Assembly: GCA_024635555.1 (NCBI GenBank)
Contig: JAGXIO010000144.1
Span: 1-64,000 of the forward strand
From: Saccharicrinis sp.
Lineage (GTDB): Bacteria > Bacteroidota > Bacteroidia > Bacteroidales > Marinilabiliaceae
DNA length: 64,000 nt
Direction: 5' to 3'
Shown here: positions 1-64,000 of the stretch, in pieces
Layout of the letters: each line of letters begins with the position of its first letter
Position numbering within the stretch: position 1 is the first letter of the stretch
Translations under genes and position numbers: made by a program
Notes under the pieces: generated by a model
Database searches by the model: none
What the model saw: only the letters and a program-made list of their open reading frames with translations
Told to the model about the DNA's origin: nothing

Positions 1-402
1 GACATAACATTTGATCTGTACAGTGCAAACTTAACTGGCACCGTGATCTTTGGTGGAAACAAAGCAGCAGGTGCCGTAGGGACTGGTTCTACCTACTTTG
101 TTATTGCAGTTCCCGAAGCAGGATCTACACTCAAATCGAAAAAAATTGAGACCAGCAACACAGAGGTTCAAAGCACGGTGGGCATTTATCCAAACCCAGC
201 AAAAAACTATGTAACCATTTCAGCCGGTTCAAGCATCAATCGGATTGAAATGATTTCGGTAAGTGGGAAGGTAATGGACATAAAACAAATCGGGGGGAAC
301 CAGGCAAACATCCAATTGTCGGCATACCCAACTGGTATCTATGTCATAATAGTATCACTTGAAAATGGACAATTGCTACGGAAGAAATTAGTTGTTAAAT
401 AA
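1..402 (+). CDS. Secreted protein, C-terminal part with T9SS sorting domain (5' end outside window)
   Basis: The reading frame is open from the first base, so only the last 133 residues are visible. The final 75 or so residues form a type A T9SS sorting domain: the entry motif VGIYPNPAKNYVTI, a central IEMISVSGKV strand, then YPTGIYVIIVS and a basic end (LLRKKLVVK). Such tails send cargo through the type IX system to the cell surface or outside. The part before the tail is too short to assign a catalytic family. A strong hairpin terminator follows 20 bases later. It is probably another secreted enzyme of the polysaccharide cluster, but that is inference from its neighbours. Confidence 0.85.
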   Translation, partial: DITFDLYSANLTGTVIFGGNKAAGAVGTGSTYFVIAVPEAGSTLKSKKIETSNTEVQSTVGIYPNPAKNYVTISAGSSINRIEMISVSGKVMDIKQIGGNQANIQLSAYPTGIYVIIVSLENGQLLRKKLVVK

Positions 403-422
403 TACTGAACTAATTTGCTTAT

Positions 423-476
423 AAAATTTGTTACTGGTGCAACGCCATTTTGGCATTGTGTTGGTAACAAATTTTT
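423..476 (+). terminator. Rho-independent terminator after the first gene
   Basis: A long hairpin has outer arms AAAATTTGTTAC and GTAACAAATTTT and an inner stem CAACGCCA / TGGCATTG closing on a short T loop. The right arm runs into a T-rich tract. It lies between the first stop codon and the next start. Confidence 0.75.
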
Positions 477-527
477 ATTTAAATCCTGAAGTAAACACAT
501 AATAAAAAAAATTAAACCTTAAGAAAA

Positions 528-3500
528 ATGGAAAAGACAAATCTTTTATTCACTAAAAATTTAGGTTTTATAAAAAACTCCGGATTATGTTCAAATCAAA
601 AATGTAGATTAGTCAAAGTGTTTACTTTAACATTTTTATTTTCTGTAATTTTTATCAGCAGTACTTTCGCACGTAGTATTGCATTTACAGCACCCACAGG
701 TACAATAGAGCAATATCAAATGCTTGAATACAAGTTTGAGGTTACTAATCCAGTTGCCACAAATGGATTTACAGGTGTAACCATTGCAAGTGCATTTACC
801 CCATCTGGTAAAAGTGCTGTAAATGTAAAAGGTTTCTGCGACAGCAACGATGGCACCCTTTTTTATCAGCGTTTTACGCCGGTTCAAACAGGTCAGTACT
901 CTTATACAATCAGGTTTACCGATAGTCAGGGAACCGAAACCTATACAGGGACGTTCAATGTTGTAGCTGGCACTCGCAAAGGTTTTGCCTTACCTGACAA
1001 GGGTCATGGCGGGACACATATGTATAAATTCACCTATTCTAACGGCGAGTTTTTTATACCTAGCTCACAAACAGCCTGGATGCTTTTAGACTGTACAGAT
1101 ACGCAGTGGAAGGCCTATGTTGATCGAACTGCTGTGCGCAACCAAAACGTTTTACGTTACGCCTTTGAAGGTGATTTGTATAACGGTACAAAAATAGATG
1201 CACTTGATTGCTGGCCAATGGGTGGAACACGAAGCAATCCAGACTTCAATTCATTCAATTTAACCTATTGGAGGAAAGTTGAAACTATCCTGAAGTATGC
1301 CGAAAACAAAGGAATTCTGGCAGAATTAGTTTTAGCCGAGGAATACCAGAATTATGCTTCTCCTTGGCCTAAGCTGCATAAATACCTTGATTACTTAGTG
1401 GCAAGATTATCTCCAATGACCTCTGTGTTTATGTACGAGACTTTTAATGAGTCAATTAATAATAAACCTTGCCAAAAAGAAATGGGAGATTACTTGGATT
1501 TAATTGACCCATACAAACACCCGGTGGCACCCAGCCCGGGTACAACCTCTACTCCATTATGGGCATCCGAATCATGGGTTGATGTAGCTATTTATCATTC
1601 GTGTACAGGATCTGATGGACTGGAAAGCCGCTATTATACATGGGCAAAAGGAGCACTGATATATAACAAACCTGCATGGTGCGATGAAATGGGAAGAGAA
1701 GTGCGCCATAATAATAATAATGCAGAGCACAGGCGTAAACAACTATGGACATTGAATATAGCAGGAACACACTGGAACTATCATTCAGGCGAAGGTTGTG
1801 AAGAGATACAGAATATATCTTACACTGGACCTGGAGCGAATTACATACAATTTGTTTTGCCTTTTTGGAAAACAACAGATTGGTTAAATTTAAAAGCCGA
1901 TGATAATGTATATGGAACAAAACCTTCGTCACAGTATTGTCATGCTATGCGTTCACCAACAGAAATTGTTTCCTACTTTGTAAACGAGACAGCCGGAGCA
2001 GCGACATCGGCAGGCACACTCACATTAAAAGCTCCTGCTGCAGGAACAATTACTGTAGAGTTTTATAACCCAAAAGATGGTACTTACTTTACGAGTTATA
2101 AAAAAACGTTTATCGCAACTGCCAAAGACCAGCTTTTAACAATAAACTATCCTGCATTTACTGATGATTTGGTGCTCCGTGCATATGCACAGGTAGGATC
2201 GCAAGTTTCCATCTCAGCTAACTTAACGACAATTAAAACTGGAAATTCTGTAACCTTTACTGTAAACGCCAGTGCACCTTCAGGATCTTCAATAGCCTCC
2301 TATCAGTGGAATTGGGGAGGTACACTGCAAAATGGCACAGGCACACCAGCCAGCTCAGTTTCCAAAACATTTTCAACAGCCGGAGAATACGATGTTACCT
2401 TATCTGTGACTGATAATAGTACACCAGCAAAAACTGCTACTTCAGGTGTTGTTCATATAAAAGTGGTTGATAATTTCTCACCCGTTATCTCCAAAGTTAT
2501 GTATGAATTGGTCGGGACGCTTAATCCTACAACAAGTATAGACAGAACAACAATTACTATCAAAGTCAATGATAAACTTGATTTTATGGCTCAAGCTACT
2601 GATGCAGAAAACAATCCCTTAACTTATGCTTGGGATTTAGATGGCAATGGAAGCTATGAAACTTCAGGGCAAAATGTCCAAAAAACCTTTACCGCTACAG
2701 GAACAATTAATGGTAGTGTTCGAGTAAGTGATGGAATAAGCACACCAACAATGCGTGCCATTCAGATTAAAGTGAATCCATTGACACCATCAGCATTTTT
2801 AGAAGCAGGTGGACTGGTATCTATGGAAGCCGAGAATATGTCTGCTTCTGACCCCCGAACTGATCCGGGCAATTTGTCTTGGACCACGGCATCATCACAA
2901 GCTACCTTCTCTGGTGCTGGCTATATCCAAACAGCAAATAGTGGTTCAGCTAATGGAGATTGGGTAAATGCCGCCGAAACAAGCTACGAAGTAAAATTTG
3001 CAACAACCGGAAATTATACCGTTTGGATTCGTCGATATTCTCCAGATGATGCGTCTAATTCTGTATTTTTAGGAATGAGTGGAACTGGCTTGGCCAGTTA
3101 CGACAATGTTGCAACTGTTGGTGCTTGGGGTTGGTATAAATTTACAGGTGCATTTACTGTAAATGCGAGTGGAAATAAAACTATTCAACTTCGTCGACGT
3201 GAAGATGGTTATTTGGTTGACAAAATAGTGCTTTCAACCGATGCAAGCTATGACCCATCAGTTTTAAATAGTGGATTGGGACCTGTAGAAAGTTTATTGG
3301 AGAATTCTAATACGCCACCAGTGGTTACGATTTCCGCTCCTACAGCAGGCAGCAGTTTCACAATTGATTCAACAATTGCTGTTACAGCTAATGCAACCGA
3401 CAATGATGGAATTGAGTTTGTCGATTTTTATGTTGGAAGTGAATTAATTGGTACTGCATCCACATTACCATATACAATCAATTGGACTCCCCCAGCAGTA

Positions 3501-3845
3501 GGTACTTATATTATCTCTGCCTTTGCGCAGGATAGTAAAGGAGCTTCCAGTACATCTGCGTCAATTACTATCCTAATAAAGTCAAATACCTCTTTAAATA
3601 CTAACTCGACTGAAGCAAATGTAATTTCCGTTTATCCAAATCCATGTGCAAACAAATTGTTTGTACATGGAGTAACTAATGGAAGTATGGAAATTTATAA
3701 TAATACAGGATCAAGAATCAAATTTGTGAACATAACAAATGTCGAAAGTAGTGTCAATCTAAGTGACTTGCATACGGGATTTTATGTAATTAAAATAAAT
3801 AATCAAAATGGGCTAGCCCAAAGTGTTAAAATTAGCAAGTATTAA
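528..3845 (+). CDS. Secreted multidomain glycoside hydrolase (DUF5060 / apiosidase-like) with PKD, CBM and T9SS tail
   Basis: This 1105-residue protein has a long N-terminal leader whose hydrophobic core is at residues 31-48. A DUF5060-like beta domain covers about 50-145. A TIM-barrel hydrolase of the DUF4038/GH140-like type covers about 155-480. Likely catalytic acids are E308 in ETFNES and E387 in WCDEMG. A small beta domain follows (490-555), then two PKD-like repeats (about 557-645 and 655-750), a CBM6/35-like carbohydrate-binding domain starting at SMEAENM (about 760-905), an Ig-like domain (about 932-1015) and a T9SS tail (about 1035-1105, entry motif YPNPCANKL). The family predicts action on a branched plant polysaccharide such as apiose-bearing pectin; the exact substrate cannot be read. 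The gene stands alone between two terminators. Confidence 0.8.
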   Translation: MEKTNLLFTKNLGFIKNSGLCSNQKCRLVKVFTLTFLFSVIFISSTFARSIAFTAPTGTIEQYQMLEYKFEVTNPVATNGFTGVTIASAFTPSGKSAVNVKGFCDSNDGTLFYQRFTPVQTGQYSYTIRFTDSQGTETYTGTFNVVAGTRKGFALPDKGHGGTHMYKFTYSNGEFFIPSSQTAWMLLDCTDTQWKAYVDRTAVRNQNVLRYAFEGDLYNGTKIDALDCWPMGGTRSNPDFNSFNLTYWRKVETILKYAENKGILAELVLAEEYQNYASPWPKLHKYLDYLVARLSPMTSVFMYETFNESINNKPCQKEMGDYLDLIDPYKHPVAPSPGTTSTPLWASESWVDVAIYHSCTGSDGLESRYYTWAKGALIYNKPAWCDEMGREVRHNNNNAEHRRKQLWTLNIAGTHWNYHSGEGCEEIQNISYTGPGANYIQFVLPFWKTTDWLNLKADDNVYGTKPSSQYCHAMRSPTEIVSYFVNETAGAATSAGTLTLKAPAAGTITVEFYNPKDGTYFTSYKKTFIATAKDQLLTINYPAFTDDLVLRAYAQVGSQVSISANLTTIKTGNSVTFTVNASAPSGSSIASYQWNWGGTLQNGTGTPASSVSKTFSTAGEYDVTLSVTDNSTPAKTATSGVVHIKVVDNFSPVISKVMYELVGTLNPTTSIDRTTITIKVNDKLDFMAQATDAENNPLTYAWDLDGNGSYETSGQNVQKTFTATGTINGSVRVSDGISTPTMRAIQIKVNPLTPSAFLEAGGLVSMEAENMSASDPRTDPGNLSWTTASSQATFSGAGYIQTANSGSANGDWVNAAETSYEVKFATTGNYTVWIRRYSPDDASNSVFLGMSGTGLASYDNVATVGAWGWYKFTGAFTVNASGNKTIQLRRREDGYLVDKIVLSTDASYDPSVLNSGLGPVESLLENSNTPPVVTISAPTAGSSFTIDSTIAVTANATDNDGIEFVDFYVGSELIGTASTLPYTINWTPPAVGTYIISAFAQDSKGASSTSASITILIKSNTSLNTNSTEANVISVYPNPCANKLFVHGVTNGSMEIYNNTGSRIKFVNITNVESSVNLSDLHTGFYVIKINNQNGLAQSVKISKY

Positions 3846-3861
3846 TTTTAACAATAAATTT

Positions 3862-3905
3862 AAAAAGCTACTTGTTAAATATTCATTTGACAAGTAGCTT
3901 TTTTA
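3862..3905 (+). terminator. Rho-independent terminator
   Basis: Perfect arms AAAAGCTACTTG and CAAGTAGCTTTT are separated by a 16-base loop and run into T residues. It ends the DUF5060 hydrolase gene. A group II intron fragment begins right behind it. Confidence 0.85.
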
Positions 3906-3907
3906 GG

Positions 3908-4029
3908 TATGCCGAGCATGGCAAGTAAATTTGACGGTGCAAGTCCGTTATAGGGCTATCACTTGCCAACCATTAGGCAGGGATGTCCATCGTGAGGTGG
4001 AACCTGAAGAAGCCGGCGGATACGGATAG
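3908..4029 (+). mobile_element. Group II intron 5' fragment (domain I remnant)
   Basis: The stretch reads like the start of a bacterial group II intron: a GCCGAGCATGGC segment, then GGTGCAAGTCC, then GATGTCCATCGTGAGGTGG and ACCTGAAGAAGCCGGCGG. These match in order and spacing the domain I segments I know from bacterial introns (GAGCATGGC, GGTGCAAGTCC, GTCCACCGTGAGGTGGAA, CTGAAGGAAGC). No reverse transcriptase and no recognisable domain V follow, so only the first 120 or so bases survive. It sits directly after a terminator hairpin, the preferred target of class C introns, though I cannot set the class by eye. Confidence 0.65.
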
Positions 4030-4063
4030 CAAGATTCAAGTTGTATTTACAATTTGAATCTTG
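4030..4063. repeat. Isolated perfect hairpin next to the intron fragment
   Basis: Arms CAAGATTCAAGTTGT and ACAATTTGAATCTTG flank a four-base ATTT loop. The single G/T mismatch becomes a G-U pair in RNA. It is not followed by a T tract, so it does not look like a terminator for rightward transcription. Function unknown. Confidence 0.55.
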
Positions 4064-4136
4064 ATTTACCACAAAGTTGGAAGATTATGAAAGCTGTTTT
4101 TGTGTGATTTATAGCACAAAATATCCGATTGTATAT

Positions 4137-4294
4137 TTAACCTGAAAAATGCACGCATTTTTCACTTTCCGCTATCATAGGCGGAAAGCTGAAAAAGTTT
4201 AAGTAAACTTTTTCGAGGGTTAACCCTCGATTCTGCTTAGGCAGAATCGGCCTTTGGTGCCTTATTCATAAAATTTATGAATAGGGCAGGTTAA
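4137..4294. repeat. Tandem-hairpin repeat (MITE-like), copy 1
   Basis: This 158-bp element starts TTAACCTG and ends CAGGTTAA (perfect inverted ends). Its interior is a chain of palindromes: 4143-4164 (TGAAAAATGC arms), 4165-4188 (CTTTCCGC arms), 4191-4214 (GAAAAAGTTTA arms), 4215-4228 (GAGGGTTAACCCTC), 4229-4248 (GATTCTGC arms), a weak GGC/GCC pair and 4263-4283 (TATTCATAAA arms). A nearly identical copy lies at 9141-9299, with shorter relics at 33200-33251 and 59972-59993. It encodes no protein. I read it as a non-autonomous mobile element; the ends could equally be CCTG/CAGG with TTAA as the duplicated target. Confidence 0.8.
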
Positions 4295-4439
4295 GGTAAT
4301 CTAATTCTTTTTTCGTCTTCATTGAGAAATAGCTGTACAACATGAAATATTGTTTGTACAAAAATGTCAACGACACGTAAACTAACATCACAGAAATATA
4401 CATTTAATAAAAATCCATTGTTTAATAAATAAAGATATT

Positions 4440-6107
4440 ATGAAAAAAATTATTACTACCCTTCAAAAAAACAGCTTTAATTTAAGCTTGCTCTGTTTCT
4501 TTTTAGTGTCTTTTTATTCCTATGGTGCATATGGCATTGAAGCATCCTCGTACCTTGGAGGATCCGGCACTACGGACAGGGTATATGGCAGTGCAATTTT
4601 AAGTGATGGCACCATTGTATTGGCAGCCTGCATTACCGACGCCCAACCGGGTAATCTAACGCCCGTATTATTGAATGGTGCAACAGCAAGCTCCTCGGGG
4701 GCTATTATTCGGTTATCGTCCGATGGCAGAACGGTACTTTCGGTAACACGTGTGGCCGATCAGGTTACCGATTTATCCATTGACAGTCAAGATCGTCTTT
4801 ACATTGCTGCCATGGATGGCGGGGCTTTGATATTAAACAATACAGCATCCACACTCTTATGGTCCAACACATTTACTAAGAGCGTTCAACGAATAGATGC
4901 ATCGCCTTCCGGAAGATTTGTTGTATTAATTAGCAATACAACATTCCTTAACAAAACAGTAACCTCAGGCGAAGTGTATAATTACGATGACACTTGGAAT
5001 TTAGCAGGTAACTGGTCTACTGGAATGCAGTATTCACTTGACGCATGTATTGACGAAACTTCACAAACAGTTATAAGTATTGGGTTCAAAAACATAACAG
5101 CAGCTGACCAAAGTGGCTCCAATCCGGTAGATGTTTCAATATACAAAGGGTGGTCCTATACCGGGACACAGAAATACAAAGCATATGACTGGAATGGCAC
5201 TCGTGACGACCCCAAATGGATTAATCTACCCGAAAATAATATGGCCGACTCACGTGGAGCACGATGTGAAATAGGCGAAGATGGAAAACTATACATGACA
5301 TTTGCCGTAGATGGGGGGAATCATATTTTCAGATACAGTCCCTTTGACATCAGCACCCCTTCAAGTATTGTAGGAGGCGACAAATATCATTCTTTCTATA
5401 ACACCAAAACAGAGAAAAAAACTTTCTTTGGAAGGTATAATCCTAACGACGGAACTTATATTAAAGGACAACAATTCTGTGCCCGATTGTCAAAAGGTAC
5501 TGGTAATACTGCTCACCCTGAATTTGGCGACATACATGCCGATGCAGATGGTCGAGTATATATTATTGGTACTGCAGCATCAGGCCTTCCTTTATCAATG
5601 GAACCCATACCAAGTGGATACACGGGAGGGGCGTTTGTTTTAATAATGGATCCTGATTTTACAATAAGAGAATTAAGTACCCGAACAGCAATAAGTGGCG
5701 AAGGACATACCATTGCAGCAAGAAATGGAAAAGTAGTTATAGGAGGCTATATTCCGGTAAACGAAACTTTATACACCACCTCAGCCATAGATGACACCGC
5801 CAATGATAACGATGGGTTTTTCTCTGTATTTAGCACAGGAACTATAACTTCCCAAAATATTACTCCTTCAGGCAATTTATCAAGTATATACCCAACAATC
5901 ACAGCAGGTGAATTAACTATTGAAAATGCTAGAAATAGTATTGTAAGAATATACAACATGAATGGTGTGCTTGTTGAAAATTATTCTATAACTAGTTCTC
6001 GTGAGACAGTTTTTTTGAATGATGAAATGGGTATTTACAATGTAATTATTTATAAAGAAAATGGGGTTATCGAGACTCATAGAATATTAAAACAAAAAAC
6101 TAACTAA
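4440..6107 (+). CDS. Secreted beta-propeller-like protein with T9SS tail
   Basis: A 555-residue protein with a signal peptide (hydrophobic residues about 14-32). The mature part opens with SSYLGGSGTTDRVYG, the hallmark of SBBP-type beta-propeller blades, and repeats short blade-like strands such as DSQDRLYIAAM, EDGKLYMTFAV and DADGRVYIIGT. The last 75 or so residues resemble a T9SS sorting domain (YPTITAGELTIENA, then MGIYNVIIYKENG), although the usual YPNP entry is altered to YPTI. No catalytic signature is recognised; it may bind or hydrolyse polysaccharide. An upstream hairpin repeat separates it from the preceding gene, and a broken T9SS gene follows. Confidence 0.7.
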   Translation: MKKIITTLQKNSFNLSLLCFFLVSFYSYGAYGIEASSYLGGSGTTDRVYGSAILSDGTIVLAACITDAQPGNLTPVLLNGATASSSGAIIRLSSDGRTVLSVTRVADQVTDLSIDSQDRLYIAAMDGGALILNNTASTLLWSNTFTKSVQRIDASPSGRFVVLISNTTFLNKTVTSGEVYNYDDTWNLAGNWSTGMQYSLDACIDETSQTVISIGFKNITAADQSGSNPVDVSIYKGWSYTGTQKYKAYDWNGTRDDPKWINLPENNMADSRGARCEIGEDGKLYMTFAVDGGNHIFRYSPFDISTPSSIVGGDKYHSFYNTKTEKKTFFGRYNPNDGTYIKGQQFCARLSKGTGNTAHPEFGDIHADADGRVYIIGTAASGLPLSMEPIPSGYTGGAFVLIMDPDFTIRELSTRTAISGEGHTIAARNGKVVIGGYIPVNETLYTTSAIDDTANDNDGFFSVFSTGTITSQNITPSGNLSSIYPTITAGELTIENARNSIVRIYNMNGVLVENYSITSSRETVFLNDEMGIYNVIIYKENGVIETHRILKQKTN

Positions 6108-6234
6108 CACGTACATATAAGTACTCCACTTTGAGTTGCGCCTAAAAGGTTTTGAGGAATAATTATAGGAATAACGCTAAACAATAGGGGCTTAATATAT
6201 ATTGAAATAAAAAATTTATAATAGCAATTTATAT

Positions 6235-6660
6235 ATGAAAATCATGAAATCAATCGTTTCTTTCATTCTATTATTCTGCATTAATTTGGGACTTTATATT
6301 CAATGGATCCATGAGTTGACTGTGACCCACCCATTGTTAAATAAAACTGCACTAGTTCGTGTATGGGCACGGTACAGATAGTATACGAGGCTTTTTATTG
6401 TCGGGCAGCATTGGCAATGCAAGAACATTTAATGAAAGACCATATTTGAGAGATACACTTACTAATTACAAATTAGGAATTATTCCTCGGCATTTAAAGA
6501 ATCTGTTGAAATATATTCGATAACGCAACAAAAGTTAATGTACAACAACATAAATTCAAATCAATTCTCTGTTACTCTGAATGATTATAAAGCAGGTGTA
6601 TATATTGCAAAAATAAACATTCAAAAAAAAGTGTATACAAAGAAGTTTGTAATCTTATAA
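6235..6660 (+). pseudogene. T9SS-secreted protein remnant (signal peptide and tail, middle lost)
   Basis: The stretch starts with a clear signal peptide reading frame (MKIMKSIVSFILLFCINLG) that runs to a stop at about 6380. Its last part is the end of a T9SS sorting domain (VEIYSITQQKLMYNN, then YKAGVYIAKINIQKK, VYTKKFVIL) in an open frame ending at 6660. What lies between is too short and out of frame, so the gene appears to have lost its catalytic core by deletion. Its former function cannot be read. Confidence 0.65.
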
Positions 6661-6703
6661 AATCAAAATAAGCAATTATTCATAAAAAATTCATATTGTT
6701 ATC

Positions 6704-9094
6704 ATGAAACAAATCACTTTTTTAGTTCTTCTTTTTTTTAGTTTTCAAATTACAAAAGCTCAATATGAAACAGAGTTTCAGCAACGAAGTCAGTTGTTGA
6801 TAAATGATTTGGCAGATACATTTCTTAAAACAAGTGCACCGCCGGCAAGTACTCCTTCCTATTCAGACCCTCAGAAAAAATGGTTTCCAAAAGCGATAGC
6901 ACGATTGGAAAAATATGGGGTAAATGATGGGATTACTGTCAATCAGACTTCAAACAATAATGCGTCAATAATAATAGATTTGTATAAAAACGATTTGCCG
7001 TTTCATTTTACATTAGTAGGTATGGCTCGTATAATGTGCAAGTACCCTACGGCACCCACAATGGCGTTAAATGAAAAATTATATCTTCAGAAAGTATTTG
7101 AACGAACTGATAATTACAATGCTTGGGCGAGTGAAGGTACTGAGAATCACATAAATATGAGCAGAACAAGTGGTTATTTGTATGCGCAAATGGCCAATAA
7201 GAATTATCCGACGGATTTTCCGGATGCAGCTGCTAAAATGGCATTAATGAAACAATGGATTTTGGATTATTCAAAAGCTGTTTATCAGAACGGCACGGCT
7301 GAATTTAATTCCAAGCAATATGGAACATATAATATTATCGGTTGGTTAAACCTATATGACTTTGCAGAAGATGCTGATGTTAAAGCAGCAGCAAACGCTG
7401 TTTTAGATTATTATGCCGGCGAAATGGCTTTGAATTGGGTACAGTTTACAATTGCAGGTCCGGATATGAGATCTTCTAAGGGTGCCGACGTAAACGGAGA
7501 ACAAGCTTCAGAGTATTTGGGTTGGTTGTGGTTCGGACAAAGTACTGTTGCACCACCGCAAGTTTTTAGTGGTGAGCAGATTCAATCCATACATGCTTGT
7601 ACAAGTACCTATCGTCCTCCATTATCTATAGTGAAAATTGCTCGAAAACAAATATCATTGCCAGTTTGGGCTTTGAATAGTAAAAGTTCTTATTTATTTG
7701 AAGAGAAATCAGCAACAAAACAGTTCTATTTTGCCGATAAAGGATATGTTTTAAGTAGTTGCGTAACTAAATACGGAGGATATTCTGGAGCTTCATATGC
7801 CATGATGCCATGGTCTTTGGTGGTAAGTAGAGGAAAGTCAACATTCCCATATGTGATTTCAGGAAATGGTCGTTCTTCTGCAAATACAAAAGGTCGCGGT
7901 ATTAATCCTTTCACCCAAATTGTTCAATATAAAAATGTATTGATTTTAATGACTAAAACACCAACAAACTATGCTGGAATTTATAAAATTTTTCGGGATA
8001 GCTGTGGAATTATTTCTGGATCTTCAAATACTGTCGATCAGAACAATCCAAATGGTTGGGCTGGGAAGTGGCAACGTGATTTTTTTAAACGCTATCCGAA
8101 TGGTGGTTTTGAAGGTTCCAGTACAAAAGTACCCGTTTCATTCCTAAATATTAACTCAACTAACACCAATGATAGTTATTTATCCATTCCGGGTGTTTCA
8201 ACCAATCAGGTTGGAGGTAAAATATGTGTTGTTGATTTAGATAGTGTTTGGATGGGGGTTACTTATTTTAATTCTAACGCAACCTTTCCATCAGGATCAT
8301 CGCGTAAAACGCTGACAGATGCTTCTCCCGGCTTTGGGAAGATGACGGGATTTGTGGTTGAGATAGCTAAGAAAACAGAGTACGCAAATATAAATGCATT
8401 CTATACCAGCTTGAATGGACGTAAAGCCGTGGTTGATGTCAATGCAGGTCATTTGTCATACAACATGGCTGATGGAACATCTCTTTATGCAGAATATGTT
8501 AGTAGTGGATCATTTATTGAACCTATTTTTGACTGGGGTTGGGGTCCTCAAGTGCCTGACACAAAAATGTTTGCATTCCAGACTCAAAAATTCTTTCAAC
8601 CAAATTGGAGTGAAATAATCAACTCAGGAAGAATCCCTGATTTTAAAATAAATAATGTAGCTTTAGATTTATCAGTTTCGCCTGGTAATGAATGGTCGAT
8701 ATTTGACTCCCCTGTTTTTCAAGTGAAAAACAATAAATTGCTTATTTATGAAGCATCTATCTTACAATACCAAGTTGATTATACTGGAGATATTCCGGTT
8801 ATTAACGGTCCACTCTCGGGAGTAAATAAACTTCAGACTACCTCCAATGAAATAAAAATATTTCCTATTCCAGCAAAAGACAATGTGAATGTACTATTTA
8901 ATAATGATTTTATTGGTAAAGTTGAAGTCGTAGTTAACACCCTAACAGGTATAGCCTTACTCCATAAATATGATACTAAACTGCAAGCTAACCAGATATT
9001 TAACATTAATACATCGTCCCTTAAATCAGGAGTATATATTGTAGATATCGGATTTGGCAAAGAAAGAATATCAAAAACATTTTTGAAGCAATAA
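6704..9094 (+). CDS. Secreted protein, possible polysaccharide lyase of alpha/alpha-toroid type, T9SS tail
   Basis: A 796-residue protein with a signal peptide cleaved near residue 19 (ITKAQ). Residues of about 20-330 look helical, with the motif ASEGTENHINMSRTSGYLYA; Asn-His and aromatic-rich helices of this kind occur in toroid polysaccharide lyases. Residues of about 340-690 are beta-rich, like the antiparallel sheet domain of those enzymes. The end is a T9SS tail (IKIFPIPAKDNVNV, LKSGVYIVDIGFGKE). I do not recognise the exact family, and the catalytic role is inferred from architecture and from pectin/xylan enzymes around it. The gene is single, 43 bases after a T9SS pseudogene and upstream of the second hairpin repeat. 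Confidence 0.65.
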   Translation: MKQITFLVLLFFSFQITKAQYETEFQQRSQLLINDLADTFLKTSAPPASTPSYSDPQKKWFPKAIARLEKYGVNDGITVNQTSNNNASIIIDLYKNDLPFHFTLVGMARIMCKYPTAPTMALNEKLYLQKVFERTDNYNAWASEGTENHINMSRTSGYLYAQMANKNYPTDFPDAAAKMALMKQWILDYSKAVYQNGTAEFNSKQYGTYNIIGWLNLYDFAEDADVKAAANAVLDYYAGEMALNWVQFTIAGPDMRSSKGADVNGEQASEYLGWLWFGQSTVAPPQVFSGEQIQSIHACTSTYRPPLSIVKIARKQISLPVWALNSKSSYLFEEKSATKQFYFADKGYVLSSCVTKYGGYSGASYAMMPWSLVVSRGKSTFPYVISGNGRSSANTKGRGINPFTQIVQYKNVLILMTKTPTNYAGIYKIFRDSCGIISGSSNTVDQNNPNGWAGKWQRDFFKRYPNGGFEGSSTKVPVSFLNINSTNTNDSYLSIPGVSTNQVGGKICVVDLDSVWMGVTYFNSNATFPSGSSRKTLTDASPGFGKMTGFVVEIAKKTEYANINAFYTSLNGRKAVVDVNAGHLSYNMADGTSLYAEYVSSGSFIEPIFDWGWGPQVPDTKMFAFQTQKFFQPNWSEIINSGRIPDFKINNVALDLSVSPGNEWSIFDSPVFQVKNNKLLIYEASILQYQVDYTGDIPVINGPLSGVNKLQTTSNEIKIFPIPAKDNVNVLFNNDFIGKVEVVVNTLTGIALLHKYDTKLQANQIFNINTSSLKSGVYIVDIGFGKERISKTFLKQ

Positions 9095-9140
9095 GAATCT
9101 TAAGTAATTATTATGAAAGAGTGATTGAAGCTCAAGGTAG

Positions 9141-9299
9141 TTAAACCTGAAAAATGCACGCATTTTTCAGGTTACGCTATCATAGGCGGAAAGCCGAAAA
9201 AGTTTAAATAAACTTTTTCGAGGGTTAACCCTCGATTCTGCTTAGGCAGAATCGGCCTTTGGTGCCTTATTCATAAAATTTATGAATAGGGCAGGTTAA
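9141..9299. repeat. Tandem-hairpin repeat (MITE-like), copy 2
   Basis: Nearly identical to 4137-4294 from the third hairpin onward. The left end reads TTAAACCTG and the right end CAGGTTAA. Here the first hairpin is a perfect 14-bp stem (AACCTGAAAAATGC / GCATTTTTCAGGTT), while the second hairpin is spoiled (TTACGC against GCGGAAAG). Loop bases in the third hairpin differ from copy 1 while the stem is kept. The right end touches the broken 5' edge of a tannase pseudogene. Confidence 0.8.
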
Positions 9300-9301
9300 A
9301 A

Positions 9302-9617
9302 AAAACTCAGAATTTTTTCCGTTATTTTTTAGTTCCCGGAATGGGACATTGCAGTCGCGGTTCAGCGTTGAATATTATTGGAGATAAACTTGAAGTGATG
9401 AGAGATTGGGTTGAAAATGGGATTGCTCCAGATAAAATTATTGCTACTGCATTCTTTTGCTGTGATAAATCTGAAATTCGATTCAAAAGACCAATCTATC
9501 CTTATCCTAAATTTCCACATTAGTATAGGTGGTGATCCAAATTTGCCATCAAGCTACGATTGGGTTGAACATCTTAGAGGCGAAGTTTTGAAAACGGATC
9601 CAATCTATTTAAAATAA
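9302..9617 (+). pseudogene. Tannase/feruloyl esterase C-terminal remnant
   Basis: The open stretch reads NFFRYFLVPGMGHCSRGSAL, then VMRDWVENGIAPDKIIATAF and KRPIYPYPKFPH, matching the conserved C-terminal end of the tannase/feruloyl esterase family (PGMGHC, DWVENG.AP, RP.CPYP). A frameshift near 9520 moves the frame to SIGGDPNLPSSYDWVEHL, which continues the same family. The catalytic serine region is missing: the gene is cut at its 5' side exactly where the hairpin repeat ends. Such esterases remove ferulate or gallate esters from plant polymers. Confidence 0.75.
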
Positions 9618-9873
9618 GCTCATGTGTTACATTTCGTTCCTTTTTTAGTTGGTCTACCCATTTTGTACAAGATAAAAGTTGCTTAAGGTAGTACAAATCT
9701 TTTATACGATAATGTCAAAGTGCCCATGAATCATAAAATTGTCTATTGCTTTTTCACTTGTAGTAACTAAATCTATTAAGTGCAGAAGCTAATTGCCTTT
9801 TTGATAGGCAAATTTACTTTTTGATAAAAGTGCAATATAAGTGCTTGACCAAAAATTAAATATTTATTTAATT
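9618..9873. other. Gene-free spacer before the xylanase
   Basis: About 255 AT-rich bases with no convincing reading frame. It should hold the promoter of the GH10 gene, but I see no clear -7 element. Confidence 0.4.
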
Positions 9874-11928
9874 ATGAAAATTAATATCTCAGTTTTAATC
9901 CTGATACTATTTATCGTCACTTCATTTTTTGCTTCGTCTCAGAATTTATTAGTGAACTCAGATTTTGAGAATGATTTGGACGGTTGGGAAAGCTTCATCT
10001 CCGATAATGTTAATTATGCGGCAACTTTTGAAGTGTCTACTGTTGAGAAACACTTGGGTAATAAATCTGCACATATTAATGTGAGCAAAGTAAAAAATGA
10101 TTATTGGGCATTCAGATATTTCCATATTCGTTTAAAACAAAGTGGTTTTACCCTTCATATTGGTGATGTAGTTCAACTTCGATTTTGGGCTAAAGCAAAT
10201 TCCACTGATTTGCATCCTATGGTTCAGGCAGGTTTAGCCAAAGATGCTCCAGAAAAAACAGACTTTTGGTCTCTGGAAGATTATGATATGTCCAATTTTT
10301 TGGTTTCAAACACCTGGAAACAGTATGAAATGAATTTGTTTATTACTCAGGAAATTACTAGTAATGTAATGTTTTTGATTCGGGTTGGAGGAATGACTGG
10401 TGATTACTATTTTGATGATATAGATTTGAAAGTGATTAAAAATTCAGCTTCTGATTTTAATTGGCTCGATAATGCTCAAAGTAGAATTGATACCCTTCGC
10501 AAAGGTGATTTGAAACTGAAAATATTAGATAAAAATGGGTTGGAATTACCCCAAGCTGTAGCGAATGTAAAGCTGTTGCGTCATAACTTTCAGTGGGGAA
10601 CTTCAGTAAGAGTTTGTGGAACAAATCAATGGAATACCACCAGTTATCTGTGGGAACGTAGTGAAGTATTGAAAATGTTCAACACCATAGTTCATGAAAA
10701 TGATTTTAAATGGCCTGTAGTTGAAAAGGTTCGAAACAGTCCGGATTATTCGGTTGTTAATCAATATGTTAATTGGAAAGACCAGAATAATATGCAATTT
10801 CGCGGGCATTGCTTGTATTGGACAAAAGACCAGTGGATGCCTTCTTGGTGGATATCTCTGAGTTCTGACAGCGCAAAGATAAATGCCTTAATGCAAAGGT
10901 GCAAACGTGACCCATTATATTTCAAAGGACGCGTTTTTGATTACGATGTGGTAAATGAACCGGTACATTTTACTTATGTGGAAGATTTGATTGGCGATTC
11001 AATCTACACTAAGACTTTTCAACTGGCAAATCAATCTGACCCTCAAGCAAATCTTCAGGTTAACGAATGGTGGAATATTGATAAATGGGACTCGTGGCGA
11101 TTACGAAAATGGGTTGAAACTAGATTAAGTGAGAAAGCACCTATTCAAAGCATTGGACTTCAGGCACACTGGGATGCGGAACGAATTGATTGGCTAGAAG
11201 TGAAACAGAAATCTGATTATTTAGCCGAAATTGGTTTGCCACTCAAAATCACTGAGTTTGACATGGATTTCGATCGAATTTTTGGGAGTGATAATGTAGC
11301 CAACAGAGCGAAACAGGCTGAAGACTATGGTAAAATAATGCGATTGGTTTTTTCACATCCTGCTTATAATGGATTTCTAATTTGGGGTTTAATGGATGGC
11401 TGGAGACCTAATGCTGGCATTTACAATTCCGATATGACACCCAGAGCTTCACGGGATACAATTTATAAACTTATAAAGCCGACATGGGCAACCGAATATA
11501 AAGGAGAGACATCAAATAATGGTGACTTAGCTTATAAAGGCTATTTTGGTGATTATCAAATTGATATTAATTATGGTGGTATTTCCAAGATTTACTTTGT
11601 AAACTTTTCAAAAAATCAGATAGTTAAAACGTTGACAACCGACTTTGTAAAAGGAGTAAATGCTATTAATTCGATAAATGACGAAGGTGATTTGTTAAAA
11701 ATATATCCAAATCCGACTTCTGATTTTGTTACTTTGGACATTCCGGGAAGTTCTAATCACATATCAACCATCACTATATATAATCTTTTGGGAGGAGTTG
11801 TATATCAATATAAATATGCATCGGCATCAACAGTATGTATTGATTTTAGAGTTTTTGAAAAAGGTACTTATGTTTTGTCTGTGGATATTGATAATAATAT
11901 AAAGCAAGTTAAAATATTAAATATATAG
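9874..11928 (+). CDS. Secreted GH10 endo-xylanase with CBM4/9-like domain and T9SS tail
   Basis: I chose the ATG at 9874 rather than the GTG at 9841 because it begins a clean signal peptide (MKINISVLILILFIVTSFFA). The mature 684-residue precursor has a CBM4/9-like jelly roll at about 25-188 (LLVNSDFENDLDGW). A GH10 barrel spans about 200-545, with acid/base E362 in VVNEP and nucleophile E461 in ITEFD; WGTSVRV and RGHCLYW are also typical. A T9SS tail follows (YPNPTSDFVTL, EKGTYVLSVDI). GH10 enzymes cut beta-1,4-xylan backbones. The enzyme is secreted or surface-bound. It is preceded by a tannase/feruloyl esterase remnant, which fits feruloylated xylan as a former substrate of this locus. Confidence 0.9.
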   Translation: MKINISVLILILFIVTSFFASSQNLLVNSDFENDLDGWESFISDNVNYAATFEVSTVEKHLGNKSAHINVSKVKNDYWAFRYFHIRLKQSGFTLHIGDVVQLRFWAKANSTDLHPMVQAGLAKDAPEKTDFWSLEDYDMSNFLVSNTWKQYEMNLFITQEITSNVMFLIRVGGMTGDYYFDDIDLKVIKNSASDFNWLDNAQSRIDTLRKGDLKLKILDKNGLELPQAVANVKLLRHNFQWGTSVRVCGTNQWNTTSYLWERSEVLKMFNTIVHENDFKWPVVEKVRNSPDYSVVNQYVNWKDQNNMQFRGHCLYWTKDQWMPSWWISLSSDSAKINALMQRCKRDPLYFKGRVFDYDVVNEPVHFTYVEDLIGDSIYTKTFQLANQSDPQANLQVNEWWNIDKWDSWRLRKWVETRLSEKAPIQSIGLQAHWDAERIDWLEVKQKSDYLAEIGLPLKITEFDMDFDRIFGSDNVANRAKQAEDYGKIMRLVFSHPAYNGFLIWGLMDGWRPNAGIYNSDMTPRASRDTIYKLIKPTWATEYKGETSNNGDLAYKGYFGDYQIDINYGGISKIYFVNFSKNQIVKTLTTDFVKGVNAINSINDEGDLLKIYPNPTSDFVTLDIPGSSNHISTITIYNLLGGVVYQYKYASASTVCIDFRVFEKGTYVLSVDIDNNIKQVKILNI

Positions 11929-12005
11929 ATTAATAAAGACTAAGCTTAAATTTAAATGAAGTCAAAAATGATAATTTCAAATAAGAATAAAACTGGATTT
12001 ACGTT

Positions 12006-12039
12006 GTTGAGTTGTAAGCTACGTTGAGTTGTAAGCTAC
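12006..12039. repeat. 17-bp tandem duplication
   Basis: GTTGAGTTGTAAGCTAC occurs twice without a gap, just upstream of the sulfatase remnant. It looks like a local slippage or repair scar. Confidence 0.8.
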
Positions 12040-12048
12040 TGTGCTGCA

Positions 12049-12174
12049 ATGTATCAAACAAAAGCTCCAAACATTGTTTTTGTTTTCGCTGATGAATGGA
12101 GGGCACAATCAACTGGTTTCAATGGAGATCCAAATATATAAACACCTAATGTTGATCAGCTTGCTGCTAAGTAA
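12049..12174 (+). pseudogene. Sulfatase N-terminal remnant
   Basis: The frame reads KAPNIVFVFADEWRAQSTGF and, after an in-frame TAA at 12139, TPNVDQLAAK before another stop. This is the start of a type I sulfatase (PNI.F..AD..R metal-binding aspartate segment, TPN.D.LA). The catalytic C/S-x-P-x-R segment is absent, so only about 40 codons survive. Sulfatases in such clusters usually desulfate polysaccharides. Confidence 0.75.
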
Positions 12175-12370
12175 GTCAATATGACAAATTTTATAATATT
12201 GAAATATAATGATTGAAATTCCGAAAAAAGCAACTTTATTAATATAATTACTACATTAATTACTACCAGTTGTTCATTTTGCTTTTTCACCTTATAGGAA
12301 GAAAAATCAGGTAGACTATATATTTCTATTTTTGTGCAAAAACATTAATCTCTAAATAAATTAAAGTATT
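12175..12370. other. Spacer after sulfatase remnant
   Basis: About 195 AT-rich bases. No further sulfatase homology and no gene is visible; it must include the promoter of the next gene. Confidence 0.35.
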
Positions 12371-14125
12371 ATGAAGAAGTTGTTATTCGTAGTTGTAAGC
12401 TTATTGCTAATGGTTCATTGCATGTCAAAAAGTCAATCTTATGATAGTATAAGAGGATGGACAATTTTATCAAAAAGTTATTCCGATGCCGTTAAAGTTA
12501 TTGATGCTTCAGATAAATACAATATTAATCATTTACAATTATCGCATGAATTACTAATGGATTTACGTGAAATGAAGAATGAAACAAAGCGTACTGTTGT
12601 AAATACTTTAATAGATAGGGCACATATAAAAGGGATAAAAGAAGTTGTATTGTGGGATCATTCCTTATATGACATGGATTATTACCCAAAAAAATATCGA
12701 ACTGGACCAGATTCCACCATAAACTTAGATAATAGAGCTTTTTGGGAATTTTTCAAACAAGACTATCGTGATATGATGGCTTTGGTGCCAAACGCAGATG
12801 GGTTAGTATTAACGTTTATTGAAACTGGGACAAGAGCAGAAAATCAATATTCACAACAATTGAAAACAGGGGCCGAAAAATTGGCTTATATAGTTGATCA
12901 AGTGGCTTCGGTTGTATGTGATGAATTACATAAAAAGTTATACATACGCACATTTGCGTATACAGATGCAGAATATGAGATCACAATTGGAAGTATCAAA
13001 CATATAAAAAACAAAAATATAATACTTATGATGAAAGAAACTCCGCATGATTTCTTTCTTACACATCCTAACAATAAATATGCGGGCATTTTTGACCGCC
13101 CAACTATAATAGAATTTGATACAGGCAATGAATTTAACGGTCAGGGGATTATATCAAACACCTGGGTGGAATATGTAACAAAGCGATGGAAAAATTATAT
13201 GCAACGGGATCATATTATTGGCTATGTGGCAAGAACAGATCGTTATGGTGATACACGCCTTGTAGGGAAACCGAATGAAATATTACTTTATGCATTAAAG
13301 AGATCAACTGAGCAGCCAAATATAACAGATGATAAAATTTACGATGAGTTCATCATAAAGCAATATGGAGACAAAGCATTAAAGGAAATAAAAGCAGCAT
13401 TTAAATTAAGTTTTGATATTGTTACCAGTTCTTTGTACACTTTAGGTACAAATACAGCCAACCATTCTGCTCTTAATTATGATCCATATAATTCGAGTTA
13501 CGGCAGACATGTGTCTGGTAAGTGGTTAAACCCTCCAACGGTTTACGTCGAACATAATGTTAATAGAGAGTTTGATTATTGGAAAGATATTATACAACAC
13601 ATCGCCCCAGCTAAATTAAAATCAAAAACAGGCCCCTTAAAGAATGAAGCACCCTATGTACTTACTAACAACTGGGTAACGGATCAAGAAGGTATGACAG
13701 AAGAATACTTAAATTATATTATTATTGAGAAGAATTACGGAATTGAAAAGGCTCAACAAGCACTTTCGTTAATAGAACAATCAAAAACTAAAATAGATAT
13801 TGAAAAGTACAACCAATTGTATCAATTATTTTATCGAACATTACTTACTACAAAACTACATTCTGCCGTTGCAAAGGCATATTGGGGATATCGTATTTAC
13901 ACAAGAGGTGGAAGTTTTGTTACTCCCGAGTTATCGGGAACAATAAGTCAAGCTCTAAATGATATAAACTCAATTAGTCAAACAATTGAGAATTATAAAG
14001 AATATTATCCTATTGGCCAATGGAATTGGAAAGATGACGCAAAAATGGCTCGTCAGTACTATGATTGGATAACATTGGGTACCTGGAAAGAATATAACTA
14101 TATAAAATTTGACCCAAATGATTAG
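12371..14125 (+). CDS. Secreted TIM-barrel-like glycoside hydrolase of unassigned family
   Basis: A 584-residue protein with a signal peptide (MKKLLFVVVSLLLMVHCMSKS). Residues of about 25-330 alternate strands and helices as in a TIM barrel: HLQLSHELLMDL, GIKEVVLWDHSLYDM, PNADGLVLTFIETGTRAE, KLYIRTFAYTD, NIILMMKETPHDFF, HIIGYVARTDRYGDTR. Acidic residues at strand ends, such as E in FIETG and D in DRYGD, are candidate catalytic groups. The C-terminal 220 residues are helical. The general look is of the GH67-like clan (alpha-glucuronidases), and one lies naturally beside a xylanase, but I cannot assign a family. No T9SS tail is seen, so it is probably periplasmic. Confidence 0.6.
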   Translation: MKKLLFVVVSLLLMVHCMSKSQSYDSIRGWTILSKSYSDAVKVIDASDKYNINHLQLSHELLMDLREMKNETKRTVVNTLIDRAHIKGIKEVVLWDHSLYDMDYYPKKYRTGPDSTINLDNRAFWEFFKQDYRDMMALVPNADGLVLTFIETGTRAENQYSQQLKTGAEKLAYIVDQVASVVCDELHKKLYIRTFAYTDAEYEITIGSIKHIKNKNIILMMKETPHDFFLTHPNNKYAGIFDRPTIIEFDTGNEFNGQGIISNTWVEYVTKRWKNYMQRDHIIGYVARTDRYGDTRLVGKPNEILLYALKRSTEQPNITDDKIYDEFIIKQYGDKALKEIKAAFKLSFDIVTSSLYTLGTNTANHSALNYDPYNSSYGRHVSGKWLNPPTVYVEHNVNREFDYWKDIIQHIAPAKLKSKTGPLKNEAPYVLTNNWVTDQEGMTEEYLNYIIIEKNYGIEKAQQALSLIEQSKTKIDIEKYNQLYQLFYRTLLTTKLHSAVAKAYWGYRIYTRGGSFVTPELSGTISQALNDINSISQTIENYKEYYPIGQWNWKDDAKMARQYYDWITLGTWKEYNYIKFDPND

Positions 14126-14390
14126 TATTTAATATCAATTTGGAATCGTATTAGAAAAACGAAAAGTTTTTTTTATATCTGGTCATACTCACATTTTTCA
14201 ATATATCATTCCTTTAATTCACATTAAATATATAACTAATTCAAGAGGTTTAAAATCACGAAGAGCCAAGCCAACTGATGGCACTATATTTTGTTATTGA
14301 GTACCAGGCTTTAGCATTTTCTCAATTTATAACGAGACAACATCTTTTTCTTTTGTAACAATCAATTAGAGAAAAAACAAATAATATATT

Positions 14391-15857
14391 ATGATGAAAA
14401 GAATTTCAATAGTAATTTTAATAATAACCTTTACTCTTAATATTTTCGCTCAAAGAATTTTCAATGTAAAAGATTTTGGAGCTACCGGTAACGGTATAAC
14501 ATTAGATACAGAACCAATAAATAAAGCAATAGAACAATGTTCAGCAGAAGGTGGTGGTATTGTCTTATTTCCAACAAAAAATGTTTTTCTTACTGGTTCA
14601 ATTCATTTACTTAGCAATATTGAATATCGAATAGAAAAAGGAGCAGTAATCCAAGGTGCTCCAAATGGAATAAATGCTTACGATATCCCTGAAGAGAATC
14701 AATGGAAATCATATCAAGACTTTGGACATTCATTTTATCGCAATTCATTAATATGGGGTGAAAATATTGAAAATATTTCATTTACTGGCGGTGGCGAAAT
14801 AAATGGAGGAGGTATTACTCGAAAGGAAGTTAAGCCCGGAGATGGCAATAAGGCAATTGCATTAAAACAGAGCAAAAAAATATTATTTGAGAACATAACT
14901 GTAAATCAAGGAGGATGGTTTGCTTTTATTTTGAATGGTTGTTCAGAAATTAAATTTAATCGCATAAAAATAAACACGGTAAGAGATGGCATTGATTTAA
15001 TGTCATGTTCGAATGTGGTAATTTCAAATAGCGAAATAAACACTATTAGAACAGATAAAGGTAAAGCTGTAGGAGGTGATGATGCAATTGGTATTAAAAG
15101 CGATTTTGCACTTGGAAAAACTATAAGTAGTAAAAATATTGTAATTGAAAATTGTGTGATTTCAGCAGGTTGTAATGCTATCCAGTTTGGTTCGGAGACT
15201 GTAGGCGATTTTAAAAATATCAGAATTGAGAATTGTGTTATTACCGGAGCTGAAAAAGCGGGTTTAGGTATAACATCCAATGATGGATCTGTAATAGATA
15301 GCGTATCTTTTAAAAATATTATTATGACAAAAGTTGCAACGCCATTTTTTATATTTGTATCAGATAGATTAAGAACACCTGACAGAAAAAAAATTGGCAA
15401 AATTAAAAATATAACAATAGAAAATGTTGCAGCTTATGATTGTTATGGATATATAAAGGATGAGTGCTTTACTTCGACAATTTCAGGGCATAAAAATTCA
15501 TCTATTGATAATATTAAAATTTCAAATTTAACAATGGTATACAAAGGGGGAGTTGAAAAAGTTCCATTAACTTGTCCTGAAAACTCATCTACTCAATATA
15601 CTCCAAAAGGATTTGGGGTTCGTCCAGCATCAGGATTCTATATTAGGAATGCTAAAAATGTTGTGTTGGACCAAATTGTTATAAGCTTTGAGAAGCCCGA
15701 TTATAGACCACCATTTGTTTTTGATACGGTAGATTCTATAGTAATAATAGATCCCACCATATCGACTAATGCCGCAACCGATGTTAAATTAATCCATACA
15801 AGCGAATTTCAACAATCTGGAGTCAATAAACTAAAAGTAGATATAGAAAAATTATAA
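14391..15857 (+). CDS. Atypical GH28-like pectin hydrolase
   Basis: A 488-residue protein with a signal peptide (cut near IFAQ, residue 21) followed by the FNVKDFGATGNGI start of the pectin-lyase-like right-handed beta-helix. Candidate catalytic acids are D199 (VRDGID) and D230/D231 (GGDDAIGIKSD). Where classic GH28 enzymes have GHG and RIK motifs this one reads GCNAIQFGSE and GLGITSNDG, so the usual histidine and Arg-x-Lys pair are missing. It likely hydrolyses a galacturonan or rhamnogalacturonan oligomer in the periplasm, possibly with altered specificity. The gene stands 265 bases after the previous one; that spacer shows no other gene. Confidence 0.75.
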   Translation: MMKRISIVILIITFTLNIFAQRIFNVKDFGATGNGITLDTEPINKAIEQCSAEGGGIVLFPTKNVFLTGSIHLLSNIEYRIEKGAVIQGAPNGINAYDIPEENQWKSYQDFGHSFYRNSLIWGENIENISFTGGGEINGGGITRKEVKPGDGNKAIALKQSKKILFENITVNQGGWFAFILNGCSEIKFNRIKINTVRDGIDLMSCSNVVISNSEINTIRTDKGKAVGGDDAIGIKSDFALGKTISSKNIVIENCVISAGCNAIQFGSETVGDFKNIRIENCVITGAEKAGLGITSNDGSVIDSVSFKNIIMTKVATPFFIFVSDRLRTPDRKKIGKIKNITIENVAAYDCYGYIKDECFTSTISGHKNSSIDNIKISNLTMVYKGGVEKVPLTCPENSSTQYTPKGFGVRPASGFYIRNAKNVVLDQIVISFEKPDYRPPFVFDTVDSIVIIDPTISTNAATDVKLIHTSEFQQSGVNKLKVDIEKL

Positions 15858-15910
15858 AAAATACTTATTATAAATAATATTATTATCTATCTTTTATAGT
15901 GCTTTTGCAC

Positions 15911-15956
15911 CCTCCTGTTCGCCGTAGGTTGGCGCCTGTAGTTCGGCGAACGGGGG
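15911..15956. repeat. GC-rich dyad repeat, copy A
   Basis: A GC-rich island in AT-rich spacer with inverted arms GTTCGCCG and CGGCGAAC. A related, diverged copy lies at 24394-24434. Both lie just downstream of GH28 genes. The rest of the 15858-16120 spacer shows no gene. Confidence 0.55.
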
Positions 15957-16120
15957 TTGAACAAAATGGAAATCCTTTGGCGATTCATTAAATATCAATG
16001 GATTCCATTGGATGCTAATCATAGATTTCAAAATCTCAACGAACGACTGAACGAAACCTTACTATTGGCTGGCTCAAAACAGATCATTAATTATTATTGA
16101 TTACTTAATTACAAACTTAG

Positions 16121-17665
16121 ATGAAATTCAATTATCACAATTTAGTTATTCTATTCAGCGCAGTTGTTTTCTTTTCTTCCTGCAATAAAAAAATCATTGT
16201 TTTCTCACAAACAAATGCTGAATCAGCAAGTGATTTTTATACAGTAGAACTGAATGGAACTACATTTCATACGGAAAGATTCAGGGATGTAAGTTACCTT
16301 CATTTTGAAATGAAAAAGGAGATAAGTGCAAAAGTAACTTGCCCAGAGGGAATTAATAGTTATGAAATTAGTCCGATTTCAAAAAAAATTGAGGGGGAAA
16401 GCAAAAATAATACTTTGAGATTTAATATTCCGACACCCGGATATTATGTAGTCAAAGTAAACAATAATAAATACTTGTTTCTGCTTGCCGATGCTCCTCA
16501 AAAAGTATCCTATTCATCTTCAAGTCAGGGAATTATTAATGTTAAAGATTTTTTGCCGACACACGATGAAAATAAAGTATTAACCAAACAGTTACAATTA
16601 ATTCTGGACTCAGCTTCAGTCAGCAGAAAAGTTGTGTACTTCCCGGCAGGGATTTATTGTACAGGAACGTTGTCAATTAAAAGTAATACTTCGGTTTATC
16701 TGGATGCCGGTGCAATTATTAAAGGTTCCGAAAACCGAGATGATTATCCAACCGATGAAAACCGACTGGAAAGTGATTTAGTTAATCGTCCAAAAGCCGA
16801 TTATACTGATAATGGCGAATTTATGACCTTCTCTCGGTTGATTCTAATTGACAATGCCACCAATGTTCACATTTTTGGTCGTGGAATTATTGACGGTAGC
16901 GGAAGTGTGGTGCGTGCTCAGGGAAAACCTGCGAATCTGATTCGTATCCGACGAAGTAAAAATATTTTAATTGAAGGCATCATTTTGCGCGATCCGGCTG
17001 CGTGGAATACGCACATTCAGTTTTCGGAAAATGTTACGTTGCGAAATTTGAAAATAATCAATGATTTTGATGTGCCAAACACGGATGGATTTGATCCGGA
17101 TGCTTCGCGAAATGTGCTGATTGATCATTGTTTTGCTTATTGCAACGACGACAATATCGCCATTAAAACAACCAATAATCTGAATTTGAATCAGAACCTG
17201 GACAGTATAACCGTAAAAAACTGCGTTTTCCTGACCCGAAAATCATCGATGAAAGTCGGTACGGAATCCAAGGCGGCAAAAATGTCGAATATTTTGTTTG
17301 AAAACAATGATGTGGTTTTATGCGATAGAGGAATGGTTTTGTATTGCTACGATGGAGCCCGTTTTGAGAATATTCGTTTTATAAACAATCGATTTGAAAA
17401 CTGTTATTCAAAAGAACGACAACGCCCTATTCATTTTGTGATAAAAGAGCGATACGGTAAAGGAAGTATTGAAAATGTGTTGATAAAAGATTGTGTGTTT
17501 TATAAATCGTTTCCGAAACCTTCTGAAATCTTAGGATTAGACGAAAGTAACAGGATTAAAAATCTAGCCATTGAAAATTTAGTAATTGAAAATAAAAAAG
17601 TTACTTCATTAAAGGAAGGAGATATAGAAATAAACGAATTCGTAAATGGACTAACATTTAAATGA
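16121..17665 (+). CDS. Lipoprotein beta-helix glycosidase, GH28/GH49-like
   Basis: A 514-residue precursor whose signal peptide ends in a lipobox (FFSSC, Cys21), so it is a membrane-anchored lipoprotein. Residues of about 25-127 form a beta-sandwich resembling the N-terminal domain of GH49 enzymes. Residues of about 138-500 are a right-handed beta-helix. Candidate catalytic acids are D322 (NTDGFD) and D343/D344 (CNDDNIAIK). The canonical GH28 GHG and RIK motifs are replaced by SSMKVGTES and RGMVLYCYDG. This architecture (GH49N-type domain plus beta-helix) argues for a GH49-clan or divergent GH28 enzyme. Its stop overlaps the next start in ATGA, so the two were translationally coupled. Confidence 0.75.
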   Translation: MKFNYHNLVILFSAVVFFSSCNKKIIVFSQTNAESASDFYTVELNGTTFHTERFRDVSYLHFEMKKEISAKVTCPEGINSYEISPISKKIEGESKNNTLRFNIPTPGYYVVKVNNNKYLFLLADAPQKVSYSSSSQGIINVKDFLPTHDENKVLTKQLQLILDSASVSRKVVYFPAGIYCTGTLSIKSNTSVYLDAGAIIKGSENRDDYPTDENRLESDLVNRPKADYTDNGEFMTFSRLILIDNATNVHIFGRGIIDGSGSVVRAQGKPANLIRIRRSKNILIEGIILRDPAAWNTHIQFSENVTLRNLKIINDFDVPNTDGFDPDASRNVLIDHCFAYCNDDNIAIKTTNNLNLNQNLDSITVKNCVFLTRKSSMKVGTESKAAKMSNILFENNDVVLCDRGMVLYCYDGARFENIRFINNRFENCYSKERQRPIHFVIKERYGKGSIENVLIKDCVFYKSFPKPSEILGLDESNRIKNLAIENLVIENKKVTSLKEGDIEINEFVNGLTFK

Positions 17666-18100
17666 ATAACAATATGAATATTACTCGTCTCGCTTTAGCA
17701 TTAGTTTTGGTCTTGTTTTTGTGTTCATGTAAGAAGAATAAAAGTACTGTTTCAATAAGCAAAATTCAGGTTCAAGCTCCCTTTGCCATGCCGGATATCG
17801 CCGTTCCTGATTTTGAAAAATGCAAAACTTTCTCCATTGTTGATTTTGGAGCCATACCAAGTAATAAAACAAAAAATTCGAATGCAATTGCTAAAGCTAT
17901 TTCGGCTGCTAATGAAGCGGGTGGCGGAATTGTGGAAATAACTGCGGGTGAATGAATTACCGGTAAGATTCATTTGAAAAGCAATGTCAATCTGCATTTG
18001 AGCAAAGGAGCTGTTTTACTTTTCGATGATGAATCGAAAGATTATTTACCGTCGGTAAATACAAGTTGGGAAGGCATGGAATGTATGAATTATTCACCGC
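17631..18100. repeat. 470-bp direct repeat, left copy
   Basis: This stretch (tail of the GH28/GH49-like gene plus the first 440 bases of a GH28 gene) is repeated at 21228-21697 with scattered substitutions and no length difference by eye. The two copies bracket an insertion-sequence fragment, a GH2 gene and a complete insertion sequence. Confidence 0.85.
17662..18099 (+). pseudogene. Truncated GH28 copy with nonsense mutation
   Basis: The frame starts as a lipoprotein (MNNNMNITRLALALVLV, lipobox before KKNK) and is a near-copy of the gene at 21259. A tryptophan codon TGG has become TGA at 17953. After it the homology continues in frame (SNVNLHLSKGAVLLFDDE, NTSWEGMECMNYS) until 18099, where the sequence switches to the 3' part of an insertion sequence. 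About 70% of the enzyme, including every catalytic residue, is lost. Confidence 0.9.
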
Positions 18101-18333
18101 ATGTACATTTAGTTGATTCATTAGTCAAACGATGGATAAATGGAACACTTCAAGGAAATATATCACCAAAGTACTAGTCATATTACTTAGATGAATTGGC
18201 ATTCAGATTCAATCTAAAATTATCAAGATATAAAGGGAAGCTGTTTTATAGACTTATGCAACAAGATGTTGACACTCCTCCAAAACCATTTAAAGAATTA
18301 ATAAAATAAGCTTGACCGAAAGGGATAAGCAGT
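18100..18333 (+). mobile_element. IS1595-type insertion sequence, 3' fragment
   Basis: These 234 bases match the right end of the complete element at 20226-21229, from HVHLVDSLVKRWINGT of the transposase through to the terminal repeat (TTGACCGAAAGGGATAAGCA). The fragment carries its own stops (after SPKY, at 18175). Its left edge is fused to the broken GH28 copy at a short TATT/ACC microhomology. It has the same orientation as the full copy, so the two bracket the GH2 gene as direct repeats. Confidence 0.9.
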
Positions 18334-18361
18334 AATATAAAATTGAAAAATAGAATCAATA

Positions 18362-20176
18362 ATGAAAAAAAAGTTTAGAAAAGTGTTGTTATTACTGGCT
18401 GTTTCAATGGCTGGTGTTACTTTAGCGGAGACTACGCCGCAAATTATTAACGTGGAATCACGTCAAACTATCTCTCTGGATGGGCTTTGGAAAACCATAG
18501 TAGATCCATTCGAAAACGGATATTATGACTATCGGCGATTACCTCTTAAAAAAGGTGGATATGGTGACGATGTAGAATACACCGATAAAACAAAACTACA
18601 GGAGTATGATTTTGCTACTGATAGGACCTTATTTGTTCCCGGCGATTGGAATACTCAACGCCCTGAATTGTATTACTACGAAGGTACTGTTTGGTATAGA
18701 AACAGATTTCAATATCAGGTAAAAAATGACAAACGTGTATTTTTACATTTTGCAGCAGTAAATTACGAAGCAATTGTTTTTGTAAATGGAAAAGAAATCG
18801 GTCAGCACATTGGCGGTTTTACTCCTTTCAATTTTGAAGTTACAGGTTTACTGAAAAATGGAGAAAACTCTCTGGTAGTTAAAGTGGATAATAAACGCAA
18901 ATTCGAAGCTGTTCCTACTGTAAATTCCGATTGGTGGAATTATGGTGGAATTACCCGTCAGGTAACTTTGATTGAAACGCAAAAAACCTTTGTTCGAGAC
19001 TATTACATTCAGCTGAAGAAAACCGACAAGAACATTATCAATGGTTGGGTTCAGTTGGATGGCAATCAATTAAACAAAACTGTGAAAGTAGAAATACCGG
19101 AATTGAAAATTACGCAACAATTAACACCGGATGCCAAAGGTTATGCTGCTTTTGAAGTAAAAGCAAAGCCAACATTTTGGACTCCCGAGAATCCGAAACT
19201 CTACAAAGTAAATATCACTGTTAGCGATGAAGTAATGACTGACGAAATAGGATTCCGCACCATTGAAACAAAAGGAAACCAAATAATATTGAATGGTAAA
19301 CAGGTGTTTTTGCGTGGAGTTTGTATTCACGAAGAAGCTGCTTTCCGTAACGGTAGGGCTTATTCCAAAGAAGAAGATTTAGTATTGCTTAACTGGGCCA
19401 AGGAAATGGGTTGTAACTTTGTACGTTTAGCGCATTACCCTCACAACGAACAAATGGTTCGCCAGGCTGAACGCTTAGGAATTATGGTATGGTCGGAAAT
19501 TCCGGTTTACTGGACTATTCAATGGACAAATCCCGATACCTACAAAAATGCAGAGGCACAACTAACCGACAATATTACCCGCGATAAAAACCGTACAAAT
19601 ATTATTATCTGGTCAATTGCTAACGAAACGCCGCACGGAGCAGCTCGTTTGGATTTCTTAACCCGTTTAGCCACAAAAGCACGCGAACTTGACCCTGTGA
19701 GACTTGTAGGTGCAGCTATGGAAAAAGAAGAAGTTAAACCGGGACTTATGACTTTGAATGATGAGTTAAGTAAAGTAATGGACGTATTAAGTTTCAATCA
19801 ATATGTGGGATGGTACGATGGTTTACCCGAAAAATGTGACCGTGTAAACTGGACTTTTACCGAGCAAAAACCAATTATTATTACTGAATTTGGGGGCGGA
19901 GCGCTATATGGATTAAGAGGCGGATTAACTGAACACTTTACCGAAGATTATCAGGAAGACTTATATATTCGAAGTGTAAATATGTTCAAACGTATTCCGG
20001 GACTTGCGGGAACAACACCATGGATTTTAAAAGATTTTCGTTCACCACGTCGTCAGGTTCGTGATGTGCAAGATGATTTTAATCGAAAAGGATTAATATC
20101 AGATAAAGGACAGAAAAAGAAAGCTTTTTTTGTGATGAAAAAATGGTATAATGAATTGAAAGAGCAATACAAATAA
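18362..20176 (+). CDS. GH2 beta-glucuronidase/beta-galactosidase
   Basis: A 604-residue enzyme with an N-terminal signal (hydrophobic residues 8-22). A sugar-binding jelly roll covers about 25-205 (WNTQRPELYYYEGTVWYRN), an Ig-like domain about 206-305 and a TIM barrel about 306-600. The acid/base is E422 in IANETPHG and the nucleophile E509 in ITEFGGG. NFVRLAHYPHNEQM and WSEIPVYW are typical of the approximately 600-residue beta-glucuronidase branch. Glucuronic acid or galactose from xylan or pectin side chains is the likely substrate. The gene is intact but sits between direct copies of an insertion sequence, as in a composite transposon, so it may have been brought in. No T9SS tail; probably periplasmic. 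Confidence 0.88.
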   Translation: MKKKFRKVLLLLAVSMAGVTLAETTPQIINVESRQTISLDGLWKTIVDPFENGYYDYRRLPLKKGGYGDDVEYTDKTKLQEYDFATDRTLFVPGDWNTQRPELYYYEGTVWYRNRFQYQVKNDKRVFLHFAAVNYEAIVFVNGKEIGQHIGGFTPFNFEVTGLLKNGENSLVVKVDNKRKFEAVPTVNSDWWNYGGITRQVTLIETQKTFVRDYYIQLKKTDKNIINGWVQLDGNQLNKTVKVEIPELKITQQLTPDAKGYAAFEVKAKPTFWTPENPKLYKVNITVSDEVMTDEIGFRTIETKGNQIILNGKQVFLRGVCIHEEAAFRNGRAYSKEEDLVLLNWAKEMGCNFVRLAHYPHNEQMVRQAERLGIMVWSEIPVYWTIQWTNPDTYKNAEAQLTDNITRDKNRTNIIIWSIANETPHGAARLDFLTRLATKARELDPVRLVGAAMEKEEVKPGLMTLNDELSKVMDVLSFNQYVGWYDGLPEKCDRVNWTFTEQKPIIITEFGGGALYGLRGGLTEHFTEDYQEDLYIRSVNMFKRIPGLAGTTPWILKDFRSPRRQVRDVQDDFNRKGLISDKGQKKKAFFVMKKWYNELKEQYK

Positions 20177-20225
20177 AAAATTATTGTAATCTTTTGTATA
20201 AAGGCATAATTGAATAAATAATGAT

Positions 20226-21229
20226 TAATTGCTTATCTCTTTCGGTCAAGTAAAATTTTGTAGTTTTGCAAAATGAATACAAACGTACATTATCCGAAGG
20301 ATTTTCAAGAATTCCTAATGCAATTCAAGAACGAAGATGATTGTTGGAATTACATTTTTGAGTTGAGGTGGCCAAATGGATATATTTGCCCTAAATGCAA
20401 TGCAATAATAAGTATTGGTTGACTTAGCATAAACTAATTCATTGTTTCAGTTGTGGTTATCAGGCTTCTGTTACAGGGGGAACAATTTTTCATGGAATAA
20501 GAAAACCATTATTACTTTGGTTTCACATTATTTGGTGGGTTGTAGCACAGAAAACGGGTGCAAGTGCCAATAAGTTGATGGATTTTATGGGTTTTGGTTC
20601 ATACGAAACTGCATGGTCATGGCTACAAAAACTCAGAAGAGCTATGGTTCGTCCACAAAGAGATAAACTTTCTGGAGAAGTAGAAGTTGATGAGACATAT
20701 ATTGGAGGAGTGGAAATAGGCAAAGGGAAACAAGGTAGAGGTGCTGAGACAAAAACATTGGTTGTAGTTGCCACTGAATGTGTAGGAAAACAAATAGGTC
20801 GAGTTCGGTTTGAATAAATTCCAGAAGCCACATCTATGTATTTAATGCAATTCATTGAAAATATAATAGATGCAGGAAGTGCGATAATAACTGATGGTTG
20901 GAAAGGATATAGTTCTTTGACAAATAACACAAAGTATAAACACGAAATAAAAATTATTTCAGGAAGCGGAAATGAAGCTCACGAGCTATTACCACATGTA
21001 CATTTAGTTGATTCATTAGTCAAACGATGGATAAATGGAACACATCAAGGAAATATATCACCTAAGTTCTTGTCATATTACTTAGATGAATTTGTATTCA
21101 GACTCAATCGAAAATTATCTACATATAGAGGGAAGCTGTTTATAGACTTATGCAACAAGCTGTTGACACTCCTCCAAAACCATATAAAGAATTAATAAAA
21201 TAAGCTTGACCGAAAGGGATAAGCAGTTA
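20226..21229 (+). mobile_element. IS1595-family insertion sequence, full length but decayed
   Basis: About 1,004 bp bounded by imperfect inverted repeats of some 29 bases: TAATTGCTTATCTCTTTCGG on the left and, on the other strand of the right end, TAACTGCTTATCCCTTTCGG. The flanking bases (ATAATGAT left, AACAAATT right) do not match, so no target duplication is visible, consistent with later rearrangement. A TAGTTTTG element just before the transposase start resembles a Bacteroidota -7 box. Confidence 0.85.
20273..21195 (+). pseudogene. IS1595-type (ISXO2-like) transposase, disrupted
   Basis: The N-terminal zinc-ribbon part (YIFELRWPNGYICPKCN) is followed by frameshifts and stops near 20420. 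The central part is intact: WFHIIWWVVAQKTGASANKL, then VEVDETYIGGVE with the first catalytic Asp. A TAA stop at about 20815 interrupts again. The rest carries AIITDGWKGY (second Asp) and HVHLVDSLVKRW (end of the catalytic core). The protein cannot be made from this copy without suppression. Confidence 0.88.
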
Positions 21230-21697
21230 AACAAATTCGTAAATGGACTAACATATAAATGAATAACATTATGAATATTACTCGTCTCGCTTTAGCATTA
21301 GTTTTGGTCTTGTTTTTGTGTTCATGTAAGAAGAATAAAAGTGCTGTTTCAATAACCAAAATTCAGGTTCAAGCTCCCTTTGCCATGCCGGATATCGCCG
21401 TTCCTGATTTTGGAAAATGCAAAACTTTTTCCATTGTTGATTTTGGAGCCATACCAAGTAATAAAACAAAAAATTCGTATGCAATTGCTAAAGCTATTTC
21501 GGCTGCTAATGAAGCGGGTGGCGGAATTGTGGAAATAACTGCAGGTGAATGGATTACCGGTAAGATTCATTTGAAAAGCAATGTCAATCTGCATTTGAGA
21601 AAAGGAGCTGTTTTACTTTTCGATGATGAACCGAAAGATTATTTACCACCGGTAAATACAAGTTGGGAAGGCATGGAATGTATGAATTATTCACCGC
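21228..21697. repeat. 470-bp direct repeat, right copy
   Basis: Right partner of 17631-18100. It opens with the last codons of the GH28/GH49-like gene (NKFVNGLTYK then TGA) directly at the insertion-sequence end, which shows that the GH28 gene at 21259 once followed that gene as it does at 17662. Confidence 0.85.
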
Positions 21698-22638
21698 TCA
21701 TTTATGCATGGAAATGTAAGAATATCGCCATTACTGGCGAAGGAACCATCAAAGCCAAAATGAATTTGTGGAAAATTTGGGGTGCGAGGCCTCGCCCGCA
21801 CATGGAAAGCCTAAAACGTCTATTCAACATGTCATATCAGAACGTTCCCACTGAAGAACGTCTGATGGTAAATGATACGGCTAATTTACGTCCGCACTTT
21901 ATTCAGTTTAACCGCTGTGAGAATATTCGTCTCGAAGGATTCTCTATCATCAATAGTCCGTTTTGGACTATTCACATGTATCTGTCGAAAAATATTTTAA
22001 TTCGTAAATTGAATGTGTATGCTCACGGTCATAATAACGATGGTTTTGACCCGGAAATGAGTCAGAATATTTTGGTTGAAGACTGTCAGTTCGATCAGGG
22101 TGACGATGCAATTGCCATTAAATCGGGGAGAAGTCAGGAAGGATGGCGCATTCAGGTTCCCACCAAAAACCTTGTGATTCGGAACTGTACGGTGAAGAAT
22201 GGACATCAACTTATTGCTATTGGTAGTGAACTGTCTGGCGGAATCGAAAATGTATATGTCCACGATTGTGTTGTGTATGAGGATGCTAAAATGTTCCATG
22301 TTCTATTTATCAAGACCAATGAACGCATGGGTGGTTATGTCAACAATATATACATTAAGAATATCAAAGCTGGAAAAATGGATTTAGGTATTTTGGGCAT
22401 CGATACTGATGTGCTTTATCAGTGGAGAGATTTATTACCAACTTATGTGCGCAAACTGACTCTAATTAAAAACATTTATCTCGAAAACATAAAAGCTTCG
22501 AACGTTAAATTCGAATGCAGAATTCTGGGACAAAAAGAACTGCCGGTTGAGAATATCTTTTTGAAAAATGTGGTGGCTGATACCATTCGAGATAAAATGC
22601 AGATACATGAGAATTTAATCAATTTCGAGAAAAAATAA
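21259..22638 (+). CDS. GH28 polygalacturonase-like lipoprotein
   Basis: A 459-residue lipoprotein precursor (LVLFLCSC lipobox) that opens the beta-helix at FSIVDFGAIPSN. GH28 motifs are NNDGFD (D261), QGDDAIAIKSG (D282/D283) and NGHQLIAIGSE (H316). The last motif reads LFIKTNERMGG, with K352 kept but phenylalanine at 350 where classic enzymes have arginine (R-x-K). This may tune the substrate, for example toward a rhamnogalacturonan, rather than abolish activity. It is the complete version of the broken copy at 17662. The next GH28 gene starts 31 bases downstream, so the two probably form one operon. Confidence 0.85.
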   Translation: MNNIMNITRLALALVLVLFLCSCKKNKSAVSITKIQVQAPFAMPDIAVPDFGKCKTFSIVDFGAIPSNKTKNSYAIAKAISAANEAGGGIVEITAGEWITGKIHLKSNVNLHLRKGAVLLFDDEPKDYLPPVNTSWEGMECMNYSPLIYAWKCKNIAITGEGTIKAKMNLWKIWGARPRPHMESLKRLFNMSYQNVPTEERLMVNDTANLRPHFIQFNRCENIRLEGFSIINSPFWTIHMYLSKNILIRKLNVYAHGHNNDGFDPEMSQNILVEDCQFDQGDDAIAIKSGRSQEGWRIQVPTKNLVIRNCTVKNGHQLIAIGSELSGGIENVYVHDCVVYEDAKMFHVLFIKTNERMGGYVNNIYIKNIKAGKMDLGILGIDTDVLYQWRDLLPTYVRKLTLIKNIYLENIKASNVKFECRILGQKELPVENIFLKNVVADTIRDKMQIHENLINFEKK

Positions 22639-22669
22639 TTGAGATATTTAAAAATTTAAAAGACTATCA

Positions 22670-24313
22670 ATGAGCTTTGCTAGAAATGTACTCGTATCAA
22701 TTTGTTTATTTGGAGTTATTTTTGTTTCCACAATAGTAGAGGCAAAAAATGATTATACTTATTTGTATAAACAACTTCCGTTTTCAATGCCAAAAATAAA
22801 TGCCCCGGTTTTTAAAAACAATACAGTATCTATTGTTGATGCAGGAGGAATAGGAGATGGGAATGCACTAAATACAGATGCTTTTCGCAAAGCGATTGAT
22901 CAACTTTCGAAAAAAGGAGGTGGAAAACTGATTGTTCCTAAAGGTGTATGGTTTACAGGTCCGATTGAATTAAAATCAAATATAAATCTTCATTTAGAAA
23001 AGGGCGCTCTTATCCTTTTTTCATCGGATTTTGATTTATATCCGTTGGTAAAAACTTTTTTCGAAGGGCTTGAAACGCGTCGTTGTCAGTCGCCAATTTC
23101 TGGCAGAAATTTAGTGAATGTTGCTATTACTGGAGAAGGAACAATAAATGGCTCTGGCGAAGCATGGAGACCCCTAAAAAAGTCAAAAGTTACAGAATCA
23201 CATTGGGAAAATGTAGTGAAATCCGGTGGAGTTCTTAAAGATTCAGCTTATTGGTTTCCAAGTAAAAGTTCGCTTTTGGGTGAGTCGATTAGTGATATGA
23301 ATGTACCAAGAGGTGATTTGAGTGATGCAAAATGGTTGGAAGTAAAAGATTTTTTACGTCCGGTAATGGTTAGTTTAATTGAATGTAAAAATGTTTTTTT
23401 AAAAGGCGTTTTGTTCGAAAATTCACCAAGCTGGAATATTCATCCGCTTATGTGTGAAAATATTATTATTGACAATATCTTTGTACGTAACCCTTCTTAT
23501 GCACAAAATGGCGATGGTTTGGATGTTGAATCATGCAAAAACGTATTGATTCTAAATAGTAAATTTGATGTGGGTGACGATGCAATTTGTATTAAATCCG
23601 GAAAGGATGAACAAGGACGGAATCGTGCTCAACCGACAGAAAATGTTATAGTTGATAATTGTAAAGTATTTCAGGGTCATGGTGGATTTGTTGTTGGAAG
23701 TGAAATGTCCGGTGGTGTACGCAATATTTCTGTTCGTAATTGTCAGTTTCTAGGTACAGATGTTGGTTTACGTTTTAAAAGTACTCGCGGACGTGGCGGT
23801 GTTGTTGAAAATATCTATATTAGTGATATTTATATGATCAATATCGTTACAGATTCATTTCTTTTTGATTTGTATTATAGTGGAAAATCTGCTTCCGAAT
23901 CGTTGGCAGATGGAGATGAAATTCCAAATACTTCAGTTATTCCAGAGGTTTCAGTTGAAACTCCTTCTTTCAGAAATATATTTGTAAAGAATATTGTTTC
24001 AAGAAATGCGCGTAGAGCTATGTTTTTTAATGGTCTACCGGAAATGAATATTACAAATATAAATGTTGAAAATGCTTATATTTCCGCTTTGTATGGTGCA
24101 GAAATACGAGAATCAAATCAGATTAAATTTAAAAATATACACATATTGCCAAAATCAGGACCTGCATTAATATTGAGAAACGTAAAGGAATTTTCTTTGA
24201 AGGAATTTTATTATCCTGATACGTTGACCCAAGTTGTAAGAATTGAAGGGAATTCAAGCAATATCCAACTTCCGGATTCGATTAAAAAGGATATGATTAT
24301 TGGTGTGAATTAA
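22670..24313 (+). CDS. GH28 exo-polygalacturonase-like enzyme
   Basis: A 547-residue protein with a signal peptide (hydrophobic 8-24, cut near VEA). It has the full GH28 set on a right-handed beta-helix: QNGDGLDVESC (D282), VGDDAICIKSG (D303/D304), QGHGGFVVGSEMSGG (H337) and LRFKSTRGRGG (R368, K370). Such enzymes release galacturonic acid from unsubstituted or oligomeric pectin. A central insertion (about residues 165-225, rich in Lys/Ser) is typical of the exo-acting branch. No lipobox and no T9SS tail; probably periplasmic. It is the most canonical of the GH28 proteins here. Confidence 0.9.
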   Translation: MSFARNVLVSICLFGVIFVSTIVEAKNDYTYLYKQLPFSMPKINAPVFKNNTVSIVDAGGIGDGNALNTDAFRKAIDQLSKKGGGKLIVPKGVWFTGPIELKSNINLHLEKGALILFSSDFDLYPLVKTFFEGLETRRCQSPISGRNLVNVAITGEGTINGSGEAWRPLKKSKVTESHWENVVKSGGVLKDSAYWFPSKSSLLGESISDMNVPRGDLSDAKWLEVKDFLRPVMVSLIECKNVFLKGVLFENSPSWNIHPLMCENIIIDNIFVRNPSYAQNGDGLDVESCKNVLILNSKFDVGDDAICIKSGKDEQGRNRAQPTENVIVDNCKVFQGHGGFVVGSEMSGGVRNISVRNCQFLGTDVGLRFKSTRGRGGVVENIYISDIYMINIVTDSFLFDLYYSGKSASESLADGDEIPNTSVIPEVSVETPSFRNIFVKNIVSRNARRAMFFNGLPEMNITNINVENAYISALYGAEIRESNQIKFKNIHILPKSGPALILRNVKEFSLKEFYYPDTLTQVVRIEGNSSNIQLPDSIKKDMIIGVN

Positions 24314-24393
24314 AAAGTGTTTTTCAAAAAAATATTTAGGTAAGTTCAGACATTATATCATTATTAGTTTTGTGTTGTTGAGCACTTTTAATC

Positions 24394-24434
24394 CCTCTTG
24401 CCGCAGATTGGCGGCTGTTGTTCGGCCAACGGAG
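24394..24434. repeat. GC-rich dyad repeat, copy B
   Basis: Diverged relative of 15911-15956: both share a CCCTC..TG start, a TTGGCG core, then GTTCGGC.AACGG. Here the dyad arms are degraded. Confidence 0.5.
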
Positions 24435-24438
24435 TCCT

Positions 24439-24540
24439 TATTTGAAAGAGAAAAATGGCGTTATGAAAGTAAACGACGGAATTTCTTATTATACCGTTGA
24501 TTTTGCAGGAAAACGCCAATCTATAAAAATCTCGAAGTAA
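24439..24540 (+). pseudogene. Possible C-terminal scrap of a lost enzyme
   Basis: A 33-codon open stretch reads MKVNDGISYYTVDFAGKRQS and ends in IKISK then TAA. It looks like the beta-rich end of a glycosidase but has no start or partner. Family not recognised. Confidence 0.3.
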
Positions 24541-24627
24541 ACCCATAAGTAAATTGGTATTTAAATAATGGAACAAAGGGCATGAAAAAACATATAATGA
24601 GCATTAAATAAATTTGAAAAAAATAGT

Positions 24628-25893
24628 ATGAAAAAAAATAAACTATTCATTGTTAGTTTAGTTGCTTTTCTATTGGCAATTTCTAACTCCTTTTCACAAG
24701 AATTAATTAAGAAAGTTGTACCAAAAAGTAAGTGGATTGATCCAAAAGCAAAATGTTCAACTTTTGGATATTATAATTCGACACCTGAAAGTCCTGATGG
24801 TCGATATATTTTATTCACACGTTACAAAGAAATCCCAACCATAAATAAACAAGTTGTGGGAATAATTACTTTATATGATACAATGAAAGGATCATATAAA
24901 GAGATAATGGAAGTCCCCAATGCAAATATCCACGATGGTGTAATGGGTTTATGGGTAGATAATGAGACTTTGGCTTATCAAGATGGAGAACTTAGTCCAA
25001 TTAATCTTGATGAGTATGAGTATTTGAAGAAAGGTTATTATGATAGAGTCAGTATAATTAATATTTACACTAAAAAAAAATGGACAAGCAGCATCCACGG
25101 ACGACTTGGGCATGAATCTATTAATGGCAAAATATTAATTACTGCAATGCATCCTCTATTTAATAAATGGGGACTGTATGAAGTCGATGCAAAGAGCCAC
25201 ACGGAAAAATTTATATGTGACCCTTCAATTTATGCCTCATTAGTCGAAAAAAAAGTAAGTGAAGGTAGGGATACAAAATATTGGAAATTATTACACGCTA
25301 CTTATAGCCCAAATGGCAAAAGAGTAGCTATGAGACTTGATGTCCGTCGAGAAGGTGAAATGCTTAATGGCGGAGGTTCACAGACGACTACAGTTATAAT
25401 AAATACAGATGGAAGCAATCCGATTTATTTTGGAGAGCAACCTTTGCATTTTGGATGGTACGATAACAAGACTATAACTGGATTTTGTGGTGATAGTAAA
25501 AACGGTCCATTACAAAATGGAGAATTTCAGATGAAAGGATTCGAAAAAGAGGGTGGAGGATTGTATCGTTTCGAATTAGAACCTATTCGATGTATCGAGA
25601 AGCTATCGGCATTTGGTAATCATATTGGAATCTCTCCAGATAAAATGTGGTATGCTTCAGAAAATTGGTATCAGGAGGATTCGGTAGAGCTACGATTATA
25701 CAAAAAGTATCTCTATACCCCTGTTTTAATTGTAACCAAGAATTTTTATGGAAAGCGGACATGGAACAAACCAGGACCTGTACATGTTAATCCGTCATTT
25801 AGCAGAGATGAAAAAAAACTCTTTTTTACTGAGGTAGTCGATAGTGCTAGCTTTCAGGCAAAATGGATAGATTTAACTTCTATTATTCATTGA
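24628..25893 (+). CDS. Secreted seven-bladed propeller, PL22-like oligogalacturonate lyase
   Basis: A 421-residue protein with a signal peptide (cut near SFSQ, residue 24). The rest is a beta-propeller with WD40-like/PD40 blades: STPESPDGRYILFTRY, LHATYSPNGKRVAMRL, GISPDKMWYASENW, NPSFSRDEKKLFFTE. Histidines that could coordinate metal occur in LGHESINGK, TAMHPLFNKW, LLHATYSPN and GPVHVNPSF. Oligogalacturonate lyases (PL22) share this fold, and the pectinase neighbours suit such a role in the final cleavage of oligogalacturonides. The assignment is inference from fold plus context. It is the last intact enzyme of the degradation cluster. Confidence 0.6.
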   Translation: MKKNKLFIVSLVAFLLAISNSFSQELIKKVVPKSKWIDPKAKCSTFGYYNSTPESPDGRYILFTRYKEIPTINKQVVGIITLYDTMKGSYKEIMEVPNANIHDGVMGLWVDNETLAYQDGELSPINLDEYEYLKKGYYDRVSIINIYTKKKWTSSIHGRLGHESINGKILITAMHPLFNKWGLYEVDAKSHTEKFICDPSIYASLVEKKVSEGRDTKYWKLLHATYSPNGKRVAMRLDVRREGEMLNGGGSQTTTVIINTDGSNPIYFGEQPLHFGWYDNKTITGFCGDSKNGPLQNGEFQMKGFEKEGGGLYRFELEPIRCIEKLSAFGNHIGISPDKMWYASENWYQEDSVELRLYKKYLYTPVLIVTKNFYGKRTWNKPGPVHVNPSFSRDEKKLFFTEVVDSASFQAKWIDLTSIIH

Positions 25894-26235
25894 CAATTGT
25901 AACTACTCAGCAAGTACCTACTGTCAATAATTAAGGTCATATACTTTGCTTGTTAGTTGTGCGGAGAAATTCCGAATTGCTCTGCCCGATTATTGCGGTC
26001 TGGATTTCAGAAACATAGATTATTGTACACATTGTGGATAAGTTCGGGCTGTGAGTAGATAATCTAAGCCCTAATAATTAGGAAGTAACATGGTGTTTGT
26101 GTCAACTTTGTCGAATGATAAAGCGTGAGACCTTGGAACCTCTCAAAAAGGAGAGCGTCATTAATTTATCCATTCGTCGAATTTTCCGGGAAAGTAGATC
26201 AACTGATCGGAGAGATGCATAAGTAGATTCGTGTT
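25894..26235. other. Degraded spacer leading into mobilisation remnant
   Basis: No intact gene. From about 26190 the frame KVDQLIGEMHK, stop, IRVLKEEVNQLKNV suggests the ruined end of a mobilisation accessory protein just before the relaxase remnant. Confidence 0.35.
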
Positions 26236-27039
26236 TTGAAAGAAGAGGTTAACCAGCTAAAAAACGTTAAGAACAGCCGTGTCTTACCTCAGTACAAGGC
26301 AGTACATCCCCTTCTGGCGGATACCCGAGTAGCTGGAGTGCATCTGTCACATATCCCTGAGCGAAGGAACAATCTTCAACATGCTCGACCGAGTAGCGGA
26401 CAACCTGCTCCCGGTTTACAATGGCATAAAGTGGGACGTGTCCTGCGGAAAGAGATGGATGCTTTGATGAAACGGATGGGCTATGGCCACCAACCTTATT
26501 TTGTCTATAAGCACAAAGACGTAGAGCGTACCCACTTCCATATCGTGTCCACCCGGATAGATGTGCACACCCACAAAAAATAAACGACAGCAACGAAAAA
26601 GAAAAATAGACCAGTTCGTAAAGGAACTGCAACAAAAATACGGCTTGGATACCGTCCAAAAGAAAAACGAAGTCATCAACCTGATCCCCAATACAAAAAG
26701 CGTCAACTTGATGGAATCCGTCCAGGAGTGGTTCACCTTGCTTAACCGCTCGAATATTTCCTCCAAACAGGAATATATGGATGTCTTAAAAGCTTTTAAC
26801 CTTGAAATATCCACCAAAGCAGGAATGGGCAGTCGGTACTCATAAAAGATCAGGATGGCAACACATTGCGACACCTCATTAACATGTCAGATTTTACGGA
26901 AAGAGCCGATGTGGAACTCACCCTGTCAAACAAACCTAAACCCGATCCTGCAACCCAACAAGTTTTGCAGGATAAAACCAAACAGGTACTCCAAGGGCTC
27001 ATCAAAGAATACCGTTTTTTTACCGCAGATGAATCGTAA
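26236..27039 (+). pseudogene. Mobilisation relaxase (MobB/BmgA-like) remnant
   Basis: Three reading frames together resemble one relaxase. The first carries MKRMGYGHQPYFVYKHKDVE then RTHFHIVSTRID, the HUH-type metal-binding HxH segment of mobilisation nucleases. The second (from about 26561) continues KRKIDQFVKELQQKYGLDTV. The third ends LINMSDFTERADVELTLSNK and stops at 27037. At least two frameshifts separate them, and the normal N-terminal tyrosine region is unrecognisable. This is a relic of a conjugative or mobilisable element. Confidence 0.75.
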
Positions 27040-27041
27040 AT

Positions 27042-27317
27042 TTTGGCCGATTTATAATCGTTATAATCGGCTGTTTCTGTTTTAACGGCTGGGTCAGGTC
27101 GAAAGGTGTCTTTACGTTTGACTACTTTGTGTAGCATTTCGGGTTTCAATACGTATGCAACCCATTCGGGTTGTTCAAGCTTTACATCGTTTGAAAGGGT
27201 ATAATAGGTATGTTTAACTATTTGATGTGTTGGCCTTACAGGCAGGTAGTTAAAATCTTGCGCTATGAGTGCAAAAGTAATTTGCAATAATGCGAATAGA
27301 GGGATTATTTTTTTCAT
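27042..27317 (-). pseudogene. DNA/RNA non-specific endonuclease, 5' part only
   Basis: The start is the ATG at 27317, beginning a signal peptide (MKKIIPLFALLQITFALIAQ). The mature part reads HTYYTLSNDVKLEQPEWVAY, VLKPEMLHKVVKRKDTFRPD, then ADYNDY, which is the conserved beginning of NUC1-type extracellular nucleases. Homology stops where the catalytic DRGH motif should come, at the boundary with the relaxase remnant on the other strand; the frame then merely reads the antisense of that remnant. The gene was cut by the mobile element. Confidence 0.75.
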
Positions 27318-27378
27318 TATTTTCAGTCGAATCGAAAGGTGATCAATTAATTTTAGTGTAAATGTAAAGCGAAATTCT

Positions 27379-28545
27379 TTATACCTGTTTATCTTTTTTA
27401 AGCCCCAACTGCTTAAAGCCAGCAATTAAAAACGGCATAACTGGCAGACTAGTCATTATGATCAGATCATCAAAAATACTGCTCTCATTGCCTAAAAACA
27501 CTAAAATGCGTTCGGGAGATACTTTTTTGAAGAGAATGGAAAATATATCCTTACCGCTCATTTTGCCTGATAGAATTACCTCTAACAAAGTGCGGTCGTA
27601 CCATTGGTACATTTCATCGCGAAAAGTGAGTCTTTTAGCGGGCTGCTTATTATTTTTAAGTGCATCGACAATGGCAATAGTATTTTTTTGAATAAACTGA
27701 AAGGTATATCCGCTGCTGGCTTTTGTAAATCCTCCGGCAGTGCCCATATTTATGACTTTACTTGCTCGTTTTGGCTTGCGCGAAAATTTTGCTTGAGTCA
27801 TCGGGATAACACCAAATTCGGTATGCTGTATTTCGTAGTTTTCAATTTTTAAATCATTCTTTATATAATTTTCCAAAGCTGTTTTATAGGCTTCTTTTGG
27901 CAATAGTTCGGGGCTAAACAAGGTATATTCTACCAGAGCTTCGTTTGGTTTGGTCGGTAAAACGTACATAAACGTAGCGCCATTTTTTTGGTTTAGGGTA
28001 AAATCCATTAAAGTGCCCACGCTCCTGTCAAAAACATCATCTTTAGTTTTTATTACCCAACCTTCAAAATGTTGCAATAACGAATTTTTAATATCCATTT
28101 TTGGGTGGAACAAGCCGGTTGAATTGAAAACGTATTGCGCACTGTATCTAGAATGATTTGTTTGCACAAAGGCATATCCATTTTCGCTTTCGATTTTTTC
28201 AATATCCTCATATTTAAATGTTACATTTTCAAACCCTTCGGCATATTTTAGGACGTAAGTATAGAAATCAATGCCACGTATCATTTTATAATAATGGTTT
28301 TTCAGGTGGAATCGTCTCTTAAAATTGGTGGACAAAAATTCCAGTGTTTTCCATTTATGATGCACAATGGGTTCAAATATGCCCTCTCCTTTTTCCCAGT
28401 AGCACCAAGTGCGATCGTTGTGTATTTTTTTTGCTTTATCAAGCACCAAAATTTTTTTTCCGTTCAGTTTTGACTCCTTCAGTATGCTATACAAAAGACT
28501 TAGCCCTGAACATCCTGAACCCGCAATGATATAATCGAATTGCAT
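27379..28545 (-). CDS. crtY: Lycopene beta-cyclase (CrtY/CrtL type)
   Basis: A 388-residue FAD enzyme that converts linear lycopene to beta-carotene. It begins with the dinucleotide-binding motif IIAGSGCSGLSLLYS, followed by NDRTWCYWE, and contains MGTAGGFTKASSGYTF and FMYVLPTKPNEALVEYTLFS, all typical of bacterial lycopene cyclases. The length is usual. No other carotenoid gene lies in the window. The truncated nuclease starts about 60 bases after its stop on the same strand. Confidence 0.9.
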   Translation of the reverse strand: MQFDYIIAGSGCSGLSLLYSILKESKLNGKKILVLDKAKKIHNDRTWCYWEKGEGIFEPIVHHKWKTLEFLSTNFKRRFHLKNHYYKMIRGIDFYTYVLKYAEGFENVTFKYEDIEKIESENGYAFVQTNHSRYSAQYVFNSTGLFHPKMDIKNSLLQHFEGWVIKTKDDVFDRSVGTLMDFTLNQKNGATFMYVLPTKPNEALVEYTLFSPELLPKEAYKTALENYIKNDLKIENYEIQHTEFGVIPMTQAKFSRKPKRASKVINMGTAGGFTKASSGYTFQFIQKNTIAIVDALKNNKQPAKRLTFRDEMYQWYDRTLLEVILSGKMSGKDIFSILFKKVSPERILVFLGNESSIFDDLIIMTSLPVMPFLIAGFKQLGLKKDKQV

Positions 28546-28671
28546 ATTTTATTTTTAGGTTGATTGTTTCTGCCTTTCCTATCTTTGCCACAATAACTTT
28601 AAATTTAGTACTCTCACACCTCATTACACTACTTTTTTCAATATTTCACTATCATTTAACGTGCAAAACAT

Positions 28672-28699
28672 ATTGGATGTAAAAATGTTGCTATTTTTG
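28672..28699 (+). promoter_or_regulatory. Putative promoter of the Na/phosphate transporter
   Basis: TATTTTTG at 28692-28699 matches the Bacteroidota -7 consensus TAnnTTTG. ATTG at 28672-28675 could be the -33 element, 16 bases upstream. Confidence 0.5.
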
Positions 28700-28729
28700 T
28701 ATCAACAAATTTACGATTAATACGATTCG

Positions 28730-30427
28730 ATGGATTATTCACTCATAGATTTATTAAAACTAATAGGTGCTGTAGGGCTCTTTTTGTACGGGATGAAGCT
28801 CATGAGTGAGTCTTTTCAAAAAGTGGCGGGTATAAAGATGAGAAGCATCTTTGCAGCCATGACCAAGAATCGATTTTTGGGAGTGCTGACCGGTCTGCTG
28901 GTTTCTGCCACCATTCAATCCTCGAGTGCCACCGTATTATTGGCGGTAAGTTTTGTAAATGCAGGCTTGGTTTCATTGGTGGAGTCCCTTGGCGTAGTTA
29001 TGGGTGCCAATGTGGGCACCACGGTTATGGGATGGCTCATTTCGCTGTTTGGATTTAGGTTTAACCTTACCGAGTATGCTCTTCCACTTATGGCAGTTGG
29101 TTTTCCCTTGGTTTTTTCAAAGATAAACAGGCACAAATCTTGGGGCGAAGCTATCATAGGTTTTTCGCTTTTATTTTTGAGCCTCGGTTTTATCAACGCC
29201 ACGGTGCCCGATATAGATAATAACCCCGGCATTTTAAGTTTCTTATCCAATTACACCAACCTTGGTTTTCTTTCTGTATTACTATTCGTACTGATAGGCA
29301 GCGTACTCACTGTTATCATTCAGTCATCGGGTGCTACTTTGGCTGTTACTTTCGTCATGTGCAACCAGGGCTGGATTCCATACGAATTAGGAGCGGCCAT
29401 GATATTGGGCGAAAATTTGGGCACCACCATCACGCCAAACCTTGCGGCTACTATTGGTAACATATCCTCCAAACGGACGGCCAGATTCCATTTGCTCTTT
29501 AACCTGTTTGGCGTAATTTGGATGCTATCTATTTTCAGCTACTATACTGCTTTTATCGAAGGGATTATTACCAGTATAAATGCCGTATCGGTTAAAAACC
29601 CACAGGCACTTATTCCATTTTCGCTTGCACTCTTTCATACTTCTTTTAATGTCATCAACCTACTTTTATTTATAGGTTTTGTGCCTTCGATAAAACGTGC
29701 CATCATCTGGCTTGTTCCGCATAATGGCGAGGAAGGCGAAGAATTTAAACTAAAGTACATCACCACGGGAATGCTTTCTACCGCTGAACTGTGCATTCTA
29801 CAGGCCAAAAGGGAGTTGCAATCCTTTGCCAGGCATACTAACAAGATGCTGGGTTTTAACCGTAGACTATTATTGGAAAACAACGATAAGCGATTTAAAA
29901 AGATGTATTCGGCTATCGAAAAATATAACTCTGTCAGCGACGATGTGGAGGATGAGGTGGCCGGTTACTTGGCAAAAGTATCGCAAGGCAAACTGAGCGA
30001 TCAAAGCCGAAACAGCATTAGAGCCATGCTTAAATTGGTAGGTGAACTCGAACATATTGGTGATGCCAGCTTTACCCTTACCCGCACCATCAATAGAATG
30101 CAGAAAAATGGGATTAATTTTTCGCCTGCGATGATGAAAAAACTAAATTTAATGTTCAATTTGGTTGAGGAGGCACTTACCGTGATGTGGGAAAACTTAA
30201 ATGTGAAGGAGAAAAAGGTGGATGTTGCTAAGGCTGATAAGAAAACCCAACAAATAACCCAATTTTACCTTCAGTTAAAAGATGAGGATAAAGAAAATTT
30301 AAAAAACAGCGATTATGACCATAACGAAGGCACTGCTTTTTCAGATATTCTTCAGGAGTGCAAAAACATAGGTAGTTATGCCATGAATGTTTCTAAAGCA
30401 CTGTACGAAACTAAAAAGGTGATTTAA
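28730..30427 (+). CDS. Na/Pi cotransporter family protein with PhoU-like domain
   Basis: A 565-residue inner-membrane protein. Two repeated NptA-type motifs, QSSSATVLLAVSFVNAG and QSSGATLAVTFVMC, mark the sodium/phosphate symporter core within about eight membrane segments (residues 1-330). Residues of about 350-560 form charged helices of the PhoU type (LQSFARHTNKML, MLKLVGELEHIGDASF). The family exports or imports phosphate with sodium; direction cannot be read. It stands alone and converges on hom across a shared inverted repeat. Confidence 0.88.
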   Translation: MDYSLIDLLKLIGAVGLFLYGMKLMSESFQKVAGIKMRSIFAAMTKNRFLGVLTGLLVSATIQSSSATVLLAVSFVNAGLVSLVESLGVVMGANVGTTVMGWLISLFGFRFNLTEYALPLMAVGFPLVFSKINRHKSWGEAIIGFSLLFLSLGFINATVPDIDNNPGILSFLSNYTNLGFLSVLLFVLIGSVLTVIIQSSGATLAVTFVMCNQGWIPYELGAAMILGENLGTTITPNLAATIGNISSKRTARFHLLFNLFGVIWMLSIFSYYTAFIEGIITSINAVSVKNPQALIPFSLALFHTSFNVINLLLFIGFVPSIKRAIIWLVPHNGEEGEEFKLKYITTGMLSTAELCILQAKRELQSFARHTNKMLGFNRRLLLENNDKRFKKMYSAIEKYNSVSDDVEDEVAGYLAKVSQGKLSDQSRNSIRAMLKLVGELEHIGDASFTLTRTINRMQKNGINFSPAMMKKLNLMFNLVEEALTVMWENLNVKEKKVDVAKADKKTQQITQFYLQLKDEDKENLKNSDYDHNEGTAFSDILQECKNIGSYAMNVSKALYETKKVI

Positions 30428-30439
30428 GAAACAAATATA

Positions 30440-30508
30440 ACCACAGAGGCACTAAGAACACAAAGAAACATTTTAAAAAAATCTTAGTGCTCTTAGTGCC
30501 TCAGTGGT
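30440..30508. terminator. Inverted repeat between convergent genes, likely bidirectional terminator
   Basis: Arms of about 26 bases, ACCACAGAGGCACTAAGA... and its near-inverse ...TCTTAGTGCCTCAGTGGT, with a few mismatches, lie between two converging genes. The CACTAAGA / CTCAGTG motif belongs to a family of intergenic relic repeats also glimpsed at 62168. Confidence 0.6.
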
Positions 30509-30516
30509 ATTATTAT

Positions 30517-31713
30517 TTAATAGTTTAACGTTTTGCGCGTTACTGCAATAAAAATATCCATCTGGCGCAGTTTGTCTTTAATCGTAATTAAATCTTTTAG
30601 TTTAATTAGACCTATTTTATAATTGTACTTTGAACCGGTATATTCCTCAGATATACTTATAAAGTTAAAATGTGCCAAATCTTCCTTGCTTTTATAACGA
30701 AGATATATTTCCAATTCACCGCTTTGCTCGTAAAAAAAATCCCGGTAGTTATTCTTCTTTTTGTACTCGTATTTATAATCGTTTCCGGTGGCTGTAATGT
30801 CAGATAGTACGGCCGATCCGGTTGGATGTGCTCCTGCTCCCTTGCCAAACATAAATTGCTTGTCGTAGGCCAAACCCTTAATTACCACCCCGTTAAATTC
30901 GTCTTCGACACTATAAATATACTTGTCTTTTCGCACTAAGCGGGGCAAAACAAAAAGTGATATTTTATTTTGCTCGAGTTTTTCGACCTGCCCAACCAGC
31001 TTTATCTTGTATCCTTTTTCTTTGGCATATTGAATATCAAAATCCGAGATATTAGAAATGCCATAATTCAGCACATCCTTTGGGTTAACGATAGTTCCGA
31101 AACTATGTACCGTTAAAATAACCAGCTTGAACAGCGAATCGAAACCATCCACATCAAAACTAGGATCAGCCTCGGCAAAGCCCAAGTCCTGCGCTTCTTT
31201 TAGTGATTCGTTATAACCTTTATTGTGGTCAAAAATTTTGGAGAGGATATAATTTGATGAGCCGTTGAGAATACCGGTAACCGAGAGCAATAAATCATTA
31301 TCGTAATACTCCTCAAGATTCCGAATTACCGGGATACTGCCGCAAGCAGATGCCTCATAAAGCAATGAGACACCGTATTGTTCCTGAAGTTGGATTAACT
31401 CCGCCAAATTTTCGGCAATCATTTTTTTATTGGCCGACACCACATTTTTACCTTTTTTCAATGCAGACGTAACTATGCGATATGCCTCTTGGGAGTCTGA
31501 AATTAACTCTACAATCAAATTGATATTGTCGTCGTTAATCAGCTCATCTGCCGAATAGCAAAATATACTTTCGGGCAAAGTTCGCTCCTTTTTGTTCTTA
31601 ACACATATCTTAATAACCTCAGCATCCAGAGCAGGACTTTCTTTGAGCACATCAATTAAACCTTGACCCACCACGCCAAAGCCCACCAAGCCAATTTTCA
31701 ATTTCTTCTTCAT
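30517..31713 (-). CDS. hom: Homoserine dehydrogenase
   Basis: A 398-residue enzyme reducing aspartate semialdehyde to homoserine, precursor of threonine and methionine. It shows the NAD(P) motif GLVGFGVVGQGL, then VVSANKKMIAE and the catalytic-domain signature GILNGSSNYILSKI with EAQDLGFAEADPSFDVDGFD. The C-terminal 80 residues take the place of the usual ACT domain but are divergent. It follows metY by 62 bases on the same strand, forming a homoserine/methionine unit. Confidence 0.92.
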   Translation of the reverse strand: MKKKLKIGLVGFGVVGQGLIDVLKESPALDAEVIKICVKNKKERTLPESIFCYSADELINDDNINLIVELISDSQEAYRIVTSALKKGKNVVSANKKMIAENLAELIQLQEQYGVSLLYEASACGSIPVIRNLEEYYDNDLLLSVTGILNGSSNYILSKIFDHNKGYNESLKEAQDLGFAEADPSFDVDGFDSLFKLVILTVHSFGTIVNPKDVLNYGISNISDFDIQYAKEKGYKIKLVGQVEKLEQNKISLFVLPRLVRKDKYIYSVEDEFNGVVIKGLAYDKQFMFGKGAGAHPTGSAVLSDITATGNDYKYEYKKKNNYRDFFYEQSGELEIYLRYKSKEDLAHFNFISISEEYTGSKYNYKIGLIKLKDLITIKDKLRQMDIFIAVTRKTLNY

Positions 31714-31775
31714 TTTTTAGTCTGAATAAATAAGCCATTGAAGCGACAATCGCTTCAATGGACAAATATACTACT

Positions 31776-33083
<1,308 letters not shown>

Positions 33084-33112
33084 TTAAATGAATAAAAAAC
33101 TATTTTAGCCCA

Positions 33113-33144
33113 AATAATTCAAGAATTATTTCTACCTCCGGTAG
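33113..33144 (-). promoter_or_regulatory. Two short dyads in the metY leader
   Basis: Ahead of metY lie the palindromes AATAATTC-AA-GAATTATT and CTACC-TCC-GGTAG. They could form a leader structure. They do not fit a SAM riboswitch that I can recognise. Confidence 0.3.
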
Positions 33145-33199
33145 CGACTAAGTTTCACTAATAATTTTTTTCAAAAATTAAAGTTCAGCTATGTCGGGG

Positions 33200-33251
33200 T
33201 TAACCTTAACTTTATTCATACTTTCTAAAATTTATGAATAGTTCAGGTTAA
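33200..33251. repeat. Tandem-hairpin repeat, internally deleted copy
   Basis: This 52-bp piece keeps both ends (TTAACCTT left, CAGGTTAA right) and the last hairpin (TTTATTCATA / TTTATGAATA). The five inner hairpins of the full element are missing. Confidence 0.65.
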
Positions 33252-33657
33252 ACTTCGCCCAATTATGCCTGGCGCATTATAATGAGAAGTTATTGTTAGT
33301 TATTATTCACATACAACGCGCCGCGACACTAAATGGTCATCATCATTCGGCACATCATATCTATTACCACAAAAAAATGGTTTTCAAAAGAGGCTGAGAA
33401 GTTGCTCTTTGCTTTAGGAGAAAATGATATGTTTTGAATACTATACACGATAAAATTTCGTTTTCACAAATAAAGGTAATAATAAAGATAAATAAAAGAG
33501 GCTAGCGTCTTTTTTTATAAAAAATTATCAATCCCTTTTATTTTATCCCCAATGCAACTTAGAATGATTATGAATTAATATTTTTTTGCTTTTGGCGCAA
33601 CCTTTCATAAAAATATCAGTCTAAGCATTAGAAACTCATTATAAAATTAAATAATTC
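33252..33657. other. Spacer without recognisable genes
   Basis: About 400 AT-rich bases upstream of metY and ahead of the efflux operon. I see no gene, RNA or clear promoter. Confidence 0.35.
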
Positions 33658-33883
33658 ATGAAAAAGCTACTCGATTCCAGGTTTCTTAACCTCAAGAATA
33701 TCGACATTCCCGTTCGATTTCTTGCACTTCAAGTCATGGTACTTCTCACTATTATTGTTTTAATGGTCATCTAATCAATTGCTAACCGGGCGTATTGAAA
33801 AAATTAGCATCTATTTATTAGGTGCTTTTTTTGTTTTCAGTACTTTAATCTTCTTCCAAAGCAAAAACTTTAAAAACTTTTAA
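33658..33883 (+). pseudogene. Small two-helix membrane protein, frameshifted
   Basis: The first frame encodes 38 residues ending in a hydrophobic helix (FLALQVMVLLTIIVLMVI) and stops at 33772. Shifting one base forward continues as LLTGRIEKISIYLLGAFFVF then STLIFFQSKNFKNF and stops at 33881. Together they would make a two-segment membrane protein of about 75 residues. A hairpin AGCATCT / AGGTGCT with a T tract at 33806-33832 offers another reading, as terminator of the short frame. Family unknown. Confidence 0.35.
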
Positions 33884-33916
33884 CATACAAATAGTTTCCT
33901 TTTGATAATTGTTTAT

Positions 33917-33924
33917 TACTTTTG
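33917..33924 (+). promoter_or_regulatory. -7 element ahead of the TetR gene
   Basis: TACTTTTG matches TAnnTTTG and ends six bases before the chosen ATG, so the transcript would start close to the start codon. Confidence 0.4.
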
Positions 33925-33929
33925 CCATC

Positions 33930-34547
33930 ATGAAGGAAATGGATCCATATATAGATAAAATAACGCCACTTTTTTTGCAATATGGCATTAAAAGCGTTAG
34001 CATGGACGATATAGCGACCCAATTAGGCATCTCCAAAAAAACCCTTTATCAGGTTTATTCGGATAAAACCGAGCTTGTTAAAAAAACCATGGAAAATATT
34101 AAGGGTGCTATGGCAAGCATTATTGACGATTACAATCAATCAGATTTAAACGTGATTGAGAAAGAAATTGAGCAAAGAAAAAAATATATAGAAACCTACC
34201 GTACATTAAAACCATCTTTTATCTATGATTTAAAAAAATTTTACCCCAACATATTTAACGACTTTCGCTCGTATAAATCGGATTTTATCAGCCGCACTAC
34301 CGAAAAATTTATCATGGAAGGACAAAAGCAGGGTTTATTGCGCGAGGATATTGATGTGGAGTTTATGTGTAAGCTTTCCATTATGCTCTTCTCGGCCATG
34401 CTCAATCCCGAAATTGAGGCGTTTACTGAAAGCGATTTGACCTCAAAAAATTACTCGGATCAATTTTTCATTTACCATATGAATGGTATCTGCTCCGAAA
34501 AGGGACGCCACTTATTCAATGAACTTTTCAAGGAAAAACTTCTTTAG
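33930..34547 (+). CDS. TetR-family transcriptional repressor
   Basis: A 205-residue regulator. I prefer the ATG at 33930 over an upstream TTG. The N-terminal helix-turn-helix is plain: ITPLFLQYGIKSVSMDDIAT then QLGISKKTLYQVYSDKTELV. The remaining helices form the ligand-binding and dimer domain. It lies 20 bases upstream of a TolC-adaptor-RND set on the same strand, so it probably represses that efflux operon and its own transcription. Confidence 0.88.
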   Translation: MKEMDPYIDKITPLFLQYGIKSVSMDDIATQLGISKKTLYQVYSDKTELVKKTMENIKGAMASIIDDYNQSDLNVIEKEIEQRKKYIETYRTLKPSFIYDLKKFYPNIFNDFRSYKSDFISRTTEKFIMEGQKQGLLREDIDVEFMCKLSIMLFSAMLNPEIEAFTESDLTSKNYSDQFFIYHMNGICSEKGRHLFNELFKEKLL

Positions 34548-34567
34548 TAATAATTAATCAGAAACAC

Positions 34568-35878
34568 ATGAATACAAAAATTAAGCTACTACTGGTGTCA
34601 CTTGCTTTGTGCTTATGCTCACCCAATTATGCCCAACAGGACACGCTCGAAGTTACTTTAAACCAAGCTATGGCCTATGCCACCGAGTTTGGTTACCAAA
34701 GTATCAATGCAGAGCATGATATTGAGATTGCACGTAAAAAAGTAAACGAAACAATTGCCATTGGACTTCCGCAAATAGCCGGAAATGCTTCATTTAATAA
34801 AAATCTGTTGTTACAGGAAATTGTGGCGGATTTTGGTAACGGACCCCAACGCTTTAAACTGGGAAGTGATTATAATAGCAGCATTGGTGGTAGGGTAGAC
34901 CAGCTTTTGTTCGATGGTTCGTATTTGGTTGGTTTACAGGCCAGCAAGGTTTATGTGCAGTTATCGCAAAACGCAAAAGAAAAAACCCACATCGAAATAA
35001 AACAAGCCGTTGCCGAGGTGTATTTTTTAGCTTCTATAGCCGATGAGAATATCCGTGACTTTAAAAAAAGTATGGAGACCAACCAGCAAACCTATGATGA
35101 AACTAAGGCATATTTTGATAACGGACTGAAGGATGATACTGACGTGGATCAGATAAAGCTGATGGTAAACGAATCGAATCGTTTATACCTCGAAGCCAAA
35201 AGGCAGCAAACAGTTACTATGGCTATTTTAAAGTTCTCGATGGGATACGATATTGATAAACCGCTCAAAATTAGTGATAATATCGACGAGCTTTTGTCCA
35301 TTGTTACTCTCAACCCTTCTGCCGACATGGATTTGCAAAGCCATATTGATTACAGAAGCTTGCTCACACAAACAGATATTCAGCGTTTGGATATAAAAAA
35401 CCAGAAAGCTCAGGCACTGCCCCGATTAAGTGCTTTTGCCAGTTACGATTATGTTATGTTGGGTGACGATTTAAGCAACCTTGTCAATACGAATGGGGCG
35501 GTTGTTGGATTGACGTTGAGTGTGCCCATCTTTTCGAGTGGTCAGCGGTCGGCGCAATTAAAACAAAAAAAACTGACGCTAACTAAACTCAATGTCGATA
35601 AACTAATGTTGGAGCAAAGTCTCGAAAGAGATTTATTGATTGCTAAAACCAATTTGGCAAATGGCAATGCGCAATATAACAATGCCCAAGAAGCTCTTGA
35701 AATAGCCACACGAATTTACGATAAGGGTTTACTTAAATTCAAAAACGGTATGGCATCGAGCCTGGAACTTTCGCAAAACGAAAATAAGATGGTAGAAGCT
35801 ATTATCACTCTCCGATCCGCATCGACCAATTATTTTAATATGTATTTAAACTTTAAAAAAGCAACTGCCCAATTATAA
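34568..35878 (+). CDS. TolC-family outer-membrane efflux protein
   Basis: A 436-residue protein with a signal peptide (cut near NYAQ, residue 22). Two repeated long coiled helices plus beta strands make up the TolC duct (VTLNQAMAYATEFGYQSINA at the start of the first repeat, SLERDLLIAKTNLANGNAQY in the second). It forms the outer-membrane exit of the pump encoded by the next two genes. Confidence 0.88.
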   Translation: MNTKIKLLLVSLALCLCSPNYAQQDTLEVTLNQAMAYATEFGYQSINAEHDIEIARKKVNETIAIGLPQIAGNASFNKNLLLQEIVADFGNGPQRFKLGSDYNSSIGGRVDQLLFDGSYLVGLQASKVYVQLSQNAKEKTHIEIKQAVAEVYFLASIADENIRDFKKSMETNQQTYDETKAYFDNGLKDDTDVDQIKLMVNESNRLYLEAKRQQTVTMAILKFSMGYDIDKPLKISDNIDELLSIVTLNPSADMDLQSHIDYRSLLTQTDIQRLDIKNQKAQALPRLSAFASYDYVMLGDDLSNLVNTNGAVVGLTLSVPIFSSGQRSAQLKQKKLTLTKLNVDKLMLEQSLERDLLIAKTNLANGNAQYNNAQEALEIATRIYDKGLLKFKNGMASSLELSQNENKMVEAIITLRSASTNYFNMYLNFKKATAQL

Positions 35879-35899
35879 CTTATACAATCTGATTACATC

Positions 35900-37039
35900 A
35901 TGAAACATTTTATAAATAAAATAATTAAAACATCCACACTAGCTATGTTAGTTCTATCGGCAACAAGCTGTGGAAATGGTGAGAATAAAAAAGAACAACT
36001 GACGGATTATAAAAAGCAGCTAAGCGATCTGAAAAATGAAATCTCCTCGCTTGAGGAAGAAATAGAAAAGGAAGACGGTACATCGGGTAATACGGTGAAT
36101 GTGGGTACAGAAATAGTTAGACCAGAAACCTACAACCATTTTGTTGAAGTCACCGGCAAGGTAAGAGCCGATGAAAATACGATGGTTAGCCCGGAAGGGG
36201 CAGGGAAAATAACTCGCATTGTTGTAAAAGAGGGCGACAGGGTGAGCAAAGGCCAGGTATTGGCTCATTTAAACAACGATGCCATCGATAGCCAAATTGC
36301 GCAAGCTAAGGCGAGTCTTCAATTAGCCACAACTACTTTTGAACGTCGTAAAAAACTTTGGGATCAGAATATTGGATCCGAGATTGAATATCTGCAGGAC
36401 AAAACACAATACGAAACGCAACAACAAAGCCTAAATGCTTTGCAGGCACAAATGGCTATGTCAACCGTTAAATCACAAATAAATGGTGTTGTGGACGAGA
36501 TATTCCAAAAAATAGGAGAAATAGCCAGTCCCACTGCACCTTTTGCCCGTGTGGTTAATATCGACGAAGTGTATGTAGATGCCGAAGTAGGCGAACGTTT
36601 TGTGGGAATGATAAAAGATGGCGACTCCACCACCGTATTTTTTCCGGCATTAGAAAAAACGGTGGATGCTACTATTTTTCGCTCCTCAACTGTCCTCAAC
36701 GACATATCCCGAACCTTTAGGGTACGCATTAACTTAAAAAATCCAGAACGGAATATCAAACCCAACTTAATTTCGGTGGTGAAACTTAAGGTATATACTG
36801 CCGACAGTTTATTGATTGTACCTTCCATATTGGTAAAAAAGGATTTTGAGGGCGAATTTTTATTTGTTACCGAACAAAGGGATGGTAAAACCTACGCCAA
36901 AAAACAATATATAAAATCAGTTTTTAATACCAATAACAAATCCATCATTTCCGAAGGATTGAAGGATGGCGATGCTATTGTTACTAAAGGATATAACCAG
37001 ATTGTAAACGGTACCGAAATTAAGATTATTAATTTGTAA
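35900..37039 (+). CDS. RND efflux periplasmic adaptor (membrane fusion lipoprotein)
   Basis: A 379-residue precursor with a lipobox (LSATSC, Cys24), then a short coiled segment (YKKQLSDLKNEISSLEEEIE). The barrel-sandwich (VEVTGKVRADENTMVSPEGA, GKITRIVVKEGDRVSKGQVL) is split by a hairpin of helices, followed by beta-barrel and membrane-proximal domains. It joins TolC to the inner-membrane transporter. Confidence 0.9.
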   Translation: MKHFINKIIKTSTLAMLVLSATSCGNGENKKEQLTDYKKQLSDLKNEISSLEEEIEKEDGTSGNTVNVGTEIVRPETYNHFVEVTGKVRADENTMVSPEGAGKITRIVVKEGDRVSKGQVLAHLNNDAIDSQIAQAKASLQLATTTFERRKKLWDQNIGSEIEYLQDKTQYETQQQSLNALQAQMAMSTVKSQINGVVDEIFQKIGEIASPTAPFARVVNIDEVYVDAEVGERFVGMIKDGDSTTVFFPALEKTVDATIFRSSTVLNDISRTFRVRINLKNPERNIKPNLISVVKLKVYTADSLLIVPSILVKKDFEGEFLFVTEQRDGKTYAKKQYIKSVFNTNNKSIISEGLKDGDAIVTKGYNQIVNGTEIKIINL

Positions 37040-37050
37040 GAAATACACTG

Positions 37051-40000
37051 ATGACCAACGAAAATGAAAAGGTTGTAAAGGTCGAAGACAGGGATTACAA
37101 AAAGTTTAAACCCACTTTTATCGCTTTAAAAAACAAAAACACCATATATCTGTTGACGTTCTTTTTGTTTGTGGCAGGCATCATGTCCTACCAAAGCATG
37201 GATCGTGAACTCTTTCCGGAGATTGTGGTACCGTTTATCATGGTTCGCACGCTGCATCCGGGTAATAGCCCAGCAGATATGGAAAACCTGATAACACGAC
37301 CCATCGAAAAGGAGTTGAAAGGACTGAACGGCGTAAAAAAGATGTCGTCATCCTCATACCAGGATTATAGTTTAATTGCCATTGAGTTCAACACGGATGT
37401 TGAGGTAAAACAAGCCCTTCAAGATGTTAAGGATCAGGTTGACAAAGCCAAATCGGAGTTGCCTGACGATCTGGAACAGGAGCCTGTTGTTGATGATGTG
37501 GATTTTAACGAATTTCCCATTCTCAACATTAACCTGTCAGGCGATTACTCCATCTACGAGCTGAAAAAGTTTGCAGAAGAATTGCAAGATGAATTTGAAG
37601 CGTTGCGGTCGGTTCGTAAGGCCGACATCATTGGCGTTGACGAACGGGAAATACAGATAAACGTAGATCCATTCCGGTTGGAAGCCATGGACCTTACCTT
37701 TTTTGATGTGGAGCAAGCCTTAATGGCCGAAAATGTAAATATAGGTTCCGGTGAACTGCGCATTGACGGCACCAGGAGATCCATCACCACCCAAGCCGAT
37801 TATAAATCCATGGAGGAGATAGAAAATACCATTGTGAGCGCTAAAGAGGGTCATATAAGATACCTGAGGGACGTAGCAGAGGTGGTAGATGGCTTTGAGG
37901 AAAAAACATCTATCTCGGTTTTGAATCGCAAACCCGTGATTAAGCTATCCATAGTAAAACGTAGTGGCGAAAATCTATTGGAAGCTACCGACGAGATTTA
38001 TAAGATAATAAAAGAAAAACAAGCCGACGGTTTATTGCCCAAGGACATTAATATTGTTGTTACCGACGATCAGAGTACCAGTATAAAAGACCAGATTAGC
38101 AACCTGGAGAACAGTATTATCATGGGTATGTTATTGGTAATATTGGTTCTGTACATTTTTATGGGAATACGTAACGCATTTTTTGCGGGACTGGCTATCC
38201 CCATGTCCATGTTTATTTCATTTTGGTTATTGTCGCAATTTGGCTACACCATTAACACCATGATTTTGTTTGGTTTACTGCTTGCCCTAGGTATGCTTGT
38301 GGATAATGCCATTGTGGTGGTTGAAAATGTGTACCGGCTGCACGAGGGCGGCATGGGCAAGATAGACGCGATAAAAAAAGGTGTAAGCGAAATTGCCATT
38401 CCCATTATATCCTCTACAGCAACCACTTTGGCAGCTTTTATACCCTTACTATTTTGGCCAGGTATTGTGGGCGATTTTATGGGATATATGCCCATCACCC
38501 TGATCATCGTTTTATCTTCGTCGCTTTTTGTGGCTTTGGTATTAAATCCGGTTTTTGCCGCCGCCTTTATGAAGGTTGACGACATAAGAGCCACAAGCAA
38601 CCGTAAGAGGATATTAACAATTTTAGGAATAATAGCTTTGATAGGTGTGCTATTTTATCTATTTGGGTCTATACTTTGGGGTAATTTATTAATTATACCT
38701 TTACTTATCACGGTTACAAATATGCTTTTGATTAAACCCTTTGCGATATGGTTCCAAGAAAAGGGTATACCCATGATGGAAAACATGTATGAAAAAACTT
38801 TGCGCAAAGCGCTCGGTAATAAAACCTCGGTGCTGCTGCTGGTATCGTCGGTTCTATTGTTTGTTTTTTCTATTATGTTTTTTGGGGCTATGAATCCCAA
38901 TGTGATATTTTTCCCGGAAAATGAGCCCAAAACTATTTACGTTACGGCCGAGTTACCCTTGGGCACCGATTTGGAAATTACAGATACGCTTACCCACAAG
39001 GTAGAAGATAAGATTTACGAGACCCTTGATAAATATGAGCATATTATTAAGTCGGTAGGTATAACTATTGGAGCCGGCAAGGGTGGGATGTTCGAGGGAG
39101 ATCGCTCGCCCAACAAATCGCTCACTACCATTACTTTTGTCGAATACATTGACCGCGACGGAGTGAGTACGGCGGAAGTGATGAAGGAAATATCCGATTC
39201 GTTTGAGGGCTTTGTGGGGGCTAAAATATTTGTGGAAAAAGAGGATAATGGTCCTCCGGTTGGTAAGCCTATCAATATTGAAATTTCGGGCAATGATTTC
39301 GAGAAGCTTATCACCACAGCGCAAGATATGGTGCGTGAAATACATGATGATAAGATTCCTGGTATCGAAGAACTGCAAATGGACATTAATCCCAACAAAC
39401 CAGAGATGGTGTTACAGATAGATCGCGAAAAAGCGCGTCGCTTTGGCTTATCAACTCAAATGATTGCCAGTACAATACGTACAGCGGTTTTTGGTAGCAA
39501 TGTGGATAAATATAAAGAAAAGGAAGATGAGTATGATATAATGGTGCGTTTGGATAAAAAATATCGCAACAATACCTCACAGCTTCTCAACCTAAAAATG
39601 CGAATAGAACACGACGGTACGCCCTATTATATTCCGATTTCGTCGGTGGCTGATTATAAGTATTCATCTACTTATGAGCAAATTAATCGTATCGATAACT
39701 CCCGGGTTATTACGGTGTACTCAAATGTTAATGCCGGATATAATGCCAATGTCATAAACAGCCGTATTAAAGAAATACTTCGCGATTATAAAATGCCAAT
39801 TGGATATAAATGGCAAATGACCGGTGAACAGGAACAGCAAAATGAAACATCTGATTTTCTGGTTGGAGCTCTACTGCTTGCCATTGCGCTAATTTCGATG
39901 ATATTAATAACACAGTTTAACTCGGCTATTAAGCCATTGATTATACTTGGTACCGTTTTGCTAAGTACCATCGGTGTGTTTATGGGTTTGGGCACCTTTA

Positions 40001-40467
40001 GGATGGACTTTGTGATATTAATGACTGGTGTGGGTATCGTTTCCTTGGCCGGAATTGTGGTAAATAATGGCATCGTTTTAATTGATTACATCGATATTTT
40101 GCGGAATCAAATGAAGGAGGAGCAAGGACTTGGGGAGCACGGAAGGTTATCGTTACTCGATGAAATTGAGTGCATCATATTGGGCGGTAAAACCAGGCTT
40201 CGACCAGTTTTGCTAACTGCCATTACCACTGTGCTTGGATTAGTTCCACTGGCCATAGGTTTTAACTTCGATTTTTATGGTCTATTAAACGATCTTAACC
40301 CACACGTGTACTTTGGTGGCGATAATGCCGATTTCTGGTCGCCTATGGCATGGACCGTGATATTTGGTTTGACTACTTCAACGGTTTTAACACTTATTAT
40401 GTCACCTGTTATGTTTTTGGTAGCTGTGAGGGCTCGAAACAAGTTTACCAAGGAAAGTAAAGAGTAA
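37051..40467 (+). CDS. RND efflux transporter, inner-membrane pump
   Basis: An 1138-residue proton-driven pump of the hydrophobe/amphiphile exporter type. The two sets of membrane helices and periplasmic loops are evident. The fourth helix reads LALGMLVDNAIVVVENVYRL: the first of the usual two proton-relay aspartates is kept and the second is asparagine, as in many HAE2-like members. Substrate range cannot be inferred. A terminator at 40493 ends the operon. Confidence 0.92.
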   Translation: MTNENEKVVKVEDRDYKKFKPTFIALKNKNTIYLLTFFLFVAGIMSYQSMDRELFPEIVVPFIMVRTLHPGNSPADMENLITRPIEKELKGLNGVKKMSSSSYQDYSLIAIEFNTDVEVKQALQDVKDQVDKAKSELPDDLEQEPVVDDVDFNEFPILNINLSGDYSIYELKKFAEELQDEFEALRSVRKADIIGVDEREIQINVDPFRLEAMDLTFFDVEQALMAENVNIGSGELRIDGTRRSITTQADYKSMEEIENTIVSAKEGHIRYLRDVAEVVDGFEEKTSISVLNRKPVIKLSIVKRSGENLLEATDEIYKIIKEKQADGLLPKDINIVVTDDQSTSIKDQISNLENSIIMGMLLVILVLYIFMGIRNAFFAGLAIPMSMFISFWLLSQFGYTINTMILFGLLLALGMLVDNAIVVVENVYRLHEGGMGKIDAIKKGVSEIAIPIISSTATTLAAFIPLLFWPGIVGDFMGYMPITLIIVLSSSLFVALVLNPVFAAAFMKVDDIRATSNRKRILTILGIIALIGVLFYLFGSILWGNLLIIPLLITVTNMLLIKPFAIWFQEKGIPMMENMYEKTLRKALGNKTSVLLLVSSVLLFVFSIMFFGAMNPNVIFFPENEPKTIYVTAELPLGTDLEITDTLTHKVEDKIYETLDKYEHIIKSVGITIGAGKGGMFEGDRSPNKSLTTITFVEYIDRDGVSTAEVMKEISDSFEGFVGAKIFVEKEDNGPPVGKPINIEISGNDFEKLITTAQDMVREIHDDKIPGIEELQMDINPNKPEMVLQIDREKARRFGLSTQMIASTIRTAVFGSNVDKYKEKEDEYDIMVRLDKKYRNNTSQLLNLKMRIEHDGTPYYIPISSVADYKYSSTYEQINRIDNSRVITVYSNVNAGYNANVINSRIKEILRDYKMPIGYKWQMTGEQEQQNETSDFLVGALLLAIALISMILITQFNSAIKPLIILGTVLLSTIGVFMGLGTFRMDFVILMTGVGIVSLAGIVVNNGIVLIDYIDILRNQMKEEQGLGEHGRLSLLDEIECIILGGKTRLRPVLLTAITTVLGLVPLAIGFNFDFYGLLNDLNPHVYFGGDNADFWSPMAWTVIFGLTTSTVLTLIMSPVMFLVAVRARNKFTKESKE

Positions 40468-40492
40468 GGTTAAAAAATAATGACAATAATGT

Positions 40493-40526
40493 GCCCCGGC
40501 AGGATAAAATCTGTCGGGGCTTTTTG
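40493..40526 (+). terminator. Terminator of the efflux operon
   Basis: GCCCCGGCAG and CTGTCGGGGC pair around an eight-base loop and run into five T residues. Confidence 0.9.
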
Positions 40527-40561
40527 TTTTTACAAAACGCTGAAGTGTCTTGTGGTACATA

Positions 40562-40690
40562 TTTCACGCTGATTTTCGCGGAAGTTTATGGGGAATATTA
40601 GATGCTTATTTGAAGTCTTGCTTTTACAAATAACACTTTTTAATCTGCGATACTCTGCGGTTTTTTAATCTGCGTACATCTGCGTGAAAC
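40562..40690. repeat. Intergenic relic repeat of the 'CTGCG' type
   Basis: TTTCACGCTGATTTTCGCGG on the left and ATCTGCGTACATCTGCGTGAAA on the right are inverse relatives, with CTGCGATACTCTGCGG between. Similar short words recur in spacers of many bacterial genomes. No gene lies here. Confidence 0.5.
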
Positions 40691-40704
40691 TTTACCGCTG
40701 AAAT

Positions 40705-41745
40705 TTATTCATTATAAACTCTATTTTCCTGCTCGGAAACCCTAATAAAGGTAGTTCGTTTCGAGAGTTCTTTAAGTTGATGAGCACCCACATAGGTACA
40801 AGTGCTGCGCACGCCTCCCAAAATATCGTTTATGGTATTATGCACCGACCCGCGATAAGGCACATGCACCGATTTCCCCTCACTGGATCGGTATTCGGCC
40901 ACACCGCCCACATGCTTCTCCATAGCGGTTATGGAGCTCATGCCATAAAACTGTTTGTATTGTTTTCCATCCTTAGTTATGGTTTGGCCGCCGCTTTGGT
41001 CGTGCCCGGCCAACATGCCGCCCAGCATTACAAAGTCGGCACCTGCACCAAAGGCTTTGGATACATCACCCGGAACGGAGCAACCACCATCGCTTATTAT
41101 TAATCCTCCAAGTCCATGTGCTGCATCGGCACACTCAATAATTGCCGACAACTGCGGGTAGCCCACGCCTGTTTTTACGCGTGTTGTACAAACCGAACCA
41201 GGTCCAATACCAACCTTAACAATATCGGCACCACCCAACAATAGCTCTTCTACCATTTCGCCAGTAACCACATTACCCGCAATAATTATTTTATCGGCAA
41301 ATTGTTTACGGGTTTTCTTTACAAAACTCACAAAATGCTGCGAGTACCCATTGGCCACATCAATACAAATAAACTTCAATTGTTTATGTGCTCCTATTAT
41401 AGCGCCAAGTCTTTCCAAGTCGTCGCTACCGGTACCAGTGCTTACGGCAATATAATTTTCAATTCCAATGGGAGCTTCCTTCATAAAAGCATCCCATTGT
41501 GCTGTGGTATAATGTTTGTGTACGGTGGTAAACACCTGTTTTTCGCTTAGAGCCTTTGCCATTTCAAAGGTTCCCACTGTATCCATATTGGCTGCCATAA
41601 TCGGAACGCCTGTCCAGGTGGTGGTACTGTGTAAAAATTTAAACGTGCGCTCCAAACTCACTTCCGATCTACTTTTTAATGTAGAGCGTTTAGGGCGGAA
41701 CATAACGTCTTTAAACCCTAACTTAATGTCGTTTTCTATTCTCAT
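40705..41745 (-). CDS. guaC: GMP reductase
   Basis: A 346-residue IMP dehydrogenase/GMP reductase-fold enzyme that deaminates GMP to IMP with NADPH for purine salvage. The start [20 protein letters not shown] and [19 protein letters not shown] are typical of GuaC. The catalytic loop is [20 protein letters not shown], with the active-site Cys. There are no CBS domains, which separates it from IMP dehydrogenase. Its gene follows the ATP synthase operon on the same strand after a terminator. Confidence 0.93.
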
Positions 41746-41763
41746 AACCTTAAAAAATTACAC

Positions 41764-41790
41764 AAAAAAGGTTGATGAAAACCACCAACC
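41764..41790 (-). terminator. Terminator after the ATP synthase operon
   Basis: On the minus strand GGTTG...CAACC pairs around the loop and is followed by TTTTTT. It lies between atpG and guaC. Confidence 0.65.
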
Positions 41791-41881
41791 GTAAAAATAT
41801 ACTACCCATCTAAATTATAGTAGCAATAAGCTTGCATGAATTTACTTGGTGCAAGGTTCTTGGAAATAAAAATTGCTATAC

Positions 41882-42757
41882 TTATTTCGAAAGCGCCTCG
41901 GCTCCACCAACAATCTCAAGGATTTCGTTGGTGATGGCACTTTGGCGGGCTTTGTTATAACTCAATTTTAACTCACCCAACATATCTGTTGCATTATCCG
42001 TTGCTTTGTGCATGGAGGTCATCCGAGCACCATGTTCGGCAGCTATCGAATCCAGAATCGTCCGGTAAAACATGGTCTTCAGCGCTTTTGGAATTAGTTC
42101 TTGGATAATGGTTTTTGGGTTGGGCTCGTAAATATAATTTGATTGAACCAAGGAATCTTTCTCCGGAAGCTCCAGCGGTAAAAGCTGTTCGATATTTACC
42201 TTTTGTTGACCAGCATTTACAAACTCATTATAAACCAATAAAACCTTATCGTATTTTTTATTTAAAAAATCATTTAGAATCTTATCCGATACCACTTCCA
42301 CATTGCCAAAAGTAGGCTCACTGTATATTTCGTTATGCTCTGATGTACATATAATACCAGTGGACTTTAAAATCTTTTCGCCCTTCTTACCGATAGCCAT
42401 AAAATCGATAAAATTGTTTTTTAAATGTGTAGAATATTGCTCTTTTACCAAACGGTTTACCTCCTTAACAACGTGCGAATTAAATGCACCGCACAACCCC
42501 CGGTTACTAGTAATCACGACTACAAGAATACGGTCAACCTCTCTATTTTGGGCTAAATCAATAGTGATGTCCTCGTCCAGCGTATTTAACAGATGATAAA
42601 CAATACCGTTTAGCTTGTCGGCGTAGGGTCTGAACCTTACGATATGATCCTGTGCCCGTTTTAATTTGGCAGCCGATACCATTTTCATGGCACTAGTTAC
42701 CTGCCGGGTGGTCTTAACCGATTCTATGCGGGTTCGTATATCTTTTAAGTTGGCCAT
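41882..42757 (-). CDS. atpG: ATP synthase F1 subunit gamma
   Basis: This 291-residue central-stalk subunit has the N-terminal coil LKDIRTRIESVKTTRQVTSA and C-terminal SYNKARQSAITNEILEIVGG that sit inside the alpha/beta ring. GLCGAFN is the conserved internal motif. It is the last gene of atpB-E-F-H-A-G. Confidence 0.96.
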   Translation of the reverse strand: MANLKDIRTRIESVKTTRQVTSAMKMVSAAKLKRAQDHIVRFRPYADKLNGIVYHLLNTLDEDITIDLAQNREVDRILVVVITSNRGLCGAFNSHVVKEVNRLVKEQYSTHLKNNFIDFMAIGKKGEKILKSTGIICTSEHNEIYSEPTFGNVEVVSDKILNDFLNKKYDKVLLVYNEFVNAGQQKVNIEQLLPLELPEKDSLVQSNYIYEPNPKTIIQELIPKALKTMFYRTILDSIAAEHGARMTSMHKATDNATDMLGELKLSYNKARQSAITNEILEIVGGAEALSK

Positions 42758-42770
42758 GGGCTACTGCTTG

Positions 42771-44360
42771 TTATTGTTCTTCAACCGGTTTAAATCTGCG
42801 TGCCACATCGGCAGCCACTTTTGTAAGTACCTCGGTTTCCGTATCTGTATAAATACCGTTACCCAATGCTTTAATTACTTCTTTATGTGACATTTCCAGA
42901 TCGTCAATATAGCTTTGCTCAAACTCTTTTATCTTATCAAGTGGCACATCAGCCAATAATCCTTGGGTACCACAGTAAATAAGAGCTACTTGATGAGCCA
43001 CGCTAACAGGCGAATACTGCGCTTGCTTTAGCAGTTCCACGTTTTTACGCCCTCTGTCCAATACGGCTTTTGTGGCTGGGTCTAAATCGGAGCCAAACTT
43101 CGAGAAAGCCTCCAACTCACGATACTGTGCTTGGTCGAGCTTCAAGGTTCCTGCAACCTTTTTCATCGACTTTATTTGAGCGTTACCACCTACACGTGAT
43201 ACAGAAATACCCACGTTAATAGCTGGACGAATACCCGCGTTGAACAAATTACCTTCGAGGAAAATTTGCCCATCGGTGATGGAAATAACGTTGGTTGGAA
43301 TATAGGCAGAAACGTCGCCTGCCTGTGTTTCGATAATGGGTAATGCAGTTAGCGAACCTCCACCTTTTACTTTATGCTTGATACACTCGGGTAAATCGTT
43401 CATTTGAGCAGCAATTTCGTCCGACTCAATAATTTTTGCTGCACGCTCTAACAAGCGGGAGTGAAGATAAAACACATCGCCTGGATAGGCCTCGCGACCC
43501 GGTGGTCGTCGCAATAATAGCGACACCTCACGATAAGATACAGCTTGTTTGCTTAGATCATCGAAAATAATAAGTGCAGCCCGCCCAGTATCTCTAAAAA
43601 ACTCTCCAAGAGCAGTGCCGGTAAAAGGAGCATAAAATTGCATGGCTGCAGGATCGGCTGCACTGGATGCCACCACGGTAGTATATTGCATGGCGCCATG
43701 TTTTTCAAGTGTCTTTACAATTTGTGCAACTGTAGAACTTTTTTGTCCTATGGCCACATAAATGCAATAAACAGGCTTTCCGTTTTCGAAGTTTTCGCGT
43801 TGGTTGATAATGGTATCAATGGCAATGGCAGTTTTACCCGTTTGTCGATCACCAATGATGAGCTCACGTTGGCCACGACCAATGGGAATCATAGAATCGA
43901 TTGACTTGATTCCGGTTTGAAGAGGTTCCTGCACGGGTTGTCGATATATTACTCCAGGTGCTTTTCGTTCGAGCGGAAACTCGAACAGCTCGCCGTCAAT
44001 GCTTCCTTTACCGTCGATAGGTTCACCGTTGGTGTTTATCACACGACCCAGCATACCTTCGCCCACTTTTACCGAGGCTATGGTGCCGGTACGCTTAACA
44101 ATATCTCCTTCCTTAATTTCGCTGGTTGCCCCTAAAAGCACCACTCCCACATTATCTTGTTCAAGGTTAAGAACTATTCCTTTACAAGATTCAAACTCCA
44201 CCAACTCGTTAGCTCTCACATTGTTGAGTCCGTAAATTCGGGCAATACCATCGCCAACCTGTAAAACCGTACCCACCTCTTGGAGGTTACTTTCTGCGGT
44301 AAAACCTAGTATTTGTTTTTTTAATAGTTCCGAAACCTCGGCAGGTCTAATATTTTCCAT
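42771..44360 (-). CDS. atpA: ATP synthase F1 subunit alpha
   Basis: A 529-residue nucleotide-binding subunit, slightly longer than the usual 505-515. The P-loop is [10 protein letters not shown], and the Arg finger lies in [27 protein letters not shown] is the family signature. The N-terminal crown domain opens [16 protein letters not shown]. The catalytic beta subunit is not encoded in this window, as is usual for Bacteroidota, where atpD-atpC lie elsewhere. Confidence 0.97.
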
Positions 44361-44384
44361 TCGTACAATTTTAACCGATAGTAT

Positions 44385-44921
44385 TTAACTCAACAGTTTC
44401 TTTTTCAGCTCCTTTAGTTTGTTGGCTATGGTGGCGTCAATCATTTTGCCATCCACCATCAAAATAAATCCACCAATCAGGTTGTCTCTTACCCTCACAG
44501 TCATATCTATTTTAGCGTCCAACTCTTTTTGCAATAAATCTTTTATACTTAAAAGATGTGCGTCTTCCAACGGAACTGCTGTATATAAAGCTACCGATTT
44601 TATTTTTTTTTCTTCCTTATAAAAATCAATAACGTTTCGGGCAATAGATGCCAGCAAGGATTCGCGCTTGTTATTGACCATGATAGTTAAAAAATTCAAG
44701 GTCAAAGGATTAACACGGTTGTCGAAAATGCTTTTTAAAGCTTTTTTCTTTTTTCCGGGTTTTATCACTGGGCTGTTCAAAAGCTCATTGAACTCATCCA
44801 CGTTGTTACAATAATCCAATAAAACCGCCATATCGGTATATACCTGTTCCACCACTCCTTTGTCTTTACTTAAAAGGAATAAGGCCTTTGCATATCGAAC
44901 TGAAATTAAACTGGTATTCAT
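44385..44921 (-). CDS. atpH: ATP synthase F1 subunit delta
   Basis: A 178-residue peripheral-stalk subunit: the six-helix N-terminal domain opens SLISVRYAKALFLLSKDKG and the C-terminal part has IGGFILMVDGKMIDATIANK, a good match to the family end. Its start codon overlaps the atpF stop by one base, suggesting coupled translation. Confidence 0.94.
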   Translation of the reverse strand: MNTSLISVRYAKALFLLSKDKGVVEQVYTDMAVLLDYCNNVDEFNELLNSPVIKPGKKKKALKSIFDNRVNPLTLNFLTIMVNNKRESLLASIARNVIDFYKEEKKIKSVALYTAVPLEDAHLLSIKDLLQKELDAKIDMTVRVRDNLIGGFILMVDGKMIDATIANKLKELKKKLLS

Positions 44922-45418
44922 TAATTAAAGTTTACATTTTCGAGGTACTTATCAATAATGGCTTTTTGCTTTTTATCTTCTTTTAGTTCGGATTGAATTA
45001 AAAGTCCGGCGATATCAATGGATAATTCGGCCACCTGCTTTTTCAATTCTTTTATGGCTGCATTTTTTTCGGCCTGTATTTGTATGCGAGCCAAATTGAT
45101 AATTTTATCCGATTCGCGGGTTGCACCTGTGCGTGCTTCAACCAAAATTTTATCTTTTAGCTGGCGTGTTTCCTTTAAAAGCTCATCGCGTTCGTTTCGG
45201 GCTTCATCCATCATTTTCTGACGTACTTTAACCAGATTTTCAACTTCGGCTTTGGCTCGTTCGGCTGCTTGCAACGATTGTTCTATGGTTTCACTCCTCA
45301 CCTGAAGTGCATCCAATATAGGTGCCCAGGCATATTTTTTAAGGAGAACCGCCAATGCTATAAAAGAGATGGTTGTCCAAAAAACTAAGCCCGGATCGGG
45401 TGTTAATAAAAAATCCAT
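44921..45418 (-). CDS. atpF: ATP synthase Fo subunit b
   Basis: A 165-residue protein with one membrane helix near the N terminus (PGLVFWTTISFIALAVLLKK) and a long, charged, coiled helix (VENLVKVRQKMMDEARNERD) that forms the peripheral stalk. Confidence 0.94.
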   Translation of the reverse strand: MDFLLTPDPGLVFWTTISFIALAVLLKKYAWAPILDALQVRSETIEQSLQAAERAKAEVENLVKVRQKMMDEARNERDELLKETRQLKDKILVEARTGATRESDKIINLARIQIQAEKNAAIKELKKQVAELSIDIAGLLIQSELKEDKKQKAIIDKYLENVNFN

Positions 45419-45430
45419 AATTTTTAATTT

Positions 45431-45637
45431 TTATCCTTTGAGCAAAGCTACCACAATAGCAAATAAAGCCACCCCTTCAATAAGAGCTGCGGCAATAATC
45501 ATAGCAGTTTGAATTTTTGAGCTGATTTCGGGTTGGCGCGCCATGGCTTCCATTGCTCCACTGGCCAGTTTACCGATTCCTAAACCGGCTCCCAATACAA
45601 TAATTCCTAATCCAACTGCGGTAAGAGAAAGTGTCAT
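45431..45637 (-). CDS. atpE: ATP synthase Fo subunit c
   Basis: A 68-residue, two-helix rotor-ring subunit. The ion-binding glutamate is E54 in ALIEGVALF. The Ser/Thr that follows the glutamate in sodium-driven rings is glycine here, and helix 1 (GLGIGKLASGAMEAMARQP) lacks the matching glutamine, so protons are the likely ion. Confidence 0.95.
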   Translation of the reverse strand: MTLSLTAVGLGIIVLGAGLGIGKLASGAMEAMARQPEISSKIQTAMIIAAALIEGVALFAIVVALLKG

Positions 45638-45675
45638 AATAGTTAAATTTTATAATTGTTATTTGTAAGTATAAA

Positions 45676-46755
45676 TTAATGTTCAACTTCCTGCACGGCC
45701 ATGCCAATAAACAAGGCTGATAACAAAGTAAATATATAAGCTTGTAACAAAGCTACCAATAACTCCAGCACCAACATTATAATCGAAAGTAATATTGATA
45801 CGGGTGCTATATATATTGATTTTAGAATAAAAATAAGCGATACCAAGCTCAATATAATGATGTGGCCGGCGGTTATATTGGCCAATAAACGAATCATCAA
45901 TGCAAATGGTTTTGTGAACAAGCCAATGATTTCAACAGGTATCATCAATATTTTTACAAAAAATGGCACTCCTGGTGCTACTAGCGTGTGTTGCCAATAG
46001 CTTCGACTACCGTTAATGTTGGTGATTAAAAATGTGAATACTGCCAATACCATAGTTACCGAAATATTACCGTTGAAATTACTTCCCCCAGGAAAAAAAG
46101 GTACCAATCCTATCATGTTGTTAATCCAAATAAAAAAGAATATTGTTAGTAGATAAGGGGCGAACTTGTGCGCTTTCTGTTCTCCTATCTGCATTTTAAC
46201 AATGTCGTCGTTAACAAACTGTATAATGGGCTCCATCATGGCTTGTATACCTTTGGGTTTGGCTGGTCCGTTTTTATAGCTTTTGGCTACGGTAAGAAAA
46301 ATCCATAAAATCAGTACTATGGAGAGCCACATGGACCAAACATTTCGTTTTAACGAAAAATCGATGGGCACGGAGTTGGCAATATGCCCCTCATGGTCGT
46401 ATTCCACCGTGCCATCGGTATCGCTGTTATAAATTTTTCCGTGATGGTACAAAAAGTAGCTTCCTTTACTTTCTGCGATATGCGTATCATGGTCGAAACG
46501 GGAATACGAAAAGAAGTGAACCTTACCTTTGTCGTATAATATGATAGGCAATGGAATTTGAATATGTTTTTGATAGTCGCCCTCTCCCCATGAAACAATA
46601 TGCCAAACGTGTGCATCGGCAATATGATGCATAATCATTTCGGTAGGGTCAAATGCTTCTTCTGCCTTATCGGCATTTGAAACATCGTTGGATGCATAAC
46701 TTGTTGAAAAGAAAATGCTGGTGGACAAAACCAGTATCCAGAGAAACTTATTCAT
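45676..46755 (-). CDS. atpB: ATP synthase Fo subunit a
   Basis: A 359-residue precursor from the ATG at 46755, which begins a signal peptide (MNKFLWILVLSTSIFFSTSY); the upstream ATG at 46791 only adds twelve residues before it. A periplasmic, His-rich N-terminal domain (HHIADAHVWHIVSW) precedes the helices, as in other Bacteroidota. The essential arginine is in MIRLLANITAGH. Confidence 0.93.
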   Translation of the reverse strand: MNKFLWILVLSTSIFFSTSYASNDVSNADKAEEAFDPTEMIMHHIADAHVWHIVSWGEGDYQKHIQIPLPIILYDKGKVHFFSYSRFDHDTHIAESKGSYFLYHHGKIYNSDTDGTVEYDHEGHIANSVPIDFSLKRNVWSMWLSIVLILWIFLTVAKSYKNGPAKPKGIQAMMEPIIQFVNDDIVKMQIGEQKAHKFAPYLLTIFFFIWINNMIGLVPFFPGGSNFNGNISVTMVLAVFTFLITNINGSRSYWQHTLVAPGVPFFVKILMIPVEIIGLFTKPFALMIRLLANITAGHIIILSLVSLIFILKSIYIAPVSILLSIIMLVLELLVALLQAYIFTLLSALFIGMAVQEVEH

Positions 46756-46791
46756 TACATTTAAAATCAAAACGGATATTATAATTTTCAC

Positions 46792-47163
46792 TTACTCCTT
46801 TACGATGTACCAAACAAAAAAGTTTAGGTAAATTAGATAATTAACCATAAAAACTAAGGCTATTATTTCTTTTTCTACCCAATCGCCTGTAAGTACAGGC
46901 CATAGATAAACCAAAGAGGCCAACATTTTTACACCTATGCTAAGAAAGAACGCACTCAAAAAAAAATTGTTGAAATTTTTTTTTGTCCATCTTATGGATA
47001 TAGCACATGCGCTAAACAAAATCAATAGAAACAACTTAATTTCGCCCACTTTGTTCAGTAGTTCGCTATAATGAAAGTGTGCAACTGCTGCATTAAGCAA
47101 TAACAACCCAAGAAAAAGACCCAAATATCGTAGTATCCGGTTCCTTATCTCATAAGCGGCCAT
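46792..47163 (-). CDS. AtpI-like membrane protein
   Basis: A 123-residue protein with four hydrophobic segments (YLGLFLGLLLLNAAVAHF, KLFLLILFSACAISI, FLSIGVKMLASLVYLWPVL, IALVFMVNYLIYLNFF). It lies three bases from the bactofilin and immediately upstream of atpB, the position of AtpI-type c-ring assembly factors. Sequence alone does not prove the family. Confidence 0.65.
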   Translation of the reverse strand: MAAYEIRNRILRYLGLFLGLLLLNAAVAHFHYSELLNKVGEIKLFLLILFSACAISIRWTKKNFNNFFLSAFFLSIGVKMLASLVYLWPVLTGDWVEKEIIALVFMVNYLIYLNFFVWYIVKE

Positions 47164-47165
47164 GC

Positions 47166-47549
47166 TTATTTTTTGATTTCTTGAATGGGAGCTTCTTCAG
47201 GTCTTGCCGAGCCACCCATAGTGCATTTACCGGTAAAAACTGCTCCCGGTTCAATGGTAAGTTTATTGGTGTGTATGTCGCCAATCAGTTTTGAGGTAGC
47301 TTTTAACGACAGGAGTTCTTTAACCTCTGCTTTTCCTTGTAGTATCCCTTCTATTTCGGCGTTAAGGCAGTTTATCTCACCTGTTACTTTTCCTTTGCCT
47401 CCCACTACAACTTTACCTTTAGAGGCTATGTTTCCCTCAATTTCTCCATCAATCCGGATACTCTCTGATGTTTCGATATTACCTATTATTTTGGTTCCTG
47501 CACCTATAAGGTTGTGTGATTTTGTTTCTGGTTCGTACGATTTTGCCAT
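47166..47549 (-). CDS. Bactofilin (polymer-forming cytoskeletal protein)
   Basis: A 127-residue protein made of short beta-helix repeats: GAGTKIIGNIETSESIRIDG, EIEGNIASKGKVVVGGKGKV, TGEINCLNAEIEGILQGKAE. This is the bactofilin fold, which polymerises without nucleotide. It is the first gene of the operon that goes on to the ATP synthase subunits, a neighbourhood known in this phylum. Confidence 0.9.
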   Translation of the reverse strand: MAKSYEPETKSHNLIGAGTKIIGNIETSESIRIDGEIEGNIASKGKVVVGGKGKVTGEINCLNAEIEGILQGKAEVKELLSLKATSKLIGDIHTNKLTIEPGAVFTGKCTMGGSARPEEAPIQEIKK

Positions 47550-47616
47550 TGAGTTATATTTTTGTGTTAAATCCTTTTTATTGTCTCAGCGTAAATGAAA
47601 CGCTAATATACTGTTT

Positions 47617-49434
47617 CTATTTTAATAATCTTTCTATTTTCTTTAACTGAATCTCTTTATTCACCTGGCGCAATTTTTTTGCTGTCTCGGTATAATAAAC
47701 GTGTTTGCTCAAAAATGCATACTGTTTTTTATTCCATTCATTCTGGGATATTTTACCGTTAAATTCGCACAATTCTTCCCATAATTTTATGGACAAAGGT
47801 ACAAAATCAGCTCTACCTAGGTAATCCAAATCCGCATCTTTCAAAACCATTTCCATTAAATTTTTTGGTTCTACATTACTTTCGGTTGCCATAATAAGTT
47901 GATTGATGGTTTCGATTTCACTTTTGCTAAAAGCATAATGAGGCAGCATTTCTTTAACTATCCTTACGCTCTGTAGCTCATGCCGCTGTGGGTTAACCAT
48001 AAATCCAGTATCGTGAAAAAGAGCAGCCGTTTTAACCAGCAACAGCTCTTTACTGCTTAGTCCTTCGGCTCTACCCAACACCTCTACCTGGGTGCAAACA
48101 TCCATGGTGTGTTGAATGTTATGATACTTAAAGGCAGCGGGGAGCTCTAAGTGCATCTGCTCATATACCACCTCTTCCAAATCGCTAAATCTTATCCATT
48201 GCAATTTGATAAAGAAATCATTGTTTGGGTAAAAACCATGACCTGCTACGGATAAATGAGGCAGAATTCCCTTTACAAAGTACATGTCGGTTTCGCCTTT
48301 ATATTTAATGGGCATCTTACCACGATACTCACATGCAAAAAAGTCTTTAATCAATTGATAGGTAACACCCGATATATTTATTTTACTCGCCACACCCGAC
48401 GATTCCATACGGCTGGCAATATTTACTGTATCGCCCCAAATATCAAACGATAGTTTTTTTCGGCCAATTACACCTGATATCACGCTACCTGTATGAATGC
48501 CTATTCTTAATTCCCAGAAGTCTTTACCAACTTTTTGCGCTTCGTGCCCTGTAACCTGCATAAAACGTTGCATTTCGATAGCTGCCATAACTACTTCTAC
48601 AGGATTGGTTCTATTTTTTTCGGGTAAACCTCCAGCACACATATAGGCATCGCCAATGGTTTTTATCTTTTCGATTTTATATTTCTCGGCCACCTCGTCA
48701 AAATGAATAAAAAACCTATCCAACTCATCTATTAAGGTTTCAGGATTCATATGCTCCACAATTTTAGTAAAGCCTTGTATGTCGGCAAACAGCACGGTTG
48801 CTTTTTCATACTTAACAGAACGTCTTTGGGCAAGCCTTTTATTCTCGGCCGTTTCGGGCGATACTTGTTTTAAGTATTTTTGTAGCAAAGGCGCTATAGA
48901 GTTGCGGTGAAAAGGGAAAAATTTAAGCTTTGCTCCCTTTTTTAAACCAATTATTAAAAGAAGTATGCCAATTAAAACTACAAGCAGCAACATTACGGTA
49001 GATGAAAAATATCGGTTATACGACGGCAGGATGTGCAAGTGAATGGATTGCTGAGCCTCCTTAGATTCTAAAATAAACTGATAATGTCCTGCTTTTAAAT
49101 TATTATAGGTAACACTGTTTTTAAAAGTCCAATCCCCAAAAGACTTATCGTGCCCCTTTAAAAAAAAGCGTTTTAAACACGTACTATCCGCATGAGATGG
49201 AATAAAATTAATCTCCACAAACTCAAATTTGCTTTCATTTGTGCGCACAGTATCCAAAATATGAGCCATATCAAGCGTGTCGTCCGACAAAATTATGCAG
49301 CTAATCATGCTTTTTGTCGTACCTTGTGGTAAATTTTGACTTTGAGCCATAAAGTTTCCCCCACTCCCAATCATCAGATATACAACTACTAAGGATATTT
49401 TTCCCAGACCCAGGATTAAAACTTTTATGGTCAC
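47617..49434 (-). CDS. Membrane class III adenylate cyclase fused to an HD domain
   Basis: A 605-residue protein. A signal-anchor stretch opens it (about 5-22), then a periplasmic beta domain of the Y_Y_Y type (about 68-137: FFLKGHDKSFGDWTF, YNNLKAGHYQFILES) and a membrane helix (about 145-164). The class III cyclase domain (about 205-370) has metal aspartates D218 (FADIQGFT) and D262 (GDAYM). The purine-specifying residues are K258 and D331, as in adenylate rather than guanylate cyclases; N338 and R342 complete the site. The C-terminal HD domain (about 430-560) has H438, H442 (YHNIQHT) and H474/D475 (LFHDTGF). It may both make and destroy cyclic nucleotide in response to a periplasmic signal; that is inference. 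Confidence 0.85.
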   Translation of the reverse strand: MTIKVLILGLGKISLVVVYLMIGSGGNFMAQSQNLPQGTTKSMISCIILSDDTLDMAHILDTVRTNESKFEFVEINFIPSHADSTCLKRFFLKGHDKSFGDWTFKNSVTYNNLKAGHYQFILESKEAQQSIHLHILPSYNRYFSSTVMLLLVVLIGILLLIIGLKKGAKLKFFPFHRNSIAPLLQKYLKQVSPETAENKRLAQRRSVKYEKATVLFADIQGFTKIVEHMNPETLIDELDRFFIHFDEVAEKYKIEKIKTIGDAYMCAGGLPEKNRTNPVEVVMAAIEMQRFMQVTGHEAQKVGKDFWELRIGIHTGSVISGVIGRKKLSFDIWGDTVNIASRMESSGVASKINISGVTYQLIKDFFACEYRGKMPIKYKGETDMYFVKGILPHLSVAGHGFYPNNDFFIKLQWIRFSDLEEVVYEQMHLELPAAFKYHNIQHTMDVCTQVEVLGRAEGLSSKELLLVKTAALFHDTGFMVNPQRHELQSVRIVKEMLPHYAFSKSEIETINQLIMATESNVEPKNLMEMVLKDADLDYLGRADFVPLSIKLWEELCEFNGKISQNEWNKKQYAFLSKHVYYTETAKKLRQVNKEIQLKKIERLLK

Positions 49435-49524
49435 AACAGATTGTTTTAATCTTTATTGTTTATTATTTACCAAAAGTAGTATATTTATTTCGCAAAATAA
49501 ACGCTTACTTTTTAAATATACATC

Positions 49525-50355
49525 ATGGAGATGACAAAGAACATAATACTGGTACCATATGACTTCAGTAAAGTTGCAATGCACGCTGTAGCTCATGCTA
49601 AATCGCTTTCTCAACGAAATGGTGCGCAAATTTACCTATTACACATTGTTAAAAAGGATACTGATGCTGCGGAAGCTCTGAAAAACCTTACGCAGGAAAA
49701 ACAAAAGATTAAAGATATTTATGGCTTAGATGTGAACCTTATTGTGAAAGAAGGTACAATTTTTAAAACTATTAAGGAGGTTGCTTTCGAAATAAGCGCC
49801 AAAATGGTAGTAATGGGAACCCATGGTATAAAAGGCAGACAAAAACTGACAGGAAGCTGGGCTCTTAAAGTAATAGTAGGTTCCAAAGTACCTTTTTTTG
49901 TTGTGCAGGACGAACCTACCGATGCAAAAGTTAAAAAAATTGTTTTTCCGGTAGATTTTAAAACCGAAAACAAAGAAAAGCTTTTTTGGGCCGATTTGCT
50001 CTCTAGATTTTTGGATACCAAGATTTATTTACTGAGTAGCTCTGCCAAAGATGGGGTTATTGAGCCTCGAACAAAAGCAAATCTAGTGTTCTGCAAAAAT
50101 TTTCTGGAAGAAAAGGGCATTGATTATGAACTTTCGCTATCTGAGGGAAAGGGTTCCTTTGCACAAGAAACCATTAACTTTGCCGATAGCATTAATGCGG
50201 ATGCCATTATTATCATGACCACCAGAGATATTGCTTTTCATGATTATATGCTGGGTGCAAATGAGCAGCATATCATAGCCAATAGCTTTAAAGTTCCGGT
50301 TATGGTTATTAATCCCCGAACTGATTTAATGAAATATGGATACGGTGCCTTTTAG
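49525..50355 (+). CDS. Universal stress protein, two Usp domains
   Basis: A 276-residue cytoplasmic protein with tandem Usp domains (about 1-135 and 140-270). The first starts NIILVPYDFSKVAMHAVAHA and has VVMGTHGIKGRQ, a nucleotide-loop type motif. The second carries AIIIMTTRDIAFHDYMLGAN. It reads away from the cyclase gene and shares a 90-base divergent promoter region with it. Confidence 0.88.
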   Translation: MEMTKNIILVPYDFSKVAMHAVAHAKSLSQRNGAQIYLLHIVKKDTDAAEALKNLTQEKQKIKDIYGLDVNLIVKEGTIFKTIKEVAFEISAKMVVMGTHGIKGRQKLTGSWALKVIVGSKVPFFVVQDEPTDAKVKKIVFPVDFKTENKEKLFWADLLSRFLDTKIYLLSSSAKDGVIEPRTKANLVFCKNFLEEKGIDYELSLSEGKGSFAQETINFADSINADAIIIMTTRDIAFHDYMLGANEQHIIANSFKVPVMVINPRTDLMKYGYGAF

Positions 50356-50394
50356 TTTTATGCTGAACTATTAAATAAATTGTTGAGATAACGA

Positions 50395-50427
50395 ACAACG
50401 CCAGCTCCCTGACGTTGTTTTTTTTTA
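50395..50427 (+). terminator. Terminator after the stress-protein gene
   Basis: ACAACGCCAG and CTGACGTTGT pair with one mismatch around CTCC and are followed by nine T residues. Confidence 0.85.
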
Positions 50428-50473
50428 AGTATTACAATACTTTTGCAACCAGCTTTTACGTTACCTTACTGAT

Positions 50474-51049
50474 ATGGAACTTATTTTTGCAACTAATAAC
50501 AGCCACAAAATTACGGAGATACAAGGCATTTTGGGTGCTTCAATCGTTTTGAAAAATTTAAATGACATTAAATGCACTGAAGATATTCCGGAAACAGGAG
50601 CGACTCTAGAAGCCAATGCAGCGCAAAAATCGTTATATATCTACAATGCATACCATGTAAACTGCTTTGCCGATGATACTGGTTTGGAAGTGGATGCACT
50701 AAACGGAGAACCCGGCGTGCGTAGCGCTAGATTTGCCGGCGAACAAAGAAATGCAAGTGATAACATGTGTAAGTTGCTGAATGATCTGGGGGATAATAAA
50801 AATAGAAAGGCTCGGTTTCGGACTGTTATCTCCTTAATAATTAATGGGACAGAATACCAATTTGAAGGAGCTGTGGAGGGTCGCATCACAAGCACTCAAT
50901 CGGGCAGTAAAGGTTTTGGATACGACCCTATTTTTGTACCCGATGGATACGACATCACAATGGCAGAAATGGATCTGCACGAAAAAAATAAGATAAGCCA
51001 CCGTGCCAGAGCCATAAAAAAGATGGTTCAATTTTTAAATCAATTGTAA
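50474..51049 (+). CDS. rdgB: Non-canonical purine NTP pyrophosphatase (RdgB/HAM1)
   Basis: A 191-residue house-cleaning enzyme that hydrolyses ITP, dITP and XTP. Substrate motifs are FATNNSHKITEI, CFADDTGLEVDAL and RSARFAGEQRN, with FGYDPIF and SHRARAIKKM at the end. It lies 20 bases before porZ. Confidence 0.95.
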   Translation: MELIFATNNSHKITEIQGILGASIVLKNLNDIKCTEDIPETGATLEANAAQKSLYIYNAYHVNCFADDTGLEVDALNGEPGVRSARFAGEQRNASDNMCKLLNDLGDNKNRKARFRTVISLIINGTEYQFEGAVEGRITSTQSGSKGFGYDPIFVPDGYDITMAEMDLHEKNKISHRARAIKKMVQFLNQL

Positions 51050-51069
51050 TTCCGTTTTAATTTTAATAT

Positions 51070-53433
51070 ATGAAGTCTTTCTCAATACTTTTGTTTATTG
51101 CACTAACACTATCTACCTTAAAGGCGCAAGTGCCCATTGGTCAATGGCAAGATTATTTGTCCTTTTATGAGGTGCACTCCGTCGAAAAAGTGGGTGACAA
51201 AATATATGCAGCTACCGATGCGAGTCTTTTTTCATACGATACGAAGGAGTATGCTCTCGAAAAAATTACAAAATTAAATGGATTGTCGGATGTAGGCATA
51301 AGCACCATAAAATCTCATGAAGCTTCAGGTAGTCTTATGGTGGGGTATATTAATGGAAAAATTGATATTATAAAAAATAAATCCGTCAGCAGTATACCAG
51401 ATTTATTTTTGAAAGAGATGAATGGCAGCAAGCGAATTAATCATATCTTTTTTATTGGCAACAAAGCTCTCTGTTCTACTGATTTTGGAGTTGTGGTTGT
51501 GGATATTATTAAAAAGGAAATATCTGAAACTTACATTATAGGTGATGATGCAGCTGACTTAAGGGTAAATCAAATGACCGCCACCAACGATTCGGTATTT
51601 GCTGCCACCGCGCAAGGTGTTTTGGGAGCACCCAAAAGCAGCTCCTTACTTTCTTTTTACGAAACCTGGAAGCGGGTTAGTGGCGATAGAAGGGATTACC
51701 TTTCCATTGTTTCCATGGATAACACTATTATTGCATCAGCTGCAAACGGAACCAGTGCCGATATCGTCGAATATAACCAAGGTCGATGGAATAACAGGTT
51801 CACACAAAGCAACTTTGTAACGCTGAAGTCTCTTTCAAATGGGATGGCAGTAGTTTCGGGAAAAGCCATTGATTTTTACGACCGCACATTAAACAAGACT
51901 GATTCTATTAAGAGCTACGCCACAGAAGGACAAACCCTGAGCCCTAATTTTTCGGCTTTTTACGTAGATGAAAATGATACCCAGTGGATAGGCGATGCCT
52001 CCCATGGGCTAATCCAAATATCCAACATGGGCGATTCGCAAATCGTGCCGGACGGGCCCGTTTCTAATAATGTGTTTAAATTGAAAGCGACCGCCAATGC
52101 ACTGTGGACGGTACGAGGATTACCTCACCAATTTTCGCCAATCCAAGTTCCCGCTGAATGCTCCATTTACCGTAATGGAACATGGATACGCTTGGATAAA
52201 AATGACCCGTATTTAAAAAACGCCTATAACCTGAACGACATTGCCATAGATCCGCTGAACGAAAATCATGCATTCGTAAGTAGTGCGTACGCTGGAATTT
52301 TTGAAATACAGGACGATGCCATTATTAAGCAATATACGAATGCTAACAGTGCTATTGAAACTGCAAGTGGTTGGAATTTAATTAATGCAGTGGTGATGGA
52401 TAAGGAGGGAAACCTATATGCCAACAATCAGAGCAAATCTAATCCAGTAATAGTAAAACCCAAGATAATTACCAACAACGACAGCGCCAACAACTTTGGA
52501 TGGTATAAATACGACTATGTTACTATAGCGGGCGAAAGAAACCCATGGCTGCATCAAACCATACAAACAGTATGGGGACATTTTTGGTCCATTTCCTACT
52601 TTACACCTGCTGGACTATTTGTATACGATATTGCCGGCACCATTGATATTGCCACGGACGACAGATACAGGTATGCCGGTGACTCCAAGGATTCTCGGGC
52701 TTCAAAACTGCTAATCTGGGATGAAGATGGCAAGGAAATAAATACAACCGTAACTTATATTGCCGAAGACAAATCTGGATATATATGGATTGGCACCACT
52801 ACTGGAATACTGGTTTACTACCGCCCCAGAGAAATTTTTAATATAGACCGACCAATCGCTTCAAGAATAAAGATACCCCGCAACGATGGTAGCGGTAATG
52901 CCGATTATTTATTAGAGAATGAGGAGATTAGTGCCATTGCCGTAGATGGAGCCAACAGAAAATGGATAGGAACTACCACTAGCGGTGTTTATCTGGTTTC
53001 GGACGACGGTACAGAGACAATAAGTGCGTTTAATATGAAAAACAGCCCACTATTATCCAACAATATTAAGTCTATTGCCATCAACCCAAAAAGTGGAGAA
53101 GTATTTTTTGCAACGAGCAAAGGAATTGTATCGTACAGGGGAACTGCAATCGATGGGGAAGTTAGCTATTCTGCTGTTAAAGCATTCCCGAACCCGGTAA
53201 CTACAAACTACCAGGGCCTTATCACCGTTACTGGATTAAAGGAAAATTCTACTGTAAGCATAATCGATATCAGTGGAAAATTAGTTTATAAAGCCATTTC
53301 TACGGGAGGACAGATTGTTTGGAACGGAAAAAATGTATATAATCAAGAGTTAGCCAGCGGTGTTTATCTTGTTTTTGCCACCGATTCGGAAGGTTCAGAA
53401 TCTATGGTGACTAAAATAATGGTTGTCCGATAA
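51070..53433 (+). CDS. porZ: T9SS component PorZ
   Basis: A 787-residue surface protein with a signal peptide (cut near LKAQ). It has a propeller architecture matching PorZ: IGQWQDYLSFYEVHSVEKVG, KITKLNGLSDVGISTIKSHE, FGVVVVDIIKKEISETYIIG. The later blades resemble two-component regulator propellers (YIAEDKSGYIWIGTTTGIL). The C-terminal T9SS sorting domain (VKAFPNPVTTNYQGLITVTG) is itself cargo. In Porphyromonas PorZ takes part in attaching anionic LPS to secreted T9SS cargo. It sits between rdgB and an acyltransferase gene that starts five bases later. Confidence 0.88.
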   Translation: MKSFSILLFIALTLSTLKAQVPIGQWQDYLSFYEVHSVEKVGDKIYAATDASLFSYDTKEYALEKITKLNGLSDVGISTIKSHEASGSLMVGYINGKIDIIKNKSVSSIPDLFLKEMNGSKRINHIFFIGNKALCSTDFGVVVVDIIKKEISETYIIGDDAADLRVNQMTATNDSVFAATAQGVLGAPKSSSLLSFYETWKRVSGDRRDYLSIVSMDNTIIASAANGTSADIVEYNQGRWNNRFTQSNFVTLKSLSNGMAVVSGKAIDFYDRTLNKTDSIKSYATEGQTLSPNFSAFYVDENDTQWIGDASHGLIQISNMGDSQIVPDGPVSNNVFKLKATANALWTVRGLPHQFSPIQVPAECSIYRNGTWIRLDKNDPYLKNAYNLNDIAIDPLNENHAFVSSAYAGIFEIQDDAIIKQYTNANSAIETASGWNLINAVVMDKEGNLYANNQSKSNPVIVKPKIITNNDSANNFGWYKYDYVTIAGERNPWLHQTIQTVWGHFWSISYFTPAGLFVYDIAGTIDIATDDRYRYAGDSKDSRASKLLIWDEDGKEINTTVTYIAEDKSGYIWIGTTTGILVYYRPREIFNIDRPIASRIKIPRNDGSGNADYLLENEEISAIAVDGANRKWIGTTTSGVYLVSDDGTETISAFNMKNSPLLSNNIKSIAINPKSGEVFFATSKGIVSYRGTAIDGEVSYSAVKAFPNPVTTNYQGLITVTGLKENSTVSIIDISGKLVYKAISTGGQIVWNGKNVYNQELASGVYLVFATDSEGSESMVTKIMVVR

Positions 53434-53438
53434 ATGGG

Positions 53439-54320
53439 ATGAAAGGTAATATTGAGTTTATAAGGATTGTTGCTGTTGTATTAATTGCGTTTACGCATAC
53501 CCGGCACGAAATAGACAATGGTGTATTTTATACTTTATTTGAAATCGTACCCACGTTTGGAACCTCTATTTTATCGGTAATTTCAGGATACTTATTTTGG
53601 AAATATACAAAATCCAATAAGAATATTTTCAACAAAAAAGTGAGCACACTTTTAGTGCCTTATTTAATTGCCAATATTGTTGTAGTTATACCTTCCATCC
53701 TGCTGCTTAAGCTGTTTAATATAGACATTCTAAATAGACTTGAATTCGATTGGCAATTAATAACTGAAGGTGTTTTAGCACTAAATGAACCACCTATCAA
53801 TCCACCTACTTATTTTATTAGAGATATATTTGTGATATATAGTGTTATTGCGGTGTTGATAAATCGCAATTATAAGCTACTTATATTTTTAATTCCATTA
53901 GCAATCTTTGGTAAGCTTATCCTTAGATATGATGTATTAATTTTGTTTTTGGCAGGTATTGCTTATGCAAATTGGGATGTAAAACTGAATAAAATAGCTA
54001 CTATTATTTCTTTTATTGCAGCCTGCATAATATTTTATCTATTTCTGCCATCGTATATTAAAATCCCATTCGCGTTATTATTATTTACTTTAATCATCAG
54101 TATTGATTTTAAATTCCCGCAAACAGGAGGATATTCCTATTTATTGCACCTTTATCACAGCCCTATAATTGTTGTTTGTTATCCATTTATTAAAACAATC
54201 GTTTACAACCCTATTGTCAACGTTTTTATACAAGTTATTATATCTGCTTTAATCGTGTTTTTTCTATTTCTTCTTACTCGACGATTTAAAGTACTTAAAA
54301 TACTTTCTGGTTCACGATGA
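53439..54320 (+). CDS. Membrane acyltransferase (acyltransferase 3 family)
   Basis: A 293-residue protein with about nine or ten hydrophobic segments. The start reads NIEFIRIVAVVLIAFTHTRH, with the catalytic-type His in FTHTRHE, and GTSILSVISGYLFW. Such proteins O-acylate (often acetylate) surface sugars. It lies five bases after porZ, so it is probably co-transcribed with it; a role in decorating the LPS that anchors T9SS cargo would fit but is inference. Confidence 0.75.
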   Translation: MKGNIEFIRIVAVVLIAFTHTRHEIDNGVFYTLFEIVPTFGTSILSVISGYLFWKYTKSNKNIFNKKVSTLLVPYLIANIVVVIPSILLLKLFNIDILNRLEFDWQLITEGVLALNEPPINPPTYFIRDIFVIYSVIAVLINRNYKLLIFLIPLAIFGKLILRYDVLILFLAGIAYANWDVKLNKIATIISFIAACIIFYLFLPSYIKIPFALLLFTLIISIDFKFPQTGGYSYLLHLYHSPIIVVCYPFIKTIVYNPIVNVFIQVIISALIVFFLFLLTRRFKVLKILSGSR

Positions 54321-54380
54321 ATATGCCTTCACAAGGTTGCTATCCTATCCTTATCATTTAATGAAATCAATAAGTTTTTA

Positions 54381-54388
54381 TACTTTTG
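54381..54388 (+). promoter_or_regulatory. -7 element before the anchored propeller gene
   Basis: TACTTTTG fits TAnnTTTG and lies 40 bases before the ATG at 54428. No clear -33 element. Confidence 0.4.
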
Positions 54389-54427
54389 GGTTTTCATATA
54401 CGAACCTACAAATTATAAACTCACCAC

Positions 54428-57172
54428 ATGTCGCGAAAAATTATAACTATTGTATGGGTTGTCATATTAATTGGGCTACTTGCATTTACTTATTTCTACT
54501 TCTCTACTTTAAAAAATTTTAAAAACAACCAGACTATAAAAGCGGTGCCAACCGATGCTTCGCTTATTATACAAGTGCAGAACCCTCAAGATGTTATTAA
54601 CATCATTTTAAACGATGTGAACTATAGGGAAACACTTATTCCGTTTGCCAACTTTACGATTTTTAACCAGAACCTCAACAGTCTACAAAACGACTCAGTT
54701 TATAACAACGGCCTGGTTCGCTCATTACTGAGCAAATCTCTTACCATTTCGTTGCATCCTTTGGGTAAAGACAATTTGTGCCCACTGTTTACCTATGCAC
54801 TGAATAATCAGGCCGAGGAAAATAAAATACTTGCTTTTTTAGATGAAAGCAAAGGTCATTGGATTATTGACAAGCGAAAGTATAACAGCTCAAATATTTA
54901 TAGTATAAAATTAAAGGGGCGTCAAGGTCAGGTATTCGCCAGTATGTACAGAGGTTTCTTGATGGCCAGTAGCTCATCGTTATTGGTAGAGAATGCGTTA
55001 CGACAATTGCGAGCGGAGTTTTCGCTATTGGAAGATCCCACATTTAGCAAGCTTTTTAAAACCTCGGGCAACAATAGCGACGCCAATATTTTTATCAACT
55101 TTGACAAGTTACCCGGCACACTATCTTCTGTTTTTAATAGTAAATACAAAAGTAAACTGTTATTTTTTAAAAACATTGCCAACTGGGGAGAGGTAGATAT
55201 CAACTTAAATGATAACCATATACTTATAAATGGTTTTTTGTATTCGGCATCAAACGAAGCAAAATTAAATACCTTGTTCGAAGGAATTAATGCCAGTTCT
55301 ACTGAGATAAACAAGGTTATACCCGATAATGCTAATTTTGTTTTGTCGTATAGTTTTGACTACGGTTATAAGCTCCAGGACAGACTGATGACCTATTTAA
55401 AACAGAGTAACCAATACGAAAAACACACCATCGATTTTAGTAAATTACAACTGCGAGGTAAACAAAACGAAGTGGAAGAAAATATCTTTGACCTCATCGA
55501 CAAGGAATTTGCCTATATCACATGTAATTCGACCGATGTTGCAGCCAGCGACGATAAGTTTTTGATAATAAAGACCCAAAGTAAATCCAAAACGTTAAAG
55601 TTGTTAGGCGATTTTTCGACAGAAGAGTTAACTCCAGTAACTTATTATCAGCTCGATGCACAAACAAAGCATCCCATCTATCGCACCCAATTATCTGCGG
55701 TGTTCCCTTTAATGTTACGCACTTATTGTCCGGATGCGCCCCAATCGTATTTTGCATTTATAGATAATTACTTAATTTTTGCCGATTCGCCGAAGCAACT
55801 GGGCAGTATTATTTATGCCAATATCCTTAATAAAACGCTTGAAAATAGTAAGTATCATAAGGAATTCTCGAATATGTTTGCCGACAAGGAAAACGTGTTT
55901 GTGTACTGTGATTTTTCTAAGGTAAAAAATCTGTTGCCCGATGCCGGTAATTTTGAATTCCTTAACCCTAACGAATCGCAGCAGGAAGCGTTAAATAAAT
56001 TTTATGGTCTGGGTATCCAATTAACTGCTGCCAAAGAGCTTTTATACGTTAATGCGTGCATAGAGTATATGCCTGAGCGACAGGGAGAGCCGGAAACGGT
56101 ATGGCAAAGTGGGCTCGACAGCACCATTATCGGTAAGCCTAGTCTAATGATTAACCATTATACGCGCGAACGAGAAATTATGGTTCAGGACAAATTGAAC
56201 ATGCTTTACCTCATATCTAATTCGGGTAGGATATTATGGAAAAAGAGACTTGGTGAGGCCATCCTTGGTGAGGTAATCCAAATCGATTTTTATAGAAACA
56301 ACAAATTACAATACCTTTTTAACACTGCCGACAAAATATACCTGTTGGACCGTAATGGCAACCATGTGGATAAGTATCCGGTTGAATTGACTATCAAGGC
56401 TACCAATCCCATGGCCGTATTCGATTACGACAACAACGGTGACTATCGTATATTTTTGGCCTGTGCCAATAAAAACACCTATGTATATGATAAAACAGGT
56501 AAATTAGTTACGGGTTGGGATGCCAGATCCACCGAGGGCATAGTAACGCAAGCGCTTCAACACTTTCGTGCTCAAGGTAACGATTACATCGTTTTTTCCG
56601 ATGACAAACGAAACTATATTTTAAACCGAAGAGGCGAAGAAAGAGTAAGCGTAAAATCGAACTTTGTACGAAACCCCAATAGTAGTTTTTATCTAATATA
56701 TAAAGAAAACACGGCTTATTTAAGCACCACAGACACGCAGGGCAACCTTCAGCTAATTAATTTAAGCAACGGAAATTGTGCCCAGCAAACATTGCTCAAC
56801 TCGTCGCAAGAACATTATTATATGGCTTATGATATGAACAACAATGAGGGTGCTGAGTCTATTATTGTACAACAAGATAAGGTATTGGTTTTTTCGGCAG
56901 GGGGAAAAAAGCTCTTCGAGGTTAAAATAGAGGGTAATCTGCTTCCTATGGCGGACACGTATCTTTTTTCAAACAGTAATAAAAAAATTGGCGTGTTCGA
57001 CACCCAAAACAATAAAATATACCTCATCAACAATGACGGTACGCTTTATAAGAACTTCCCGTTGAGGGGAAAATCCAGATTTAGCATTGGATTTTTAAAT
57101 CAGGAAAGCACCCGATTCAACCTTATCGTAGGCGGCGAAAGTAACTATTTGTACAATTATGAAGTAAAATAA
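54428..57172 (+). CDS. Membrane-anchored protein, DUF3352-like with C-terminal propeller
   Basis: A 914-residue protein with an N-terminal anchor (ITIVWVVILIGLLAFTYFYF). Residues of about 40-560 resemble the DUF3352-type periplasmic family (AVPTDASLIIQVQNPQDVIN; FLDESKGHWIIDKRKYNSSN). Residues of about 580-914 are propeller-like: VQDKLNMLYLISNSGRILWK, FDYDNNGDYRIFLACANKNT, FLNQESTRFNLIVGGESNYL. No catalytic signature is seen, so function is unknown. Confidence 0.7.
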   Translation: MSRKIITIVWVVILIGLLAFTYFYFSTLKNFKNNQTIKAVPTDASLIIQVQNPQDVINIILNDVNYRETLIPFANFTIFNQNLNSLQNDSVYNNGLVRSLLSKSLTISLHPLGKDNLCPLFTYALNNQAEENKILAFLDESKGHWIIDKRKYNSSNIYSIKLKGRQGQVFASMYRGFLMASSSSLLVENALRQLRAEFSLLEDPTFSKLFKTSGNNSDANIFINFDKLPGTLSSVFNSKYKSKLLFFKNIANWGEVDINLNDNHILINGFLYSASNEAKLNTLFEGINASSTEINKVIPDNANFVLSYSFDYGYKLQDRLMTYLKQSNQYEKHTIDFSKLQLRGKQNEVEENIFDLIDKEFAYITCNSTDVAASDDKFLIIKTQSKSKTLKLLGDFSTEELTPVTYYQLDAQTKHPIYRTQLSAVFPLMLRTYCPDAPQSYFAFIDNYLIFADSPKQLGSIIYANILNKTLENSKYHKEFSNMFADKENVFVYCDFSKVKNLLPDAGNFEFLNPNESQQEALNKFYGLGIQLTAAKELLYVNACIEYMPERQGEPETVWQSGLDSTIIGKPSLMINHYTREREIMVQDKLNMLYLISNSGRILWKKRLGEAILGEVIQIDFYRNNKLQYLFNTADKIYLLDRNGNHVDKYPVELTIKATNPMAVFDYDNNGDYRIFLACANKNTYVYDKTGKLVTGWDARSTEGIVTQALQHFRAQGNDYIVFSDDKRNYILNRRGEERVSVKSNFVRNPNSSFYLIYKENTAYLSTTDTQGNLQLINLSNGNCAQQTLLNSSQEHYYMAYDMNNNEGAESIIVQQDKVLVFSAGGKKLFEVKIEGNLLPMADTYLFSNSNKKIGVFDTQNNKIYLINNDGTLYKNFPLRGKSRFSIGFLNQESTRFNLIVGGESNYLYNYEVK

Positions 57173-57196
57173 TAACCATTATTAACAATATATGGA

Positions 57197-58183
57197 ATGG
57201 AAAAATTAAAAGTAGGTGTTATAAGTGTATCCAATCATCTTTTAAAAAGGATAGTTTTACCTTTAATGAACACCAAACATTGCAAAATTTATGGAATTGC
57301 TTCCCGTGACACTCAAAAAGCTAAATTTTTTGCGCAAGAGTTTGGCATAGAAAAGGTGTATGCTGACTACCAGGAACTCATCGACGATCCGAATATTGAC
57401 TTTATATATATACCGCTACCTAACCACCTGCACTTGGAGTGGGTAATCAAGGCAGCCGAGGCCGGAAAACATATATTATGCGAAAAACCTATTGCACTGA
57501 ATGCTAAGGAGGCCATAAGCTGTATGGATGCAGCAAAAAAAAGCAAGGTAAAACTGATGGAAGCCTTTATGTATAAGTTTCATCCCCTCTGGATTTATGC
57601 CAGAGAAGTGATAAAAACAAACCAAATAGGCGATATAATGTACATTAATGTCTCGTATGCCTATAATAATTCTGCTGCTGGAAATATTCGGAATATTAAG
57701 GAATACGGAGGTGGTGCCCTCATGGATGTCGGTTGTTATGCGGTTTCTTCATCGCGCTATTTATTGGATGCCGAACCCAACAGGGTGATGGCTATTCATC
57801 AGCACCATCCAGAGTTTAAAACCGACACCTTGGATTCGGCCATACTCAACTACGATGGAACACATGTAACTTTTACAGTATCAACGCTAAGCCACGCCAA
57901 CCAATATGTTGAAATAATTGGCAGTTCTGGAAGGATTCAAATTCCTGTACCTTTTAACACCTACGTGGATACCGCATCCGAAATAAACATTTTTACGGGC
58001 CAAGGCGAACGAACTGTGCGCTTTGACGTGTGCGACCAGTATGGCCTGATGTTCGATGCTTTTTCGGAATGCTTGATAAAAAACCAACCCGTGCCCGTGG
58101 ATGCTTCGGATGCCGTAAAAAATATGAAGGTAATAGATGCCTTATTTAAATCGGCTGAATCCAACAGCTGGGAAGAGGTATAA
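57197..58183 (+). CDS. Gfo/Idh/MocA-family oxidoreductase
   Basis: A 328-residue NAD(P)-dependent enzyme. The second half of the Rossmann fold is clear (YIPLPNHLHLEWVIKAAEAG), with the catalytic-type lysine in LCEKPIALNAKEA and the GGGALMDVGCYAVSSSRYLL signature. Odd is the glycine loop at the start (GVISVSNHLLKR), where the usual GxGxxG is not present. The branch resembles dimeric dihydrodiol/glucose-fructose oxidoreductases. Substrate unknown. Confidence 0.85.
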   Translation: MEKLKVGVISVSNHLLKRIVLPLMNTKHCKIYGIASRDTQKAKFFAQEFGIEKVYADYQELIDDPNIDFIYIPLPNHLHLEWVIKAAEAGKHILCEKPIALNAKEAISCMDAAKKSKVKLMEAFMYKFHPLWIYAREVIKTNQIGDIMYINVSYAYNNSAAGNIRNIKEYGGGALMDVGCYAVSSSRYLLDAEPNRVMAIHQHHPEFKTDTLDSAILNYDGTHVTFTVSTLSHANQYVEIIGSSGRIQIPVPFNTYVDTASEINIFTGQGERTVRFDVCDQYGLMFDAFSECLIKNQPVPVDASDAVKNMKVIDALFKSAESNSWEEV

Positions 58184-58322
58184 ACTAACAATGTTTGAAT
58201 CGAGAAAGAATATATCAGGTTAGAGATTCTTCACAGAAAATATAAATAGTGCCTGTGGATGTTTCTTTTTTAAAAATAGTTTATGTAAATTGATTGGATA
58301 ATTTTAATCCCTACAATCTGTT

Positions 58323-59864
58323 ATGCTTGTAAAAACCTACGGTGCGGCCGTAACCGGAATAGATGCAGTAACCATTACCATCGAAGTTAACTTTTCGCAG
58401 GGAATCAAGTTCTTTTTAGTGGGACTTCCTGATAGTGCGGTTAAGGAGAGTCAGCAACGAATGCAATCTGCTATGAACGAAAGTACCGGCTATAAATGGC
58501 CGGGTAAAAAAATCGTTATCAACATGGCACCGGCCGATATCCGCAAGGAGGGCTCCTCCTATGATTTACCTCTGGTGATGGCCATACTGGCAGCCTCTAA
58601 ACAAATTTCTACAGATAACTTATCCAATTATATAATGATGGGTGAGTTGTCGTTAGATGGTAGCTTGCAACCTGTAAAGGGGGCATTGCCCATTGCTGTG
58701 CGTGCTAAAGCCGAAGGTTTTAAAGGTTTGATACTGCCTCTTCAAAACGCTCGGGAAGCGGCTGTTGTTAAGGGATTAAACGTGTATGGAGCCAATAACA
58801 TTGTAGAAGTGGGTGCTTTTTTAAATGGGGAAGCTAATATTGAACCCACCATAGTGGATACCGATAAGGAATTTTACCAACAGTTGTTGCATTATGATAT
58901 TGACTTTGTAGATGTAAAAGGACAGGAATCTGTTAAACGGGCTTTGGAAATAGCTGCCGCAGGTGGTCACAACCTATTGATGATAGGACCGCCAGGAGCC
59001 GGTAAGTCGATGATTGCCAAACGACTGCCCTCCATATTACCTCCACTGACTTTGGACGAAGCATTGGAAACCACCAAGATACATTCCGTGGCGGGTAAAA
59101 TACAAAACAACACGGCATTGATAACACAAAGACCATTTCGTAGCCCGCATCACACGATTTCTGATGTAGCTTTAGTCGGCGGTGGTAGCTTTCCGCAGCC
59201 GGGTGAAATTTCTTTAGCCCATCACGGCGTGCTTTTTTTGGATGAGCTGCCAGAATTTAAACGTACTGTGCTCGAAGTAATGCGGCAGCCCTTAGAGGAT
59301 CGTGTTATTACTATTTCGCGCGCCCGTTTTAGCGTGGATTATCCCGCCAGCTTTATGCTCGTAACCAGCATGAATCCTTGCCCCTGTGGATATTTTAATC
59401 ATCCTGATAAAAAGTGTGTGTGTGCTCCCGGTGCCGTACAACGTTATATGAGCCGCATCTCCGGTCCATTGCTCGACCGCATAGACCTGCAAATTGAGGT
59501 GGTTCCGGTACCCTTTAAAGAACTGAGTACAGCCTCTACATCCGAAAAAAGTGAGACCATTCGTCTTAGGGTTATCGCAGCCCGAAAAATACAAAGTGAA
59601 CGTTATAAAGATTACCCCAATGTATATTGCAATGCCCAGATAAGTTCCAGGATGCAGCGTAAATATGCTACACCCACAGATGATGCCATGGAAGTATTAA
59701 AAAATGCCATGGAAAAACGAAACTTATCAGCTCGTGCTTTCGACCGGATAATTAAGGTAGCCCGCACTATTGCCGACCTGGAGAACGAACAACAAGTGCA
59801 AGCCCATCATATTGCGGAAGCTGTGCAATACAGAAATTTGGACAAAGATGGATGGGCGGGATAA
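58323..59864 (+). CDS. comM: YifB/ComM-family AAA ATPase (Mg-chelatase-like)
   Basis: A 513-residue protein. The N-terminal Lon-protease-like domain opens KTYGAAVTGIDAVTITIEVN. The Walker A site is GPPGAGKSM and Walker B LFLDELPEF; the middle carries MNPCPCGYFNHPDKKCVC, whose cysteines may bind zinc. The C-terminal Mg_chelatase_C domain follows. ComM is a helicase that aids branch migration during natural transformation in some bacteria. Confidence 0.92.
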   Translation: MLVKTYGAAVTGIDAVTITIEVNFSQGIKFFLVGLPDSAVKESQQRMQSAMNESTGYKWPGKKIVINMAPADIRKEGSSYDLPLVMAILAASKQISTDNLSNYIMMGELSLDGSLQPVKGALPIAVRAKAEGFKGLILPLQNAREAAVVKGLNVYGANNIVEVGAFLNGEANIEPTIVDTDKEFYQQLLHYDIDFVDVKGQESVKRALEIAAAGGHNLLMIGPPGAGKSMIAKRLPSILPPLTLDEALETTKIHSVAGKIQNNTALITQRPFRSPHHTISDVALVGGGSFPQPGEISLAHHGVLFLDELPEFKRTVLEVMRQPLEDRVITISRARFSVDYPASFMLVTSMNPCPCGYFNHPDKKCVCAPGAVQRYMSRISGPLLDRIDLQIEVVPVPFKELSTASTSEKSETIRLRVIAARKIQSERYKDYPNVYCNAQISSRMQRKYATPTDDAMEVLKNAMEKRNLSARAFDRIIKVARTIADLENEQQVQAHHIAEAVQYRNLDKDGWAG

Positions 59865-59971
59865 ACAAAAGCAACAGAAAAGAGTTAAGGTGGGTAATGG
59901 GATTTAATATTTCACGAACCGAAATAAATATTTCTATCTTCTGAATCCTCAACATTATCATATTTTTGGTA

Positions 59972-59993
59972 ATTTATGAATAGTTCAGGCTAA
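59972..59993. repeat. Tandem-hairpin repeat, right-end relic
   Basis: ATTTATGAATAG then TTCAGGCTAA matches the right end of the 158-bp repeat with substitutions. Upstream parts are not recognisable. Confidence 0.5.
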
Positions 59994-60074
59994 ATTGCAA
60001 GCTAAACGAAGATACCAAAGACAATGCCTACATGAAGGGCAATTTTTTTAAAATAATCTACTTATAAAATACAA

Positions 60075-60761
60075 ATGGCAGACGATTTTACAACCAATAT
60101 TTTAATGGACCCCATTGGTCGCTTGATGGGATTTCGATATAAATCGCATCCGTGGCACGGCATTAACATAGGTAAGGATGCTCCAGATATAGTAACCACC
60201 TTTATTGAGGTTGTGCCAACAGACACTATTAAGTACGAGATTGACAAGGAAACGGGGTATTTAAAAATTGACCGGCCTCAAAAATATTCAAACGTAGTAC
60301 CTGCGCTGTATGGCTTTATACCCCAAACGTTTTGCGGCGCACGCATAGGTCAATTCTGCTCCGAAAAATCGGGGAGGGATGCAGTAGAAGGTGATGGAGA
60401 TCCCCTGGATATTTGTGTGCTCACGGAAAAGGAAGTGCCGCATGGCGACATCATTGCGCATGCCATACCCATAGGTGGCTTTAGAATGATTGATGGCAAT
60501 CAGGCCGATGACAAAATTATTGCCGTACTAAAGGGCGACATCGTTTATGGAAATATGAAGGATATCTCGGATCTCCCGCAGTTAGTCATCAACAGACTTA
60601 AACACTATTTTTTAACCTATAAAGATATGCCGGGTTTCGATGCCGATTGCGAGATAACTCATATTTACGACGCCGAAGAAGCCAAAGAAGTCATTAAGCT
60701 CTCGGTATTAGATTACAGCTCCCGCTTCGACTCGTTGCGTAGTGCACTATCTAATTACTAA
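60075..60761 (+). CDS. ppa: Inorganic pyrophosphatase, family I
   Basis: A 228-residue soluble enzyme hydrolysing pyrophosphate. Active-site motifs are IKYEIDKETGYLKIDRPQ, VPALYGFIPQTFC and GDGDPLDICVLTE, with the metal-binding aspartates. It is longer than the 175-residue E. coli type, in line with other members of this phylum. Confidence 0.94.
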   Translation: MADDFTTNILMDPIGRLMGFRYKSHPWHGINIGKDAPDIVTTFIEVVPTDTIKYEIDKETGYLKIDRPQKYSNVVPALYGFIPQTFCGARIGQFCSEKSGRDAVEGDGDPLDICVLTEKEVPHGDIIAHAIPIGGFRMIDGNQADDKIIAVLKGDIVYGNMKDISDLPQLVINRLKHYFLTYKDMPGFDADCEITHIYDAEEAKEVIKLSVLDYSSRFDSLRSALSNY

Positions 60762-60802
60762 AGAAGTTTTTTGAGACAATTGGGATAAATATTGAATGAT
60801 AC

Positions 60803-60852
60803 ATTGGCTACACCTATCACTGTTTAATAAAACAGGTTTGTGCGTAGCCAAT
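60803..60852 (+). terminator. Hairpin after ppa
   Basis: Outer arms ATTGGCTAC / GTAGCCAAT and inner arms CTGTTT / AAACAG form a two-part hairpin. No long T tract follows, so factor-independent termination is only likely. Confidence 0.6.
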
Positions 60853-60966
60853 TGTAATTATTGTAATTCGTATTTTTAGTTAATGCTAATGCGATGCTAT
60901 AGGATTTAGTAAAATTCCGTTTTCAATAGGGTATGGTAGCATCTGTTATAGTAGATGTTGAAGTCT

Positions 60967-61407
60967 TCATCCTCTAACATAGGGTTTAACAAACCAGGTA
61001 AACACCAAACATCCCACACAAAAATTGGCTACACATTCCAAGCCTGCAAATACAATTAGTGTGATAGCTAAACTGTTTGATATTAGGTTCAAGCCCAATA
61101 AATGAAGAGCCACAATTAAAAATGTAAAAACAAAGCCCAAGCGGGCAGCAAATATTTTGGGGGCTTTGTCGATAAGCTGACCCTTGAGAAGTAATTTATT
61201 GTTTAAGACTGCCGCCAGTTTTAATAATAAGCTATATTTCCCTTTGCCAAATCCTCTGAAATAAAAATCGAGCAGTAAAAAAGCAGGTATCAACCATATG
61301 CTTAAAATAACATATGCTATCAATAGGATTACAACAAACAAACCAATTAATCGAGGTATATTTTCATTGAATCGTTCCGAAGACACTGGGCATAGTATGT
61401 TTTTCAT
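60967..61407 (-). CDS. DUF4395 membrane protein
   Basis: A 146-residue protein with about four membrane segments. It begins with a Cys-Pro motif (NILCPVSSERFNENIPRLIG) and has a second cysteine cluster near the end (CVANFCVGCLVFTW), both typical of DUF4395. These are often near thiol/redox genes; here it diverges from zur, and could fall under the same operator. Function unknown. Confidence 0.8.
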   Translation of the reverse strand: MKNILCPVSSERFNENIPRLIGLFVVILLIAYVILSIWLIPAFLLLDFYFRGFGKGKYSLLLKLAAVLNNKLLLKGQLIDKAPKIFAARLGFVFTFLIVALHLLGLNLISNSLAITLIVFAGLECVANFCVGCLVFTWFVKPYVRG

Positions 61408-61505
61408 TTGTTTATATTTTGTGTTCTATCTGTAAACTTCGTTTGATCAGAAAAGTTTTATCTAAAATATTAATATATCATACTGTTATAATAGGTTAAA
61501 TATAA

Positions 61506-61530
61506 ACATATGCAACATTGTTGCATATGT
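61506..61530. promoter_or_regulatory. Perfect 25-bp palindrome, likely Zur operator
   Basis: The half ACATATGCAACA, one central T, and its exact inverse form a perfect 12-1-12 palindrome with the 7-1-7 TGCAACA-T-TGTTGCA core typical of Fur-family boxes. It overlaps the presumed -33 region of zur. Confidence 0.8.
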
Positions 61531-61548
61531 AAAAAATTGCTATATTTG
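61517..61548 (+). promoter_or_regulatory. zur promoter
   Basis: TATATTTG at 61541-61548 matches TAnnTTTG; ATTG at 61517-61520 is a possible -33 element 20 bases upstream and lies inside the palindrome, so a bound repressor would block it. Confidence 0.65.
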
Positions 61549-61592
61549 CGAACTGAATAATATGATTATCTAACCGGAAATTGGTATCACAT

Positions 61593-62078
61593 ATGGAAAC
61601 AGTTGACTGCTTGCCGCCTAAAGCTTTCCGCAATCGCCATAGAAACTCTACGGAAACGGTGACGCATATCTTAAAGAAAAAAGGAGTAAGAGTTACCCAA
61701 AACAGGGTTGATCTGCTAGATATTTTAAATGATGCCCAGCATCCATTAAATCAAAAAGATATTGAGGAGCGATTGAGTGTAAAGCCCGACCGAGTTACTT
61801 TGTATCGAAACCTAAGGTTTTTTGTGGATCATAAAATTATCCATAAAATTGAGGTAAACGATTCGCTTACTTCCTATAGTCTCAACAGAACTTTTATAGA
61901 AGAAGAGCACTCGGAGGAGCACCTTCATTTTTATTGTAGTGTTTGCCATAAAGTTATCTGCATGCCGCAGCTCAGCATAAAAGAATACGATTTGCCCGAG
62001 GGCTTTTCACAGCAAAGCAGTAAGCTTATTGTTAATGGAATCTGCAATATTTGCAATGAGGAAAAACAAGAAATTTAA
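61593..62078 (+). CDS. zur: Fur-family zinc regulator Zur
   Basis: A 161-residue repressor from the ATG at 61593 (a TTG at 61581 is less likely). A winged helix covers VTQNRVDLLDILNDAQHPLN then KDIEERLSVKPDRVTLYRNL. The metal region has HSEEHLHFYCSVCHKVICMP and GICNICNEE, two CxxC pairs as in zinc-binding Fur proteins. The palindrome upstream and the zinc importer genes downstream support Zur over Fur. Confidence 0.88.
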   Translation: METVDCLPPKAFRNRHRNSTETVTHILKKKGVRVTQNRVDLLDILNDAQHPLNQKDIEERLSVKPDRVTLYRNLRFFVDHKIIHKIEVNDSLTSYSLNRTFIEEEHSEEHLHFYCSVCHKVICMPQLSIKEYDLPEGFSQQSSKLIVNGICNICNEEKQEI

Positions 62079-62167
62079 ACCACAACTAAAATCAATTAAA
62101 AACATATGAAACACCATGCTTATTGGGAAATAAACACAAAAGTGTATGATTATAAGAAAAACTTTGC

Positions 62168-62224
62168 GTCTCAGTGTCTCAGTGTTCGTAGTCTATTGTC
62201 TCTTATCTATCAGTCTCTTATCTA
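62168..62224. repeat. Short tandem words before znuA
   Basis: TCTCAGTG occurs twice in a row and GTCTCTTATCTA twice with a 15-base period. The first recalls the CTCAGTG relic repeat at 30440. The stretch lies between zur and the znuA start. Confidence 0.5.
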
Positions 62225-62235
62225 ATTTTAAACAT

Positions 62236-63108
62236 ATGAAACAAAATATTCTTGCAGTTTTTATCGGTATTATTACCATTTCACTAGTTAGTTGCAAGCC
62301 TCCGTCGTCTGGATCAACATCCATTTCGGTAAGTATCCAGCCCCAAAAGTATTTGGTACAGCAGCTTATGGGAAATGATGTATCCATTAATGTGCTGATT
62401 CCCAAAGGAAGCAGTCCGGCAACTTATGCCCCAAGCCCTAAGCAGATTAAAGACCTGGGGGATTCAAAAGTATATTTACGTATCGGACATATTGGTTTTG
62501 AGCAAGCCTGGACAGCTCGTATTTCGGAGATAAACCCCGAACTTAAAATTGTGGACACCTCCAAAGGAATTGCTTTTATAGATGGCGAAAACTATGTGCA
62601 TGGCGACCATGTACACAAGGGAGGCATTGATCCGCACATTTGGACTTCGCCCAAAAGTATGCTCACAGTTTTAAAGAATACACAAGAGGCTTTGATAAAT
62701 ACTTTCCCCGAACAAAAAGAAGATATATTGCAGCGAGGCCTGCAATTGGAAGAAAAGATGCGAGCATTGGATGAGGAGTTTAAGGTGAAAATAGAAAAAT
62801 TTGCCAACAAGAGTTTTTATATTTTCCATCCTGCCTATACCTATTTGGCGCGCGATTATGGTATGGAGCAAATATCCATTGAGCATAAAGGCAACGAGCC
62901 CAGTGCGCAATGGCTACGCAAGCTGATAGACAAGGGGAGAGAACTAAATATCAAAACCATTTTTATCCAGGAGGAATTCGATAAACGCAACGCTGAATTA
63001 TTGGCTTCGGAATTAAATATACCCATGGTACAAGTAAATCCGCTTAGCGAAGATTGGGAAAATGAGATGAGGCAAACATTAACTAAGTTAGAAAAAGCAT
63101 TAGAATAA
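62236..63108 (+). CDS. znuA: Zinc ABC transporter substrate-binding lipoprotein
   Basis: A 290-residue precursor from the ATG at 62236, which begins a lipoprotein signal (MKQNILAVFIGIITISLVSC, Cys20); an upstream ATG at 62146 is in repeat sequence and less likely. Metal ligands include H in IGHIGFEQAW, the short His-rich loop HGDHVHKGGIDPHIW and H in FHPAYTYLARDYGM. The His-rich loop marks zinc more than manganese members. Overlap-free but close to znuC. Confidence 0.9.
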   Translation: MKQNILAVFIGIITISLVSCKPPSSGSTSISVSIQPQKYLVQQLMGNDVSINVLIPKGSSPATYAPSPKQIKDLGDSKVYLRIGHIGFEQAWTARISEINPELKIVDTSKGIAFIDGENYVHGDHVHKGGIDPHIWTSPKSMLTVLKNTQEALINTFPEQKEDILQRGLQLEEKMRALDEEFKVKIEKFANKSFYIFHPAYTYLARDYGMEQISIEHKGNEPSAQWLRKLIDKGRELNIKTIFIQEEFDKRNAELLASELNIPMVQVNPLSEDWENEMRQTLTKLEKALE

Positions 63109-63111
63109 GCC

Positions 63112-63861
63112 ATGGAGCCAATCATTAAATTAACCGATGTTTATGCAGGTTATACGCCCAATAAAGTGGTATTAAAACAGGTAAATCTAGAAGTTTATCC
63201 CCACGATTTTATTGGTATTATCGGCCCAAACGGAGGTGGTAAATCTACATTGCTTAAAGTTATTTTGGGCTTGTTGCAACCTTTTTCAGGTTCTATTACC
63301 TTCAATACCCAACAGAATTATGCCCCGGCCAACTTGGGCTATCTACCACAAATCAGCAGTAGCGATAAATCGTTCCCCATTAAAGTGATCGACGTGGTTT
63401 TATCTGGCATGATGGGTAAAAAAGGATTGATTAAACGATATACCCGCAACGAAAAGGAGCAGGCGCGTGAGTTGTTGCATTTTGTGAAGTTAGATAAGTA
63501 TGCTAATAGTGCCATTGGTCAATTATCGGGCGGACAGATGCAGCGTGTGTATCTTTGCAGGGCTATTATCAATAACCCAGAAGTCTTGATTTTAGACGAG
63601 CCCAATAATTTTGTGGACAAACAGTTTGAGGGAGAATTATACAATTTACTCACAGAACTCAATAAAAAGATGGCCATTCTGTTGGTATCGCACGATGTGG
63701 GTACCATTTCGTCCTTTATAAAAACGATAGCCTGTGTTAATGAGAGCTTGCATTATCATAATACAAACAAAATTTCAGAAGAGATACTAAAAACATACCA
63801 TTGTCCCATCGAGCTCATCACACATGGACATGTACCTCATCGGGTTTTACACAATCATTAG
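63112..63861 (+). CDS. znuC: Zinc ABC transporter ATP-binding protein
   Basis: A 249-residue ATPase with Walker A GPNGGGKST, signature LSGGQMQRVYLCRAI and Walker B VLILDEPNNFVD, then SHDVG switch. It starts three bases after znuA, so the genes form an operon with znuB. Confidence 0.94.
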   Translation: MEPIIKLTDVYAGYTPNKVVLKQVNLEVYPHDFIGIIGPNGGGKSTLLKVILGLLQPFSGSITFNTQQNYAPANLGYLPQISSSDKSFPIKVIDVVLSGMMGKKGLIKRYTRNEKEQARELLHFVKLDKYANSAIGQLSGGQMQRVYLCRAIINNPEVLILDEPNNFVDKQFEGELYNLLTELNKKMAILLVSHDVGTISSFIKTIACVNESLHYHNTNKISEEILKTYHCPIELITHGHVPHRVLHNH

Positions 63862-63878
63862 CATAATTAATAATTGCG

Positions 63879-64000
63879 ATGCACGATTTATTCAGCATAT
63901 TTCAGTATTCCTTTTTTACCAATGCCATTGCGGCAGGTTTCCTCACCAGTATTTTGGCAGGCATAGCCGGCACTTATATTGTGTCGCGTAAAATAGTTTT
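63879..64000 (+). CDS. znuB: Zinc ABC transporter permease, N-terminal part (continues beyond window)
   Basis: The first 40 codons are visible: MHDLFSIFQYSFFTNAIAAG, then FLTSILAGIAGTYIVSRKIV. This is the start of the ABC-3 permease family, which forms the membrane channel. It begins 18 bases after znuC. The remainder lies outside the window. Confidence 0.9.
   Translation, partial: MHDLFSIFQYSFFTNAIAAGFLTSILAGIAGTYIVSRKIV

Follow-up and report, generated by a model that had tools for sequence, protein, structure and literature searches.

Introduction

In the passages cited, piggyBac has the IS1380 transposases as its prokaryotic outgroup, and piggyBac elements duplicate mostly TTAA and sometimes CTAA or TTAG (PMC10813416, PMC10140906). 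For one IS1380 element, IS1247, the cited part of the source lists a 5-bp and not a 4-bp duplication (PMC3281130). MITEs derived from other insertion sequences have been described as well, namely MITECca01 (IS982, Cardinium), MITEPye1 (IS1182, Paracoccus) and BrickBuilt (IS5-family-like ends, Porphyromonas) (PMC9769881, PMC11578231, PMC4596501). As far as the cited sections of these reports go, all three resemble the element described below in being short, in having no transposase gene and in carrying the ends of a known IS family, and for some of them target duplications, an intergenic bias or a predicted secondary structure is given. In the accessible passages of the open-licence literature we found no IS1380-derived MITE of Bacteroidota. 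Template-switch mutations create and repair hairpin stems, according to the cited part of PMC8794818.

Here we describe a 158-bp hairpin-tiled repeat that occurs twice in a 64,000-nt stretch of Saccharicrinis DNA, the whole of which we refer to as the window. The repeat is very probably a MITE, which has no enzyme of its own and is mobilised by an IS1380-family DDE transposase. Its family, MITE-A, is new, belongs to the IS1380 type of MITE and has an interior rich in hairpins. Like the IS1380 family, MITE-A has an end of the form CCTG...ATTCATAAA adjoining NTAN and a 4-bp duplication, which is CTAG in an intact IS copy (L057). Unlike IS1380 elements, it has no transposase gene, only ~13-17 bp per end are alike, and its interior is an array of hairpins that is absent from the IS1380 copies read. 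It differs from MITECca01, MITEPye1 and BrickBuilt in its IS family and target, and the cited sections describing those elements contain no seven tiled hairpins.

Results

The 158-bp unit and its fold

The features of the window are collected in Table 1.

Table 1. MITE-A, MITE-B and IS1380-type features in the window.
Feature	Position	Strand	Remarks
MITE-A copy 1, full length	4137..4294	+	TTAA target duplications at 4137-4140 and 4291-4294; mobile core CCTG...CAGG at 4141-4290
MITE-A left terminal end with fold-back hairpin 1	4141..4163	+	12 of the first 13 nt as in the own-genome IS1380 left end
MITE-A central hairpin 4, with an internal TTAA	4216..4227	+	Four genome copies elsewhere stop here (element positions 1-87)
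MITE-A right terminal end with fold-back hairpin 7	4259..4290	-	CCTGCCCTATTCATAAA inward on the - strand; 14/17 as in the own-genome IS1380 right end
MITE-A copy 2, full length	9142..9299	+	Hairpin 2 gone, hairpin 1 longer; left junction GTTAAACCTG, which makes the 4-bp flanks unequal
MITE-B copy with IS1380-type end and fold-back terminal hairpin akin to that of MITE-A	33105..33251	-	4-bp flanks TTAA / CTAA
Short relic of an IS1380-type terminal hairpin	59947..59992	-	TTAG followed by CCTGAACTATTCATAAA

The unit is bounded by the outer sequences TTAACCTG and CAGGTTAA, and its hairpins lie at element positions ~8-27, 29-52, 54-79, 80-91, 92-113, ~113-125 (a weak one) and 123-151. The outer four bases on each side are duplicated target, which leaves a mobile core of 150 bp, and no ORF of at least 80 aa overlaps positions 4137-4294. 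Folded as RNA, the unit has a minimum free energy of -74 kcal/mol against a mean of -33.5 (sd 4.0) for shuffled sequences (z = -10), and with DNA parameters z is -10.7; in both cases none of 200 shuffles equalled the native sequence. The RNA fold pairs the two ends and thereby closes a cloverleaf of inner hairpins. With DNA parameters the partner of the left end is the GGTTAA inside hairpin 4, and no more than the first three hairpins are enclosed.

The hairpin-tiled repeat that had been noticed from the letters of the window is thus real, and its unit, bounds and strong fold are borne out. It had been described as six perfect palindromes plus one weak one: the tiling and the weak hairpin stand, but not all the others are perfect, as copy 4137-4294 has T-G wobbles at pair 54-79 (hairpin 3) and pair 126-148 (hairpin 7). 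The second full copy is also present, starting one nucleotide later than the proposed 9141. The two copies differ at 6 of the 158 positions (2, 29, 30, 33, 54 and 67), and the differences at 29, 30 and 33, in the 5′ arm of hairpin 2, abolish that hairpin in the second copy and extend hairpin 1. Because three of the six differences break hairpin 2, the statement that the stems are conserved while one loop differs was wrong.

Two further features lie upstream of the first copy. By eye, positions 3986-4101 (+) resemble a group II intron relic, for which Rfam gives group-II-D1D4-3 at 20.2 bits, below the gathering score of 32. An AT-rich inverted repeat at 3858-3907, just downstream of the ORF at 528-3845, is possibly a terminator; its only matches are to microRNA models and score far below threshold.

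Copy number, target duplications and empty sites

The genome that contains the window (5.33 Mb in 259 contigs; own genome, G000) holds at least 55 MITE-A matches, 20 of which are palindromic hits. At least 35 places carry the repeat in the forward sense of the element, a lower bound as 40 of 78 candidates were scored, and 22 of them are nearly full length (at least 156 of 158 positions). A covariance model listed 33 matches in the same genome. Two of the copies, L007 and L024, lie at contig edges, have the left flank and one mark in common and may be a single copy split in two.

We compared the 4-bp flanks beside CCTG and CAGG, in element orientation, in 21 own copies of nearly full length, L007 being omitted for having too little flank; in 19 of them the pair is equal. 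Sixteen of these pairs are TTAA, and the other three are TTAT/TTAT, TTAG/TTAG and CTAA/CTAA. Since flanks other than TTAA also come as equal pairs, they point to a duplicated target and not to a fixed terminal inverted repeat. The two copies with unequal flanks are L013 and L014, the latter with CTAA on the left against TTAA. In the relatives of the same genus, G005 and G006, TTAA stands on both sides of all six copies that were tabled. The flank table covers 31 of 53 placed copies, with truncated copies and several decayed G006 copies omitted.

We searched for empty sites by comparing 18 insertion sites, as joined flanks, with nine genus genomes. Two clean empty sites with a single TTAA were found, one for L004 at a paralogous locus of the own genome (C179) and one for L010 on contig 57 of G005. 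The counterpart of L006 is consistent with an empty site, yet diverged, and the counterparts of L009 and L014 gave no clean answer. For the other 13 sites no spanning match was among those listed for the nine genomes.

Mobility of MITE-A is thereby well supported. The suggestion that the repeat is a non-autonomous transposon holds on copy number, on the 4-bp target duplications that flank most copies, on the empty sites and on ends in common with an insertion sequence (below), and further copies are present both in the own genome and in genus relatives.

Four half copies (L027, L030, L049 and L050) consist of element positions 1-87, and their 4-bp flanks match in two of four. We considered that they might be a separate mobile element and set this aside, because L050 has marks in common with the full copy L022, as does L027 with L006, and because two of the four flank pairs do not match. 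A recurrent deletion between the two GGTTAA repeats would fit better.

Distribution and genomic setting

With the covariance model, MITE-A was found in 3 of 71 family genomes, all three in one genus of 21; this search used stricter filters, and some weak matches were lost. A DNA search found it in 3 of 61 genomes, the own genome included. No match was obtained by blastn in plasmids or phages, and none in viral contigs with one exact pattern. Matches of a core pattern in Clostridia and Ruminococcus metagenome assemblies (L069, L071, L072, L075) consist of hairpin stretches with a similar ACTTTCCGCC...GGCGGAAAGT core, judged by eye, and have no TTAACCTG ends; we take them as chance or convergence.

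When an end overlap of up to 30 nt is tolerated, no mechanical ORF of at least 300 nt contains any of the 53 placed copies. At the half copy L049 the joined flanks lengthen a neighbouring ORF across the site, and this insertion may have interrupted a gene at its start. At six copies (L002, L009, L033, L034, L036 and L051) the adjoining mechanical ORF reaches 3 nt into the unit and takes its stop codon TAA from the duplicated target.

Ends and the probable IS1380 transposase

Genes of PF13701 above the curated cut-off are present in six of nine genus genomes. The element L057, in G008, is intact. Its ends read CTAG followed by CCTGAATAATTC on one side and CCTGAACTATTC on the other with a CTAG/CTAG duplication, and they were located by inverted repeat and duplication, without use of the MITE ends. 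Its transposase scores 363 bits with NCBIfam transpos_IS1380 (NF033539; cut-off 180) and 482 bits with PF13701, and the protein was matched in 15 of 149 genomes drawn from the order. The 17 IS1380 ends that we tabulated read CCTG(A/C)NNNATTCATAAA or near it and adjoin NTAN, an agreement that is partly built in because most of them were picked by an end-like pattern or by alignment.

In the draft assembly of the own genome (259 contigs) no intact IS1380 transposase gene was found. The only assembled own copy with both ends (L058, on C245) has stop codons and an internal deletion; its left end is CCTGAAATATGCATAAA, its right end CCTGCTTAATTCATAAA, and its flanks are unequal (ATAG versus TTAG). 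One further IS1380-type left end lies on C117, beside TTAA and near the contig edge. When compared with the own IS1380 relic, the left end of MITE-A, CCTGAAAAATGCACGCA, agrees at 12 of the first 13 nt (13/17), and the right end, CCTGCCCTATTCATAAA, at 14 of 17.

In a scan with a matrix built from the 17 IS1380 ends, 4 of 127,966 window positions reached the score of the MITE right end, two of them the right ends of the MITE copies and the remaining two further ends of IS1380 type. The score of the left end was reached by 11 of the 127,966 positions (8 of 340 CCTG sites), MITE copies included. The right end is strong evidence for the apparent link to IS1380, and the left end alone is weak evidence for it. 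Across the genome the end pattern CCTGNNNNATTCATAAA has 36 matches, 24 of which are MITE-A right ends, against none for a reversed control. The IS1380 gene locus of G006 (L059) showed no matching end pair of the CCTG type.

Judged by its ends and target, MITE-A would be moved by an IS1380 transposase, and an intact IS1380 source presumably exists or existed.

A second family, MITE-B

Through the end pattern we found a second family, MITE-B, which has its end signature in common with MITE-A and an interior unlike that of MITE-A. The copies read measure 139 to 203 bp between the flanks; the left end folds back, hairpin stretches in the interior are optional, and in several copies the inner arm is CAGGTTAA. 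With a single-copy query we obtained matches, which are not to be equated with copies, in four of the nine genus genomes (24 in G000, 37 in G006, 11 in G005 and 1 in G007) and no match in the other five. Both ends were recognised at 16 of 24 loci examined, and the 4-bp flanks are equal in 12 of these 16, six of the equal pairs being other than TTAA.

In L179, L187, L189, L191, L192 and L195 the short optional stretch varies, by eye, and some of the alternatives are paired (GAC..GTC, GGC..GCC). A third repeat inside the MITE-B loops was considered and rejected, the exact 14-mer CGTTCGGCGCAGCC occurring only once in the own genome.

Origin of the hairpins

In one MITE-A copy, L023, an inverted copy of the left arm of hairpin 1 has taken the place of the right arm; it continues past TTAA and includes 6 bp of host flank. 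The inverted match is 14 nt long (8 from the element and 6 from the flank), and of 36 copies in which both ends were scanned no other has such a match; in a control in which left flanks were swapped between copies, the longest match in 200 shuffles was 10. L023 is the footprint of a template switch. As in the template switches of PMC8794818, in the part cited, an inverted copy of one arm supplants the other; that source is there concerned with RNA genes, whereas the present case is a mobile element and includes captured host flank. A similar rewritten arm is seen in L013 and L037, with no captured flank. From the rewritten arm of L023 we infer that template switching during replication helped to create and re-perfect hairpins, and one clear case together with several suggestive ones points to a role for it in building the array.

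At either terminus of MITE-A the hairpin is formed by the transposon end folding back on itself. Within the outermost 80 nt of the IS1380 copies L057 and L058, the end itself folds back over 4 bp at most. On the left, these copies have a subterminal hairpin (L057:1353-1432, z = -5.1; L058:1359-1438, z = -2.4), and their right ends give z values of 1.0 and 0.1. Because the left subterminal region of the IS has a hairpin of its own, some of the MITE structure may be inherited from the IS.

Our tentative proposal, which we put forward as one possible history and not as the established one, is that the terminal hairpins, and with them the CAGGTTAA of the MITE-B inner arm, arose by snap-back copying at transposon ends, and that repeated rounds led to the array. 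Both MITE families would then preserve a natural record of how templates are switched in living bacteria. Modular hairpins would have been gained, re-perfected and deleted as units, and apparent covariation would be mutational and not selective.

The same IS1380-type MITE might instead owe its hairpins to selection on active source elements, in which a DNA fold aids transposition, and not to template switching. The consensus sequences of the own genome and of G006 differ at three stem pairs, all of which still pair (one is T-G in one and C-G in the other), and an alignment of 20 chosen copies (A2) has four pairs changed on both sides, as many as in none of 500 shuffles, with 98.6% of cells paired; this alignment leans towards pairing because rearranged and decayed copies were omitted. 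With the consensus-level pairs intact and the double changes in A2, the source lineage seemingly stayed paired while inserted copies drift. Such source-level pairing is what selection on the fold would give, and fold-back terminal hairpins in both MITE families and the left subterminal hairpin of the IS are likewise in its favour. The outer ends of the two folded IS copies, in contrast, have no fold-back, so that in the IS it is not required for the transposition reaction, and in L023 an arm was rewritten after insertion. We regard selection on the source fold as unlikely on balance, if still a serious contender.

Stem changes and the question of an RNA function

Individual copies behave differently from the consensus. 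Scored against the own-genome consensus, private stem changes in 34 copies or fragments of the own genome comprise 20 single changes that break a pair (7 A-C, 13 other), 14 single G-T changes and five paired doubles, three of the five in the diverged copy L029; in all these tallies a change common to related copies is counted once per copy. In 13 copies or fragments of G006 there are 75 single broken pairs (22 A-C, 53 other), 25 single G-T changes, 13 paired doubles and nine broken doubles. In addition, 11 stem cells in the own genome carry C-G where the majority has T-G. Private changes are thus mostly uncompensated in both genomes, and since G-T and A-C singles are not clearly unequal we see no good sign of selection on the top-strand RNA. 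Hairpin 2 has been lost in L013 and L023, and hairpins have been deleted in L025, L033 and L036. Inserted MITE-A copies decay without visible constraint on pairing.

These changes bear on the suggestion of the sequence-only reading that the repeat is a structured RNA under selection, with stem substitutions compensated. On compensation the outcome is divided by level: in single copies the changes are mostly uncompensated, and in the G000/G006 consensus all three differing pairs are kept. According to this explanation the repeat would be a small RNA, a 3′-UTR or a terminator-like element that is kept by selection on its fold, and its mobility would be mere spread. The very strong fold, the four doubly changed pairs in A2 and the three consensus pairs agree with it. 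They are set against broken single changes that outnumber paired doubles in both genomes, the lost and deleted hairpins and the occurrence of the element in only three of the 71 family genomes. Furthermore, no Rfam family matches the 158-bp unit at the gathering score, the best overlapping weak match being STnc560 at 16 bits against 55. An orientation preference is also absent: among the 29 of 53 placed copies that lie between tandem ORFs, 17 are co-oriented with the genes and 12 opposed (p = 0.46), and we therefore dropped co-orientation with neighbouring genes as a candidate feature. At the level of individual copies the suggestion is not supported, uncompensated stem substitutions being what the sequence-only reading had itself named as refuting it, and a structured RNA kept by selection is very improbable as an account of the repeat.

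In having hairpins close to either end and a target of four nucleotides, the repeat resembles the IS200/IS605 or REP/RAYT class, in which a TnpA or RAYT enzyme would recognise hairpins in single-stranded DNA, and a TnpA-like transposase had accordingly been proposed as the mover. IS200/IS605-type TnpA elements, however, are not known to make a target duplication, and since MITE-A has a 4-bp duplication (19 of 21 flank pairs, three of them other than TTAA, and two clean empty sites with a single 4 bp) and ends that resemble those of IS1380 DDE elements, such an origin is scarcely credible.

Discussion

For an IS1380-type MITE with a hairpin-rich interior, we propose the following course of events. 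An IS1380-family DDE transposase acting in trans would recognise both ends of the CCTG...CAGG core, and the core would be inserted at an NTAN site, mostly TTAA, with duplication of the 4 bp. Template switching during replication would create and re-perfect hairpins, deletions would take hairpins away, and after insertion the copies would decay. The hairpins of MITE-A look, at least in part, like a product of DNA-copying errors rather than like working RNA.

The results account for a 158-bp repeat that might otherwise pass for a structured RNA, and they provide a worked case in which a strong fold together with apparent compensatory change need not show an RNA function. They also bring to light two MITE families, each present many times, that can be used to count the edits left by template switching: the starting sequence is known, and the host flank serves as a tag.
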